Shown here: piece by piece, positions 1 through 43,390 of the stretch | Layout of the letters: the number at the start of each line of letters is the position of its first letter | How positions within the stretch are numbered: position 1 is the stretch's first letter | Virus record (IMG/VR): IMGVR_UViG_3300030339_000087 | Location: 1-43,390 of that record | Source: a virus | Strand: one strand, 5' to 3' | Length of the DNA stretch: 43,390 nt | The notes under the pieces: model-generated | What the model saw: the letters and a program-made list of their open reading frames with translations, nothing else | What the model was told of the DNA's origin: nothing | The model's database searches: none | Program-made: the position numbers and the translations under genes

Positions 1-122
1 GTCACTGCTAATGGGAACAGGTCGTATTCGCTCACATCCTCAGCTGATGTGTCGGCTATCCTCTCTCCTGGCATGAGACTGATGACTACCAGAACAGTCG
101 TAGCTCCCACACAATGTACTTC
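1..122 (+). repeat. Identical repeat arm R1 (copy at 42570-42691)
   Basis: Bases 1-122 match 42570-42691 exactly, in frame, in the fibre gene just before the LamG domain. The first difference is at base 123 (c against t). The repeat marks the left boundary of the variable domain and the point where the contig begins. Confidence 0.95.
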
Positions 123-1317
123 CCTAAACGGTACAACTCAGTACTACTCTAAGACTTCACCTGCTGGTATGACATATACAGATACATTCACAATGTATGC
201 TCATCTAAAATTATCAAGCTATCAGCTAGGCGTTGTAATCGCTCGTATCTCGGGTACATCTGGTTCACAAATGTATATAGATGCATCGGGTAGAATTGTA
301 TTACTTGGTTCTGCTGCTGGTGGAAACAGAACTGTTACTTCATATCAATCGCTTCCATTGAATAAATGGGTGCATATTGCTGCTACTTTGTCAATGAGTA
401 CTGGTGTTGCCACTATGTATATTGATGGTGTTTCTATACCATTGGTAGTCACAGGGGTTACCACCGCACTTACACAAGCTGGTGATTTACGCATTGGTAA
501 TAATGATGGTTCTAATTTCTTTGCTGGTAAAATCGCTCAAGCAGCTGTATTCAATGCTGTTCTGTCTCAGGCAACTATTCAAGGCTACATGACCCGTGGA
601 CTTATTGGTACTGAGACAAATGTTATCTCAGCTTACTCATTTAACAACTCAATCAACGACCTCAACACTACAAATGCTAACAACCTCACCGCTAATGGTT
701 CAGCCGTAGCTACGAACGCAGACAGCCCATTTGGTGGACAAGCTAACGGCACAATCAGCTCAACTTTAGATTACGGCATCGTTCAGACTGTTTCAGCGAG
801 TACTATTGTCGTACAAGTAGCAGAAGGCTGTACTATCCCGACATCTGGTGGGGTGAGTGCGGTGAGTTATTCTAGTGTGAAAAGTCCGTTTGGGTTTCCT
901 GCTCAAAAAGATAAGTGGGTTGTACAGTTGATTTCTAAGATAGACTGGGTACAAAACTCCCCTGTACAAAATACTTGGTATAGCACATCAAATCAACTAA
1001 TGTTACCTATTGGTATTTGGGATATAATGTGGGCAAATCATACAGTAATTGGTGGCGGTAGCGGTGGTCTTTGCGATTGTTTTACTACTCTTTCGACAAG
1101 TTTGAGTTCTGAAGTTGAAAATCTATTTACAACTCGATTACTCATAATATCAAATGTTGGCATACAGTCAAGTCTTACAAAGTCATATTCTCAAGCTGTA
1201 GCTACAGCAACTCCATATTATTTGATTGCGAGAACGACACAAGCATCTGTGACCAATATATCTTTTGGTTCAACAATTACTCCATCAATAATATTTGCAA
1301 CTAACGCTTACCTCTAA
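1..1317 (+). CDS. Tail fibre / receptor-binding protein, 3' part (LamG domain, variant A)
   Basis: The reading frame is open from base 1, so the true start lies outside the window; 438 codons precede the stop. Residues encoded by about 110-570 look like a LamG/concanavalin-type jelly roll: strands around NKWVHIAAT, a turn MYIDG, then LRIGNN and FAGKIAQAAVFN. This fold is common in phage receptor-binding proteins that bind surface glycans. A Gly/Ser-rich C-terminal region follows (GGGSGG near base 1055). The first 122 bases and bases 697-785 are identical to the 5' part of a fibre gene at the right window end, where the LamG segment differs. If the genome is circular and this variant joins at 42570, the whole protein is about 640 residues. 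Lysis genes follow at once. Fibre role is inferred; the LamG call is moderately sure. Confidence 0.8.
   Translation, partial: VTANGNRSYSLTSSADVSAILSPGMRLMTTRTVVAPTQCTSLNGTTQYYSKTSPAGMTYTDTFTMYAHLKLSSYQLGVVIARISGTSGSQMYIDASGRIVLLGSAAGGNRTVTSYQSLPLNKWVHIAATLSMSTGVATMYIDGVSIPLVVTGVTTALTQAGDLRIGNNDGSNFFAGKIAQAAVFNAVLSQATIQGYMTRGLIGTETNVISAYSFNNSINDLNTTNANNLTANGSAVATNADSPFGGQANGTISSTLDYGIVQTVSASTIVVQVAEGCTIPTSGGVSAVSYSSVKSPFGFPAQKDKWVVQLISKIDWVQNSPVQNTWYSTSNQLMLPIGIWDIMWANHTVIGGGSGGLCDCFTTLSTSLSSEVENLFTTRLLIISNVGIQSSLTKSYSQAVATATPYYLIARTTQASVTNISFGSTITPSIIFATNAYL
697..785 (+). repeat. Identical repeat arm R2 (copy at 43302-43390)
   Basis: Bases 697-785 match the last 89 bases of the window exactly and in frame. 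The repeat marks the right boundary of the variable LamG domain. Ending a contig in such a shared stretch is what an assembler does at a branch caused by two variants or two paralogues. Confidence 0.95.
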
Positions 1318-1359
1318 CACTATGACACACAACACAACAAACACGGAGATTACACAGTA

Positions 1360-1791
1360 ATGGACTTATCAAATCTCGGCCCATCAGCAGCGGCAGTCGC
1401 TATGGCAGTCATCTTTCTGAGATATATTCAGAGTAAAGATGTGAGCCAAACAAAACGTGATGAGCTTTTTGCTAAGTCTTTAGAGAAAAATACAGATGCT
1501 ATGCAAGCTGTCGCCAAGGCAACCAAACAGGGGAATAAAGAAGCCAAAGAACGTAATGGACATCTAGGAGAGCAGAACATCCAACTTGCGAGTATGCTCC
1601 ATATCCAAACAGCACAACTAACAGGAATTGGCGACACGCTTAAATCTTCCGCTGAAACTCTCAAAAAAGATACAAAGACCGCCCATGATGACACAAAGAC
1701 TGTTGCAGAAGTACTCGCTAACAATACCGAAGATGTGCGCCAAGGAACAGATGATGTTCGTGATGCCCTCATTCAAACTAGTTCAAGTTAA
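1360..1791 (+). CDS. Membrane-anchored coiled-coil protein, holin-like
   Basis: 143 residues. An N-terminal hydrophobic segment (about residues 6-22, AAAVAMAVIFL) is followed by a long, highly charged helical region rich in Lys, Asp, Gln and Thr (about 25-140) with heptad-like spacing. This layout, one N-terminal membrane helix plus a charged tail, resembles BhlA/UviB- or XhlA-type holin-associated proteins, and it lies directly upstream of a second one-helix protein and the endolysin. An SD-like GGAG lies about 11 bases before the ATG, which overlaps the stop of a 12-codon ORF. Lysis role is inferred from position and topology, not from a recognised family. Confidence 0.7.
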   Translation: MDLSNLGPSAAAVAMAVIFLRYIQSKDVSQTKRDELFAKSLEKNTDAMQAVAKATKQGNKEAKERNGHLGEQNIQLASMLHIQTAQLTGIGDTLKSSAETLKKDTKTAHDDTKTVAEVLANNTEDVRQGTDDVRDALIQTSSS

Positions 1792-1800
1792 GGAGAAACT

Positions 1801-1869
1801 ATGGATTTAACAAACGTACTAATCGTACTAGCAATAATCGCTCTAATAATCTTTATAGCAAGGAGATAA
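1801..1869 (+). CDS. 22-residue single-helix membrane protein
   Basis: The ORF encodes 22 residues that are nearly one transmembrane helix (NVLIVLAIIALIIFIA) ending in two Arg. It has a strong Shine-Dalgarno site (AAGGAG, 6 bases before the ATG), and its own end supplies the AAGGAG site of the endolysin gene two bases downstream. Tiny one-helix proteins in lysis cassettes can be holins, pinholins or antiholins. That role is inferred from size, topology and position. Confidence 0.65.
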   Translation: MDLTNVLIVLAIIALIIFIARR

Positions 1870-1871
1870 CT

Positions 1872-2771
1872 ATGCTAAGAATTATAGATACCTCAAACTG
1901 GAAGGCAGATATCAACCTCAGCCAAGTATCAATAGACGGTGTGTACACTCGTGCTACCTACGGCACAAGCCAAGTAGACCCGAGCTGTGACCAAATCGTG
2001 CAGCAAGCTATCAACCTCGGTAAGGTCTGGGGAGTATATCACTTCGCTTGCAGTAACTTTAGTGACGCGGTAACTCAGGCTAATTTCTTTGTTGATAACT
2101 GCCTCGGGTATGTTGGTAAGGGTATGCTCGTCCTTGACTGGGAGCGTGAGAATAACGATGTATCGAATGTCGGTTGGGCGTTAGAATGGCTACGACACGT
2201 CTATGCTCGTACTGGTGTGCGTCCACTCATCTACATGTCACAAAGCGTCTTAAATGAAGCTGACTGGTCGCCTGTTTCACATGAGGACTACGGGCTTATT
2301 GTCGCTAATTACTGGTGGAATTATGACCGTATCAACGACTTTGGTGCAGACGCATTTCCTAACCCACAAGTAAACTGGGTAGCCCCTAACGGAGTGAATG
2401 TGCAGAATGTCATGTGGCAATTCACCTCTAGCGGTTATCTGAGCGGCTACGGTGGAGCGTTAGATTGTAACTGGTTCTACGGCGACGTTGCTATGTGGAA
2501 CGCCTACGCCAATGTCCTGACCGTACCAGTACCAGCCCCCGAGCAGACTACCCCAGCGCCATCGCCAGACCCAACACCTGTTGTTGAACCAGAACCTATC
2601 CCAGCTCCCGTGCCTGACCCTGTAGTTGTACCTGAGCCTGTACCAGAACCCGTAGTAACTGAACCAACTCCACCAAAAGTAATCGTACCCGACCCATCAG
2701 AGTACTACAAAATATGGCAACTACTAGTTGCTGCATTCAAGCGTTTCATAAAATATTTTAAGGAGGGATAG
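1872..2771 (+). CDS. Endolysin, GH25 muramidase
   Basis: 299 residues. Residues 1-210 are a glycoside hydrolase 25 domain: Asp6 in IIDTSNW, the catalytic pair in VLDWE (Asp89, Glu91), a Tyr/Trp-rich barrel and a C-terminal MWQFTSSG strand typical of the family. GH25 enzymes cut the MurNAc-GlcNAc bond of peptidoglycan. Residues about 218-275 are a Pro/Glu/Val linker with repeated PEP and PVP units. The last 20 residues form a cationic amphipathic helix (AAFKRFIKYFKEG) in place of a recognisable wall-binding domain. There is no signal peptide, so release depends on a holin; small membrane proteins flank the gene on both sides. The SD AAGGAG sits 5 bases before the ATG. Confidence 0.93.
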   Translation: MLRIIDTSNWKADINLSQVSIDGVYTRATYGTSQVDPSCDQIVQQAINLGKVWGVYHFACSNFSDAVTQANFFVDNCLGYVGKGMLVLDWERENNDVSNVGWALEWLRHVYARTGVRPLIYMSQSVLNEADWSPVSHEDYGLIVANYWWNYDRINDFGADAFPNPQVNWVAPNGVNVQNVMWQFTSSGYLSGYGGALDCNWFYGDVAMWNAYANVLTVPVPAPEQTTPAPSPDPTPVVEPEPIPAPVPDPVVVPEPVPEPVVTEPTPPKVIVPDPSEYYKIWQLLVAAFKRFIKYFKEG

Positions 2772-2772
2772 T

Positions 2773-2931
2773 ATGAAAGATTTTCTCAAATCATTACTTA
2801 GTCGAAAGTTCCTGCTCGCACTCAGCGCAGCACTCGTATTTGTCGCTAATAAGCAATATGACCAAGTTGTTATCGTTGTGCTCGGGTATCTCGGCGTCAA
2901 TGTCGCTGATGTAAAACTGAACGGCAAATAA
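2773..2931 (+). CDS. 52-residue membrane protein, candidate holin
   Basis: 52 residues with two hydrophobic stretches, about 14-25 (LLALSAALVFVA) and 32-46 (VVIVVLGYLGVNVA), separated by a short polar turn, and a basic N-terminus (MKDFLKSLLSRK). Small two-helix basic proteins next to endolysins are often class II holins. It starts one base after the endolysin stop with SD AAGGAGGG. Three membrane proteins now surround the muramidase, so which one makes the lethal hole cannot be told from sequence. Confidence 0.7.
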   Translation: MKDFLKSLLSRKFLLALSAALVFVANKQYDQVVIVVLGYLGVNVADVKLNGK

Positions 2932-3339
2932 GTGAATCGGCATCACGGTGTCGCTAAACGAAAAGAAAAACTGCCGTACTGCCCCACGCTCGGTGAACAT
3001 CACCTGAACTGGGAGGATAGGCATTTTAGAAGCACGTCAGAAAAACGCCTCCGAAATATGGGGGCGTTTGTTCTTCCACTCTGGCAAGCACCTCCTCCGA
3101 ATCACACACTTATCCACAGAAGCCTCGGCGAAACACCTCGACCAGCTCCCAGTGAGATATATGACATGATAGCCGTGGCACAAGAGGGTGGACTGTATCA
3201 GGTCTTAAACACCTTAGACAACCGCACAACTGACCATTACAGAAAGCAGTTATTTATCGCAGCTATGGATACAGACGAAGCTATCGGACGGCTCACACGA
3301 AAAATGTACCTAACGCCCCAAGAATTGAGAGGATTTTGA
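2932..3339 (+). CDS. Hypothetical protein, 135 aa
   Basis: The GTG start follows the previous stop codon (TAA) directly. The N-terminal third is rich in His, Arg and Lys (NRHHGVAKRKEK, then GEHHLNWEDRH) and the rest looks like a compact globular domain. I do not recognise the family. It ends in a TGATG overlap with the next gene, so it belongs to the rightward lysis/late operon. No strong SD is visible; translation may depend on coupling to the upstream membrane-protein gene. Confidence 0.65.
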   Translation: MNRHHGVAKRKEKLPYCPTLGEHHLNWEDRHFRSTSEKRLRNMGAFVLPLWQAPPPNHTLIHRSLGETPRPAPSEIYDMIAVAQEGGLYQVLNTLDNRTTDHYRKQLFIAAMDTDEAIGRLTRKMYLTPQELRGF

Positions 3340-3653
3340 TGCGTCTTAAAATGAACGGTGAGAAAATAGACACCTCACCAGAAAACACATTACTATTCAC
3401 GTTTGCAGGTGACTTAGCGATGTACAACTACGTGTATTTAGATGGAGAAAAATCATTTGCTCAGGTGTGGGAGCAAAGTACCAATGGAGAACTGTATAAA
3501 AAGCTCGCCAAAGAAGCTATCGAAGGGAAATACCCGACACACCAAAACCTCACCGTTCTACTAGAAGATGACCGCACAGCGTATGAGCAAATGGCTCTCA
3601 AAGACGTAGCCAGATTAAACGCAGTTCCTATTGGGTGGCAAAAAAAACATTAA
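3339..3653 (+). CDS. Hypothetical protein, 104 aa
   Basis: I take the ATG overlapping the upstream TGA (TGATG) rather than a TTG three bases earlier. The product is a soluble, mildly basic protein of 104 residues with aromatic-rich first half (FTFAGDLAMYNYVYLDGEKSF) and a helical second half. No family recognised. It sits between a hypothetical gene and the exonuclease in the same operon, so a role in DNA or nucleotide metabolism late in infection is possible but unsupported. Confidence 0.65.
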   Translation: MRLKMNGEKIDTSPENTLLFTFAGDLAMYNYVYLDGEKSFAQVWEQSTNGELYKKLAKEAIEGKYPTHQNLTVLLEDDRTAYEQMALKDVARLNAVPIGWQKKH

Positions 3654-3662
3654 AAAGGGGGA

Positions 3663-4418
3663 ATGATGGATGGGGTTAGAACATTACTCTATGACTTAGA
3701 GGTATCACCAATGTTAGCGTGGGCCTATGGGCCATCGTATGAAACCAGACTCTTAAAAATAGAACAGTACCAAAAGATTATGAGCATATCGTGGCGGTGG
3801 CTCGGAGATAAGAAAATCCAGCACATGAGCCTGAAGAACCACGAACAAATAGAAATAGACACAAAGATACGTGACTTACTTGATGAAGCTGACATAGCCG
3901 TAGCACATAACGGGAAACGTTTTGATGACCGCATCTCTAGGGGTGCATTTTTAGTTGCGGGGTTGAAACCGCCCAGCCCATTCAAAAATGTTGATACAAA
4001 GATAATGGCAAAACAAATCGGCATGTTCCCAAGTAACAGTTTAAATGATTTGTGTGAGATGTTCGGCTTCGGCACAAAGACAAAAGAAACCTACGCCGAC
4101 CTCTGGTACGAAGCTTTTGTCCACCATGATAATAAATCATGGAATAAGATGCGGATTTATAACGACCAAGACGTTGCCCTGCTCACCGTTCTGTATGAAA
4201 AACTACTCCCGTACTTCAACACACACCCAAATGTCGCTAACATAGCAGGAAAGATAGATGCCTGTCCGAAATGCGGTGGTACACGATTACATAGTCGAGG
4301 AGTACGGAAGACCAACGCCTCAACATTCAGGAGATACCAGTGTCAGGACTGTGGCGGGTGGTGTACTGGCACACAAGCAATCAAATTAAAGAAAGTAGAG
4401 TTCACGAACTACTCATGA
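3663..4418 (+). CDS. RNase H-fold 3'-5' exonuclease (DEDDy type) with C-terminal zinc ribbon
   Basis: About 250 residues. The three exonuclease motifs are all present: Exo I YDLEVSP (Asp11, Glu13), Exo II AHNGKRFDD (His82-Asp88) and Exo III YNDQD (Tyr166, Asp170), with a DTK helix between. This is the DEDDy ribonuclease H-like fold of YprB-like and DNA polymerase proofreading exonucleases. A zinc ribbon CPKC...CQDC (Cys201, 204, 227, 230) follows. There is no polymerase domain, so it is a free-standing nuclease, possibly for processing or degrading DNA or RNA ends. The SD AAAGGGGG precedes two consecutive ATGs; either could be used. Located in the late rightward operon after lysis genes. Confidence 0.85.
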   Translation: MMDGVRTLLYDLEVSPMLAWAYGPSYETRLLKIEQYQKIMSISWRWLGDKKIQHMSLKNHEQIEIDTKIRDLLDEADIAVAHNGKRFDDRISRGAFLVAGLKPPSPFKNVDTKIMAKQIGMFPSNSLNDLCEMFGFGTKTKETYADLWYEAFVHHDNKSWNKMRIYNDQDVALLTVLYEKLLPYFNTHPNVANIAGKIDACPKCGGTRLHSRGVRKTNASTFRRYQCQDCGGWCTGTQAIKLKKVEFTNYS

Positions 4419-4603
4419 GCTACGAGGCACACAGGGACGCTGCAAGCCATTATTCTAATGAAATGGTCAGGTTGTTCACTCCAGGCCACAACGCCACTCA
4501 GACAGCCCCGTATGAAGCTAACAGGAAGCAATATCTGCGAGAAGAAGTACTGAAGATGTGGGTTGGGAGCGGAATAATCCCCCCACCAGAGAACGTCACT
4601 TAA
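4415..4603 (+). CDS. Hypothetical protein, 62 aa
   Basis: Starts at the ATG overlapping the exonuclease stop (ATGA), in preference to a GTG 75 bases upstream inside that gene. The 62-residue product is polar with Tyr/Arg/Glu-rich helices and a Pro-rich end (GIIPPPENVT). Family not recognised. It is the last rightward gene; its stop overlaps, tail to tail, the stop of the leftward gene at 4600-4719. Confidence 0.7.
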   Translation: MSYEAHRDAASHYSNEMVRLFTPGHNATQTAPYEANRKQYLREEVLKMWVGSGIIPPPENVT

Positions 4604-4719
4604 AGTTGGTACTTAATACCCTCAACATCATAATTGAACAACCCTTTGTGTTCTTCTTTTAATAACCACATATTCTTTTTGGGATTTTGGTGTTTATAGT
4701 CACGATAACTCTTTGACAT
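4600..4719 (-). CDS. Hypothetical protein, 39 aa, last gene of the leftward arm
   Basis: A short minus-strand ORF with a good Shine-Dalgarno site (GGGAGG, 6 bases before the ATG at 4719). The product is Lys/Tyr-rich (starts MSKSYRDYKHQNPKKN, ends YDVEGIKYQL). No family recognised. It overlaps the converging rightward gene by four bases, which marks the exact meeting point of the two arms. Confidence 0.6.
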   Translation of the reverse strand: MSKSYRDYKHQNPKKNMWLLKEEHKGLFNYDVEGIKYQL

Positions 4720-4749
4720 ATAAAATCCTCCCAAAGAGAGACTACACCT

Positions 4750-4779
4750 AGAATAAGCACACGGCTGTAATAATTCTTA
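4750..4779 (-). promoter_or_regulatory. Possible weak leftward promoter with CCGTGTGC core
   Basis: On the minus strand the 9-mer GCCGTGTGC (4757-4765) is followed by TTATTC, in the same arrangement as the clear promoters at 8.82 and 12.82 kb, but the -35 region (GTAAGA) is poor. It would transcribe only the 39-residue gene. The shared core is real; promoter activity is doubtful. Confidence 0.3.
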
Positions 4780-4794
4780 CTTAGTGTGCTTTTT
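4755..4794 (+). terminator. Rho-independent terminator of the rightward late transcript
   Basis: AAGCACAC (4755-4762) pairs perfectly with GTGTGCTT (4784-4791), with a 21-base loop, followed by a T5 run (4790-4794). It lies about 150 bases after the last rightward gene. The left arm overlaps the conserved GCACACGGC motif that is also found in the leftward promoters, so the site may have a double function. Confidence 0.6.
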
Positions 4795-4854
4795 CCGTGT
4801 GTGAGCGTACTTCGACAGGGGTAATTCTTCGTATGTGAGCAAAAATTCAATCAT
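4777..4854 (-). CDS. Hypothetical 25-residue peptide
   Basis: Minus-strand ORF of 25 residues (ends AHTRKKHTK) whose ATG overlaps the stop of the 57-residue gene (ATGA), continuing the coupled chain seen throughout this arm. No independent SD. Support is only the overlap pattern and the basic tail; the ORF also spans the late terminator hairpin. Confidence 0.4.
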   Translation of the reverse strand: MIEFLLTYEELPLSKYAHTRKKHTK

Positions 4855-5024
4855 AGGTTAGCGTCAGACGCTCGTTCTATTGTACCACTTTCCAGCACAT
4901 TCAAAATAGTAGGCTCTAGCCCCTCTGTGGCTTTGAAGATTACTCTAGCGATGCTTTGCTTTATTCTTTCAGTTGCTTTTTGGGCTACTTCTTGGTGTTG
5001 GGGTGGGAGGTTGTGTTGGGTCAT
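4851..5024 (-). CDS. Hypothetical protein, 57 aa
   Basis: Starts at an ATG overlapping the upstream stop (ATGA) with AGGA 10 bases before it. The product is a helical small protein: a Gln/His/Pro start (MTQHNLPPQHQE) then amphipathic helices (ERIKQSIARVIFKATEG). No family recognised. One of at least four consecutive genes joined by four-base overlaps, implying co-translation. Confidence 0.65.
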   Translation of the reverse strand: MTQHNLPPQHQEVAQKATERIKQSIARVIFKATEGLEPTILNVLESGTIERASDANL

Positions 5025-5197
5025 ATGCTTATTTTCCTTAGTATCTCACTTGCTTCGATTGCTGCATCGGTGTCATAGATATTAGCCATATCATATTGCC
5101 TGTTTATTGCCCGCACAACTGATTGGTCTAAATAATCCCACTGTCCTGTTTCTTTTAGCTTCTTTATTTTAAGTCGCATCTTTTCCGCTTCACTCAT
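5021..5197 (-). CDS. Hypothetical protein, 58 aa
   Basis: Strong SD (AAAGGAG, 6-8 bases before ATG at 5197) and ATGA overlaps on both sides. The protein is highly charged and helical, with a Lys-rich N-terminal third (MRLKIKKLKETGQWDY) and an acidic middle. Family unknown. Confidence 0.7.
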   Translation of the reverse strand: MSEAEKMRLKIKKLKETGQWDYLDQSVVRAINRQYDMANIYDTDAAIEASEILRKISI

Positions 5198-5325
5198 TTC
5201 TCAACTCCTTTTGGTGGTAGGTGATTTTGCCAAGAGCCACACCTCGTGCAGTATGTTGCTACTGATTTTGTCATATTCCAAACGACAGCATATCTATGAC
5301 CAAATATCCTACAAATTAGGCTCAT
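5194..5325 (-). CDS. Small Cys-rich protein, DUF1660-like
   Basis: 43 residues with the pattern CRIFGHRY near residue 5 and YCTRCG near residue 25, a likely zinc-binding knuckle. The arrangement (short hydrophobic start, Cys, FGH, then CxxCG) resembles DUF1660-type small phage proteins. A second gene of similar layout lies at 12631-12753. ATGA overlap with both neighbours. Family assignment is from motif only. Confidence 0.65.
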   Translation of the reverse strand: MSLICRIFGHRYAVVWNMTKSVATYCTRCGSWQNHLPPKGVEK

Positions 5326-5624
5326 TTCTCTACTCCACAGTAATCTTTAAGTTTATTACGAAGCTCGGCACGAAACATGTTACGGGCTTTCGGCTCTGCA
5401 TTATGTAATCTAGCCCATTCTTCGCCCCACATATCTCTGCCATTCTCATATCTGCCTACGTCTATGGGTTCATTTTCGCCCAACAACGTGTCTAGGTCTT
5501 TATAGATGGCTTCACGGGCTTCCTTGATGTGCGCGGGATTGACCATAGGATTTGGCACACCCTTCAATGTAGCTACTGGGCTTGATTTGTCTGCTACGTC
5601 TTTTAGTCTATCTTCTAGCTTCAT
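5322..5624 (-). CDS. Hypothetical protein, 100 aa
   Basis: Starts at the ATG within TGATG shared with the upstream gene; a GTG three bases earlier is less likely. The 100-residue product is charged and helical, with an Ala/Glu/Arg-rich second half (MWGEEWARLHNAEPKARNMFRAELRNK is split by two turns). No recognised domain. Ends in an ATGA overlap with the DUF1660-like gene. Confidence 0.7.
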   Translation of the reverse strand: MKLEDRLKDVADKSSPVATLKGVPNPMVNPAHIKEAREAIYKDLDTLLGENEPIDVGRYENGRDMWGEEWARLHNAEPKARNMFRAELRNKLKDYCGVEK

Positions 5625-5983
5625 CACAGACCTTTCTTTAGCTCTGCCTCTAGTTTTAGAACTTTCTTATAGCTTTTTATTGCCTCTATTCGTGCTGCTG
5701 TTGTTTGCTGGGTGATGATGAGCATGATAGCGTCCACATATTCCTTTAGAAAGCGCTCATAATCGAACGCATCAGCCATGCCGAGTGCCTTAAAATAGCC
5801 CTCAATTTCTTCTCGTAGCTCATCACTTACAACCCCATTGGGTGTGGGGGGAGTAGAGCTACTACCGCGACAGTTCCGACATGTTGCTTCTTCGGGTAGT
5901 TCAACAACTTCAGCTTTCATGTAGTCAAAGTAAATGCCGCATAGAGTTTTGGTATTATCTTTTTTCAAGTGTGTTTTGCTCAT
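5624..5983 (-). CDS. Small zinc-finger-like protein, 119 aa
   Basis: The N-terminal half carries THLKKDNTKTLCG and TCRNCRG, a His/Cys plus CxxC pattern common in small phage zinc proteins. A Ser/Pro-rich linker (about 41-52) leads to a helical C-terminal half (YERFLKEYVDAIMLI onward). Coupled by ATGA to the 30-residue gene upstream. Function unknown; a protein-protein adaptor is possible. Confidence 0.7.
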   Translation of the reverse strand: MSKTHLKKDNTKTLCGIYFDYMKAEVVELPEEATCRNCRGSSSTPPTPNGVVSDELREEIEGYFKALGMADAFDYERFLKEYVDAIMLIITQQTTAARIEAIKSYKKVLKLEAELKKGL

Positions 5984-6072
5984 ACTTTGTCCTTTGGTAC
6001 TATGCCTTGTTTAACTAGCTCAGAATATGGGTTATAGTCTAGCCATTTTTCGTAACGGTTGGTTTCAGTCAT
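5980..6072 (-). CDS. Hypothetical 30-residue peptide
   Basis: A 30-residue ORF (MTETNRYEKWLDYNPYS...) with SD GGAGG 6 bases before its ATG and an ATGA overlap with the next gene. Aromatic and charged residues are spread as in a real small protein. The start lies inside the end of the 49-residue gene. Confidence 0.6.
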   Translation of the reverse strand: MTETNRYEKWLDYNPYSELVKQGIVPKDKV

Positions 6073-6214
6073 GTGTAACCTCCTTAATAATTACTTTACC
6101 TACTTGTTGTGCGGCTAACTTCTCTGCTGCTAGTCTTTCAAGTATTCGTCTCGCATGTTCCTCGTAGCTTGTGTGCGGTTCGTAGCCTGATAGGGTTTCT
6201 AGGGGGTTGTTCAT
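6065..6214 (-). CDS. Hypothetical protein, 49 aa
   Basis: 49 residues; ATG overlaps the stop of the 147-residue gene (ATGA). The central part is an amphipathic helix (EEHARRILERLAAEKLAAQQ). Its last codons contain the GGAGG ribosome site of the next gene. Family unknown. Confidence 0.65.
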   Translation of the reverse strand: MNNPLETLSGYEPHTSYEEHARRILERLAAEKLAAQQVGKVIIKEVTHD

Positions 6215-6654
6215 ACTGAAACCACATCATGTATAACTTCTAGTCCTCCCAAAGCTTCGATAAACACAGTACTGGTTTTTGGGATTGCTATGTTAGCCTT
6301 GGGGTACTCAGCATACCGTTTGAATACGGCTACTCGCTTTATGTTGTGGGTGCGGTATTTTACAGGGTATCTATTCAACAGCCATTTTGGTGCTTTATCT
6401 TTTTTGAGGTGTTCAACCCAATTCAACGGAGTTTTATAGTGAAAATACACTGTCGTTCTGTCCTCATGGATTTTACTAGCAAGCACATCAAATGAGGCTT
6501 GGATAATCTTACCCCGTATCATATCTTCCATCATAGTAAAGTCCATACTCTCTAAGGACGTATAGCCAATTTGTACAGCCACACCTTTGCGGATTTTCTC
6601 AAGAGTAATCTTATTTTGAGTAATAGTTTTTTCATCAGGTAGTACAATGCTCAT
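6211..6654 (-). CDS. Hypothetical protein, 147 aa
   Basis: A soluble alpha/beta-looking protein with basic middle (HLKKDKAPKWLLNRYPVKYRTH) and a Val/Ile-rich C-terminus. I see no catalytic motif and do not recognise the family. Three bases separate it from the stop of the preceding gene; it overlaps the following gene by ATGA. Confidence 0.75.
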   Translation of the reverse strand: MSIVLPDEKTITQNKITLEKIRKGVAVQIGYTSLESMDFTMMEDMIRGKIIQASFDVLASKIHEDRTTVYFHYKTPLNWVEHLKKDKAPKWLLNRYPVKYRTHNIKRVAVFKRYAEYPKANIAIPKTSTVFIEALGGLEVIHDVVSV

Positions 6655-6656
6655 TG

Positions 6657-6911
6657 CTACTTATCCTTTCTTGAGGTAGGGCTAGCTTTCGCAGGGGTCA
6701 GTGGTTCGCTCGACAGGTCGGTAGCTTCTACTCTATCTATCTCAGCCCCACAGACGCAGCGTAGTTTAGTAACTGACTTATATGCTAATCCTGCTCCATT
6801 TTCATGGTGTTCATAGCTCCACTCCACTGGTATATCAAACCTGTGGTAGTCTGGTAGGTTCTTGCCATTGTAGTAAAATACGCAAGCTTCTTTGTATATT
6901 GGATTGCTCAC
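6657..6911 (-). CDS. Hypothetical protein, 84 aa, CVCG motif
   Basis: 84 residues. A Tyr/His-rich first half (YHRFDIPVEWSYEHHENG) precedes LRCVCGAEI, a single CxCG turn that could form half of a zinc site with Cys10 or His residues. The C-terminus is Ser/Thr/Pro-rich and probably disordered. Overlaps the upstream gene by ATGA. Family unknown. Confidence 0.7.
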   Translation of the reverse strand: MSNPIYKEACVFYYNGKNLPDYHRFDIPVEWSYEHHENGAGLAYKSVTKLRCVCGAEIDRVEATDLSSEPLTPAKASPTSRKDK

Positions 6912-7183
6912 ATCATCCTCTTTTCTATTAAGGCTCGTTCTGATTGAATGGCTGTGAGCGGCACACCCTCACTTGGTGAAATAAATGTAGCTATGGTCTC
7001 TGCCTCTAGTCGGGTTAATAGGGCTAAGTTTTGTACGGCGATGATGTTGAGAAACGGTTTGATATGCTCATCACCAAGTTCATCGGGCAACACTGAGTAG
7101 TAGCTATCACCTTGTAGGCTTGTCGCTAATTCTGCTAGTTCTTCTCTGAGTTGCTTCTCTAGGTCGTCTTTTGCTTTAGTCAT
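6908..7183 (-). CDS. Hypothetical protein, 91 aa
   Basis: Helical acidic protein: a charged N-terminal helix (DDLEKQLREELAELATSLQ) and a hydrophobic middle (FLNIIAVQNLALLTRLEAETIATFI). No family recognised. Linked to both neighbours by four-base overlaps. Confidence 0.7.
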   Translation of the reverse strand: MTKAKDDLEKQLREELAELATSLQGDSYYSVLPDELGDEHIKPFLNIIAVQNLALLTRLEAETIATFISPSEGVPLTAIQSERALIEKRMM

Positions 7184-7533
7184 AGTAGCTCTTTCCTTAT
7201 TTGTGAGAGGGCAGTACGCTGTCTTGAGCGTAAACCATTCTCATATACATCACGGCTATTATCTATTTGACGTGGAGTATTTTCACCTATCACTTCCTCT
7301 GCGACCCTATCCAGTACGGCTGTGGTGTGGGCGGAGACATATTTCTCAAAAGTTCTGCGATATGCTGCTCGCTCATGTGCATCGTATATTCGTAGGTCAA
7401 GTATATTAAATAATTCTGTCTTTAGTTTATTTAGCTCGCTATTCCTGTCTGGCATGGCTACCTGTTTTGCGCCGCAACCAATACATTCTGCGTCTTTATC
7501 CATACCTGAAAATAAATGCTTGTGTTCTGTCAT
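7180..7533 (-). CDS. Hypothetical protein with N-terminal zinc knuckle, 117 aa
   Basis: The N-terminus has TEHKHLFSGMDKDAECIGCG: two His and a CxxCG, a likely small zinc site. The remainder is an Arg/Glu-rich helical segment. SD AAGGAG precedes the ATG at 7533. It is the first gene of the tightly coupled chain that runs down to 4.6 kb. Function unknown. Confidence 0.7.
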   Translation of the reverse strand: MTEHKHLFSGMDKDAECIGCGAKQVAMPDRNSELNKLKTELFNILDLRIYDAHERAAYRRTFEKYVSAHTTAVLDRVAEEVIGENTPRQIDNSRDVYENGLRSRQRTALSQIRKELL

Positions 7534-7572
7534 ATACTCTCCTTAGTTAGTTTGGTTGTGGGGGGCTAGAAA

Positions 7573-7654
7573 GTGTGCGCGAGAACCTGAGTTATTCACG
7601 ACATTATCCGTCAGTCAGGTCTATGGCATTCGTGACATACCTACTCGCGCACAC
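7573..7654 (-). other. Long palindromic element, 11-bp perfect arms
   Basis: GTGTGCGCGAG (7573-7583) and CTCGCGCACAC (7644-7654) are perfect inverted repeats closing an 82-base structure; TCACG/CGTGA and ACCTGA/TCAGGT pairs lie inside. It sits in the leader of the 117-residue gene and includes the end of the 42-residue gene. Elements with similar arms occur at 16591-16694 and 16913-16992. It may act as structured RNA or as a protein-binding site. Confidence 0.7.
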
Positions 7655-7769
7655 ATGCTGACCTCTCCATTGTGTTAGGGGCGTTGTCCTCAATTGCTAT
7701 TTCCTGCACACATTCAGAACATCCTAAAAATGTAGGAGGGTGTAAAATGCTATTTCCATGTGGACACAT
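7641..7769 (-). CDS. Small Cys/His protein, 42 aa
   Basis: Starts ATG at 7769 with AGGA about 8 bases upstream. The first half, MCPHGNSILHPPTFLGCSEC, has a CPHG...CxxC zinc-binding pattern known from many small phage proteins. The last codons (TGT GTG CGC GAG TAG) fall inside the palindrome arm, so the gene end and the structure overlap. Between this gene and the beta-helix gene (7770-7867) I see no ORF, only a weak hairpin. Confidence 0.6.
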   Translation of the reverse strand: MCPHGNSILHPPTFLGCSECVQEIAIEDNAPNTMERSACVRE

Positions 7770-7867
7770 ATATTTTCCTATCGTTTATAGTACTGGGCTG
7801 AACCTCTAGCAATCCCCTAACGAGTATGGTTGCTTAGTCCACTTACGCTGGCACCCAGATTATAATG

Positions 7868-8620
7868 TTAAAGTTCTTTCAGATTATTGAGAGCTTTGGT
7901 TAGCTCTTCGGTTACTTGGTAGGTCTTACCACCAATGTTTATTGTTGGTGGCGTTTCCGCTTCTTTTTCTTCGATGTCGTTTATCTCGTAATCACCAAGT
8001 ACGTATTGAGCTTCCCAATAATCAGTACCCATTTGGTCTGTGACATTCGTAATTTTTCCAGTGTCATCTCCACCGATAAACCAGCCCTTTATGTATGCTT
8101 TTTTATCGCAGACCCGAGCATTGCCATAGACCCGAGCATCGCCATAGACCTGAGCATCGCCATAGACCTGAGCATTGCCATAGACCCGAGCATCGCCATA
8201 GACCTGAGCATCGCCATAGACCTGAGCATTGCCATAGACCCGAGCATCGCCATAGACCCGAGCATTGCCATAGACCTGAGCATTGCCATAGACCCGAGCA
8301 TTGCCATAGACCTGAGCATTGCCATAGACCCGAGCATCGCCATAGACCCGAGCATTGCCATAGACCTGAGCATCGCCATAGACCCAAGCATTGCCAGAGA
8401 CCCGAGCATTGCCATAGACCTGAGCATCGCCATAGACCCAAGCATTGCCAGAGACCCGAGCATCGCCATTACTTAGTTTTTCACTCTCAACAAATCCACC
8501 CTTTTCGCCTTTTTTCACACCACGTTCAGGAATGTCTACAGTTGCTTCTATGCGGAAAAGCTTTACGCCCCACGCATTTATTTTGGTTTCAGTGGTAAGT
8601 TTAAATTTATATTCTGACAT
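7868..8620 (-). CDS. Hexapeptide-repeat (left-handed beta-helix) protein
   Basis: 250 residues in three parts. Residues 1-51 form a small N-terminal domain with the signature KKGEKGGFVESE seen ahead of such repeats in phage and plasmid proteins. Residues 52-171 are exactly 20 copies of [ND]A[RQW]V[YS]G, the pattern of a left-handed parallel beta-helix with a small residue and a Val at each turn. Residues 172-250 are a mixed, acidic C-terminal domain. No transferase active-site loop is visible, so it is more likely structural or binding than enzymatic. SD AAGGAG; TAATG overlap with the upstream 35-residue gene. Part of the short operon started by the promoter at 8.82 kb. Confidence 0.8.
   Translation of the reverse strand: MSEYKFKLTTETKINAWGVKLFRIEATVDIPERGVKKGEKGGFVESEKLSNGDARVSGNAWVYGDAQVYGNARVSGNAWVYGDAQVYGNARVYGDARVYGNAQVYGNARVYGNAQVYGNARVYGDARVYGNAQVYGDAQVYGDARVYGNAQVYGDAQVYGDARVYGNARVCDKKAYIKGWFIGGDDTGKITNVTDQMGTDYWEAQYVLGDYEINDIEEKEAETPPTINIGGKTYQVTEELTKALNNLKEL
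8108..8467 (-). repeat. Tandem 18-bp repeat, 20 units
   Basis: 360 bases made of 20 in-frame 18-bp units coding the hexapeptide tract. Units differ almost only at codon 1 (AAT/GAT, Asn/Asp) and codon 3 (CGG, CAG or TGG for Arg, Gln, Trp), plus Tyr/Ser in two. Such an array can gain or lose whole turns of the beta-helix by slippage. All reading frames are open across it, which creates spurious ORFs on both strands. Confidence 0.95.
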
Positions 8621-8727
8621 TATGTCTCCTTTACAGTTATTACAATTCGTTTAGGTTTGCGGCAAACTACGCAATGATTATTTATCCAACAGTGCTGCTT
8701 GTTGACTGCGTAAAATCCACACATCAT
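8620..8727 (-). CDS. Small Cys-rich protein, 35 aa
   Basis: 35 residues with Cys/His spacing MMCGFYAVNKQHCWINNHC then VVCRK, which could bind zinc. ATG overlaps the upstream stop (ATGA); its own stop overlaps the beta-helix start (TAATG). Function unknown. Confidence 0.55.
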   Translation of the reverse strand: MMCGFYAVNKQHCWINNHCVVCRKPKRIVITVKET

Positions 8728-8792
8728 TCTAAATCATACATGATGATGAACTGCTCACGCTCCCAGTTATCCATTCTTTCTTCTTCTGTCAT
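8724..8792 (-). CDS. 22-residue acidic peptide
   Basis: First ORF after the promoter at 8.82 kb, with a strong SD (AAAGGGGG, 4 bases before ATG at 8792). Product MTEEERMDNWEREQFIIMYDLE. Its stop overlaps the next start (ATGA). It could be a real peptide or a leader that couples translation to the downstream genes. Confidence 0.55.
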   Translation of the reverse strand: MTEEERMDNWEREQFIIMYDLE

Positions 8793-8815
8793 GTGCCCCC
8801 TTTGTTAATACTTAC

Positions 8816-8844
8816 AGTCTAGCACACGGCTATAATTTAGTCAA
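8816..8844 (-). promoter_or_regulatory. Leftward sigma70-type promoter with CCGTGTGC core
   Basis: On the minus strand: TTGACT (8844-8839), 17 bases, TAGACT (8821-8816). The spacer ends in GCCGTGTGC, giving a TGC extended -10 element. The same 9-mer at the same offset is found in the promoter at 12.82 kb. It drives 8792-7641 and probably beyond. Confidence 0.8.
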
Positions 8845-9029
8845 GAGCTTTTCTTAGCTTTTATCATGCTCTTGTGGAAAAATACCTCAACTAAATCGCC
8901 CACACTAATATCTTTTCCCCAGTAGATAGCCTCCTCTCCTGTGTCAAGCAAAACATGCGTCCTGAAATAGGGCTTTCCAGCTTTGTCTGTGCGCGGTTCG
9001 ATGTGCTGTATCTCGATTACAGTCCTCAC
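8841..9029 (-). CDS. Hypothetical protein, 62 aa
   Basis: 62 residues, beta-rich by eye (VIEIQHIEPR, THVLLDTGEEAIYWG, GDLVEVFFHK) with a Lys-rich tail, compatible with a small OB- or SH3-like barrel. Overlaps the NinG stop by ATGA, so it may act with the recombination proteins. Its end overlaps the -35 of the next promoter. Family unknown. Confidence 0.7.
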   Translation of the reverse strand: MRTVIEIQHIEPRTDKAGKPYFRTHVLLDTGEEAIYWGKDISVGDLVEVFFHKSMIKAKKSS

Positions 9030-9574
9030 CGTTGGTAGTTCTCCTTATGTGCGAGGATATACTCAACTTCCTGTTTTGCGTCCGCTATTATCTGCAACAA
9101 CTCCGCTTTAGATGGGCGTTTGTAGGCTTCTGGGAGCTTTGAGAGCCGTTTTAGCTCCGCAACCGTAGCTTCACCGCATTTGAGCGCAAGACCCGTCTCA
9201 TAGCCTTTGAGCATGTCACCCTTGTCTCGCCATATATTGCAATGACGACACTGCAAATTGCAGTTATATTCATCAAAACGCAGCGAATAGACACCACGGG
9301 TGATGAAGTGACCATTATCCCAACCTTGTGACCATTTCCCATCACCTGAAAGAATGATTTGTGTGCGAGGGCAACTGATACACTCCCCCACCCAATCAGT
9401 ACCAGTAAATGAGCTATCGCGTAATCGAATGTACTTAGAGAGGGCATCATCAGCAGGTTTTATGAGCTGTTGTGCGGTTTTCTGGTCTAGTTTCTTCCGA
9501 ATGGGTGCTTTACCAAGTGGGAGGCGGGCTTTCATCTCGCGCACAATCTGTTGCTCTTTAGTTAGTTTTTTCAC
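9026..9574 (-). CDS. ninG: NinG-like (Rap) recombination endonuclease
   Basis: 182 residues matching the NinG/Rap family of lambdoid phages: a Lys-rich helical N-terminus, then Cys65-x2-Cys68 (CISC), the core WDNGHFITRG with His89, and NCNLQCRHCN (Cys105, Cys109, Cys112), which form the zinc/HNH-like centre, ending in a helical tail. In lambda, Rap is a structure-specific endonuclease that resolves recombination intermediates. It lies in one run with the ssDNA-binding protein and the RecB-like nuclease, which supports a recombination role. Start ATG at 9574 overlaps the 71-residue gene. Confidence 0.88.
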   Translation of the reverse strand: MKKLTKEQQIVREMKARLPLGKAPIRKKLDQKTAQQLIKPADDALSKYIRLRDSSFTGTDWVGECISCPRTQIILSGDGKWSQGWDNGHFITRGVYSLRFDEYNCNLQCRHCNIWRDKGDMLKGYETGLALKCGEATVAELKRLSKLPEAYKRPSKAELLQIIADAKQEVEYILAHKENYQR

Positions 9575-9773
9575 CTTTACGTGACTTCTTTCCCCCCATG
9601 CTGGAGATTGCTTTTAGTTTTTCTGGGTCAATTCCACGGAACCCTCCGCGACTGCCGTTCTCAACATAGGTAACACGGGATTTCTTCTGAATGTCTTGGT
9701 AGTAGGCTCTGATAGCTTCTTCTGAACCTAATTTCTCAAGCATGGTTGTGTGGCGCTTCTCGGCAGAACTCAT
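9558..9773 (-). CDS. Small basic KGG-like protein, 71 aa
   Basis: 71 residues; the second half has GSRGGFRGIDPEKLKAISSMGGKKSRKG, partly like the Gly-Gly repeat of KGG/stress-induced proteins (GGF..(D/T)PE(K/R)...GGK). The gene at 10270 shares this pattern. Very basic tail, possibly nucleic-acid binding. ATGA overlap with the SSB gene upstream. Confidence 0.7.
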   Translation of the reverse strand: MSSAEKRHTTMLEKLGSEEAIRAYYQDIQKKSRVTYVENGSRGGFRGIDPEKLKAISSMGGKKSRKGEKTN

Positions 9774-10270
9774 CGTAATTCCTCAGGAACGTCGGCGAGG
9801 TCAATATCCTCAAATGGTGCGTCTTCGTCACCTGGGAGCGGTTCACCGAGTCCCTGCATGAGTTCTGCGAGGTCAGCGTCAGCTTTGGTGTCAGCTCCGC
9901 GCTCAACTAATACAGCCGAGAGGTTGCTACTAATTCCTTTACCAAACTTATTATCGTAGGCGAATGAGTTAGCAACGAGTGAAATGGTTGCGCCGAAGCC
10001 GAGTTTTGTTTCGTCTAGCCCGTTCAGCCCCGCAAAGCGAGTGTAGTCGCTAATCTTAAATGCGTACTGTTTCTTACCTTCGTAGTCTTTGAAGTTCGGC
10101 TTGCCAGCGTTCGCCCCCTTACCGATGTTATTGTGTTTGACGAACTCTGTTATTTTCCGCTCAGTCTCGGGGTCTACTGAGATAGTAATTGACTTGCCGA
10201 AGCCGTCATCGTTAAGATTGGCGAAGACTACTTTGACATGCTGTAGTTTAATTCGTGTTGGGTCTTCCAT
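9770..10270 (-). CDS. Single-stranded DNA-binding protein, acidic C-terminal tail
   Basis: 166 residues. The N-terminal 125 residues look like an OB-fold (KLQHVKVVFANL, KSITISVD, QYAFKISDYTRF, GATISLVANSFAYD) as in the DUF2815/T7 gp2.5-like ssDNA-binding proteins. A disordered acidic tail follows, rich in Asp/Glu (LPGDEDAPFEDIDLADVPEE), the usual docking tail for replication and repair partners. It sits two genes from NinG and a few from the RecB-like nuclease. SD AAGGAG. Function is inferred from pattern, tail and neighbours. Confidence 0.75.
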   Translation of the reverse strand: MEDPTRIKLQHVKVVFANLNDDGFGKSITISVDPETERKITEFVKHNNIGKGANAGKPNFKDYEGKKQYAFKISDYTRFAGLNGLDETKLGFGATISLVANSFAYDNKFGKGISSNLSAVLVERGADTKADADLAELMQGLGEPLPGDEDAPFEDIDLADVPEELR

Positions 10271-10554
10271 TATTTTCTCCTTAATAGTTTACTTAAAAAT
10301 GATGTGTGCGGGGCTGGTTCGAGTATACCGTTTGAAACGTACATAACTGATACCTTTGGTTTGCGGCTGATTGTGCCACCTTTGCGCCCACACTCGGCTC
10401 GTCTTTCAGGGGTCATAGCGTAGAAGCCTCCTGTGTGTCCGTTCTTCCCGCCCACAGAACCAATTCTCTTATAGAAGTCTGGGTCACGCTCTTTAATCGT
10501 TTGTGCTGCTTTCATGCCCCCAATTTTACTGCCACTCAATTGTATATCCCCCAT
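10270..10554 (-). CDS. KGG-motif protein, about 90 aa
   Basis: Two Gly-Gly modules, IGSVGGKNGHTGGFYAMTPE and CGRKGGTISRK, resemble KGG repeats of small stress-induced proteins. The C-terminus is basic (SKLLRRK). Start is uncertain: ATG at 10554 has no SD, whereas TTG at 10540 overlaps the upstream stop (TTGA) and has GGGGGA upstream, giving 89 residues. The related 71-residue gene lies across the SSB gene. TAATG overlap with SSB. Confidence 0.7.
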   Translation of the reverse strand: MGDIQLSGSKIGGMKAAQTIKERDPDFYKRIGSVGGKNGHTGGFYAMTPERRAECGRKGGTISRKPKVSVMYVSNGILEPAPHTSFLSKLLRRK

Positions 10555-10688
10555 TTCTTATTTATTGCTTGTACTATTCCTGTGCGCCCAAGTTTGAACC
10601 GTCCAATAAGTCTAATTCGTTCTAACATGTAGGCTATTTCACTGATGTAATCTTCTTTTAATGCTTTTTCTATTTGCTTCTCAGTCAT
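10536..10688 (-). CDS. Hypothetical protein, 50 aa
   Basis: 50 residues, helical and charged (MTEKQIEKALKEDYISEIAY, LERIRLIGRFKLGRTG), a possible small DNA- or protein-binding helical domain. SD AAGGAG before the ATG at 10688. Overlaps the KGG gene. Family unknown. Confidence 0.65.
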   Translation of the reverse strand: MTEKQIEKALKEDYISEIAYMLERIRLIGRFKLGRTGIVQAINKKWGIYN

Positions 10689-10698
10689 TAGTTCTCCT

Positions 10699-10983
10699 TT
10701 AATAATTATGGTCACATTTTTCTACAGCTTGGAAGTCCTCACGGTCTTTCATTGATAGGACATAGACTGTTCCCCTCCCATTTGGTTGTGTTTTACTGCT
10801 GCGTATCTTTTTTCCTGAGAACCAGTACCAGTCTGGGTACTTGTTGCACTTCACAAACTTAATCAGATAGTTCTCGGTATACTCAGTGACTTTCGATGTG
10901 CTGATTAGCACCTCATCAGTTGAGTACTTCGGCGAAAGTATGTCTGCAATGACTTTGTGCGGTTGATGTTTACAGAACTGCAT
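10699..10983 (-). CDS. Hypothetical protein, 94 aa
   Basis: 94 residues, basic, with aromatic clusters (YTENYLIKFVKC, YPDWYWFSGKK) and two Cys/His ends (FCKHQPHK; KCDHNY). No recognised fold. Start overlaps the end of the RecB-like nuclease gene, so it may be its partner. Confidence 0.7.
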   Translation of the reverse strand: MQFCKHQPHKVIADILSPKYSTDEVLISTSKVTEYTENYLIKFVKCNKYPDWYWFSGKKIRSSKTQPNGRGTVYVLSMKDREDFQAVEKCDHNY

Positions 10984-11785
10984 GGTCTTTCCACATTCCG
11001 TCGAATTGATGTATTACTTTCCCTTGAACTGTCCAGCCGTTCGCAACCATGATTCCCTCGTAGACTTGAAGCTGTTTCTTCCAGTACGGTTTGTCTTCTT
11101 TGTAGGCAATCTTGTAGTCCTCGATGATACAGGTCTTGTCCCCGACTATCTGTAGACGGTCTATCGTCCCTGCTCGCTTGTTCTTGTGGTCTACCACGAG
11201 GACTTCGTACTCAGCTTTTTCGTTCTCACGACCCACGTAGAAGCTCTCTACGATGTCTTTCAAGACAAGATGGTTCGGTGTGTGGTATTCCTTGTCTAGC
11301 GTCTTGGCAAGCCCCTGATACTTCCCGTAGAGTTCAAGAGCAAGATGTACGGTTGTGCCGAAGTCCCGAGAAACCTGCCCACTCAATGACCAGAGCTTTG
11401 CTATCTCTGTAGGGTCTGAGCCAGTTTTCTCTGCGACCTTTCCGCTTAACATCACTGAGTCAAACGGCTTCTGTTCGCCTTTGGCTATTTGTGAGGCGGA
11501 CGCATAGACTTCACCGTTCCACATATAGGTGTGGTTCACTTCATCATAGTCAATTTCCCCGCCCACAAACGCTTGCTTACGAACAAATTTGCCTGTTACC
11601 TTGCTCGACAACTCCCGACCTGGTTCTGAATACTGTTTTGATAACCCTGTGATGTATTCTAGGGCTACAGCTTTAGCTTCCTCTAGGCTATCACCAACTT
11701 CTATAGTGATTGTCGGCTGTAAATTGGAGTACTGTGCGGTGGCAATAGTAGCTCCGACTGTTATTTCTTTAACCTTGTATGACAT
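10970..11785 (-). CDS. RecB/Cas4-like PD-(D/E)XK nuclease
   Basis: 271 residues. The C-terminal two thirds show RecB-family motifs in order: TTVHLALE (His147), AGTIDR (Asp209), IIEDYK (Glu222-Asp223-Tyr-Lys225) and KKQLQVYE (Gln238, Tyr242). The first 45 residues (ITVGATIATAQYSNLQPTI then EEAKAVALEYI) are a beta-alpha module often found at the start of phage proteins of this kind. Such enzymes resect dsDNA ends or degrade host DNA. It lies in one operon with SSB and NinG. SD GGGAG. I see no recombinase gene beside it. Confidence 0.83.
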   Translation of the reverse strand: MSYKVKEITVGATIATAQYSNLQPTITIEVGDSLEEAKAVALEYITGLSKQYSEPGRELSSKVTGKFVRKQAFVGGEIDYDEVNHTYMWNGEVYASASQIAKGEQKPFDSVMLSGKVAEKTGSDPTEIAKLWSLSGQVSRDFGTTVHLALELYGKYQGLAKTLDKEYHTPNHLVLKDIVESFYVGRENEKAEYEVLVVDHKNKRAGTIDRLQIVGDKTCIIEDYKIAYKEDKPYWKKQLQVYEGIMVANGWTVQGKVIHQFDGMWKDHAVL

Positions 11786-11912
11786 AGTGTTTACTCCCTG
11801 GGTTTAACGCCCTATACTTCTCTCTTGCTGTTATCCTGCTACACGCAATGCACATCCTGAAATATCGACCTGTCTTTTTTACTAGCTTCATTTTTGTATT
11901 AGCTCCGCTCAT
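11769..11912 (-). CDS. Small basic Cys protein, 47 aa
   Basis: 47 residues, strongly basic, with MCIAC in the middle (single CxxC). ATG overlaps the stop of the 45-residue gene (ATGA) and its end runs 17 bases into the nuclease gene, whose GGGAG site it contains. Family unknown. Confidence 0.6.
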   Translation of the reverse strand: MSGANTKMKLVKKTGRYFRMCIACSRITAREKYRALNPGSKHYVIQG

Positions 11913-12046
11913 AGTACGTGTATTCTCACTTTCTTGTAGTAGGAGAGTGTACGGAGTTCGCTCTCAAGATGGTTCTTCCACCTGTTCCATGCTTCTAACT
12001 GACTGGTGGGTGGCGGGAGAACACAGTCCACGGCTTTAATATTCAT
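11909..12046 (-). CDS. Hypothetical protein, 45 aa
   Basis: 45 residues starting at an ATG 11 bases inside the upstream gene, with GGGTGAG as a likely SD. Contains a Trp/Arg-rich helix (LEAWNRWKNHLESELRTL). Ends in ATGA overlap. This ORF fills what would otherwise be an empty gap. Confidence 0.55.
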   Translation of the reverse strand: MNIKAVDCVLPPPTSQLEAWNRWKNHLESELRTLSYYKKVRIHVL

Positions 12047-12245
12047 CGCGCTCACCCAGTATGTCATTATCGTAGAAGTGTTGTGCGCTCTCAGCTCCGC
12101 TTACATCACTCATAAATCGTTTCAATCGTTCAAAGTCCTTGTCTTCATAGAGTGTGCGGGCTTGCTTCGCAATAAAGCTCATACCCTCATGGTCTTCTAT
12201 AAAGTCCTGCACCTGCTCATCAAATGTCATATCAACTGCGCTCAT
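12036..12245 (-). CDS. Hypothetical acidic protein, 69 aa
   Basis: I place the start at ATG 12245 because AAGGAG lies 7 bases upstream and the start overlaps the YopX stop (ATGA); a longer frame to 12302 has no such support. The 69 residues are acidic and helical (FDEQVQDFIEDHEG, LYEDKDFERLKRFM). Family unknown. Confidence 0.7.
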   Translation of the reverse strand: MSAVDMTFDEQVQDFIEDHEGMSFIAKQARTLYEDKDFERLKRFMSDVSGAESAQHFYDNDILGERDEY

Positions 12246-12634
12246 TTTAGTAGCTCCTTGTTTTCGTAGATGTTGCCGATGACTTCTTCTCCACCTATCC
12301 AATCATATGTGCTATTCGTACCTTTTAGCCCCCAGCCGCCTATGTTATCGAATGGGGCTGCTTCACGCCAGACGATTTCATGAGGGCATCCCAGACTACT
12401 GTCACATTTCACGATATCGCCCTCATAGACTTCGGTACCATTCTTGTCTTTTAGACCTATATACTGCATAATCTCAACGGCTACGCCATAACCTTCACGC
12501 CACACTCCGATGTCTGAGTCTACTGTATCTCCTTCGCAGTCCCACCACATCATCTTTCCATCGAGCGCCATGCTGTAGTTATCCGTGACCCAGCCCAAGC
12601 TCTTATCCCACGCTCTAAACTTTAGCGCTCTCAT
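12242..12634 (-). CDS. YopX family protein
   Basis: 130 residues with the family hallmarks at both ends: RALKFRAWDK at the start, the central YIGLKDKNGTEVYEGDIVK, and VIGNIYENKELL at the end. YopX proteins are common in phages and prophages; they have two beta-rich domains and no proven function. ATGA overlap with the gene before it. Second gene after the promoter at 12.82 kb. Confidence 0.92.
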   Translation of the reverse strand: MRALKFRAWDKSLGWVTDNYSMALDGKMMWWDCEGDTVDSDIGVWREGYGVAVEIMQYIGLKDKNGTEVYEGDIVKCDSSLGCPHEIVWREAAPFDNIGGWGLKGTNSTYDWIGGEEVIGNIYENKELLK

Positions 12635-12753
12635 TCAAATAACCCTCCTTTATACTCTTTCCCACACCGCTCACACTCCCTGTACTCATCTGAATACGGG
12701 TACGACCAATGTCCGAGTAAGACACAAGCTAGTTTCTTTAGTATAAGTATCAC
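12631..12753 (-). CDS. Small DUF1660-like Cys protein, 40 aa
   Basis: GTG start at 12753 with SD AAAGGGGG, the same leader as the 22-residue gene at 8.79 kb. The product has LACVLLGHWSY and CERCGKEY, the layout of the DUF1660-like gene at 5194-5325. First gene of the operon that includes YopX, the nuclease, SSB and NinG. Confidence 0.6.
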   Translation of the reverse strand: MILILKKLACVLLGHWSYPYSDEYRECERCGKEYKGGLFE

Positions 12754-12795
12754 GTTGCCCCCTTTGCTTTGCAAACCCTTGTTTATTACAGAGGT

Positions 12796-12824
12796 AGTGT
12801 AGCACACGGCTAGTTACAAGTCAA
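12796..12824 (-). promoter_or_regulatory. Leftward sigma70-type promoter with CCGTGTGC core
   Basis: Minus strand: TTGACT (12824-12819), 17 bases, TACACT (12801-12796); the spacer ends in GCCGTGTGC exactly as at 8.82 kb, giving an extended -10. It drives the recombination operon starting at 12753. A terminator for upstream transcription lies 40 bases before it. Confidence 0.8.
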
Positions 12825-12860
12825 TAGCAATGTGCGCTTATCCACAGGATAATTTAAGAT

Positions 12861-12886
12861 AAAAAAAGAGACTTCATTGAGTCTCT
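12861..12886 (-). terminator. Leftward rho-independent terminator
   Basis: AGAGACT (12867-12873) and AGTCTCT (12880-12886) form a 7-bp stem with a 6-base loop; on the minus strand it is followed by six T. It ends transcription coming from 13-17 kb just before the 12.82 kb promoter. Confidence 0.8.
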
Positions 12887-12941
12887 AGTTAGGGAGCTGC
12901 GAAACATCCCGTGCGATAACCGCAAGTTCATAATACATGAA

Positions 12942-13131
12942 AATCGACTCCCAGTACATAGGAGTCGATTAGCGCCATTTCTACTCTAACATAAAACCCG
13001 CACAGGAGGGTAAATTGTGCGGGCTGTGTCCAAAGCACCTTGTCAGAGCTTGGGGGCAACTGACACATGTATTGTAGCATAGACCCGTCCATATGGTAGA
13101 CGGGCTTGTGCGGAAGTCGTTTAACGCACAC
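12942..13131 (-). ncRNA. Row of five stem-loops, candidate structured RNA
   Basis: Consecutive perfect hairpins: AATCGACTCC/GGAGTCGATT (12942-12970, 10 bp, followed by TTTT on the minus strand), CCCGCACA/TGTGCGGG (12997-13023), TGTCAG/CTGACA (13041-13065), CCCGTC/GACGGG (13084-13104) and TGTGCG/CGCACA (13110-13131). The block has no ORF and lies between two leftward terminators. Strand is inferred from the flanking terminators; function unknown. Confidence 0.45.
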
Positions 13132-13242
13132 ACATACTGTACCTCTGATAGACCACACAAACAGTAATAATTCTTGCATTTGAATGTGTGGGGTGCTACT
13201 ATCTGAGTATCTTATTTGTCTCATTGCAGAAACAAATAGGTA

Positions 13243-13272
13243 CAAAGAAAAACACCCCCTTTCGGAGGTGCT
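13243..13272 (-). terminator. Leftward terminator-like hairpin
   Basis: Minus strand: AGCACCTCC-GAAA-GGGGGTGT, a stem with one mismatch, followed by T5. It lies at the right edge of the hairpin row. Confidence 0.5.
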
Positions 13273-13361
13273 GTCTCATTGCCTACTTTTAGGTTAGCAA
13301 ACGCACACATCTTTGTCAAATATTTACAATACAAAGTTCTCAGCCTTCAAAACTGAACCCG

Positions 13362-13428
13362 TTGAGTACAGACGAAAAACTAGGCTCTGTCCGCCCGCCT
13401 GACAACCTAGTCTCTGGCTTGTACTCAA
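13362..13428. other. Two-stem inverted-repeat element, 67 bases
   Basis: TTGAGTACA (13362-13370) and TGTACTCAA (13420-13428) are a 9-bp perfect pair; ACTAGG/CCTAGT (13379-13384/13406-13411) form a second stem inside, with a C-rich loop (ccgcccgcc). It could be a structured RNA or a dyad for DNA binding. Confidence 0.5.
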
Positions 13429-13536
13429 TTTGTGGCTTGCGATTGAGCTTCACCACCTCAAAAACTCCCACACACTTGTAAATCACTCTGTCTTTAGCCC
13501 TCACCAGAGGACAAAGGCGGGTCTATGGAAAAATAC

Positions 13537-13566
13537 TTGACGCTTGTGTTTTTTAGAGTATATATA
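13537..13566 (+). promoter_or_regulatory. Plus-strand promoter for small RNA
   Basis: TTGACG (13537-13542), 18 bases, TATATA (13561-13566). It points right, against all neighbouring genes, and is followed within 150 bases by a terminator. Confidence 0.65.
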
Positions 13567-13572
13567 AAAGTG

Positions 13573-13712
13573 AACACTACCAAACCTAGCAGTTTCGCAC
13601 CTCCCACTACTCACTCCGTTACAAAAACCTCACAATCAAACTCTCTTTCGCTATGGGTTGGCATAGCACTAGATACTAAAAAAGACCGCCCACTCCTGAA
13701 CGGTCTTTTGTT
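13573..13712 (+). ncRNA. Candidate small RNA, about 140 nt
   Basis: Bounded by the promoter at 13537-13566 and the terminator at 13681-13712. The open frame across it has no ribosome site and would read through the terminator stem, so a non-coding RNA is more likely than a gene. It lies on the opposite strand to the early operon. Confidence 0.5.
13680..13712 (+). terminator. Two-way rho-independent terminator
   Basis: AAAAGACCG (13680-13688) pairs with CGGTCTTTT (13701-13709), loop 12. The plus strand continues TTTTGTT; the minus strand continues with T6. It can end both the plus-strand small RNA and leftward transcription of the 13.7-16.5 kb genes. Confidence 0.8.
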
Positions 13713-13745
13713 ATAAACACCTACCTTACAGACCCCATCGAACTA

Positions 13746-13915
13746 TCATATCACATCAAAGAACATAAGCAACTGTACCAGTGGATAACCCACACCCCAC
13801 AAGACCAAGAGTTGTAGCTTCAACCGTTTAATTGAGTACCACACAATCCCGAAGAATGTGAAGTCATCAATCTTAACTTTGTACGTCTTAATGCGCCCAA
13901 TTTTAGGTCGTGCAT
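13746..13915 (-). pseudogene. Small membrane protein gene with apparent 1-base deletion
   Basis: A good minus-strand frame codes for KIGRIKTYKVKIDDF then a hydrophobic stretch (LQLLVLWGVGYPLVQLLMFF), ending at 13746. It has no start in frame, but an ATG sits at 13915 one base out of register. Adding one G after it (ATGG for ATG) would give MARPKIGRIK and a 56-residue membrane protein. Either a true frameshift mutation or a sequencing/assembly error. The plain ATG frame gives an unlikely 31-residue product. Confidence 0.5.
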
Positions 13916-13918
13916 TAT

Positions 13919-14176
13919 TTAATGTGCGATTTTAGTATATGTGTAGTTAGTTGTCTTTAAGTCCGTGCCATCCAAAGTGATTGCTTGTGCGCACGTTTTC
14001 ATCGGCACACGCCTTGTCCCGTTCTTTTCAGCCTCACACACCTGAATAGTTGACGCACTTAGAGCGTCTGTGTTGTCACTTTCAATTTCAATGGCATTCA
14101 TAGACGCATTGAGATAGAAAAGCCCACAGACGGTCACTATGAGCGCCACAATGTATATTTGGATGACTTGTTTCAT
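13919..14176 (-). CDS. Membrane-anchored or secreted protein, 85 aa
   Basis: N-terminal hydrophobic segment (IYIVALIVTVCGLFYL, residues about 7-22) after a short basic start, then a polar outside domain with two Cys (IQVCEAEKNG, PMKTCAQAI) that could form a disulphide. ATGA overlap with the Gly-X protein gene. It lies in a run of envelope-directed genes (transglycosylase, small membrane proteins). Function unknown. Confidence 0.7.
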   Translation of the reverse strand: MKQVIQIYIVALIVTVCGLFYLNASMNAIEIESDNTDALSASTIQVCEAEKNGTRRVPMKTCAQAITLDGTDLKTTNYTYTKIAH

Positions 14177-14511
14177 AGTATACCGCCGTTGCCGTTGCCG
14201 TCGCCGTAGCCGTAGCCGTAGCCGTAGCCGTCGCCGTAGCCGTTGCCGTTGCCGTAGCCGTTGCCGTTGCCGTTGCCGTAGCCGTAGCCGTAGCCGTAGC
14301 CGTCGCCGTCGCCGTAGCCGTAGCCGTAGCCGTCGCCGTAGCCGTTGCCGTTGCCGTAGCCGTAGCCGTCGCCGTAGCCGTAGCCGTAGCCGTAGCCGTC
14401 GCCGTAGCCGTTGCCGTTGCCGTCGCCGTCGCCGTAGCCGTTCTTACTAGTACCATCTAACGACATAGGGCGTACTTCGTCTGCTGTATTAGCATTTCTA
14501 GCGTAGCTCAT
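14173..14511 (-). CDS. Low-complexity Gly-Tyr/Asp/Asn dipeptide-repeat protein
   Basis: 112 residues. After a 24-residue polar start, 42 Gly-X dipeptides run without a break (residues about 25-108), X being Tyr 22 times, Asn 11 and Asp 9, ending GGIL. Every Gly codon is GGC and every X codon is NAC. Gly/Tyr-rich tracts of this kind are disordered, and similar eukaryotic sequences phase-separate; whether this one does is speculation. There is no membrane segment. It is coupled by ATGA to the membrane-anchored 85-residue protein. Confidence 0.75.
   Translation of the reverse strand: MSYARNANTADEVRPMSLDGTSKNGYGDGDGNGNGYGDGYGYGYGYGDGYGYGNGNGYGDGYGYGYGDGDGYGYGYGYGNGNGNGYGNGNGYGDGYGYGYGYGDGNGNGGIL
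14188..14439 (-). repeat. Tandem 6-bp repeat, 42 units (GGCNAC)
   Basis: 252 bases of the unit GGCNAC on the coding strand, with N only T, G or A and never C (no His). Variation is limited to one base per unit. The array can change length by slippage without losing frame. Confidence 0.95.
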
Positions 14512-14512
14512 A

Positions 14513-14839
14513 TTACCACTCCACTATTGATAATTCGGCAATTATACTCTCATTTGCGAAAGATATAGTGCCAACTTCATCAAGTTTGTAGTCTGATTTC
14601 AATGCTTTTTTGCACAGTCCACCGATGCCCTTTTGATTTGACCATGAGCGAACCACGTTAGCATTGAGTAACTGTATTTTATCAGCGACAGACTTGTCCT
14701 TGTGCCCCTCAAATATCCACCCACGCTGAGCAATGATGATTACATGGTCTGTCTCGACTGCTGGCTTGATATCCTTATTAGTTGGGTCGAACTCAATGTA
14801 AGTCTTACCGTTTAATGTTATTGTTTCTTGCTTGGACAT
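14513..14839 (-). CDS. DUF6948-like protein, 108 aa
   Basis: Starts ETITLNGKTYIE, followed by HVIIIAQRGWIFEGHK, a strand pair, LLNANVVRSWSNQKGIGGL and a C-terminal IIAELSIVEW. This order (TVNGKTY, RxxxAGV-like strand, NARxLWxW, then a polar end) resembles the small phage family DUF6948. SD GGAGG before ATG 14839. Function of the family is unknown. Confidence 0.65.
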   Translation of the reverse strand: MSKQETITLNGKTYIEFDPTNKDIKPAVETDHVIIIAQRGWIFEGHKDKSVADKIQLLNANVVRSWSNQKGIGGLCKKALKSDYKLDEVGTISFANESIIAELSIVEW

Positions 14840-14868
14840 AATGTCCTCCTTATTATTTAATTTACTTC

Positions 14869-15195
14869 TTAGAACCTCAAATATGCTAAATTAGTAAACG
14901 TTGACCACGCGCTGTAACTCTGACCTTTCCACACATTGTATGCACATCGTACATTTGTTTCGATGTCGTGTGTGTCGCAAGCTTCTCTTCCAGGTAGTAT
15001 TCTGACCTGAAACGCACCCACTGAATAGCCATATGTGCGCCCATTCTCTTGGTACGTCAGTGTCGTATCTCCCGTTGCGTCAGGGTTGCAATTAGTCTCT
15101 GCGTAGGCTAGGCGCATCATTAGAGACACATCCCAGTCATACTTCGAGACTTCTTGCTTGACCCTCTCGCACCCACTCAGGGTAACAGCCGCCAC
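14869..15195 (-). CDS. Lytic transglycosylase-like domain (3' part of a frameshifted gene)
   Basis: The frame encodes a lysozyme-like SLT domain: SGCERVKQEVSKYDWDV, then LAYAETNCNPD with the likely catalytic Glu, GYSVGAFQVRI, and CAYNVWKGQSYSAWSTF at the end. These enzymes cleave peptidoglycan glycan strands. The frame stays open upstream to about 15234, where it meets the membrane-anchor ORF 15225-15392 in the -1 frame. Together they would make a normal protein, membrane anchor-linker-SLT, of about 173 residues. No good SD stands before the internal GTG at 15195. A one-base loss (CCGG to CCG) or programmed frameshifting would explain the split. Confidence 0.75.
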   Translation of the reverse strand: MAAVTLSGCERVKQEVSKYDWDVSLMMRLAYAETNCNPDATGDTTLTYQENGRTYGYSVGAFQVRILPGREACDTHDIETNVRCAYNVWKGQSYSAWSTFTNLAYLRF

Positions 15196-15224
15196 AGGCT
15201 TAGCTGCTATCTGTGTTACCCCTG

Positions 15225-15392
15225 TTATTTTAACGGTGCTTTGCTTTGAACGCTCACACGGACTGCGTTGTCAATGACTGCTTGATTGTGCGCCTGGTAC
15301 TTCATCCCGCACACAAAAGCTACTACCATAGTTACCAGCACAGCAATAACAACTGTCTTTATAGTTTCGATTGTTTGTTTACTTAGTTTCAT
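15225..15392 (-). CDS. Membrane anchor ORF, 55 aa (5' part of the transglycosylase gene)
   Basis: 55 residues: basic start (MKLSKQTIETIK), a hydrophobic helix (TVVIAVLVTMVVAFVCG) and a short outside stretch ending SVQSKAPLK. The stop at 15225 overlaps the open upstream end of the transglycosylase frame. Changing frame at TTA AAA gives VKITGVTQIAAKPVAA, a typical linker. It starts in an ATGA overlap with the zinc-ribbon gene. Confidence 0.65.
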   Translation of the reverse strand: MKLSKQTIETIKTVVIAVLVTMVVAFVCGMKYQAHNQAVIDNAVRVSVQSKAPLK

Positions 15393-15559
15393 AGTTTCTT
15401 CTCGCCTTCTTCGTGTAATTCGCTTTGATTGTCACAATATAATGATTTGCCATCTGGGGCAACCCATAATTTTGCGCCACAATCATCACAAGTATTTTTA
15501 TTATTATTTCTTTGGTATTCCGTCCAGCCATTCGTTAATCTTTTGGCTACTAATTTCAT
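15389..15559 (-). CDS. Small zinc-ribbon protein, 56 aa
   Basis: 56 residues with NTCDDCGAKLWVAPDGKSLYC: CxxC plus a downstream Cys and His, a likely zinc ribbon. SD AAAGGA before ATG 15559. A second open frame, GTG 15608 to 15504, overlaps its first 56 bases and reads as a natural helical peptide (NKWAQSLERICDEI), so the start of this gene is not fully certain. Confidence 0.6.
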   Translation of the reverse strand: MKLVAKRLTNGWTEYQRNNNKNTCDDCGAKLWVAPDGKSLYCDNQSELHEEGEKKL

Positions 15560-15617
15560 CGCATATCCTTTCTAGGCTTTGCGCCCATTTATTTATATTG
15601 TCAGTCACTTATTCATT

Positions 15618-15730
15618 GTTGTGGGCGCGGTGATGGTAGCAAACTAGTATTTACGGCTGCTATTGTTCATTTCTGTGATAGCCATTTAATATGTCGGTTA
15701 AACCTTTACTACCATCACGCCACCCACAAC
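15618..15730 (-). other. Long inverted repeat, 22-bp arms (19 matches)
   Basis: 15618-15639 and 15709-15730 share GTTGTGGG and GTGATGGTAG in inverted order, with three mismatches in the middle. They enclose about 69 bases holding a 13-codon ORF (MAITEMNNSSRKY) on the minus strand. It lies between two early genes and would form a strong RNA hairpin, possibly an attenuator or processing site. Confidence 0.65.
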
Positions 15731-15732
15731 GG

Positions 15733-15942
15733 CTATCCCCTTACTAACCGTATATCTTTTCTATCTAACATCACGGTTATATTGTACCTGTCACTACAAA
15801 TAGCCGTGCATAATTTCAGCACTTCGCCGTTGAGTTCTTGCTCTCTGTACTCTGTTAATTCAAGTACAGTTCGTGTTTGCTCTGGCATCCATGCCTCGAT
15901 TACGTCACCTGTCTTTAAGTCGCGCCCATAAATGTATTGCAT
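15733..15942 (-). CDS. Hypothetical protein, 69 aa
   Basis: 69 residues, beta-rich: DLKTGDVIEAWMPEQ, RTVLELTEYREQ, ITVMLDRKDIRLV. It resembles a small barrel fold but I do not recognise a family. SD AAAGGA before the ATG at 15942. Confidence 0.7.
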   Translation of the reverse strand: MQYIYGRDLKTGDVIEAWMPEQTRTVLELTEYREQELNGEVLKLCTAICSDRYNITVMLDRKDIRLVRG

Positions 15943-15970
15943 AGTTTATCCTTTCGTTAATTTCCGCACA

Positions 15971-15998
15971 CCTATAAACCCACTCGCAACGGGTTCAA
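15971..15998 (-). promoter_or_regulatory. Possible leftward promoter
   Basis: Minus strand TTGAAC (15998-15993), 16 bases, TATAGG (15976-15971), 30-60 bases before the 69-residue gene. The spacing is short and the -10 poor. ATCTGG/CCAGAT pairs lie just upstream. Confidence 0.35.
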
Positions 15999-16036
15999 GG
16001 CATCTGGGCTTACATGTCCGTAGACAATGCCAGATA

Positions 16037-16249
16037 TTAGGCTGCTAGCTCCCTCTTTGCTACGAGGTATATAGACCCGTAGGCGTTATCTGTTGCGCGT
16101 TCTTGTGCGTTGAGCAGCCCGTTCGCGTCTAGTATTGCGTCGTGCTTGTCTCGCCACACATTTTGACAGTAGGTAGTGCAGCGTAAACTCTCGTTTACAA
16201 TGTAGCCCTGCCATCCCTTTTCAGTTCTTCGATATTGTGCTGTCATCAT
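16037..16249 (-). CDS. Hypothetical protein, 70 aa
   Basis: Start set at the ATG pair 16249/16246: AGGAG lies 5-8 bases upstream and the first ATG overlaps the preceding stop (TAATG). The 70-residue product is basic with QYRRTEKGWQGYIV and CTTYCQNVWRDKHDAI, a CxxxC and a helix. Family unknown. Confidence 0.7.
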   Translation of the reverse strand: MMTAQYRRTEKGWQGYIVNESLRCTTYCQNVWRDKHDAILDANGLLNAQERATDNAYGSIYLVAKRELAA

Positions 16250-16536
16250 TAAAACTCCTGTGAGACTATGCCCCACGCCTTAACTTGTGCTAGTAACGGT
16301 GAAAACTCTGGCATGTCTTCGGTGATACGGACTTTTCGAGTGTCGAAGTAGTCTGTTGTTATGTCTGTGTCATCTTCAAAGGTGTCAAAAACTTTTGTAA
16401 AGTCTTCCTCATAGCCTTTTTCATAGAGTGTAATACACTTCTTATTATTTGAGCGCATAATGTGTGGCGAGTAGTGAACTCGTGCTTTATATGTGCCATC
16501 GGTCACAAAATACTTGTTGAATTGTAATGTTTTCAT
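16249..16536 (-). CDS. Hypothetical protein, 95 aa, first leftward gene
   Basis: 95 residues: basic Tyr-rich first half (NKYFVTDGTYKARVHYS), acidic middle (TFEDDTDITTDYFD), hydrophobic end. No recognised family. AGGAAAGG lies about 10-17 bases before ATG 16536. It is the first protein gene after the promoter at 17.2 kb, with a leader of over 600 bases that is full of structure. Confidence 0.7.
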   Translation of the reverse strand: MKTLQFNKYFVTDGTYKARVHYSPHIMRSNNKKCITLYEKGYEEDFTKVFDTFEDDTDITTDYFDTRKVRITEDMPEFSPLLAQVKAWGIVSQEF

Positions 16537-16590
16537 AGCTTTATTGCCTTTCCTATGTTATTACTAATTTGCTCACCTGTAACGATGGGA

Positions 16591-16694
16591 TGTGTGCGCT
16601 TGCCGATGCGCTGCTCATTCAATATTTTGAACCTGTCATAGAGGCTGCGGGGTTGTCTAGTCCGCTATTGTGTCATACGTTATGGGCGCACACA
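16591..16694. other. Palindromic element, 9-bp GTGTGCGC arms
   Basis: TGTGTGCGC (16591-16599) and GCGCACACA (16686-16694) are perfect inverted repeats 104 bases end to end. Same arm motif as the elements at 7573-7654 and 16913-16992. It lies in the leader of the first leftward gene. Confidence 0.65.
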
Positions 16695-16833
16695 TTCTTA
16701 ATCGTTTTATATCACATAAGTGATACTTATCTGCGCCAAGCCCTGCCACCCTAAGGACATTCACTGCTTAACTTGCACCCACTACTTGAGCGGGCTAGTC
16801 CAGCGTTGACAGGACACGGCGCACATAATAGGG

Positions 16834-16900
16834 GGCAAAATATCTTATACACCGCATATCCCGCCCGAAGGCTTCTTGTGTCGCATTCGCATATTTTGCC
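16834..16900. other. Inverted repeat GGCAAAATAT/ATATTTTGCC
   Basis: A perfect 10-bp pair (16834-16843 and 16891-16900) enclosing 47 bases, which include a small GCC-TTCG-like hairpin (16864-16873). It could be an A+T-rich dyad for DNA melting or an RNA stem. Confidence 0.6.
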
Positions 16901-16912
16901 ACCCATCTAGTG

Positions 16913-16992
16913 TGTGCGGGCATTCTCGTGGTCTCTATTTCTAGATGTAGCCCGTATTTTCAGCAACTGCCAACACCGTTGCTACCCGCACA
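16913..16992. other. Palindromic element, TGTGCGGG arms, with inner hairpin
   Basis: TGTGCGGG (16913-16920) and CCCGCACA (16985-16992) close an 80-base element; AGCAAC/GTTGCT (16962-16967/16978-16983) form a hairpin inside. Third member of the GTGTGCG-arm family and similar in size to the 7.6 kb copy. Confidence 0.65.
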
Positions 16993-17052
16993 AATCGACT
17001 AATTGTTAAGTTACTGGCATAGGTGCTCGCGCACACATCTTCGGAGGCAATG

Positions 17053-17123
17053 ACTAAGGACTAGTAGAGTGTAGCCGTTGAGGGTTCAAACTTGACCGTC
17101 TGTCGCTTTCGTTCGTCCTTAGT
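17053..17123 (-). other. Stem-loop ACTAAGGAC/GTCCTTAGT near the leftward transcript start
   Basis: A perfect 9-bp stem encloses 53 bases; a small GGC-GAAA-GCC hairpin (about 17142-17153, minus strand) lies just before it. Both would be at the 5' end of the transcript from the 17.2 kb promoter. I checked for a tRNA: there is no T-arm next to the 3' strand, so it is not one. Confidence 0.55.
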
Positions 17124-17167
17124 TGTAAATGTTCGTGGTTGGGGCTTTCGCCTTGTTCACTGCATAC

Positions 17168-17197
17168 ATCTTACCACGCACACGGTTACTATGTCAA
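17168..17197 (-). promoter_or_regulatory. Main leftward early promoter
   Basis: Minus strand: TTGACA (17197-17192, perfect consensus), 18 bases, TAAGAT (17173-17168). The spacer contains CCGTGTGC as in the promoters at 8.82 and 12.82 kb. Expected start about 17160. The transcript would have a leader of about 620 bases before the first gene. Confidence 0.75.
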
Positions 17198-17253
17198 TAC
17201 CTCACACAAAGATAATTGCACTTTTCTCAGCTAACTCTCAGTTAAGCACATAC

Positions 17254-17804
17254 TAACAGGGGTCAGCGCACACATTTACTCTCAATCCTGATACTCCGCA
17301 CACATACCCCTATTACTAAGAACAAGCTACAAGCCAGTTAAAAGCCTGTAACTATCCCGCACACAGCAGTAGTCCTAGAACACCACAAAGCCTCACAACT
17401 ACACCCACAGCCCGCACACACTACCCTTACTTGCATGCAGCTAACCCCCTGTACCAGCCCAATCCCGCGCACATACCATAACTTATTACCTAATAAGACA
17501 GTACTAATAGAACAAAGACTATATGTGTACTTGAGCACCCTAATTCAGTGTCAGTCCTCCTACCCTAACCTAACAGATACGACGCACAATACACATTGTA
17601 CGACATAACAGGGGTCAGACAGCACATATACTATATATCTATCCATCTATCTCTAACTAAAGCCCACTCAATCACTTGAGAACACCAGGTATAACAGAGG
17701 TGATTAGCCACACATTCCTTAGGGGTACGGGGGAGCTTTATAGGAGAGGTACTAGTATATAAGGGTGTTTCACTCTATAGTGCACCAAAAAATAACAGAG
17801 GTGG
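17254..17804 (+). repeat. Four direct copies of TAACAGRGGT(C/G)
   Basis: TAACAGGGGTCA at 17254-17265 and 17606-17617, TAACAGAGGTGA at 17692-17703 and TAACAGAGGTGG at 17793-17804, all in the same direction. They could be iterons or operators. A fifth copy, minus strand near 15215-15226, lies inside coding sequence and may be chance. Confidence 0.6.
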
Positions 17805-17869
17805 TCTACAAGTTCACTCCTAACCGCACCAAAAATATACGCCTATGGTCTACAGGTATTGACTATTAA
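17782..17869 (+). repeat. Tandem imperfect 44-bp repeat at the rightward promoter
   Basis: Units 17782-17825 and 17826-17869 both begin GCACCAAAAA(A)TA and share GGTCTACA(A/G)GT. The second unit runs into the -35 of the promoter at 17859, so a protein bound to the repeats could control it. Confidence 0.65.
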
Positions 17870-17888
17870 TACTGTTAGTATATATACT
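17859..17888 (+). promoter_or_regulatory. Rightward promoter at the start of the late arm
   Basis: TTGACT (17859-17864) with TATATA at 17881 (spacing 16) or TATACT at 17883 (spacing 18). The expected start lies within a few bases of the ATG at 17895, so the first mRNA may be leaderless. Confidence 0.65.
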
Positions 17889-17894
17889 ATTAGC

Positions 17895-18266
17895 ATGTTA
17901 GTATCAGTATACATACGAAAAGAAGATGAAGACCTATGGAGAGAACTCCCCAAGAAGTCAGAAGCTATCCACGCCCTCCTACACGGGCAGAAGATAGCCG
18001 AAGTGTTCATAGATGAAGTAGTCAACGAACCTATCAAGCTCAACCCACTTGCTACCTTTGACCCAAAGAAGAAGGCCGCGTTTGATGACCTAAAGGATTT
18101 GATTAGTAGTGGCGGAGTTCCTGCGTCCGTGATTGAGCCAGAGGGTACTATGCCTACTTGTTGCTCTAATAAGAAGAAGCTCTGCAAACACTGGGTTTGG
18201 GATGGGAATGCTGGCGGCCACACAAACTCATTATCTAGTGAGTTCCTTGAAGCTCCTGCATGGTAA
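17895..18266 (+). CDS. Putative small DNA-binding regulator with Cys/His tail
   Basis: 123 residues from the ATG at 17895; a longer TTG-started frame would include the promoter. The N-terminus, VSVYIRKEDEDLWRELPKKSEAIHALL, has the beta strand plus two helices of ribbon-helix-helix proteins. The C-terminal part has CCSNKKKLCKHWVWDGNAGGH, a likely zinc-binding motif. No SD precedes the start. As the first gene beside the tandem repeats, it is a good candidate for the repressor or activator of the divergent promoters. The RHH call rests on pattern only. Confidence 0.7.
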   Translation: MLVSVYIRKEDEDLWRELPKKSEAIHALLHGQKIAEVFIDEVVNEPIKLNPLATFDPKKKAAFDDLKDLISSGGVPASVIEPEGTMPTCCSNKKKLCKHWVWDGNAGGHTNSLSSEFLEAPAW

Positions 18267-18283
18267 AATAAAAAAAGGATTAT

Positions 18284-18595
18284 ATGAACCAACAACAAAT
18301 AGACCACGAAACCCAAATATTAGAATCCTTTGTGCGCGACCATGAGGCTAAGTACGAAAAAGGTGCGATTGAACACGGCGGCGGGCTGTGGGACGTTCCT
18401 GCCGATAAACTCTTAGACATGGGTATAGAGGAAGTCCTCGACCAAGCAAGTTATCTCTACACCCTCAAACCCAAGGTCAAAGCTCTCATAAAGTTCCACG
18501 CTAGAGTTCAACAGGCTCTCATGGACTGCACACAAGAAGATGTCCACTCCTCGCTCTACATACCAATACTTGATGCGCTTGAGGAGCTGAAGTGA
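18284..18595 (+). CDS. MazG-like nucleotide pyrophosphohydrolase, 103 aa
   Basis: A compact helical protein with YEKGAIEHGGGLWDVPADKLL followed by EEVLDQASYLYTLKPK, the ExxxD-type metal-binding pattern of small all-alpha (MazG-like) NTP pyrophosphatases found in phages. Such enzymes clean dNTP pools or alter alarmone levels. SD AAAGGA. Overlaps the next small ORF by GTGA. Assignment is at motif level. Confidence 0.7.
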   Translation: MNQQQIDHETQILESFVRDHEAKYEKGAIEHGGGLWDVPADKLLDMGIEEVLDQASYLYTLKPKVKALIKFHARVQQALMDCTQEDVHSSLYIPILDALEELK

Positions 18596-18666
18596 ACAAG
18601 CTCAGATTATTCCTCCTCGACATTATCTCAATTGGTTACGCACTCACACACAAAGGCAAACAATGA
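18592..18666 (+). CDS. 24-residue peptide between MazG-like and TerS
   Basis: GTG start overlapping the upstream stop (GTGA) with SD GAGGAG 6 bases before it; its stop overlaps the TerS start (ATGA). The product MNKLRLFLLDIISIGYALTH... is amphipathic or hydrophobic. It bridges the gap exactly, implying a coupling role or a real micropeptide. Confidence 0.5.
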   Translation: MNKLRLFLLDIISIGYALTHKGKQ

Positions 18667-19136
18667 TAAACACGAAAGACCTAACCTACGCCAAGTATTG
18701 TTCTATCTGTAAGTATATGAAGCGGAACAAGAACTTTACTGAGCGGCTGTTCTCTTCTAAATATTTTGATAAGACCTCTGACGAATCGCTCCCACAGGTT
18801 ATCAGGGACTTCCAAGCACCCCTGAACGTCCAGTCCGTCTATGTCTGCCTCAAAAGACACCACCTCCAGTACACGACAGACCTAAAAAAATTTGAGAACA
18901 CTATTCAATTAATCGACCCACAAGCAGGGGAGACTGAACATGAGTTAGGATTAGATGAGTTTATCAAACGTGGGCGGGAGAAAGTCAATACTGGGGAAAT
19001 AGCCATCAACGCCACCTCATACCTCGCAGCAATTAGAATTAAAGCAGACATTGAAAAGTCCTCTAAGGATAGAAAACTAGACATGTTAAAACAAATGTTC
19101 CAAGGAGCCGCACCTGATGACACCCGAACAGAATGA
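18663..19136 (+). CDS. Putative terminase small subunit
   Basis: 157 residues, directly upstream of and overlapping the large terminase (20 bases). The first half is basic and helical with a CSIC pair (YCSICKYM); the second half is a charged helix (AIRIKADIEKSSKDRKLDMLKQMF) like the oligomerisation or terminase-binding helix of TerS proteins. There is no clear family signature, so the call is from position and size. Confidence 0.6.
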   Translation: MINTKDLTYAKYCSICKYMKRNKNFTERLFSSKYFDKTSDESLPQVIRDFQAPLNVQSVYVCLKRHHLQYTTDLKKFENTIQLIDPQAGETEHELGLDEFIKRGREKVNTGEIAINATSYLAAIRIKADIEKSSKDRKLDMLKQMFQGAAPDDTRTE

Positions 19137-20688
19137 GCGTGGACGGTACAACCCCGTCTACTTTGCTAATGAAGTTCTCGGTATGACCCTACATAGTGGA
19201 CAAATGAAGTACGTCACTGCCGCTGCTCTAGCGGTTCCTGAGATACTTGACCTTCTAAAAACTCACTCCCCAAAGGTTGCCGAGCTCCAAGCCCTCTTAG
19301 ATATGTACTTCCCACAGATGGAACTCTCCGCAATTAGACGCTACCTCCTCTCTTGTGCAAACCGATGGGGCAAGAGTGCCGTTATTTCTATCATTCAACT
19401 GTGGTATCTCTACTATAAGTTTGGGATTAAAACCAATAACCCTGCTGATTGGTTCGACATTGAGTACAGAACAGCCAACATCGCTCCAACAAGCAAACTC
19501 ACACAACCTGTTTTTAAAGCAATGCGAGCGATTCTGACCTCTACCTACCCGATTAGAGATAAGAAAACAGGCATCACGACAGTAAATAAGTGCAAGATTA
19601 CCGCCTTTTACCTCGATGATAAGACAATCAATAACCCACCGTATAAGTTATTCTTCGCAAATAACTCCTACATTGAACATCTTTCTTTAATGGGCAACAA
19701 AGGTGACTCTTTGCAGGGACTTCCTTATGGGATTATTACCTACGATGAGGCTGCCCGCTCAGACCACCTGCAAGTTGAGATAGATGACTCTATTTTAGGG
19801 CGTTTGCTTGACTGGACCGCACCATTACATCTACTCTCGACCCCATCACAGAGTTCCAGCTCACTCCTTTACTACAAAGACCTCTACGACCAGGGGCTTA
19901 TCGGTATGAACCAAGCCTACACCCAGACAGGTTCCATTTATGAGAACGACTTTATGACTGAGGAGCAGATTGAGCAACAGGTTTCCATGCTTGAAGGCAA
20001 TCCTCTGAAAGACCAGATGCTTTTTGGAAAGTTTATATTTGGCGACACGACTATTTTCCCAGGGCAAGACATCCAAGATGCTCTTTTAGATGAATTAAAC
20101 GGTGATATTCCCTACCAAAATGGGCATAAGTATGTCATAGGCATAGATACTGCGATGGGAAATGATGAAATGGTCTACACCGTCATTGATGTGACGCAAA
20201 AACCTTACCTATTAGTCCACCAGTACGCTATGAAGGGCTCAAGAAAGTCCCCACAACTCCATATGGAAGCCCTTGTAGCGTTGATAGAGTCATATCGGGA
20301 CGGGAATAACCTCCAAATGATAGTTGAAACATGGAATGGCGAGAGTGCAAGGTTCTACCAAGACCTCCCACAGTATATAAAGACCTTCACCCAGACCTAT
20401 GGAAGCTGGCAACCTGAACGATTGAAGACCGACAACCAAAACCAGATAGTTAAGAAGACCTCTATGATTAAAAAAGCAGATATTCTCGTGGCTCTCGTGA
20501 AGTTACTCGCTTCGAGGGAGATAAAAGTCCCCGCCCAGAACTACGAACTGGTAAAACAGCTCAATATCTATAAAGAAGATGACAAAAATATCCCCACAGA
20601 CCGCGTTATAAGCCTCTGTTTGGCATGTTGGCTGGCGAATGAGACTACCCGAACAGTACAGCCCGCATGGGTCTCCGTTGAGTGGTAG
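19117..20688 (+). CDS. terL: Terminase large subunit
   Basis: 523 residues. ATPase half: Walker A-like CANRWGKSAV (residues 80-89), Walker B GIITYDEA (about 205-212), and a coupling motif LLSTPSQ (about 239-245). Nuclease half, RNase H fold: VIGIDTAMG (Asp344), VETWNGES, and a C-terminal acidic segment near DDKNIPTDR. It packages DNA into the prohead through the portal. SD AAGGAG. The upstream gene is the presumed TerS and the portal follows after a promoter. Confidence 0.95.
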   Translation: MTPEQNERGRYNPVYFANEVLGMTLHSGQMKYVTAAALAVPEILDLLKTHSPKVAELQALLDMYFPQMELSAIRRYLLSCANRWGKSAVISIIQLWYLYYKFGIKTNNPADWFDIEYRTANIAPTSKLTQPVFKAMRAILTSTYPIRDKKTGITTVNKCKITAFYLDDKTINNPPYKLFFANNSYIEHLSLMGNKGDSLQGLPYGIITYDEAARSDHLQVEIDDSILGRLLDWTAPLHLLSTPSQSSSSLLYYKDLYDQGLIGMNQAYTQTGSIYENDFMTEEQIEQQVSMLEGNPLKDQMLFGKFIFGDTTIFPGQDIQDALLDELNGDIPYQNGHKYVIGIDTAMGNDEMVYTVIDVTQKPYLLVHQYAMKGSRKSPQLHMEALVALIESYRDGNNLQMIVETWNGESARFYQDLPQYIKTFTQTYGSWQPERLKTDNQNQIVKKTSMIKKADILVALVKLLASREIKVPAQNYELVKQLNIYKEDDKNIPTDRVISLCLACWLANETTRTVQPAWVSVEW

Positions 20689-20695
20689 TATTGTA

Positions 20696-20722
20696 TTGAC
20701 TTTGTGCAGGTGATACTATAAC
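20696..20722 (+). promoter_or_regulatory. Possible promoter for portal operon
   Basis: TTGACT (20696-20701) and TATAAC (20717-20722), spacing 15, short but usable. It lies in the 71-base gap before the portal gene, which has no SD. Confidence 0.45.
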
Positions 20723-20759
20723 TTCAGCTAATTAACACAGAAAAACTAAAAATACAACT

Positions 20760-22772
20760 ATGCAAGACCAACCAAAAACAACAACGTATGACAAACTAGT
20801 AGGTGAGTTCGTTGGTGAAACAAGAAGCCAACTTGCTACCTTAACAGGTGAAATTGCTCTCAGAAATAAGGTCGTCCAATCGAATGACTCCTACGTGTAT
20901 GGTGATTTACTAGCTCGTAGTCTCAAAGTAGCTGTTGGGCACGACTTTACCCCCGTCAACTGGCTTCGTAGGGTTGCTGAAATCCACCGCACACAGACAA
21001 TGGGTGATGGCTTCTCGATTGTCTCCTCATATCAGGGTGTTGACTCTAACTCACAAGACCCCCAACAGGCACAACAACTCCAGTTAGTCAATCAGAAGAA
21101 GAAATCCTACGCAGAAGTAAGGAATAAACTCTACCAAGCTATTATTAGAGATAATGGTGGGGAATCTTTATGGGCGCGAATGGTTGAAAATGCCTCAGTT
21201 GTTGGTGATTCCATCCTCAAAGCATGGTACGACGAGACATCAGGTAAGTACAAACTCGATATGATTGAAGCTATTGAGCACTTTTACGTTGTGTGGAACC
21301 GAAATAACTTCCGCGAGTGGGATTTCTGCTCCTATGTTTACCAGATTTCCAAACAACAGGCTGTCTCACAGTTTGGCGTACCTAAAGATGTCGCTACAAG
21401 CCCACTCGGACACCCACTTGCTGTTCTTTCAAGTGCAAACACTGTTGAATACATCTCAACACAGCCAATGGTCACAGTTATGGAGTGCACGGGCAGAATA
21501 CAAGGTTGGACAACCCTTAATGGGAAGTTACAACGCTGTGCAGTTGGCTCTGAAACGAATGTCAACGTCGTTATTGTTGGGGATAAGGTCTACCAGATTA
21601 TAGATGACCCTAAGTATATTCCACGGTATTATATCTTCCCTAATAAACTGATGCGCCGCCGCCCATGGGGGCTGCCTGATATTACTGAGAGTGCTATCGT
21701 TATCAATCAGACATACATTGAAACACTGTCAGACTGGCGAACTGTTGCTGCTAAGGTCAACTTCCCGAAGTACAAAGCCTTTGGCTTCGGTTTAGATGTC
21801 CAATTACCGAAACCAAAATCGCGCACTGTTGAAATGATACCGTTGGGTGAAGGACAGGACATTCAGCCTATCCAAAACCCGAACTCCGAAGCAGGGTCAG
21901 AGATAGATTTCGCCCGCCAGATTGCGGAACTGAAAGAAGCATTTGTACGCGAAACTGGCATATCGATGCAGTTGTTTGACATGCCCGACAGTCCAGCAGT
22001 CAATTCCCGCCAGACAGGTATGATTGCAATGCAGTCTATCTCTGACCAAGTAGAAGCTCGCCGACAACTCTGGGCACCAATTGTATCAAAGGTATTTGAA
22101 GAAGCATTAGAAACACTCGCCCTCTGGGACGATGATATTAAAGAGGTTATAGATGGTGATGATGACTACTACACAAAGGTGGACTGGCCACCATCAATGC
22201 GAAAAGACGACCCAAGCTACGTTACAATGGTCTTAAACCAAACCATGCTCGGCTACCAGTCAATCCAAACAACCCTTGAACGACTGGGTGTTAATGCCAA
22301 AGAGGAACTTGACCGTCTATCCGATGAAATGAATACGCCAATCACGGCTGCTATCCATGGTAAGTTACTTGGTCTTATGGCTGAACTTAAAATTGCTGGT
22401 CCTCCATCAAATACACCGCCGAAAGTCAACATCAACCTTCGTGGCGACCTCAACCCGAATGAAGTGGGCGATATTGCCGCTGAGAGAGGAATTGTTACCC
22501 AAAATTCACCATTCCCTGATATTCTCGGCCCACAGGGTAACTCAGGTCAGACCGCTAACGACAATGTTATTAATGGTGACCTAATCAGTGGAAATAAAGA
22601 TACCAAACGAGCAAATTATAAGAATGCTCAGGGTCAACCAGTTCAACCACTTACTCCCGCAACAGGTAATCAGCCAGGCGCACAGATGATGTCAGCCCCA
22701 GGTTCAGGCGCAACGGCAAACTCTCCTCAAGGAAACATAGACCAACAAGCGCAAAGACAAGGAGCTAAGTAA
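20760..22772 (+). CDS. Portal protein
   Basis: 670 residues, in the usual place after TerL. Portal-like features: LLARSLKVAVGHDFTPVNWLRR near the start, PRYYIFPNKLMRRRPWGLPD in the clip/stem region, a long helix with RETGISMQLFDMPDS and SISDQVEARRQLW (wing/crown), and a Gln/Gly/Pro-rich disordered C-terminus. The dodecameric portal sits at one capsid vertex and passes DNA in and out. Length fits short-tailed phage portals of the SU10/phiEco32 kind. Start has no SD. Confidence 0.9.
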   Translation: MQDQPKTTTYDKLVGEFVGETRSQLATLTGEIALRNKVVQSNDSYVYGDLLARSLKVAVGHDFTPVNWLRRVAEIHRTQTMGDGFSIVSSYQGVDSNSQDPQQAQQLQLVNQKKKSYAEVRNKLYQAIIRDNGGESLWARMVENASVVGDSILKAWYDETSGKYKLDMIEAIEHFYVVWNRNNFREWDFCSYVYQISKQQAVSQFGVPKDVATSPLGHPLAVLSSANTVEYISTQPMVTVMECTGRIQGWTTLNGKLQRCAVGSETNVNVVIVGDKVYQIIDDPKYIPRYYIFPNKLMRRRPWGLPDITESAIVINQTYIETLSDWRTVAAKVNFPKYKAFGFGLDVQLPKPKSRTVEMIPLGEGQDIQPIQNPNSEAGSEIDFARQIAELKEAFVRETGISMQLFDMPDSPAVNSRQTGMIAMQSISDQVEARRQLWAPIVSKVFEEALETLALWDDDIKEVIDGDDDYYTKVDWPPSMRKDDPSYVTMVLNQTMLGYQSIQTTLERLGVNAKEELDRLSDEMNTPITAAIHGKLLGLMAELKIAGPPSNTPPKVNINLRGDLNPNEVGDIAAERGIVTQNSPFPDILGPQGNSGQTANDNVINGDLISGNKDTKRANYKNAQGQPVQPLTPATGNQPGAQMMSAPGSGATANSPQGNIDQQAQRQGAK

Positions 22773-24611
22773 ATGGCTCTCAGTAAAAGCCTCAGCCTAG
22801 CTCGACTAGGTAATACAGGCGTATCTAGTTTAATTAAAAGTTCTTCCACAATAAAGAACCAACTAAACACCTATAACGATACGGTTCAACGAATTGCATT
22901 TGAGAACAATCCAAGTGATGATAATTTAAATACCTACCTGACCTATCTTGATGGGCGTGTATCTAATCTTGAGACAACAGGAAGTATTGCTGACGCAACA
23001 AAGGCACTTGATATGCGCCAGACAATGACCTCAGCAGTCGCAAAGAACACTAGTTTTCAGATACAGAACCAATCTATCCAAGTCATTACAGGGAATGCTA
23101 CCTCACAAGACAAACTAGACTTCATTCAGAGTGCCTACCAACGAGCAGTTGGCATTGGGGATATTACCCTTGCCCAAAGTCTTATGTCACAGGGATACAG
23201 TCTCAGTCAGCAAATCCAGTACGACCAACAAGTCGCTGCACAGAATGCCGTCACCGTGAATAATGCGAATGAGACTGCCATTAAAAAGGGGTATTCAGAT
23301 GCCCTCTCAGCCGTTCAATCTGGTTTAACAGATGTCTTCACCCAACTAAAAAATGGTGGTGAGGCAAATATCAATAGTACCCTTAAGACGTTCACTAAAG
23401 AGTTCGGTGGTATCTATAAACAACTGACGGGTGAAGATTTACCAAAAGGCTCTGAACTTACGATGGGCAGCCTAACTCAGGCATATTTTAATCTGGGATA
23501 TCAGTACAACCTAAAGGCTGCGGCTGCGCTTGCTCCCTATGATGCCTCAGCCGCACAAACATATACTCAAGCCGCACAAGACATGGCAAGTGGTAAGGCT
23601 ACTGTTAGCGTTCCTGGTATTGGGTCAGTTAATTATACCCAAGCTAGCCAATGGGCTGCTTCACCAAACCTCTACCGTGTTACAACTGATGTTAATGGGC
23701 AGAGCTCACTTGCTGAGAATGCGGTCACACACTACACGATGGTTAATGGACAAGTCATACCTGTCAGCAATGGAAATGCGGGCACAGCCTATGGAGATTT
23801 AAATAGTAAAGACCCAGGGACTATAAAGAAGATAAACGATACGCTCAAAGGGTTAGGTATAACTAATCTAACAGGTAGTGGTGATAATCTTAAAGTCCAA
23901 CTAACCAATCAAGCAATTCAAAAACTCCATCTTGATAAAACAGACCTAAAGAGTGGCGACCAACTGACCCTAGTCCCTCAGGCAAACGGTGGGATACAGT
24001 TCACAAAGAACGGAAAGATATTCACCCTTGCACTTGATTCGCGTAGCCTTGTCGGTGTCTCACAGACAGACTTGTCAGGTAAACAGACATTTGTTGGCGG
24101 ACAGTACGGCTTTAACCAAGGGGCAAATACACTCATTCAAAAAGGTACTACCCAACAGATGCAGCAAAATGCTCTCACAGTGATTAAGCAACAAGCAGAA
24201 CAAGCCCAAGCCCAGCGCACACAACAGATGGCTACCATTGCAGGAACAGGTACTACCCCTGCCGCACAGTCAGTGGCTTCGGCTACACAGTCAGGACCAA
24301 CCATGTCTCGACGCGCAGATGGGGGCTATAACTTCACCTATAATGGTCAAGCAGTCTCAGCAGCAAAATATGCACAGGTAACCAACACGCCATTTAGAAA
24401 CTTGCTCTCAACAATGGCAACCAATGGAGATACAGGGGCTAAGACAGTCCTCGGCTTTGTTGGTAATGACTTCAAGTACGACACAGGCAAAGTTGCTTCC
24501 TACACGAATGCAGGGACCTATAACGCCCTCACCTGGGGTTCAGGTGTACCAACAGATACAGGACTAGCACCAGCTTCACTTCTCGGTAATGGGTCACAAC
24601 TTAAATTCTAG
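22773..24611 (+). CDS. Probable internal virion or head protein, 612 aa
   Basis: 612 residues, Gln/Ala/Thr/Asn-rich. The first 230 are largely helical (repeated Gln-Asn stretches), then a beta-rich middle with a GQQ..., LTLVPQANGG region, and a low-complexity Gln/Ala part near 465-500. No catalytic motif seen. SD AAGGAG. It lies between portal and scaffold with the 1139-residue gene, where many short-tailed phages carry internal or ejected proteins. I do not recognise the family. Confidence 0.65.
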   Translation: MALSKSLSLARLGNTGVSSLIKSSSTIKNQLNTYNDTVQRIAFENNPSDDNLNTYLTYLDGRVSNLETTGSIADATKALDMRQTMTSAVAKNTSFQIQNQSIQVITGNATSQDKLDFIQSAYQRAVGIGDITLAQSLMSQGYSLSQQIQYDQQVAAQNAVTVNNANETAIKKGYSDALSAVQSGLTDVFTQLKNGGEANINSTLKTFTKEFGGIYKQLTGEDLPKGSELTMGSLTQAYFNLGYQYNLKAAAALAPYDASAAQTYTQAAQDMASGKATVSVPGIGSVNYTQASQWAASPNLYRVTTDVNGQSSLAENAVTHYTMVNGQVIPVSNGNAGTAYGDLNSKDPGTIKKINDTLKGLGITNLTGSGDNLKVQLTNQAIQKLHLDKTDLKSGDQLTLVPQANGGIQFTKNGKIFTLALDSRSLVGVSQTDLSGKQTFVGGQYGFNQGANTLIQKGTTQQMQQNALTVIKQQAEQAQAQRTQQMATIAGTGTTPAAQSVASATQSGPTMSRRADGGYNFTYNGQAVSAAKYAQVTNTPFRNLLSTMATNGDTGAKTVLGFVGNDFKYDTGKVASYTNAGTYNALTWGSGVPTDTGLAPASLLGNGSQLKF

Positions 24612-24619
24612 GAGAAGCA

Positions 24620-27600
24620 ATGCCCCCAACACTACAGGAAGCCACACAAAAATTTCAGAATGGTGGAGCACAAGCCCAGCTTAGTGCTGATTTCAATAAA
24701 CTCTCTCCTGGCATATCAACTATTTCAGGTCCCTCAACTGGTGCAAACTATGCAGCAACAAGTACCTACGATAACCGAAGCAACATGGGGAAGTTTGTTG
24801 GCTTTCTCGGAGACTTAGGTAAACAGACAGGTCATCTTGCAGGAGCAGCGGGTAAATGGCTTGGCACACAACTTGAAAACATGGTAACGGCTCCTGTTAA
24901 GTTCGGTTCAGCCATTGGGCATGGATTACTCGATAATATGGACTTAACCACCATATCAGCTCAATCCAAGCAACTCGACGCACAGATGCAGACGCTCCAA
25001 CAGAACTTCAAGGATGGTAAGATAAACCACACTTCCTACGTTCAGGCTATGAAAACACTCAGTCAGAGTTATGATAGCCTCGTTAAAGAGAACAAACTCA
25101 CTCAAAATAGGATAGACCTCAACAAACAACAGGCCATTCAATCGGGTATAGATGTGGCGGCTGACCTTGTAACTATCCTAACGGCAGGGTTTGGCAAGGC
25201 AGTTTCAACGGGAGTGAATATCACAGGTGGAAAACTTGCACTTGAACCACAGGCTGCTAAGACTGCGAGTGAATGGATAGCGTCTAAAGTGGCTGCCCCT
25301 ATCCTAGAACCGATGTCAGGAACAATCAGTAAACTTGCCGACAACTCACAACTCTTTAACATGCTAGATAAAGGTGTGCAGAACATTTTGCAGAAGTCTA
25401 CCGCAGAAGTAGTTGCTAACGCTGGTGCAGATATGACCGCAGGACAGATTGCCCGCGCAACGGCTGTCAACGTTGCATTTAAATACCCGATGACTTTCAG
25501 CTTCTACTCACCAATGGCAACAGAGATGTACCACCAACTAGATGATAAGAAGTACGGTGATGCCATCAGAACGGCTGCTTTTAGCGCTGCACTCCTACTC
25601 TCAGGTGGGCCGATTGGCTACGCCTTTAAGTATGGGGGGAAAGCTCTCACAGGGCTATCTGAAAAGACTTTTGGGCAGACATCATTCTGGGATAATTTGA
25701 GCACATTTTATGGCGATGGGAATGCTGCGGGATTTGCCAATGCAATTAGAGAATACGCAGGAACACTGAAAGAAGCTGACCGCATCGCTTTTATCAAAGA
25801 CCTCTCAGCCGTTGAAAAGACAAACATTGCTGCAATGGGTGGAGATATTGGTGGTGCTGCATACCGCGTCGCAAAGGGTATGCAAGGTCAGTATGCCTTT
25901 GACCTCACTGAAGTCTCACACGCTGATGCCCTGCAAGACATGGTAAAGTTCGCAAAGAGTTTCAGGGTAGGCTCACAAGCTGCTGAAAAGGCAGGAATTG
26001 GACCGATTGCTATTGGACGACTAGATGGGCGTGATAAGGGTGCTATTATGACGGCTATATCGATGGGTGATGGTGTTGATGGACGTTTGAAAGCATGGGA
26101 ACAGTGGAAAGTTGAAAACCCCAATACTGCTGCGGCGAACAATGCAAACTTTGATAAACAAATCACTGAACTTATTAAATCCCCGACTCATGAGGGACTG
26201 GGTGAACTTTCGACAGCTATTATGAGTATCAAGGCTGCTACGAAGATTGACGGCTTACCACAGGCAGTAGTAGACTCTCTTGCAAAAGATGGCTATGTCC
26301 CTATCCGACCACGTAATCTTGAGGCTCCATTTAAAGAGGGCGCAGACCAACTCGCTACAAAATTTAATGGAAAAGATAACTTCTTTATTAAGTCCGTTCA
26401 GCCGCTCCCTGTACTTGGGTCAATTGGCTCACTATTCACTCATATGGGTCTATCTCCAAACTCATCACAGAATCTATCTTACCAGCTATTCAATGATAAC
26501 CTCTCAAAAACCCTTGCAGAATCAAAGGCATTTACAAGTGTTGTCGGTGAAACGACTGAACAAAGTACTGATATAATGCTCAAGACGCTTAGTGACTTCG
26601 CTAAAGGCAAGAAGATACCAATTAAAGACTTACGCCAGCTCACGAAAAAAGACATCGTAAAAGCTCTCGGAGTATCCGAGGAGGGAGCGGTGAGTATCCA
26701 ACATGCTATCATCGACGCACATTTGAAAGTACCACTTCTTGTGAGGGGTATGGGTGATAAAGCAGTTGACCTATCATATAAACTGCCAGGCATGTCACCT
26801 ATTATTAGACAGTACTCAAAGCTTCAAGGTGCGCTCAGGTTCTCCTACAACCCGTTCTTCCAGTATCTACGAGTAATCCCTAAAACTGAAATTCTCGCTC
26901 AAGCAGAGGGTGGTGGTGCGATTGCTTCAATCTTTACAGGTCGAACAGGACAGATTAAAGATATCCGTGCAGCACTTCATGAGGGGGGTTTCTTGAATGA
27001 AACAGGACATCTTGGTACTGTTGTATCTGGTGAAGCTGAGGCATCATTTGGTACTGTAGGGAGAAACATCAATAAGAAACTCCTCAAGGGTCAGGAAATT
27101 AGCGTAGCTGGGCTGATTGATGCTCAGGCACAGCGAATGGGTATGACATGGCAAGATTACCTCAAAACCAATCAACAGGCAGCAAGAGACACTATTCAGA
27201 TGATTGTTGAGTATGATAGGAATGCAAACTTCTTGAACTCCCCACTCGCCCGCACACTTAATGTGGCAATCTTTCCATTTAGGTTTGATACGAAAGTTGT
27301 CTCTATCATTGGTAAAAACCTCGCCCAATCGAGCCTTGCTACACAGGTAGGCGTTATCAACGGAATGATGAAAGCCCATGACTTCTTTACTTCTCCTGAG
27401 GGGCAAGCATGGTATGCTCAGAACTCGACTGTTTTGGGACTAATTAACTACATTACCCCATTCGCTCACATTGCTGAAGTATTCCAATCACTGCTTCCAG
27501 GACACGACCACTCACTCGGTAACTTTGGTGCATTAGGTGGACTTCCTTTTGGCTGGATACCTGCGCTCCTCGATGCTGAGGGACTAACTCATTTCAATCA

Positions 27601-28039
27601 GCCAGGAATGGACGCAAAGACTGGACAGATGTTCCCAACCTACGTCCCCGCTACAGACAAGGGACAACTAGCGATTGCTATTCAAGACCTCATTGGACAG
27701 GTCTTTAGCTACCCAGGTGCAGAACTCGGTCTACCAAGCAAGGGTTCTATCACGAGGAATGTCGCCCTCGGTCTAACAGGCGCAAGCAAACGAACTGACC
27801 TTAAATTAACGACACCCAGCCCGAATGCACAACAGCTTGCTTACTCTATGACCCTAAAACCCGCACAACCCATTGAAGTATCACAGCCAACCCAAGGTGC
27901 CACCACTGTCCCCACACAGCAACTAGCTCCCGTCCAACCAGTCTACAAACCAGGTTCAGGTACGAAGAAAAAGAAAACCCAGTATACACCTGAGATGATG
28001 CCTGGACAAACGCAGCTTGGTGTTATTCAGGGTCAGTAG
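24620..28039 (+). CDS. Large probable ejection/internal virion protein, 1139 aa
   Basis: The longest gene. Hydrophobic stretches (VAADLVTILTAGFG, AFSAALLLSGGPIGYAF, VLGLINYITPFAHI, GALGGLPFGWIPALLD) alternate with helical parts, and the C-terminal 100 residues are Pro/Gln/Lys-rich. It is too close to the portal and too far from the fibres to be a normal tape measure, and no tail-tube gene accompanies it. A DNA-ejection protein that crosses the host envelope is the best guess. SD AGGAG. No lysozyme or protease motif found. Confidence 0.6.
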   Translation: MPPTLQEATQKFQNGGAQAQLSADFNKLSPGISTISGPSTGANYAATSTYDNRSNMGKFVGFLGDLGKQTGHLAGAAGKWLGTQLENMVTAPVKFGSAIGHGLLDNMDLTTISAQSKQLDAQMQTLQQNFKDGKINHTSYVQAMKTLSQSYDSLVKENKLTQNRIDLNKQQAIQSGIDVAADLVTILTAGFGKAVSTGVNITGGKLALEPQAAKTASEWIASKVAAPILEPMSGTISKLADNSQLFNMLDKGVQNILQKSTAEVVANAGADMTAGQIARATAVNVAFKYPMTFSFYSPMATEMYHQLDDKKYGDAIRTAAFSAALLLSGGPIGYAFKYGGKALTGLSEKTFGQTSFWDNLSTFYGDGNAAGFANAIREYAGTLKEADRIAFIKDLSAVEKTNIAAMGGDIGGAAYRVAKGMQGQYAFDLTEVSHADALQDMVKFAKSFRVGSQAAEKAGIGPIAIGRLDGRDKGAIMTAISMGDGVDGRLKAWEQWKVENPNTAAANNANFDKQITELIKSPTHEGLGELSTAIMSIKAATKIDGLPQAVVDSLAKDGYVPIRPRNLEAPFKEGADQLATKFNGKDNFFIKSVQPLPVLGSIGSLFTHMGLSPNSSQNLSYQLFNDNLSKTLAESKAFTSVVGETTEQSTDIMLKTLSDFAKGKKIPIKDLRQLTKKDIVKALGVSEEGAVSIQHAIIDAHLKVPLLVRGMGDKAVDLSYKLPGMSPIIRQYSKLQGALRFSYNPFFQYLRVIPKTEILAQAEGGGAIASIFTGRTGQIKDIRAALHEGGFLNETGHLGTVVSGEAEASFGTVGRNINKKLLKGQEISVAGLIDAQAQRMGMTWQDYLKTNQQAARDTIQMIVEYDRNANFLNSPLARTLNVAIFPFRFDTKVVSIIGKNLAQSSLATQVGVINGMMKAHDFFTSPEGQAWYAQNSTVLGLINYITPFAHIAEVFQSLLPGHDHSLGNFGALGGLPFGWIPALLDAEGLTHFNQPGMDAKTGQMFPTYVPATDKGQLAIAIQDLIGQVFSYPGAELGLPSKGSITRNVALGLTGASKRTDLKLTTPSPNAQQLAYSMTLKPAQPIEVSQPTQGATTVPTQQLAPVQPVYKPGSGTKKKKTQYTPEMMPGQTQLGVIQGQ

Positions 28040-28051
28040 TATAGTGTAATT

Positions 28052-28192
28052 ATGAAACTAAAAGAGAACTGGCAAGTGTGGGCATTTGCTGCCTTTTGGG
28101 TTATTCTCTTTATCTATATCTTTGGCTTCATGCAACCCGACCCAACTGACAGTACTGTCCCCTCAACGTGTTCTAGCGCAAGTGACTGTTGA
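28052..28192 (+). CDS. 46-residue single-pass membrane protein
   Basis: Short basic start (MKLKENWQ), a Phe/Trp-rich membrane helix (VWAFAAFWVILFIYIFGF), then a polar tail with two Cys (STCSSASDC). No SD visible. Its stop codon overlaps the -35 of the scaffold/capsid promoter. Function unknown. Confidence 0.55.
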   Translation: MKLKENWQVWAFAAFWVILFIYIFGFMQPDPTDSTVPSTCSSASDC

Positions 28193-28217
28193 CTTTTATT
28201 GAGCGATTGTATATATA
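28189..28217 (+). promoter_or_regulatory. Promoter for scaffold and capsid genes
   Basis: TTGACT (28189-28194), 17 bases, TATATA (28212-28217), the best-spaced plus-strand promoter in the window. It serves the scaffold and major capsid genes, which end at a terminator, giving a separate high-level transcript. Confidence 0.8.
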
Positions 28218-28278
28218 TACAGGTATAGGTGAACAAAAAACAAACACCTTGTAAGCTAAAAGAAAGAAGGAAACAGAC

Positions 28279-28920
28279 ATGTCCGACACATCTACGGATG
28301 AAACGGTAGTGACTACGGCACCTTCAAACGAACCTAGCACCCCAGTTGTGGGAACAGCAGACGTTGAAGCCGCCAAGCGCGAAGCCGCGCAAGCACAAAT
28401 CCGAGCTAACCAGCTCCAAAATGAGCTTGACCGCATAAAAGCAGAGCAAACCGCTGCCAAACAGAAGCAATTAGAGGAAAAAGAAGAGTTTAAAACTCTT
28501 TACGAACAGACCAATGGTGAACTCGAAAGAATCCGCCAAGAAGCTGCTACGAAAGAACAAACTCTGCTCCTTCAAAATGAGACTTCTACTATCTTCAGCG
28601 AATATCCTGAAAAGGTCGTTGAACTAGCGAAGACCGCTGGACTTAATCTAACGGATGCCAGTGACGAATCGAAAGCCGCACTCAAAGCTAAACTTGATAT
28701 TTTCAAGGCAAGCGTCGGTAATCCCCAAGTCACTGCAAATAATCCTTCCAACCCAACGCAGGTTACTGAAACAGGCGACTTGGTGAAAAGAAGTAATCCG
28801 TTTGAAGGTTCACCAATGGCAGAGGCATCTGCAAAGGGTGACTTGAAGCCACAGTTTGAGTATATCCGTAACCTTAAAGGCATTCAACGGATGAAAGAAA
28901 TCGCTCAAAACGGAGCCTAG
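28279..28920 (+). CDS. Scaffold protein
   Basis: 213 residues just upstream of the capsid gene. Disordered acidic start (Ser/Thr/Glu), long coiled coil (about 30-105, Gln/Lys/Glu-rich), short helical part and a basic C-terminus (FEYIRNLKGIQRMKEIAQNGA), the usual layout of phage scaffolds whose C-terminus binds the capsid protein. It directs prohead assembly and leaves or is degraded. SD AAGGA. Confidence 0.88.
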   Translation: MSDTSTDETVVTTAPSNEPSTPVVGTADVEAAKREAAQAQIRANQLQNELDRIKAEQTAAKQKQLEEKEEFKTLYEQTNGELERIRQEAATKEQTLLLQNETSTIFSEYPEKVVELAKTAGLNLTDASDESKAALKAKLDIFKASVGNPQVTANNPSNPTQVTETGDLVKRSNPFEGSPMAEASAKGDLKPQFEYIRNLKGIQRMKEIAQNGA

Positions 28921-28967
28921 ATACTTCTCCTCAAACACAAATTAAAAAAACAAAGGACAAAAATATT

Positions 28968-29867
28968 ATGGCTATTGGCCTAATCACAGATATGTCTCAG
29001 GGACAAACTCTCCAAGAGGATGTTGTTGATGCTATCTATAACGTAGACTACAAGAGTACGCCTTTCATCTCCCGCATTGGTGAGAGCGTCGCAATGAATA
29101 CCCTCCACAGTTGGTTGGTTGACTCATTCGCTTCTCCTGCTGCTAACGTCAACATTGAAAGTTCTGATGTGACCGTTACAGATATGGTGGAGCCAGTTCG
29201 TAAAAGCAACGTCGTACAGTTATTCCGCAAGACGATTACTGTATCTGACACAGAAATTGCTGTTCCTCACTACGGCATGAACGACCCATTTGAGTACCAA
29301 ACTCAGAAGAAAATGGTCGAACTTGCCCGCGATATGGAGCTCGCTGCTGTTGCTGGTACACGAGCCTCAGGTTCGTCAGGTGTTGCTCGCTCGGCTGATG
29401 GTGCAATCGCACTCATTACCACGAACAAAACCGCCCAGACTTCAGGTACTTGTTTCACAGAAGACACACTCAACAACCTCCTCTCACTTGTGTACACCGC
29501 AGGTACCGATGAAGATGTTGACCTTATGTTGACAGGTCCTAAGCTCAAACTCGCTATCGATAAATTCGCTACTAACACGACTCGTTACGTTGACGCAACT
29601 GCCTTTGAACAGGCTCTCCGCGTTGATACCTACATGAGTTCGTTCGGTATCCACAAGATTGCCCTCAGCCGTCAGGTTCCGAGTGGTAGTATCCTTGGTG
29701 TTGATACCTCAAAGTGGCGAACTGCATGGCTTGTCAATCGTCGTGTGGCTATCAAACCACTTGGCAAGACAGGTTCAAGCACGAAAGCCCTTATGGAGGG
29801 CGAGGCCACTTTCGAAGCATTGAATGAAAAATCTTCATTCTACGCCTCGGGCTACTTCTTCGGCTAG
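28968..29867 (+). CDS. Major capsid protein, SU10 (DUF5309-like) type
   Basis: 299 residues with an HK97-type layout: short N-arm (ITDMSQGQTLQEDVVDAIYNVDYKSTPF), HSWLVDSF and the strand VRKSNVVQLFRKTITVS, a spine helix (YQTQKKMVELARDMELAAV), and a C-terminal MEGEATFEALNEKSSFYASGYFFG. The order and the DxxxxxTPF/W...D motifs fit the SU10-family capsid proteins of short-tailed phages. SD AAAGGA. A strong terminator follows 24 bases after the stop. Confidence 0.92.
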   Translation: MAIGLITDMSQGQTLQEDVVDAIYNVDYKSTPFISRIGESVAMNTLHSWLVDSFASPAANVNIESSDVTVTDMVEPVRKSNVVQLFRKTITVSDTEIAVPHYGMNDPFEYQTQKKMVELARDMELAAVAGTRASGSSGVARSADGAIALITTNKTAQTSGTCFTEDTLNNLLSLVYTAGTDEDVDLMLTGPKLKLAIDKFATNTTRYVDATAFEQALRVDTYMSSFGIHKIALSRQVPSGSILGVDTSKWRTAWLVNRRVAIKPLGKTGSSTKALMEGEATFEALNEKSSFYASGYFFG

Positions 29868-29890
29868 GCCTTAGAAGCTCCTATAGAACT

Positions 29891-29914
29891 AAGACCCTTT
29901 CGGGGGTCTTTTTT
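29891..29914 (+). terminator. Rho-independent terminator after the capsid gene
   Basis: AAGACCC (29891-29897) pairs with GGGTCTT (29904-29910), loop of 6, followed by T6. It closes the scaffold-capsid transcript. Confidence 0.9.
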
Positions 29915-29932
29915 CTTTGCTGAATAAAATGC

Positions 29933-29961
29933 TTGTCTTTTTAATAATTAGGTGCTTTACT
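29933..29961 (+). promoter_or_regulatory. Rightward promoter, leaderless arrangement
   Basis: TTGTCT (29933-29938), 17 bases ending GGTGC, TTTACT (29956-29961). The TGC before the -10 matches the extended -10 of the leftward promoters. The ATG at 29969 is where transcription should start. It restarts transcription after the capsid terminator. Confidence 0.65.
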
Positions 29962-29968
29962 CTAAGTA

Positions 29969-30343
29969 ATGGCTAAGAAAAAACTGAGTGTACTATCGGA
30001 CTCAGACGAAGCAGCACTACAAAAACTTTCTCGTAAAGAGAGGGTTAAAGCCGTCTATGGAAAACCTGACCAATCAGATATAGACAACATCAATGAGCTG
30101 ATTAGACTGTATGAGAGCTCACACCCTGGCATGATTAAGCGCATGAAGTCTGACTACGATATACAGAACGCTACAAAAGAGTATTCTCCTAAACCAAGGG
30201 GAATAAGCAGCCAAGAACTGAAGATGGCATTTTGGATGCCCAGAGATTTACAAGAGTTCATGGAGATTTATTACCCAACAATTTGGACGGAGAAGGCGCA
30301 CCTAGAGTGGTTCCTTAAACATTATCCTATATTCAAAGCTTAA
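29969..30343 (+). CDS. Hypothetical protein, 124 aa
   Basis: 124 residues, Lys-rich and helical at the start (MAKKKLSVLSDSDEAALQKLSRKERVK split by turns), with an aromatic C-terminal half (MAFWMPRDLQEFMEIYYPTIW). No recognised domain. No SD; the promoter -10 ends 7 bases before the ATG, so translation is probably leaderless. First gene of the glycosyltransferase operon. Confidence 0.7.
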   Translation: MAKKKLSVLSDSDEAALQKLSRKERVKAVYGKPDQSDIDNINELIRLYESSHPGMIKRMKSDYDIQNATKEYSPKPRGISSQELKMAFWMPRDLQEFMEIYYPTIWTEKAHLEWFLKHYPIFKA

Positions 30344-30424
30344 ATGAGACAGTACATCGAACGCTGCCAAAAATGTAAACCATTGTATTGGCCGAAAAAC
30401 TATTTAAATGGGAGGCACTGTTAA
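30344..30424 (+). CDS. 26-residue Cys-rich peptide
   Basis: MRQYIERCQKCKPLYWPKN...HC: a CxxC and a C-terminal HxC-like end that could hold a zinc ion. The ATG directly follows the upstream TAA (one base between). Its stop overlaps the next start (TAATG), and it contains the GGGAGG site of that gene. Confidence 0.5.
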   Translation: MRQYIERCQKCKPLYWPKNYLNGRHC

Positions 30425-32784
30425 TGAAAGTAGCACTAACTGTAATAGCAGCCGCAGGGTCAGATAAAGAAGCTGTCCAGCTTGCAACAATGCTTTCATC
30501 AGCTAATGGGCAGGTTGATAGAATATTCCTCCAATTGAACGCCCCTAAGGGAACTGAAATAAATAAGAAAATGAGAGCTGTTGCTGAACAGTTCGCAGAT
30601 GAAACGTTTGAGTATGTGTGGGAGGGAAACTTTACCAAAGCCCGTAATGACCTAATGAGCAAAGTCCCAAAAGAGTTTGACTGGATTATCTGGGCGGACG
30701 CTGATGATATTATTGACTGTCCTGAGAATATTCGCCCAACACTTGCAATCATGCCCGTAGATGTCCACGGGGTCTATATCAACTATGACTACCAGAAAGA
30801 TGAATTCGGTAATGTGATTGTCTCTCACTGGGTCACACGAGCTGTGCGCAATGATGGAAGCTTTAAGTGGAAGTCAAGTTTTGAGGACTCAGAAACCTCT
30901 GTCCATGAAACTCTGATTGCAACCAGACAAGTTAAATCAGTGGCGAATAATGAGTGGAAGATTGTCCACAACGCTACTCCTGAACACTTCAAAGAGTCCC
31001 TCGAACGAAACATCGGTATTCTTGAGGATATGGCAAGGCGACAAGCCCAATCAGATAAAGGTATTGACCCACGTATCATGTTCTACCTCGGCACCCACTA
31101 CAATGAAGCCTACAGGTTTAATGAAGCCTTTGATGTTTTGATTGAATACCTGAAAGTATCAGGTTGGTCAGAGGAACGAGCAGAAGCACATCTATTTATC
31201 GGACGCATTCTTAAGAATAAAGGTAAATCAATCCAAGCAAGAAATGCTTTTCTCCAAGCCCTTGGTGAGAACCCAAAGAGTATTGGTGCTTACTTAGAGC
31301 TCGGTAAACTTGAGTCAAAAGAAGAACGCTGGGAGCAAGCTGCTGAGTGGCTTAAACGTGGTGTTGAACAAGACCGCCCCATCACACCAATGGTCAAGTA
31401 TGATAACGATTTTGAGCTGTATACTGAGTACGCCCAGGCTTTATCCAACTTAGGTGGTAAAAACCTGTCAGAAGCCCTCAGAATGGCTCAGGAAGCATTT
31501 AAACTTCGTCCGTATGATGAGCAAGCCAAAGACAATCGTGATGTTATTCAAAAACTCGTAAACTACCGTGATAATCTGCGCTCATTCAACACCTTATTTA
31601 AGACGTTACGAGAAGAAGACAAACCTATTATCCCCTTCCTTGACACTTTGCCTGATATGATACAAGACTCTAGCCCTGTCATTTCAGCACGTCAACAGTA
31701 CACAGAGGGCAAAACTTGGACAGAAAACTCCATTGCTATTTATGTAGGCTACGGAGCACTTGGAATCTGGGGACCATGGTCACTCGATGAAGGTGGTATT
31801 GGTGGGTCAGAAGAAGCAGTTATCCGATTAAGTAAAGAACTCACTGCTATGGGCTGGGCTGTCACTGTCTTCGGAGTACCTGGCAAACGAGCAGGGTTGA
31901 TTGATGGGGTTGAATGGAAGCAGTACTGGGAAATTAGTAATAAGGATAGCTTCAATATCCTGATTAGTTGGCGACAACCTGGCCTCTTTGATAACAAATG
32001 GGACGCAAAGAAAACCTACCTATGGTTGCACGATGTTATGGACGCAGAGGAACTTGTCCCTGAACGGCTGGAAAACATCACCAAGATAATCTACGTTTCA
32101 AAGTACCACTCAGAACGACCAGAAAACGAACATATTGCGAACAAACAAAAACTCCCATCAGGCAACGGGATAGACCCTAGTACATTTACGAAGTACGACG
32201 GAACCTTGGAACGCGACCCACACCGAGTTATTTACATGTCAGCTAATGAGCGGGGGCTGAGAATCCTCATTGATATTTGGAAAGATGTTCTTGAGGCGGT
32301 GCCTGGCGCAATCCTCACACCATACTATGGGTGGCAGAGCTTTGACGCAGTCAACCGTGATAACCCTGAACGTATGGCATGGAAAGCAACCCTATTAGCT
32401 AGAATGCGCGAACTTGGTATCCCTGCGAGTACTCGACTAGGACATGATGACCTGAATAAAGAAATGTTTAAGTCTGGTGTCTGGGCATATCCATGCTTCT
32501 TCCCTGAGGTAAACTGTATTACTGCTCAAAAAGCGATGGCTTCTGGTGCATGGCCTGTTACATCCAACTTTGCAGCATTACGTGATGTCGTAAAATATGG
32601 TGACGTAATTGATATGGATGACTTCACAGAGGAAGACATAGAAACGTACAAACAAGCACTCATACTCAGATTGCAAAATCCACCCACCGAAACAGAGCGA
32701 ACTGAGATGATGGAATGGGCGCGAAAGACTTACGACTGGAAAAATACCGCACAACAATGGCATAAAGAATTTAAGAAAGGGTAA
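30424..32784 (+). CDS. Multidomain glycosyltransferase: GT2 - TPR - GT4-like
   Basis: 786 residues from ATG 30424 (GGGAGG upstream; an earlier TTG is less likely). Residues 1-200: a GT-A domain of GT2 type, with the FTKARNDLM helix and the metal-binding WADADD (91-95). Residues about 205-400: TPR-like helical repeats (FYLGTHYNEAYRFNEAFDVLIEYLK, AHLFIGRILKNKGKSIQARNAFLQAL is a further unit). Residues about 430-786: a GT-B, GT4-like domain with GGIGGSEEAVIRLSKEL and a C-terminal FPEVNCITAQKAMASGAWPV. Two catalytic domains in one chain suggest stepwise transfer of two sugars. Its place after the capsid gene suggests modification of virion proteins. Confidence 0.85.
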   Translation: MKVALTVIAAAGSDKEAVQLATMLSSANGQVDRIFLQLNAPKGTEINKKMRAVAEQFADETFEYVWEGNFTKARNDLMSKVPKEFDWIIWADADDIIDCPENIRPTLAIMPVDVHGVYINYDYQKDEFGNVIVSHWVTRAVRNDGSFKWKSSFEDSETSVHETLIATRQVKSVANNEWKIVHNATPEHFKESLERNIGILEDMARRQAQSDKGIDPRIMFYLGTHYNEAYRFNEAFDVLIEYLKVSGWSEERAEAHLFIGRILKNKGKSIQARNAFLQALGENPKSIGAYLELGKLESKEERWEQAAEWLKRGVEQDRPITPMVKYDNDFELYTEYAQALSNLGGKNLSEALRMAQEAFKLRPYDEQAKDNRDVIQKLVNYRDNLRSFNTLFKTLREEDKPIIPFLDTLPDMIQDSSPVISARQQYTEGKTWTENSIAIYVGYGALGIWGPWSLDEGGIGGSEEAVIRLSKELTAMGWAVTVFGVPGKRAGLIDGVEWKQYWEISNKDSFNILISWRQPGLFDNKWDAKKTYLWLHDVMDAEELVPERLENITKIIYVSKYHSERPENEHIANKQKLPSGNGIDPSTFTKYDGTLERDPHRVIYMSANERGLRILIDIWKDVLEAVPGAILTPYYGWQSFDAVNRDNPERMAWKATLLARMRELGIPASTRLGHDDLNKEMFKSGVWAYPCFFPEVNCITAQKAMASGAWPVTSNFAALRDVVKYGDVIDMDDFTEEDIETYKQALILRLQNPPTETERTEMMEWARKTYDWKNTAQQWHKEFKKG

Positions 32785-32788
32785 CAAA

Positions 32789-32968
32789 ATGGAAAAAGCA
32801 TTTGACCAAGGTCGCCGTTACGAGCGCACCGAAGTTGTCGAGATGCTCAAACAAATACAAACAATGCCCACAGAACAATTTCCTATACTCCTCAAAACAT
32901 GGGAGCAGGAACTAACAGAAAGTCTCATACCAGTTATAGAAATTCAGGAAACATATGTCATCACTTAA
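32789..32968 (+). CDS. Hypothetical protein, 59 aa
   Basis: Small helical acidic protein (MEKAFDQGRRYERTEVVEML, then FPILLKTWEQELTESLIPVI). Starts 4 bases after the large glycosyltransferase and overlaps the next one by 14 bases, so it is translated with them. Family unknown. Confidence 0.6.
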   Translation: MEKAFDQGRRYERTEVVEMLKQIQTMPTEQFPILLKTWEQELTESLIPVIEIQETYVIT

Positions 32969-33908
32969 GATTGCCTTTGTTTGGGACTGGGAACCTCAGA
33001 TAGAACAGACGGCAACATGGGAAGATGGTCTTGCAGGTGCACTTAAGGAGTTGATGAAACGAGGACATGAAGTTGGTATATTCATGCCAGATACTAGCAA
33101 CTACGTTATCCATCACCCCTACTTTGATATACAAGTGTGCGAAAATTTGCCTGTTATCGTCCACGCATGGAAACCTGATGTAATCTTATGTTGGGGTGAT
33201 TTTACTCGCCCTAATGCCCAACCGCTCAGAGAGTTAAATGTCCCTATGGCAATCTGTTTTGCTGGGGGTGAGGCTGATACCTACAACACACCATACTTTG
33301 ACCATATATTTGTTGAGAGCGTGATTTATAAAACAAAACTCAAAGATGCTGGATATGATAATGTCTCTATTGCCTTCGGAACGAACACTGATAGGTTCAC
33401 ACCCATCAAACAAAACAAACGCTTTGATACAATCTTTCCTGCGACATTTGCTGCGTGGAAGCGACATGACCTCTACGCTCAAGCAACAGGTGGTTTAAAC
33501 GCTCTTGCCGTAGGGTATATGTATTCTGACCATGAGCAGGAGTGCTGGCAGGTCTGCGTAGATAGGGGTGTGACGGTTTTACCTCACACATCAGCTCCCG
33601 TCCTTCAGTACCTCTACGCAGCTAGTCGGGTCTGTGTCATTCCCTCAAGGAGTGATGGCGGCTCACAACGAACAGTCCTAGAAGCAATGGCAATGAACCT
33701 CCCTGTGATTGTGTGCGATTCGGATAAGTTCGATTTCGCCCAAGACCTCGTGTACCGTGCAGAACCTACCGCAGAGAGTATCAAAGGCTACCTCGCTGCT
33801 CTATTAGACGGGGAACACGAAGCCAATACACGAGACTACATATTAGAAAACTGGTCACACATTCAATACGCCGATAGTTTAGAAAAGGGATTATATGAAA
33901 TCATTTAG
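32955..33908 (+). CDS. Glycosyltransferase, GT4-like
   Basis: 317 residues, GT-B fold by pattern: N-terminal KIAFVWDWEPQ and KRGHEVGIFMPD, a linker region HIFVESVIYKTKLKDAGYDNV, then FPATFAAWKRHDLYAQA and the C-terminal signature VIPSRSDGGSQRTVLEAMAMNLPVIV with the Glu of the donor-binding E-x7-E-like motif. Retaining transferases of this type use nucleotide-sugar donors. Second of three in the operon. ATG overlaps the neighbour; the C-terminus overlaps the third transferase. Confidence 0.85.
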   Translation: MSSLKIAFVWDWEPQIEQTATWEDGLAGALKELMKRGHEVGIFMPDTSNYVIHHPYFDIQVCENLPVIVHAWKPDVILCWGDFTRPNAQPLRELNVPMAICFAGGEADTYNTPYFDHIFVESVIYKTKLKDAGYDNVSIAFGTNTDRFTPIKQNKRFDTIFPATFAAWKRHDLYAQATGGLNALAVGYMYSDHEQECWQVCVDRGVTVLPHTSAPVLQYLYAASRVCVIPSRSDGGSQRTVLEAMAMNLPVIVCDSDKFDFAQDLVYRAEPTAESIKGYLAALLDGEHEANTRDYILENWSHIQYADSLEKGLYEII

Positions 33909-34590
33909 CATTCTCACAGTTTCTAAAAGAACTGGGTGGGAGCAAATGGCTGCCCAATCTATTAAGAGACAAACTGTTCAACCTAAACACTGGATTGTCG
34001 TCCTAGAAGATGAGCCTAACTGGACTGTCTGGCAGGGTGAAGTCCTCGGCGACGCACACATCATCAAAGCCCCAGAGAAACTAAAACCGTCTAACCTCAA
34101 CGCTTCTCTGAATGCTGGGCTCAAGGTAATCGACACAGACTATGTTATTTTTTATCAAGACTTTATAGAACTACAGGAGGACTGCTTTGAAAATCTCTTA
34201 GCCCTCTCAGACAAAAGAACATTTGTTACTACATGTACTCCTAACTATGATGGTTCTGATGACGGTAGGTACCTCGGTATTGACCTGCCTCGTCCCTGCC
34301 GACCAGAAGAATGGGAGGCTAATGTCAGTTGTGCTCCCATGCGGTTTATTCGTGAGCTTGGTGGTTTTGAAGAAGAACTAGATTTTGGTTGGTCATGGGA
34401 TAACGTCAACGTCGCAGAACGGGCAGCAATGCTTGGAGCTAAATTCACTCTCGACGAAAGTAACCGACCCAAACTCTATCCCCATGAAATGAGCTCACAT
34501 AAGACCATACCATTGAATGCGGAGCGACATAGCCGTATAATGCAGGATATACGGGACGGTAAACGCCCGATAAAAAACACATATCTATGA
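33895..34590 (+). CDS. Glycosyltransferase, GT2-like
   Basis: 231 residues. Starts SFSILTVSKR and has WEQMAAQSIKRQT (QSI.RQT motif of GT2), WIVVLEDEPNW, LNASLNAGL and a YVIFYQDFIEL stretch at the position of the DxD loop, then GGFEEELDFGWSWDNV as acceptor-site segment. Typical small GT2 enzyme. Overlaps both neighbours. Third sugar transferase of the cluster. Confidence 0.83.
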   Translation: MKSFSILTVSKRTGWEQMAAQSIKRQTVQPKHWIVVLEDEPNWTVWQGEVLGDAHIIKAPEKLKPSNLNASLNAGLKVIDTDYVIFYQDFIELQEDCFENLLALSDKRTFVTTCTPNYDGSDDGRYLGIDLPRPCRPEEWEANVSCAPMRFIRELGGFEEELDFGWSWDNVNVAERAAMLGAKFTLDESNRPKLYPHEMSSHKTIPLNAERHSRIMQDIRDGKRPIKNTYL

Positions 34591-34991
34591 ACGAAACAGA
34601 AATAGCCCAACAACTCGCTGATAAGGTAGCTGAACCAGTACCCGCTCCGACAGAGGTACAACCCGAAGCCACACCTGAACCGCAGAGCTTTTTAGATAAA
34701 CTGCTTCCCGAAGAACAAATGACCCGCTCACAACTCCTAGACCACTTTAATGTCTCTATTACTGATAGACACAACCCCCAAATAGAGAACTATGTCAATA
34801 CTATTTATGAGTGGGCAAGGGAACAAGCAGGTGATGGAAACATCGAACAACTCCTCAGAGTTATCATGGCGCAGGAACAACACCTCGGCGCAGTTCTGAA
34901 ACCAGACAAACTCCGAAGACTAGGTGAATACGTCAAGATAGCCAAGATACGCCAAGGTCTTGCGATTAGAGAGGCTAATTTATATGGCTGA
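34587..34991 (+). CDS. Hypothetical structural-region protein, 134 aa
   Basis: Disordered Pro/Glu/Gln start (about 1-35), then an all-helical domain (RSQLLDHFNVSI, YVNTIYEWAREQAG, IEQLLRVIMAQEQH, LRRLGEYVKIAKIRQG). It could be an adaptor between head and tail, or a partner of the glycosyltransferases. ATGA overlap upstream. Family not recognised. Confidence 0.65.
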   Translation: MNETEIAQQLADKVAEPVPAPTEVQPEATPEPQSFLDKLLPEEQMTRSQLLDHFNVSITDRHNPQIENYVNTIYEWAREQAGDGNIEQLLRVIMAQEQHLGAVLKPDKLRRLGEYVKIAKIRQGLAIREANLYG

Positions 34992-36519
34992 AGACTCCAT
35001 CGGAATAACTGAGATAAATAATAGAGAGCATATTTCACCGAATAAAACAGGTGACAACATCTCTGCTAAAAAAACTGCTAACTACGTTTGGAATACGGGC
35101 ACTTCATCTTGGGATAGAATGACACAGCCTGGGGGAACTGGTGGTGGTGGAGATGGTGCAATCAATGACGGCGTATCTTCAACGACTAAAGCAACTGTAC
35201 GTGCTTCGACTGTAGACGGCACAAAGAATGGTCTAGTTGTCGTAAATCCTGACGGTTCAAATATTGGTGGTGGCTCTGGTGGTGGATTAACTGATACACA
35301 ACTTCGCGCAAGTGCCGTACCTGTATCACTAGCTACCGCCCCAACAACTCCCGTAACGGGAACCTTTTGGCAAGCCACACAGCCTGTATCAATTGCCTCA
35401 ATGCCGAGTACTCCTATTACGGGTACGGTCACTGAAACAAACTCAGCAGCTATTCTCTCAAAGCTTCCTACGCCTGGTCAAACAACTATGGCTAATTCTC
35501 AACCTGTCGTGATTGCATCTAATCAATCAGCAATTCAAATGCAGGGTTATCAGCCAACGGCGAACTCATTTACAGGGGTTATTGCAACAGGTGCACAAGC
35601 TTCAACATTAGCTACTGGGTTTAATGTGGCAACCGTAACGCTCAGAACATTTACAGGTACTACTCCATCAATTACCTTTAAGTTAGAAGCCTCAGATGAT
35701 AACACGAACTGGGTCACCATTCAGGGTATAAATAATAGCACTGGACTGGTTGGCATAACATTTACTCAAGCTGCTGCTCTAACTGCTGGTACTGCTGGCC
35801 CATCCATAGACTTTACCGTAGGTGCCTATACTAACGTTCGCATAAATGTAACAGCTATATCTGGCACATCTGCAACGGCTGCATTTGGTTTAGGCTTTCA
35901 ATCTATGCCATATGAAGCAAGCCCTGGGGCTATTGCACAGGGCGCTGCCGCCAATGCTACTGCCATAGCGGGGGCAGGGAACCCACAGGTCGTTGCATTT
36001 TCAGATGGTACTAATGTTAGATACCCACTGGTAAATACATCAGGTCATCTTAATGTTATCTTCCCATCGGCTCAAGCTATTTCAGGGACGGTGACAGCTA
36101 ATGGGGGTACATCATTCACTACTCCAGCCGTTTCACTTACAGGAGATACAGGCGCAAAGGTAGCAACAGGCAATGGTGCCACGCAGACAAACGCGAGCGG
36201 TAAGGGTGTCATAGCTATAATCAACTTAGGTACGGTCAGCGGTACAGCTCCGACGGCTGTATTCAAATTACAGGGGTCAGCCGATTCGGGTACGACATGG
36301 TACGATATCCCTGGGGCAACAACAGCAACTCTTGCCACTACGGGAGTATTCGGTATATCAGTCTACCCAAGTCTCACTGCGGTATCTGGTACAACAGTCA
36401 GTGGTTCAATCGCTGCTGTGTCTCAAGGTCTTCCAAAAACCTGGCGTGTGGTATGGACAATTGGTGGGACTACCCCATCATTCACGGTAACGAACATACA
36501 AGTGAATTACCTAGTGTAA
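34984..36519 (+). CDS. Beta-rich virion protein with duplicated domain, 511 aa
   Basis: Start set at ATG 34984, overlapping the upstream gene by 8 bases. Gly/Ser/Thr-rich. Residues 30-100 include GGTGGGGDG and GGGSGGG linkers; 105-185 have repeated QPVS/PVTG units known from phage structural proteins. Two related beta-sandwich domains follow: SITFKLEASDDNTNWVTI near 220 and AVFKLQGSADSGTTWYDI near 430, each with later GLGFQ/VNYLV ends. A decoration, adhesin or tail-fibre-like protein; surface glycosylation would suit its Ser/Thr content. Confidence 0.7.
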   Translation: MAEDSIGITEINNREHISPNKTGDNISAKKTANYVWNTGTSSWDRMTQPGGTGGGGDGAINDGVSSTTKATVRASTVDGTKNGLVVVNPDGSNIGGGSGGGLTDTQLRASAVPVSLATAPTTPVTGTFWQATQPVSIASMPSTPITGTVTETNSAAILSKLPTPGQTTMANSQPVVIASNQSAIQMQGYQPTANSFTGVIATGAQASTLATGFNVATVTLRTFTGTTPSITFKLEASDDNTNWVTIQGINNSTGLVGITFTQAAALTAGTAGPSIDFTVGAYTNVRINVTAISGTSATAAFGLGFQSMPYEASPGAIAQGAAANATAIAGAGNPQVVAFSDGTNVRYPLVNTSGHLNVIFPSAQAISGTVTANGGTSFTTPAVSLTGDTGAKVATGNGATQTNASGKGVIAIINLGTVSGTAPTAVFKLQGSADSGTTWYDIPGATTATLATTGVFGISVYPSLTAVSGTTVSGSIAAVSQGLPKTWRVVWTIGGTTPSFTVTNIQVNYLV

Positions 36520-36575
36520 ATATAGTTTTAGTTTATATGTTACAATTCAAATAGAGGAACTAAAAGAAAAAAACA

Positions 36576-37157
36576 ATGCAACCAAATCTCACCTTTGACC
36601 AAGCAAAAACTGAACTTGTCACTATGACATCACAGACAGGGCACTTTACCTTTACTGATGATGAAATCACTCAGGCCCTCGAACAAGCATGGGGCGACAC
36701 ATACGTTATTAAACAAGTTTGGGACGAATCACTGTCCTATGTGCCAGGAACATGGAAATATGCAATCCCTGCCACCGTAAATGTTGTAAAGGGGCTGTAC
36801 TTCAAACGAAGTCTCTCAGATAACCCTGAACCACTGAGTTCAGACCTCTACGAAGTTGTTGATGGAAAGATACAGTTCACTAATAACGTCAACCGTTGGC
36901 TCTCAGACACCTATACAATCTATATTAAGGGGTCGTATAAGATAACTCTCACTGATGTGCTCCCCTCTACGAACCTTGTCAACTACGTCTTAAACCTTGC
37001 AGCCGAAGTACTGCTCACAAGGCTGCTACTTAAGAGAACCTTTGTCTTCCTAACAAATGATACCTCAGTCCAAGAAATATCAGCCGCACTCCAACAGATA
37101 CAAGGTCAAGTTCTTCGCTATAAGCAAGCACTCCTACGGGAATTTGAGGCTATCTAA
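36576..37157 (+). CDS. Head-tail connector-like protein, 193 aa
   Basis: 193 residues: helical ends (TFDQAKTELVTM, ITQALEQAWGD; LLTRLLLKRTFVF, LQQIQGQVLRYKQALLREFE) around a central beta part (WKYAIPATVNVVKGLYFKRS, YTIYIKGSYKI). This helix-barrel-helix layout resembles short-tail adaptor or gatekeeper proteins. AGAGG lies 20 bases upstream; the closer leader is A-rich. Call by layout and position, not by a firm family match. Confidence 0.6.
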   Translation: MQPNLTFDQAKTELVTMTSQTGHFTFTDDEITQALEQAWGDTYVIKQVWDESLSYVPGTWKYAIPATVNVVKGLYFKRSLSDNPEPLSSDLYEVVDGKIQFTNNVNRWLSDTYTIYIKGSYKITLTDVLPSTNLVNYVLNLAAEVLLTRLLLKRTFVFLTNDTSVQEISAALQQIQGQVLRYKQALLREFEAI

Positions 37158-38083
37158 TGAGCGTCTATACGACCTCAACACTGGGGTTTTCTGATAACCG
37201 CGTTACCTTTAATGATATTTCCACTGACCCATATTACCGAGTTAATGCGCGGGCTCCGCAGCAGTTCCAACTCCGCTCACAAGATGTCCCTATTCCGTTT
37301 GAGAGTGGTATATCTGACTTCAACACCCTTATTGGGCAGAGTATGTATGTGATTGATGGGATTATGTACCCAAAGAGCCAAGACACCTATGATTCAGGTT
37401 TAAATGCACTCAGAGATGTGGGCAACCTAGACCTCTCACAGAATGATACCAATGGTGGGAATGTTTTTGATAACAATGGCTACGTCCCCTATGTGTGGGG
37501 AGATGCCTCAGGTACTCTTAGTAAACAACTCTTCGTTAAACCAGTCTACATTCAAGCCTCAGAGAGTACGAGACAGGGCTTTGTTGTTCCGTTCAGGATT
37601 ATCTGTAAGGTCAAAGACCCAACTATCTATGGAGCGACACTCAAGATAGCCTCAACCGCCCAAGGGAACCCAACTGCTACCATAGGTTCTGCGAAGTATC
37701 CCTTTAGTTATCCAATTGCTTTTGGTGCAACGTATTACTCCGTTTCGGCCAACGCTCAGAATGTAGGGACTGTACCTATTTATCCTCAGTCAGTTGACAT
37801 CTATGGTCCTGTGACAAACCCAAAGATTACCAACACCGCCACAGGTGAATACATACAGATTAACTGCACCCTCTCATCGGTTGCCGACCATCTCCAAATC
37901 CAATATGGGAAAGACTACCTCGGCGTGTACCTGAATGGAAACTCACAGCTTCAGAATAAAACAACTGATTCCACCTTCTTCAAAATCCACCCAGGGAATA
38001 ATAACCTCAGTCTAACAGGTAGTTCAATCAGCTCAGGAAGCTATGCGACTGTCGCCTACTATGATGGCTACTCGCTTGCCTAA
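37157..38083 (+). CDS. Tail/structural protein, 308 aa
   Basis: 308 residues, mostly beta strands, Tyr/Ser/Asn/Thr-rich, with VPIPFESGISDFNTLIG near 40-55 and DHLQIQYGKDYLGVYLNG near 245. It begins in a one-base overlap (TAATG) with the connector gene and is followed by the Gp37-like gene. Probably part of the tail or adaptor ring. Family not recognised. Confidence 0.65.
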   Translation: MSVYTTSTLGFSDNRVTFNDISTDPYYRVNARAPQQFQLRSQDVPIPFESGISDFNTLIGQSMYVIDGIMYPKSQDTYDSGLNALRDVGNLDLSQNDTNGGNVFDNNGYVPYVWGDASGTLSKQLFVKPVYIQASESTRQGFVVPFRIICKVKDPTIYGATLKIASTAQGNPTATIGSAKYPFSYPIAFGATYYSVSANAQNVGTVPIYPQSVDIYGPVTNPKITNTATGEYIQINCTLSSVADHLQIQYGKDYLGVYLNGNSQLQNKTTDSTFFKIHPGNNNLSLTGSSISSGSYATVAYYDGYSLA

Positions 38084-38084
38084 C

Positions 38085-39296
38085 ATGTACACTATAGAAA
38101 TACTCGACACCAGTTTAAATGTCCTCTGTGAGGTTTTGACCCCATATCCGTTAGATAAGGGTGGGATGATACTCAAGTTCAGTAAAGAACTCTCAGATTA
38201 TGGGCAGTGTACCTTTAGAATTTCAGCGTATGATGATTTATTAGTCCAGTACGGTGATGTCATCCAACCCCATAAGAACCATGTCAGACTTCGTAGGAAC
38301 GGAAAGATTGTCTGGCAAGGAGCGATTATCGATAACTCAAAACGTAACTCTGAATACATTGAAATTATCGCCGCAGAGTATGAGTTCTACTTAACGAAGC
38401 TTCTTATCAAGCGCACCTCAAATGACCCAGCTACAGGTACAGCCGATGGAATATTTAGAATCTTCAACTCAGAAACTATGGCTACCGCTGTGACAGCGAT
38501 TATGAATGAGGCTATCTCTACATGGAGCAACCCCACAAATACCGCAGCAGCTTTGCATAATATGACGTTAGGTACGATTGAGAACCCTAACTACCCACCC
38601 AATATGACCGATGGCACTGGCGCACCTCTTACAGGAGCGTGGAACTTCTCTAGTACCTTACAATTATCTTTTGACTTCCAAAGTATCATGTATGTGTTAA
38701 AAGCCTTTGGTATCTACTCCTACTCAGATTTCTACATAGATTCAGATTTGAAGTTCAATTTTAAGAAGTTTGTGGGCAATAACCGTAGTTACTCAGTCAA
38801 CTTTGTCTTTAATTACAAGAATAATACAAACCAAACAAACATCATTGACTACAACCTCCCTCGTTTTGGGCAGCGACAAGTCAATACGTTATGGGGGATT
38901 GCAACTGATACAAATGGCGTAATTCTTAATGATTCCGAAAGCGACCAGACCTCTGTCACCGAATATGGGACGATGGAGGGTGTCGCAGCCTATGCTGATG
39001 TAAAAGATAAAGGTATTCTAAAAGCCCGCACAGCAGCAGAACTTCCCCTTGTTGGGACACCAGATGAAACAAACGTCGTTGTCGTCTTAAATCAGGAAGC
39101 AGCCTTCCCAATAGGGATATGGGATGTAGGTGATATTGTAAACATCAACATTCAGAACAAGGGTGTGAATTTTGTTGATACAAGGAGGGTAGTTGGTGTG
39201 AGCGTACAAGTCCATAACACAGGCAAGGAAACTACTATTGTGCAGACGAATAAACCACAGGCATGGCAGTATGGTGATTCTGGAGCAGCCTCATGA
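38085..39296 (+). CDS. Tail hub-like protein (ReqiPepy6 Gp37-like), 403 aa
   Basis: Start chosen at ATG 38085, one base after the preceding stop; a frame from 38043 would run into that gene. The first 120 residues (YTIEILDTSLNVLCEV, KFSKELSDYGQCTFRISAYD, GDVIQPHKNHVRLRRNGKIVWQGAI) fit the siphovirus Gp37-like tail family, which forms a ring-like hub at the tail end. The C-terminus has INIQNKGVNFVDTRRVVGVSV. In a short-tailed phage this would sit at the base of the tail where fibres attach. Confidence 0.72.
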   Translation: MYTIEILDTSLNVLCEVLTPYPLDKGGMILKFSKELSDYGQCTFRISAYDDLLVQYGDVIQPHKNHVRLRRNGKIVWQGAIIDNSKRNSEYIEIIAAEYEFYLTKLLIKRTSNDPATGTADGIFRIFNSETMATAVTAIMNEAISTWSNPTNTAAALHNMTLGTIENPNYPPNMTDGTGAPLTGAWNFSSTLQLSFDFQSIMYVLKAFGIYSYSDFYIDSDLKFNFKKFVGNNRSYSVNFVFNYKNNTNQTNIIDYNLPRFGQRQVNTLWGIATDTNGVILNDSESDQTSVTEYGTMEGVAAYADVKDKGILKARTAAELPLVGTPDETNVVVVLNQEAAFPIGIWDVGDIVNINIQNKGVNFVDTRRVVGVSVQVHNTGKETTIVQTNKPQAWQYGDSGAAS

Positions 39297-39652
39297 GTTT
39301 ATTTGACACTGACGCAGGAAGTTTAGACAGAGGACTGCCGCACCCAAACCACCTCGATAGATTAAACGACGGTTCAATCAAAGCCCACCAGACTATCTCT
39401 ACTACCTACAAGACAGATGCTTCAGTTGCAAATACTAGAGTAACAATGCAGAATGGTGCAATTCTATTCTTTGATAGTAACAACAGACTTGTCCTGAGTA
39501 TGAAGAATGGGCTGACTACCTGGTATGATGACTTAAATAGAGTGATTAAAGTAGATGGTGTAATCCCCGCCCTAGCAAACTACCCCGTAACAATTGAAGC
39601 AATTTATGGATATGATGTCTACACAGATATTTTGGGAATAAGTGCACCATGA
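39293..39652 (+). CDS. Small tail-associated protein, 119 aa
   Basis: ATGA overlap with the hub gene and with the next gene. Start DTDAGSLDRGLPHPNHLDRLNDGSI is polar; the middle has beta strands (VTMQNGAILFFDSNNRLVLSMKNGLTTWYDDLNRVIKVDG) and the end is aromatic (YGYDVYTDIL). It may be a fibre-attachment or chaperone-like protein. Family unknown. Confidence 0.65.
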   Translation: MSLFDTDAGSLDRGLPHPNHLDRLNDGSIKAHQTISTTYKTDASVANTRVTMQNGAILFFDSNNRLVLSMKNGLTTWYDDLNRVIKVDGVIPALANYPVTIEAIYGYDVYTDILGISAP

Positions 39653-40458
39653 TACTCAAATGGTTAAGAAAGATTTATACTATATTTATGAGCGCAGCAG
39701 ATAACCTTCTTACAAACAGCAACAAAGTAGCGGACACTACCTATTGGCCAAGTGATAAGGTAATCTTCTCCAACACTGGCACATTTAGTGCTACAAATAC
39801 TGTCGGAGTAACATCTGTGTTTACAATACCCTCACCAACAAATGGGCAGGAATCATACCCAGTAGGTATCTACTCAGTCAATGGTGGGACTACCTGGAAT
39901 GATTTTACAGGAGACCTTGGCCCGTGGGGAAGTTCACTTGGTATCCCAACAACAATAGTACCCGTTATGGCTTGGGCGGAATCGGGTATGTCTAATACTA
40001 CGACGTATCGTGTAAAGTGTAGTGTTCTTCAGGGAGGCGGCGGAACATTCCCAATAATTATATCTGTTGCGTTACTTGCCCTAAAAATACCTAGTCCGCT
40101 CACATATATACCAACGATAGCCTCAGGTGAAACTAAGACAAGTAGTACTACAATAACGCCAACTGGCGGTCAGGTACGCTACAGACGAATAATTGATACA
40201 CTAGCCACTGCTGCTGGCTCAGGTACCATTATCCAGGTTGCTCATAACTCAGGATACATACCTGATGTAGCATGGTGGACAACTGACGGGAGTGATGTCA
40301 GGAAAATATCGTCTACAACAGTTAAATTTGTGCATGGTTCTACGACGATTGATACACTCGGTGTCTTTGGGTTTGCCATGGATAGCACCAATTTTTATAT
40401 GAGTAGTTACCCTGGACTTCCTAACTCACTGTATTTTTATAGGACATACAAACCATGA
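39649..40458 (+). CDS. Tail fibre-like protein, 269 aa
   Basis: 269 residues if the ATG at 39649 (overlapping the upstream stop) is used; a second ATG at 39688 gives 256 and removes a basic hydrophobic start. Ser/Thr/Gly/Tyr-rich and beta-stranded throughout, with PVGIYSVNGGTTWNDFTG, IPTIASGETKTSSTTITP and VAHNSGYIPDVAWWTTDG. Composition and position fit a small receptor-binding or fibre-tip protein. No homologue recognised. Confidence 0.65.
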   Translation: MILKWLRKIYTIFMSAADNLLTNSNKVADTTYWPSDKVIFSNTGTFSATNTVGVTSVFTIPSPTNGQESYPVGIYSVNGGTTWNDFTGDLGPWGSSLGIPTTIVPVMAWAESGMSNTTTYRVKCSVLQGGGGTFPIIISVALLALKIPSPLTYIPTIASGETKTSSTTITPTGGQVRYRRIIDTLATAAGSGTIIQVAHNSGYIPDVAWWTTDGSDVRKISSTTVKFVHGSTTIDTLGVFGFAMDSTNFYMSSYPGLPNSLYFYRTYKP

Positions 40459-40856
40459 TAGATATATCAAAAATGCAATCAAGCTCACTTACACCAGGTA
40501 TCCAGGATTTAGGTCCTATCCCTGATGTGACATATACATACTCAGGTACTATCCCAACAGGAAGCACACTCAGTACATCTGTCGTTCTACCATTCAGTAA
40601 GTCTAAGGTACTATCTCTTATAAAATTCAATGTGTCTGGTGGAAGTGCGGGAAATTATTGGTTTCCACTTAACTCCCCAGTCTCAATCTATGAAAACCTT
40701 GTATCAAATGCCTATGCCGTATCACTCATTGTTCAATCAGACCCAAGTGGTAGAAAAGTAAACATAGTCTTTACTAATAAGAACGCCGCAGCCCCATGTC
40801 CGCTGCCAACGCTAACATTCACATTTAGTGCCCATATATATAACTATTCATGGTAG
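40455..40856 (+). CDS. Small beta-rich fibre-region protein, 133 aa
   Basis: ATGA overlap with the previous gene. A Gly/Ser/Thr-rich, beta-strand-rich protein (VTYTYSGTIPTGSTLSTSVVLPFSKS, LTFTFSAHIYNYSW is the end). It resembles a single jelly-roll or fibre-tip domain. Family unknown. Confidence 0.65.
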   Translation: MIDISKMQSSSLTPGIQDLGPIPDVTYTYSGTIPTGSTLSTSVVLPFSKSKVLSLIKFNVSGGSAGNYWFPLNSPVSIYENLVSNAYAVSLIVQSDPSGRKVNIVFTNKNAAAPCPLPTLTFTFSAHIYNYSW

Positions 40857-40885
40857 TTGCACATACTAAATAAGTGCTGTACTAT
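40857..40885 (+). promoter_or_regulatory. Rightward promoter
   Basis: TTGCAC (40857-40862), 17 bases, TACTAT (40880-40885). It lies just after the 133-residue gene and before a gene with a normal SD (AAAAAGGA). Confidence 0.6.
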
Positions 40886-40912
40886 AAGATTGAACCTAAA
40901 AAAGGAACAAAA

Positions 40913-41083
40913 ATGGCATTCCCCCCACTAAAAAGCAACAAACAACCAGTAAGTCCACCCCAAGTCACAGGTGAGCGTGGACCTATATCAACAGGTAAGG
41001 GCGGTATCAAAGCAAGCTTGAAAATCAAGAATGCAAGTATCGTTAATGCACCTGGCGTTGAGAAAAACGTCAATCTTTTCTAA
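40913..41083 (+). CDS. Small Pro/Lys-rich protein, 56 aa
   Basis: ATG 40913 with SD AAAGGA. 56 residues, basic and Pro/Gly/Ser-rich (FPPLKSNKQPVSPPQ, STGKGGIKASLKIKNAS). Probably disordered. TAATG overlap with the next basic protein. Possibly a virion or head-filling protein; unproven. Confidence 0.6.
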   Translation: MAFPPLKSNKQPVSPPQVTGERGPISTGKGGIKASLKIKNASIVNAPGVEKNVNLF

Positions 41084-41265
41084 TGCAAGAACAAGCCAAA
41101 CGACCAAAGAAGCCTATCCAAAAAAAGGCTCCCAAAAAGGTGACAAAGAAAAAGCCTGTCGCCCGCCCATTCAAGCAACTTGGCAATAACCCCTATTCCA
41201 GTGTGCCGTTAAAAGAACGCAACGTCAGCCCCTCTAGTGGATTTTCATTCCCTGGTGCTGTCTAA
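41083..41265 (+). CDS. Small Lys-rich protein, 60 aa
   Basis: 60 residues; the first 30 are Lys/Pro/Ala repeats (KRPKKPIQKKAPKKVTKKK), like histone-tail or DNA-binding peptides, and the rest is Ser/Pro-rich. Could bind DNA or the acidic fibre region. Its end overlaps the stop of the minus-strand gene. Confidence 0.6.
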   Translation: MQEQAKRPKKPIQKKAPKKVTKKKPVARPFKQLGNNPYSSVPLKERNVSPSSGFSFPGAV

Positions 41266-41594
41266 CTCAGCAACTTGAATAAAAGCTCAACACGACCCTC
41301 GACAATGCTTTCTATGGCTTCGAGAAGTTTGAGGTCGCGCTCAATTACTGACACATCAGCATTCATATAGGTAGTTCTATCTAGTTCAGTGAGCCCCTTC
41401 CCAAAGTCTTTCGGGTAGAGGGCTTGCTTTCGTTTATCATACAGGAGTTTTAACAGATTACAACGGGCTTCAGCGATAGGAAACCTGAGCGCGTCTAGTT
41501 CAATCAAAGCCATGTCGCGGTCTTCGTCGATGGTTGGTATCTGTTGTTTTAGTATTGTGCCCACTTCTGCTATCACGGGCGGTGATTCATACAT
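41262..41594 (-). CDS. Minus-strand helical protein in the late region, 110 aa
   Basis: The only leftward gene in the rightward arm. 110 residues, helical, acidic (IDEDRDMALIELDAL, NLLKLLYDKRKQAL, VIERDLKLLEAIESIVEGRVELLFKLL). Own promoter immediately upstream; TSS expected 1-2 bases before the ATG, so probably leaderless. It converges on the Lys-rich gene. Family unknown. Confidence 0.65.
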   Translation of the reverse strand: MYESPPVIAEVGTILKQQIPTIDEDRDMALIELDALRFPIAEARCNLLKLLYDKRKQALYPKDFGKGLTELDRTTYMNADVSVIERDLKLLEAIESIVEGRVELLFKLLS

Positions 41595-41632
41595 TTGCTC
41601 TCATCATAGCAAGTATGGTATAACGAAAGCAA
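41595..41632. promoter_or_regulatory. Interlocked divergent promoter pair, leaderless
   Basis: Plus: TTGCTC (41595-41600), 18 bases, TATAAC (41619-41624), ATG at 41634. Minus: TTGCTT (41632-41627), 18 bases, TATGAT (41608-41603), ATG at 41594. Each -35 abuts the other gene's start codon, and the two promoters share the same DNA, so only one polymerase can bind at a time. Confidence 0.65.
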
Positions 41633-41633
41633 T

Positions 41634-41942
41634 ATGGCAGTATACGAAAACGAACAATTATCAGCCAGAGAATTCGTCCTACTAGAAAACGAACGGGATG
41701 AGAACCGTTTAGTCAGAGAACACGCAGAAGGTATGAAACGGTTAGAGATTGAATTACAGAGAGAAAAGAACCAAGCTGAGATAGAACTCAGAAAACTAGA
41801 AGCCAAGTGGTCTAGCTGGCTCGCACTCCCTAAAATGATTATCAAACTACCAGTATATATTTTATTAGGATTTGGTTATACAATACAAAGTGTACGGAAA
41901 CAAACCCCTACCAAAGAATTTTGGAGATTCATAAATAAATAA
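41634..41942 (+). CDS. Coiled-coil protein with C-terminal membrane segment, 102 aa
   Basis: Residues 1-60 are a charged coiled coil (ENERDENRLVREHAEGM, LEIELQREKNQAEIELRKLEAKW is continuous helix), 65-85 a hydrophobic helix (MIIKLPVYILLGFGY), then a basic tail. Divergent from the 110-residue gene; leaderless arrangement. Could be a membrane-linked virion or lysis-timing protein. Family unknown. Confidence 0.65.
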   Translation: MAVYENEQLSAREFVLLENERDENRLVREHAEGMKRLEIELQREKNQAEIELRKLEAKWSSWLALPKMIIKLPVYILLGFGYTIQSVRKQTPTKEFWRFINK

Positions 41943-41963
41943 AACTAGAAAGAAAAAACAAAA

Positions 41964-43390
41964 ATGTCAGCTAATACGATTCTTACCTCAATAGTTACGG
42001 GTGGTGCAAATAATCACACCACTACTGCCGAAGAAGCTAATGCCTTTCCAACAGATTTTGTATCTGCGGGTGTTGTGGGCGCGATTACTGCTAACACTGG
42101 TTCAGGTGGGACAGGTAGTTTCACCGTAAACCAAGATACCTCACCCGACATGGGCATTACAATTAAAGCAGGACAAGCCTACATCTCAGCTATCCCATCT
42201 TCTCAGGGTACCCAAGTACTCCGTGCAAGAGCTGCCGCTGATTATACTGCCTATACCATTAATGCCAACGCCTCAGGTTCAACCAAGTATGACTGGATTT
42301 ACCTCAAAGTAGACCCGACCAATGCGAACGTCCCTTCGGCTGCGGCTGATAATGTGACCTCAATTTATACTTCTCGCTCAAGTTCAAACTCTGTCGATAA
42401 CGGTACACCTCCTACCTATGGACTAGTTTTAGGTGTGGTGACGGTAGCGAACGGTGCAAGCTCAATCACAAATGGAAACATCATAGATAAGAGAGTTTCT
42501 GCTAGTGTGAGCGCCAATACATCTGGTACGAGTTCAACCTTCTCTCCTTTATCTACGACTATCACCGCTGTCACTGCTAATGGGAACAGGTCGTATTCGC
42601 TCACATCCTCAGCTGATGTGTCGGCTATCCTCTCTCCTGGCATGAGACTGATGACTACCAGAACAGTCGTAGCTCCCACACAATGTACTTCTCTAAACGG
42701 TACAACTCAGTACTACTCTAAGACTTCTCCATCTGGTATGACGTTTACTAATAACTTCGTCGTAGCTGTAGCAGCGAAACCAAGTGCCTATCAGCAAGGG
42801 ATGTTAGCATCTCGATATAACGGGACGAGTGGCTGGTACATGCAACAACTTTCAACCGGACAAGTAGAGTTTACTGCTTTCAATGCCGGAGCCTCTAACT
42901 TCTTTAAGCTCACATCATATCAATCTGTTGCTCTAAATAAGTGGGCAAACAACATCGTAGGCCAAATGGATATGACAGTGACAACCAACACCCCAACCAC
43001 TAACTATATGATGCTTGATGGGGCAGATATTCCGTGTGTTGCTACGAGGGGAGGTACAAATCCAACCGCACTCGTACAAGCTGGTAACTTAGAAATTGGC
43101 TCCTACAATGGCGGTTCACTGCCCTATGCTGGCAAAATTGCTCAAGTTGCAATCTTCAACGCTAAGGTCACTCAAGCTACTATGCGTGGCTACATATCGC
43201 AGGGTCTAGCTGGCACAGAAACCTCCCTCATCTCAGCCTACTCATTCAACAATGCAATTACTGACCTCAACACCACAAACGCTAACAACCTCACAGCTAA
43301 CGGTTCAGCCGTAGCTACGAACGCAGACAGCCCATTTGGTGGACAAGCTAACGGCACAATCAGCTCAACTTTAGATTACGGCATCGTTCA
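41964..43390 (+). CDS. Tail fibre / receptor-binding protein, 5' part (LamG domain, variant B)
   Basis: ATG 41964, open to the end of the window (475 codons), so no stop is seen. Residues 1-200 form an N-terminal part with NHTTTAEEANAFPTDFV and AGQAYISAIPSSQG..LRARAAADY, a beta-rich anchor/shaft ending VTANGNRSYSLTSSADVS. A LamG-like domain follows: FVVAVAAKPSAYQQGMLAS, NKWANNIVGQM, LEIGSYNGGSLPYAGKIAQVAIFN. It replaces the variant A domain of bases 123-696 between identical DNA arms. The leader is A-rich without an SD. Likely the same gene as 1-1317 in another allele, or a tandem paralogue. Confidence 0.85.
   Translation, partial: MSANTILTSIVTGGANNHTTTAEEANAFPTDFVSAGVVGAITANTGSGGTGSFTVNQDTSPDMGITIKAGQAYISAIPSSQGTQVLRARAAADYTAYTINANASGSTKYDWIYLKVDPTNANVPSAAADNVTSIYTSRSSSNSVDNGTPPTYGLVLGVVTVANGASSITNGNIIDKRVSASVSANTSGTSSTFSPLSTTITAVTANGNRSYSLTSSADVSAILSPGMRLMTTRTVVAPTQCTSLNGTTQYYSKTSPSGMTFTNNFVVAVAAKPSAYQQGMLASRYNGTSGWYMQQLSTGQVEFTAFNAGASNFFKLTSYQSVALNKWANNIVGQMDMTVTTNTPTTNYMMLDGADIPCVATRGGTNPTALVQAGNLEIGSYNGGSLPYAGKIAQVAIFNAKVTQATMRGYISQGLAGTETSLISAYSFNNAITDLNTTNANNLTANGSAVATNADSPFGGQANGTISSTLDYGIV

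Follow-up and report, generated by a model that had tools for sequence, protein, structure and literature searches.

Two LamG receptor-domain versions at the ends of an uncultured phage contig, probably alleles of a single fibre gene

The fibre locus and its neighbours

The window analysed was the whole of IMG/VR virus record IMGVR_UViG_3300030339_000087 (43,390 bases), and parts of a fibre gene were found at both of its ends. The end fragments share one reading frame: the open reading frame at 41964-43388 leaves the right end open, while that at 1-1317 enters from the left. Joining the contig ends gives a single open gene of 640 codons with the left-end version of its LamG segment (v1) or 652 codons with the right-end version (v2). 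The window was searched for further fibre or LamG sequence and the two ends were found to hold the only ones.

At the right end the fibre (plus strand throughout) begins with an N-terminal anchor (codons 1-202; 41964-42569), which is common to the backbone relatives G001, G002, L083, L084 and L085; residues 1-187 are ~62% identical in G001 and G002, and identity over the anchor is 46-52% in L083-L085. An AlphaFold model of the N-terminal fragment was poor (pLDDT <50 for residues 1-191). The anchor is followed by the right-end copy of a conserved left arm, arm A (42570-42727), by v2 together with a diverged downstream shoulder (42728-43301; Pfam Laminin_G_3 at 42699-43178, E = 5.3e-07) and by the right-end copy of a right arm, arm B (43302-43390), at which the contig ends. 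The left end of the window repeats this arrangement with arm A (1-158), v1 and its diverged shoulder (159-696; Laminin_G_3 at 130-582, E = 1.6e-20) and arm B (697-785), and continues into the C-terminal part of the fibre (786-1317), of which there is one assembled copy only. Residues 263-310 of the left fragment are conserved among relatives and the rest of the C-terminal part is variable.

Dit-like and Gp37-like tail genes precede the LamG fibre, and the endolysin lies beside it. A small protein (1360-1791, plus strand), with a weak relative directly 3' of the fibre in L031, occupies a holin-like position between the fibre and a GH25 endolysin (1872-2771, plus strand; Pfam Glyco_hydro_25), and the same order of fibre, small gene and endolysin is present in the circular phage MW202692. 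The fibre thus encodes the recognition domain of a tail/fibre module, being LamG by Pfam and by fold and lying among tail genes; the domain type and position suggest a role for the locus in host range. Two possible recombination helpers are encoded on the minus strand, namely a NinG/Rap-type DNA-junction endonuclease (9026-9574) and a PD-(D/E)XK exonuclease (10970-11785); these putative helpers are consistent with homologous recombination.

Identical arms and divergent LamG cores

Exact string comparison confirmed the arms at the coordinates given in the initial annotation: bases 1-122 equal 42570-42691 (122 bases) and bases 697-785 equal 43302-43390 (89 bases). The left-arm identity is in fact longer than had been claimed, extending to base 158 (42727) with one C/T difference at base 123. 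Chance cannot explain exact identity across stretches of 122 and 89 bases. Between the arms lie 574 bases at the left end and 610 bases at the right, both in frame, and the left version was indeed 12 codons shorter, as previously noted.

It had also been claimed that the two ends encode clearly different LamG domains, and this was the case, with Laminin_G_3 matched in both. Across the core, taken as codons 53-232 of the left-end fragment, identity between v1 and v2 is 59% for DNA and 54% for protein; several indels separate them and dS is ~1.7, so that synonymous sites are saturated, while dS in the arms is 0 to 0.12. The core had matches at 11/36 fourfold-degenerate sites and the arms at 52/57 (Fisher P = 1e-9); the v1/v2 flanks can be compared over ~250 bases only, within which the arms are 99-100% identical. 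In the shoulder 5' of arm B (codons 210-232) the protein is 91% identical but dS is 1.28, indicating that the diverged tract reaches past the LamG fold and ends at base 697. These sharp boundaries point to v1 and v2 being an old allele pair produced by recombinational replacement rather than by point mutations arising in situ.

The AlphaFold model of the v1 fragment had a mean pLDDT of 90.4, and its fold matched pentraxins, LamG and neurexin LNS domains; the predicted fold is consistent with binding of a surface glycan or protein. In a tree of LamG cores v1 and v2 fell in different halves, but the forks were open and weakly supported and the tree was set aside as proof of allele origin.

Fibre genes in related phages

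Megablast and distant blastn searches against annotated phages gave no matches, an exact search of the available viral contigs with arm B found no near-identical genome, and the Gp37-like tail protein used as a query found no relatives. Comparison was made at the level of loci with 22 LamG-fibre relatives drawn from the viral collection. In these the LamG fibre is one intact ORF of ~490-630 codons, and except in the weakest relative, L047, this ORF can be aligned with each of the two window fragments. Two complete LamG fibres were found in none of the 22.

By capsid protein the closest relatives are G001 and G002 (major capsid protein 77% and 70% identical). Gene order is largely retained in both, and each has a single fibre, made up of the anchor seen in the window and a different, non-LamG remainder. 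G002 is 42,650 bases long and has a non-repetitive end overlap of 123 bases, as in a circle, with a single fibre. A 127-base end overlap in G001 was dropped as evidence of circularity, as it falls in a tandem repeat. A scan with the N-terminal anchor identified one fibre in L083, two tandem fibre genes in each of L084 (7989-10186) and L085 (7986-10056), and three anchor-sharing genes in the LamG phage L042 (3851-7344). The tandem genes have the N-terminal anchor alone in common (~70-74% DNA identity), their C-termini being unrelated, and neither a second LamG gene nor near-identical flanks were found in the paralogue sets of L042, L084 and L085.

A comparison bearing on exchange was that with L029 (record G007, IMGVR_UViG_3300037076_000064), whose DNA is 84-86% identical to the window around arm A (67-179, including a 113-base island at 84%), 82% over 609-926, which contains the left-end copy of arm B, and 91% at 43230-43390. 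Matching fourfold sites numbered 8/31 in the core (saturated), whereas the right-hand block had 35/46 (P = 2e-5) and arm A 13/23 (P = 0.03), and no other matches to the window were found in the 5.5 kb upstream of the L029 fibre. As the flanks are common to the window and L029 and the core is not, exchange by homologous recombination is supported. The initial annotation had proposed comparing related genomes for exchange limited to the LamG domain, and the same core-only replacement was thus found against L029. In both fourfold-site tests, v1/v2 and v1/L029, the diverged specificity segment was bordered on either side by conserved DNA, and exchange of the core alone between conserved flanks is therefore supported by two sequence comparisons. 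Over all relatives, mean fourfold identity in the flanks is only slightly higher (~0.40-0.43 compared to 0.27-0.37 in the core). A general claim of maintained anchors consequently draws its support chiefly from the v1/v2 and L029 pairs, and the broader proposal, that flank DNA is maintained as recombination anchors and that LamG cores are interchangeable cassettes among phages of unrelated backbone, with exchange repeatedly confined to one internal domain, is offered tentatively and considered unlikely.

At the right end of the L029 contig (7369-7587) an ATG (MDFNQTLTP) directly after the fibre stop leads into a second copy of arm B, and the final 127 bases of this second copy are the same as in the first; the fragment is either an incomplete tandem copy or an end made chimeric at an assembly k-mer.

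One gene with two alleles, and the alternatives

The contig is probably a circular or circularly permuted genome opened inside a single fibre gene, of which at least two LamG alleles, swapped by recombination, would exist in the sampled population. The genome would then be 42,569 bases with v1 or 42,605 bases with v2, the assembler having presumably passed through one allele at each contig end. A single gene is favoured by the open joined reading frame, by the presence of one LamG gene per relative, by the size and end overlap of G002 and by the gene order in MW202692; the two-allele reading also has in its favour that the alleles lie in frame between exact arms, that synonymous saturation ends at the arms, that L029 combines similar flanks with a core of its own, and that the record gave no match to a reverse transcriptase, integrase or resolvase. 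The circle of about 42.6 kb with recombination-swapped receptor alleles put forward in the initial annotation was accordingly the best supported reading. Both alleles would coexist in one population, in which phages may swap the LamG core by homologous recombination at the conserved flanks, perhaps aided by the exonuclease and the NinG-like nuclease, and a swap would be expected to alter the host surface recognised. The record is classed as linear by IMG/VR, which is expected where the ends differ.

Assemblers that have been used in JGI pipelines include MEGAHIT, run with k as high as 123, and metaSPAdes, run with k as high as 127. The left arm, at 122 bases, corresponds to k-1 for k=123, and repeated ends in the relatives are 123 and 127 bases long, so that the left end resembles a point at which the assembly graph forks into the alleles. 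An assembly break at k=123 does not account for the 89-base right arm, which counts against the two-allele reading; it may reflect a third allele or a gap in coverage.

The alternative raised initially, two tandem fibre genes per genome with different LamG domains and identical flanks, with the contig beginning inside the second gene, finishing inside the first and lacking the unassembled repeat between them, is judged quite unlikely. Anchor-sharing paralogues do exist in the backbone relatives L084 and L085 and in L042, and L029 ends in a partial second arm B directly after its fibre. The alternative was weakened, however, by the make-up of those paralogues, which combine a common anchor with unrelated C-termini and include neither two LamG genes nor near-identical flanks, by the single fibres of G001, G002 and L083, and by the lack of two full LamG fibres in any relative examined. 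Arms that are 99-100% identical would moreover demand either a very recent duplication followed by replacement of one core, or gene conversion.

A second alternative, that the other allele comes from a different phage species and was joined to the contig through a conserved arm during assembly, is very improbable. Flank DNA is 82-91% alike in related phages and could join assembly graphs, but the arms show no difference across 122 and 89 bases, whereas L029, the best match among other phages, is no more than 84-91% identical in these parts, which implies that any donor was nearly identical, that is, a strain of the same population.

Programmed variation, in which stored receptor cassettes are switched by inversion or a diversity-generating retroelement mutagenises the domain, would also place two variants at one locus between fixed arms, but is barely credible and was rejected (largely refuted for cassettes and enzymes encoded in the record), as no reverse transcriptase (RVT_1) and no tyrosine or serine recombinase (Phage_integrase, Resolvase) was matched in the record, no third LamG or template copy was found in the window, and saturated synonymous divergence with indels is unlike adenine-limited mutagenesis. 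The earlier exclusion of a retroelement for want of a reverse transcriptase was thereby upheld.

The two-allele reading can be set beside known systems. Carbohydrate-binding, tail-fibre, C1q and lectin-like genes are among the commonest identifiable genes of metaviromic islands (Mizuno et al. 2014, PMC3909814), and alleles, some at the level of domains, diverge down to 42-46% DNA identity in otherwise ~99% identical phages, with assemblers stopping at such regions (Bellas et al. 2020, PMC7468147). The present locus resembles these metaviromic and metagenomic islands in having highly diverged tail-fibre or lectin-like alleles at a host-recognition gene; unlike the islands, which are defined by read recruitment across samples, both alleles here lie in one contig, span one domain and were recognised from sequence alone. 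For T-even phages, recombination between conserved motifs is described as the means by which distal tail-fibre adhesins are swapped (Tetart et al. 1998, cited in PMC11414711). As far as that citing account goes, the likeness is the exchange of a specificity segment between conserved flanks by homologous recombination, and the difference is that the T-even adhesins are an unrelated protein of laboratory phages whereas a LamG domain is proposed here from sequence. In Ackermannviridae, tail-spike genes are exchanged via conserved 5' regions (PMC11414711); there too a conserved N-terminal part provides homology for gaining new receptor-binding parts, but whole C-termini or genes are exchanged, whereas the segment here is an internal domain bordered by homologous sequence at either end.

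Islands of host-recognition genes and adhesin swapping are thus already described, and what is new is a clean instance in an uncultured phage group. Two versions of the receptor domain, most likely from one gene, would fit the well-known carriage of several interchangeable host-recognition domains by wild phage populations. The group gains a defined receptor locus, and natural paired alleles that differ in one lectin-like domain only make specificity testable by domain. Receptor polymorphism of this kind also marks contigs, whose ends match at the arms and differ between them, and circularity tests based on end overlap miss such genomes.

In L049 a LamG fibre relative (2317-3921) is carried by a contig that binning assigned to Candidatus Saccharibacteria, which hints weakly that some of these phages may have a Patescibacteria host. 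Elsewhere in the window, glycosyltransferase-like genes follow the capsid gene (30388-34590); G001 retains them, G002 and L083 do so in part, and they possibly act in virion or host-surface glycosylation. An 18-base repeat in 20 copies (8110-8469), whose copy number may vary, lies within a YdcK-like beta-solenoid gene (7868-8620, minus strand), and a 6-base repeat (GCCGTA, ~43 copies; 14185-14441), open in several frames, is a candidate slippage locus.
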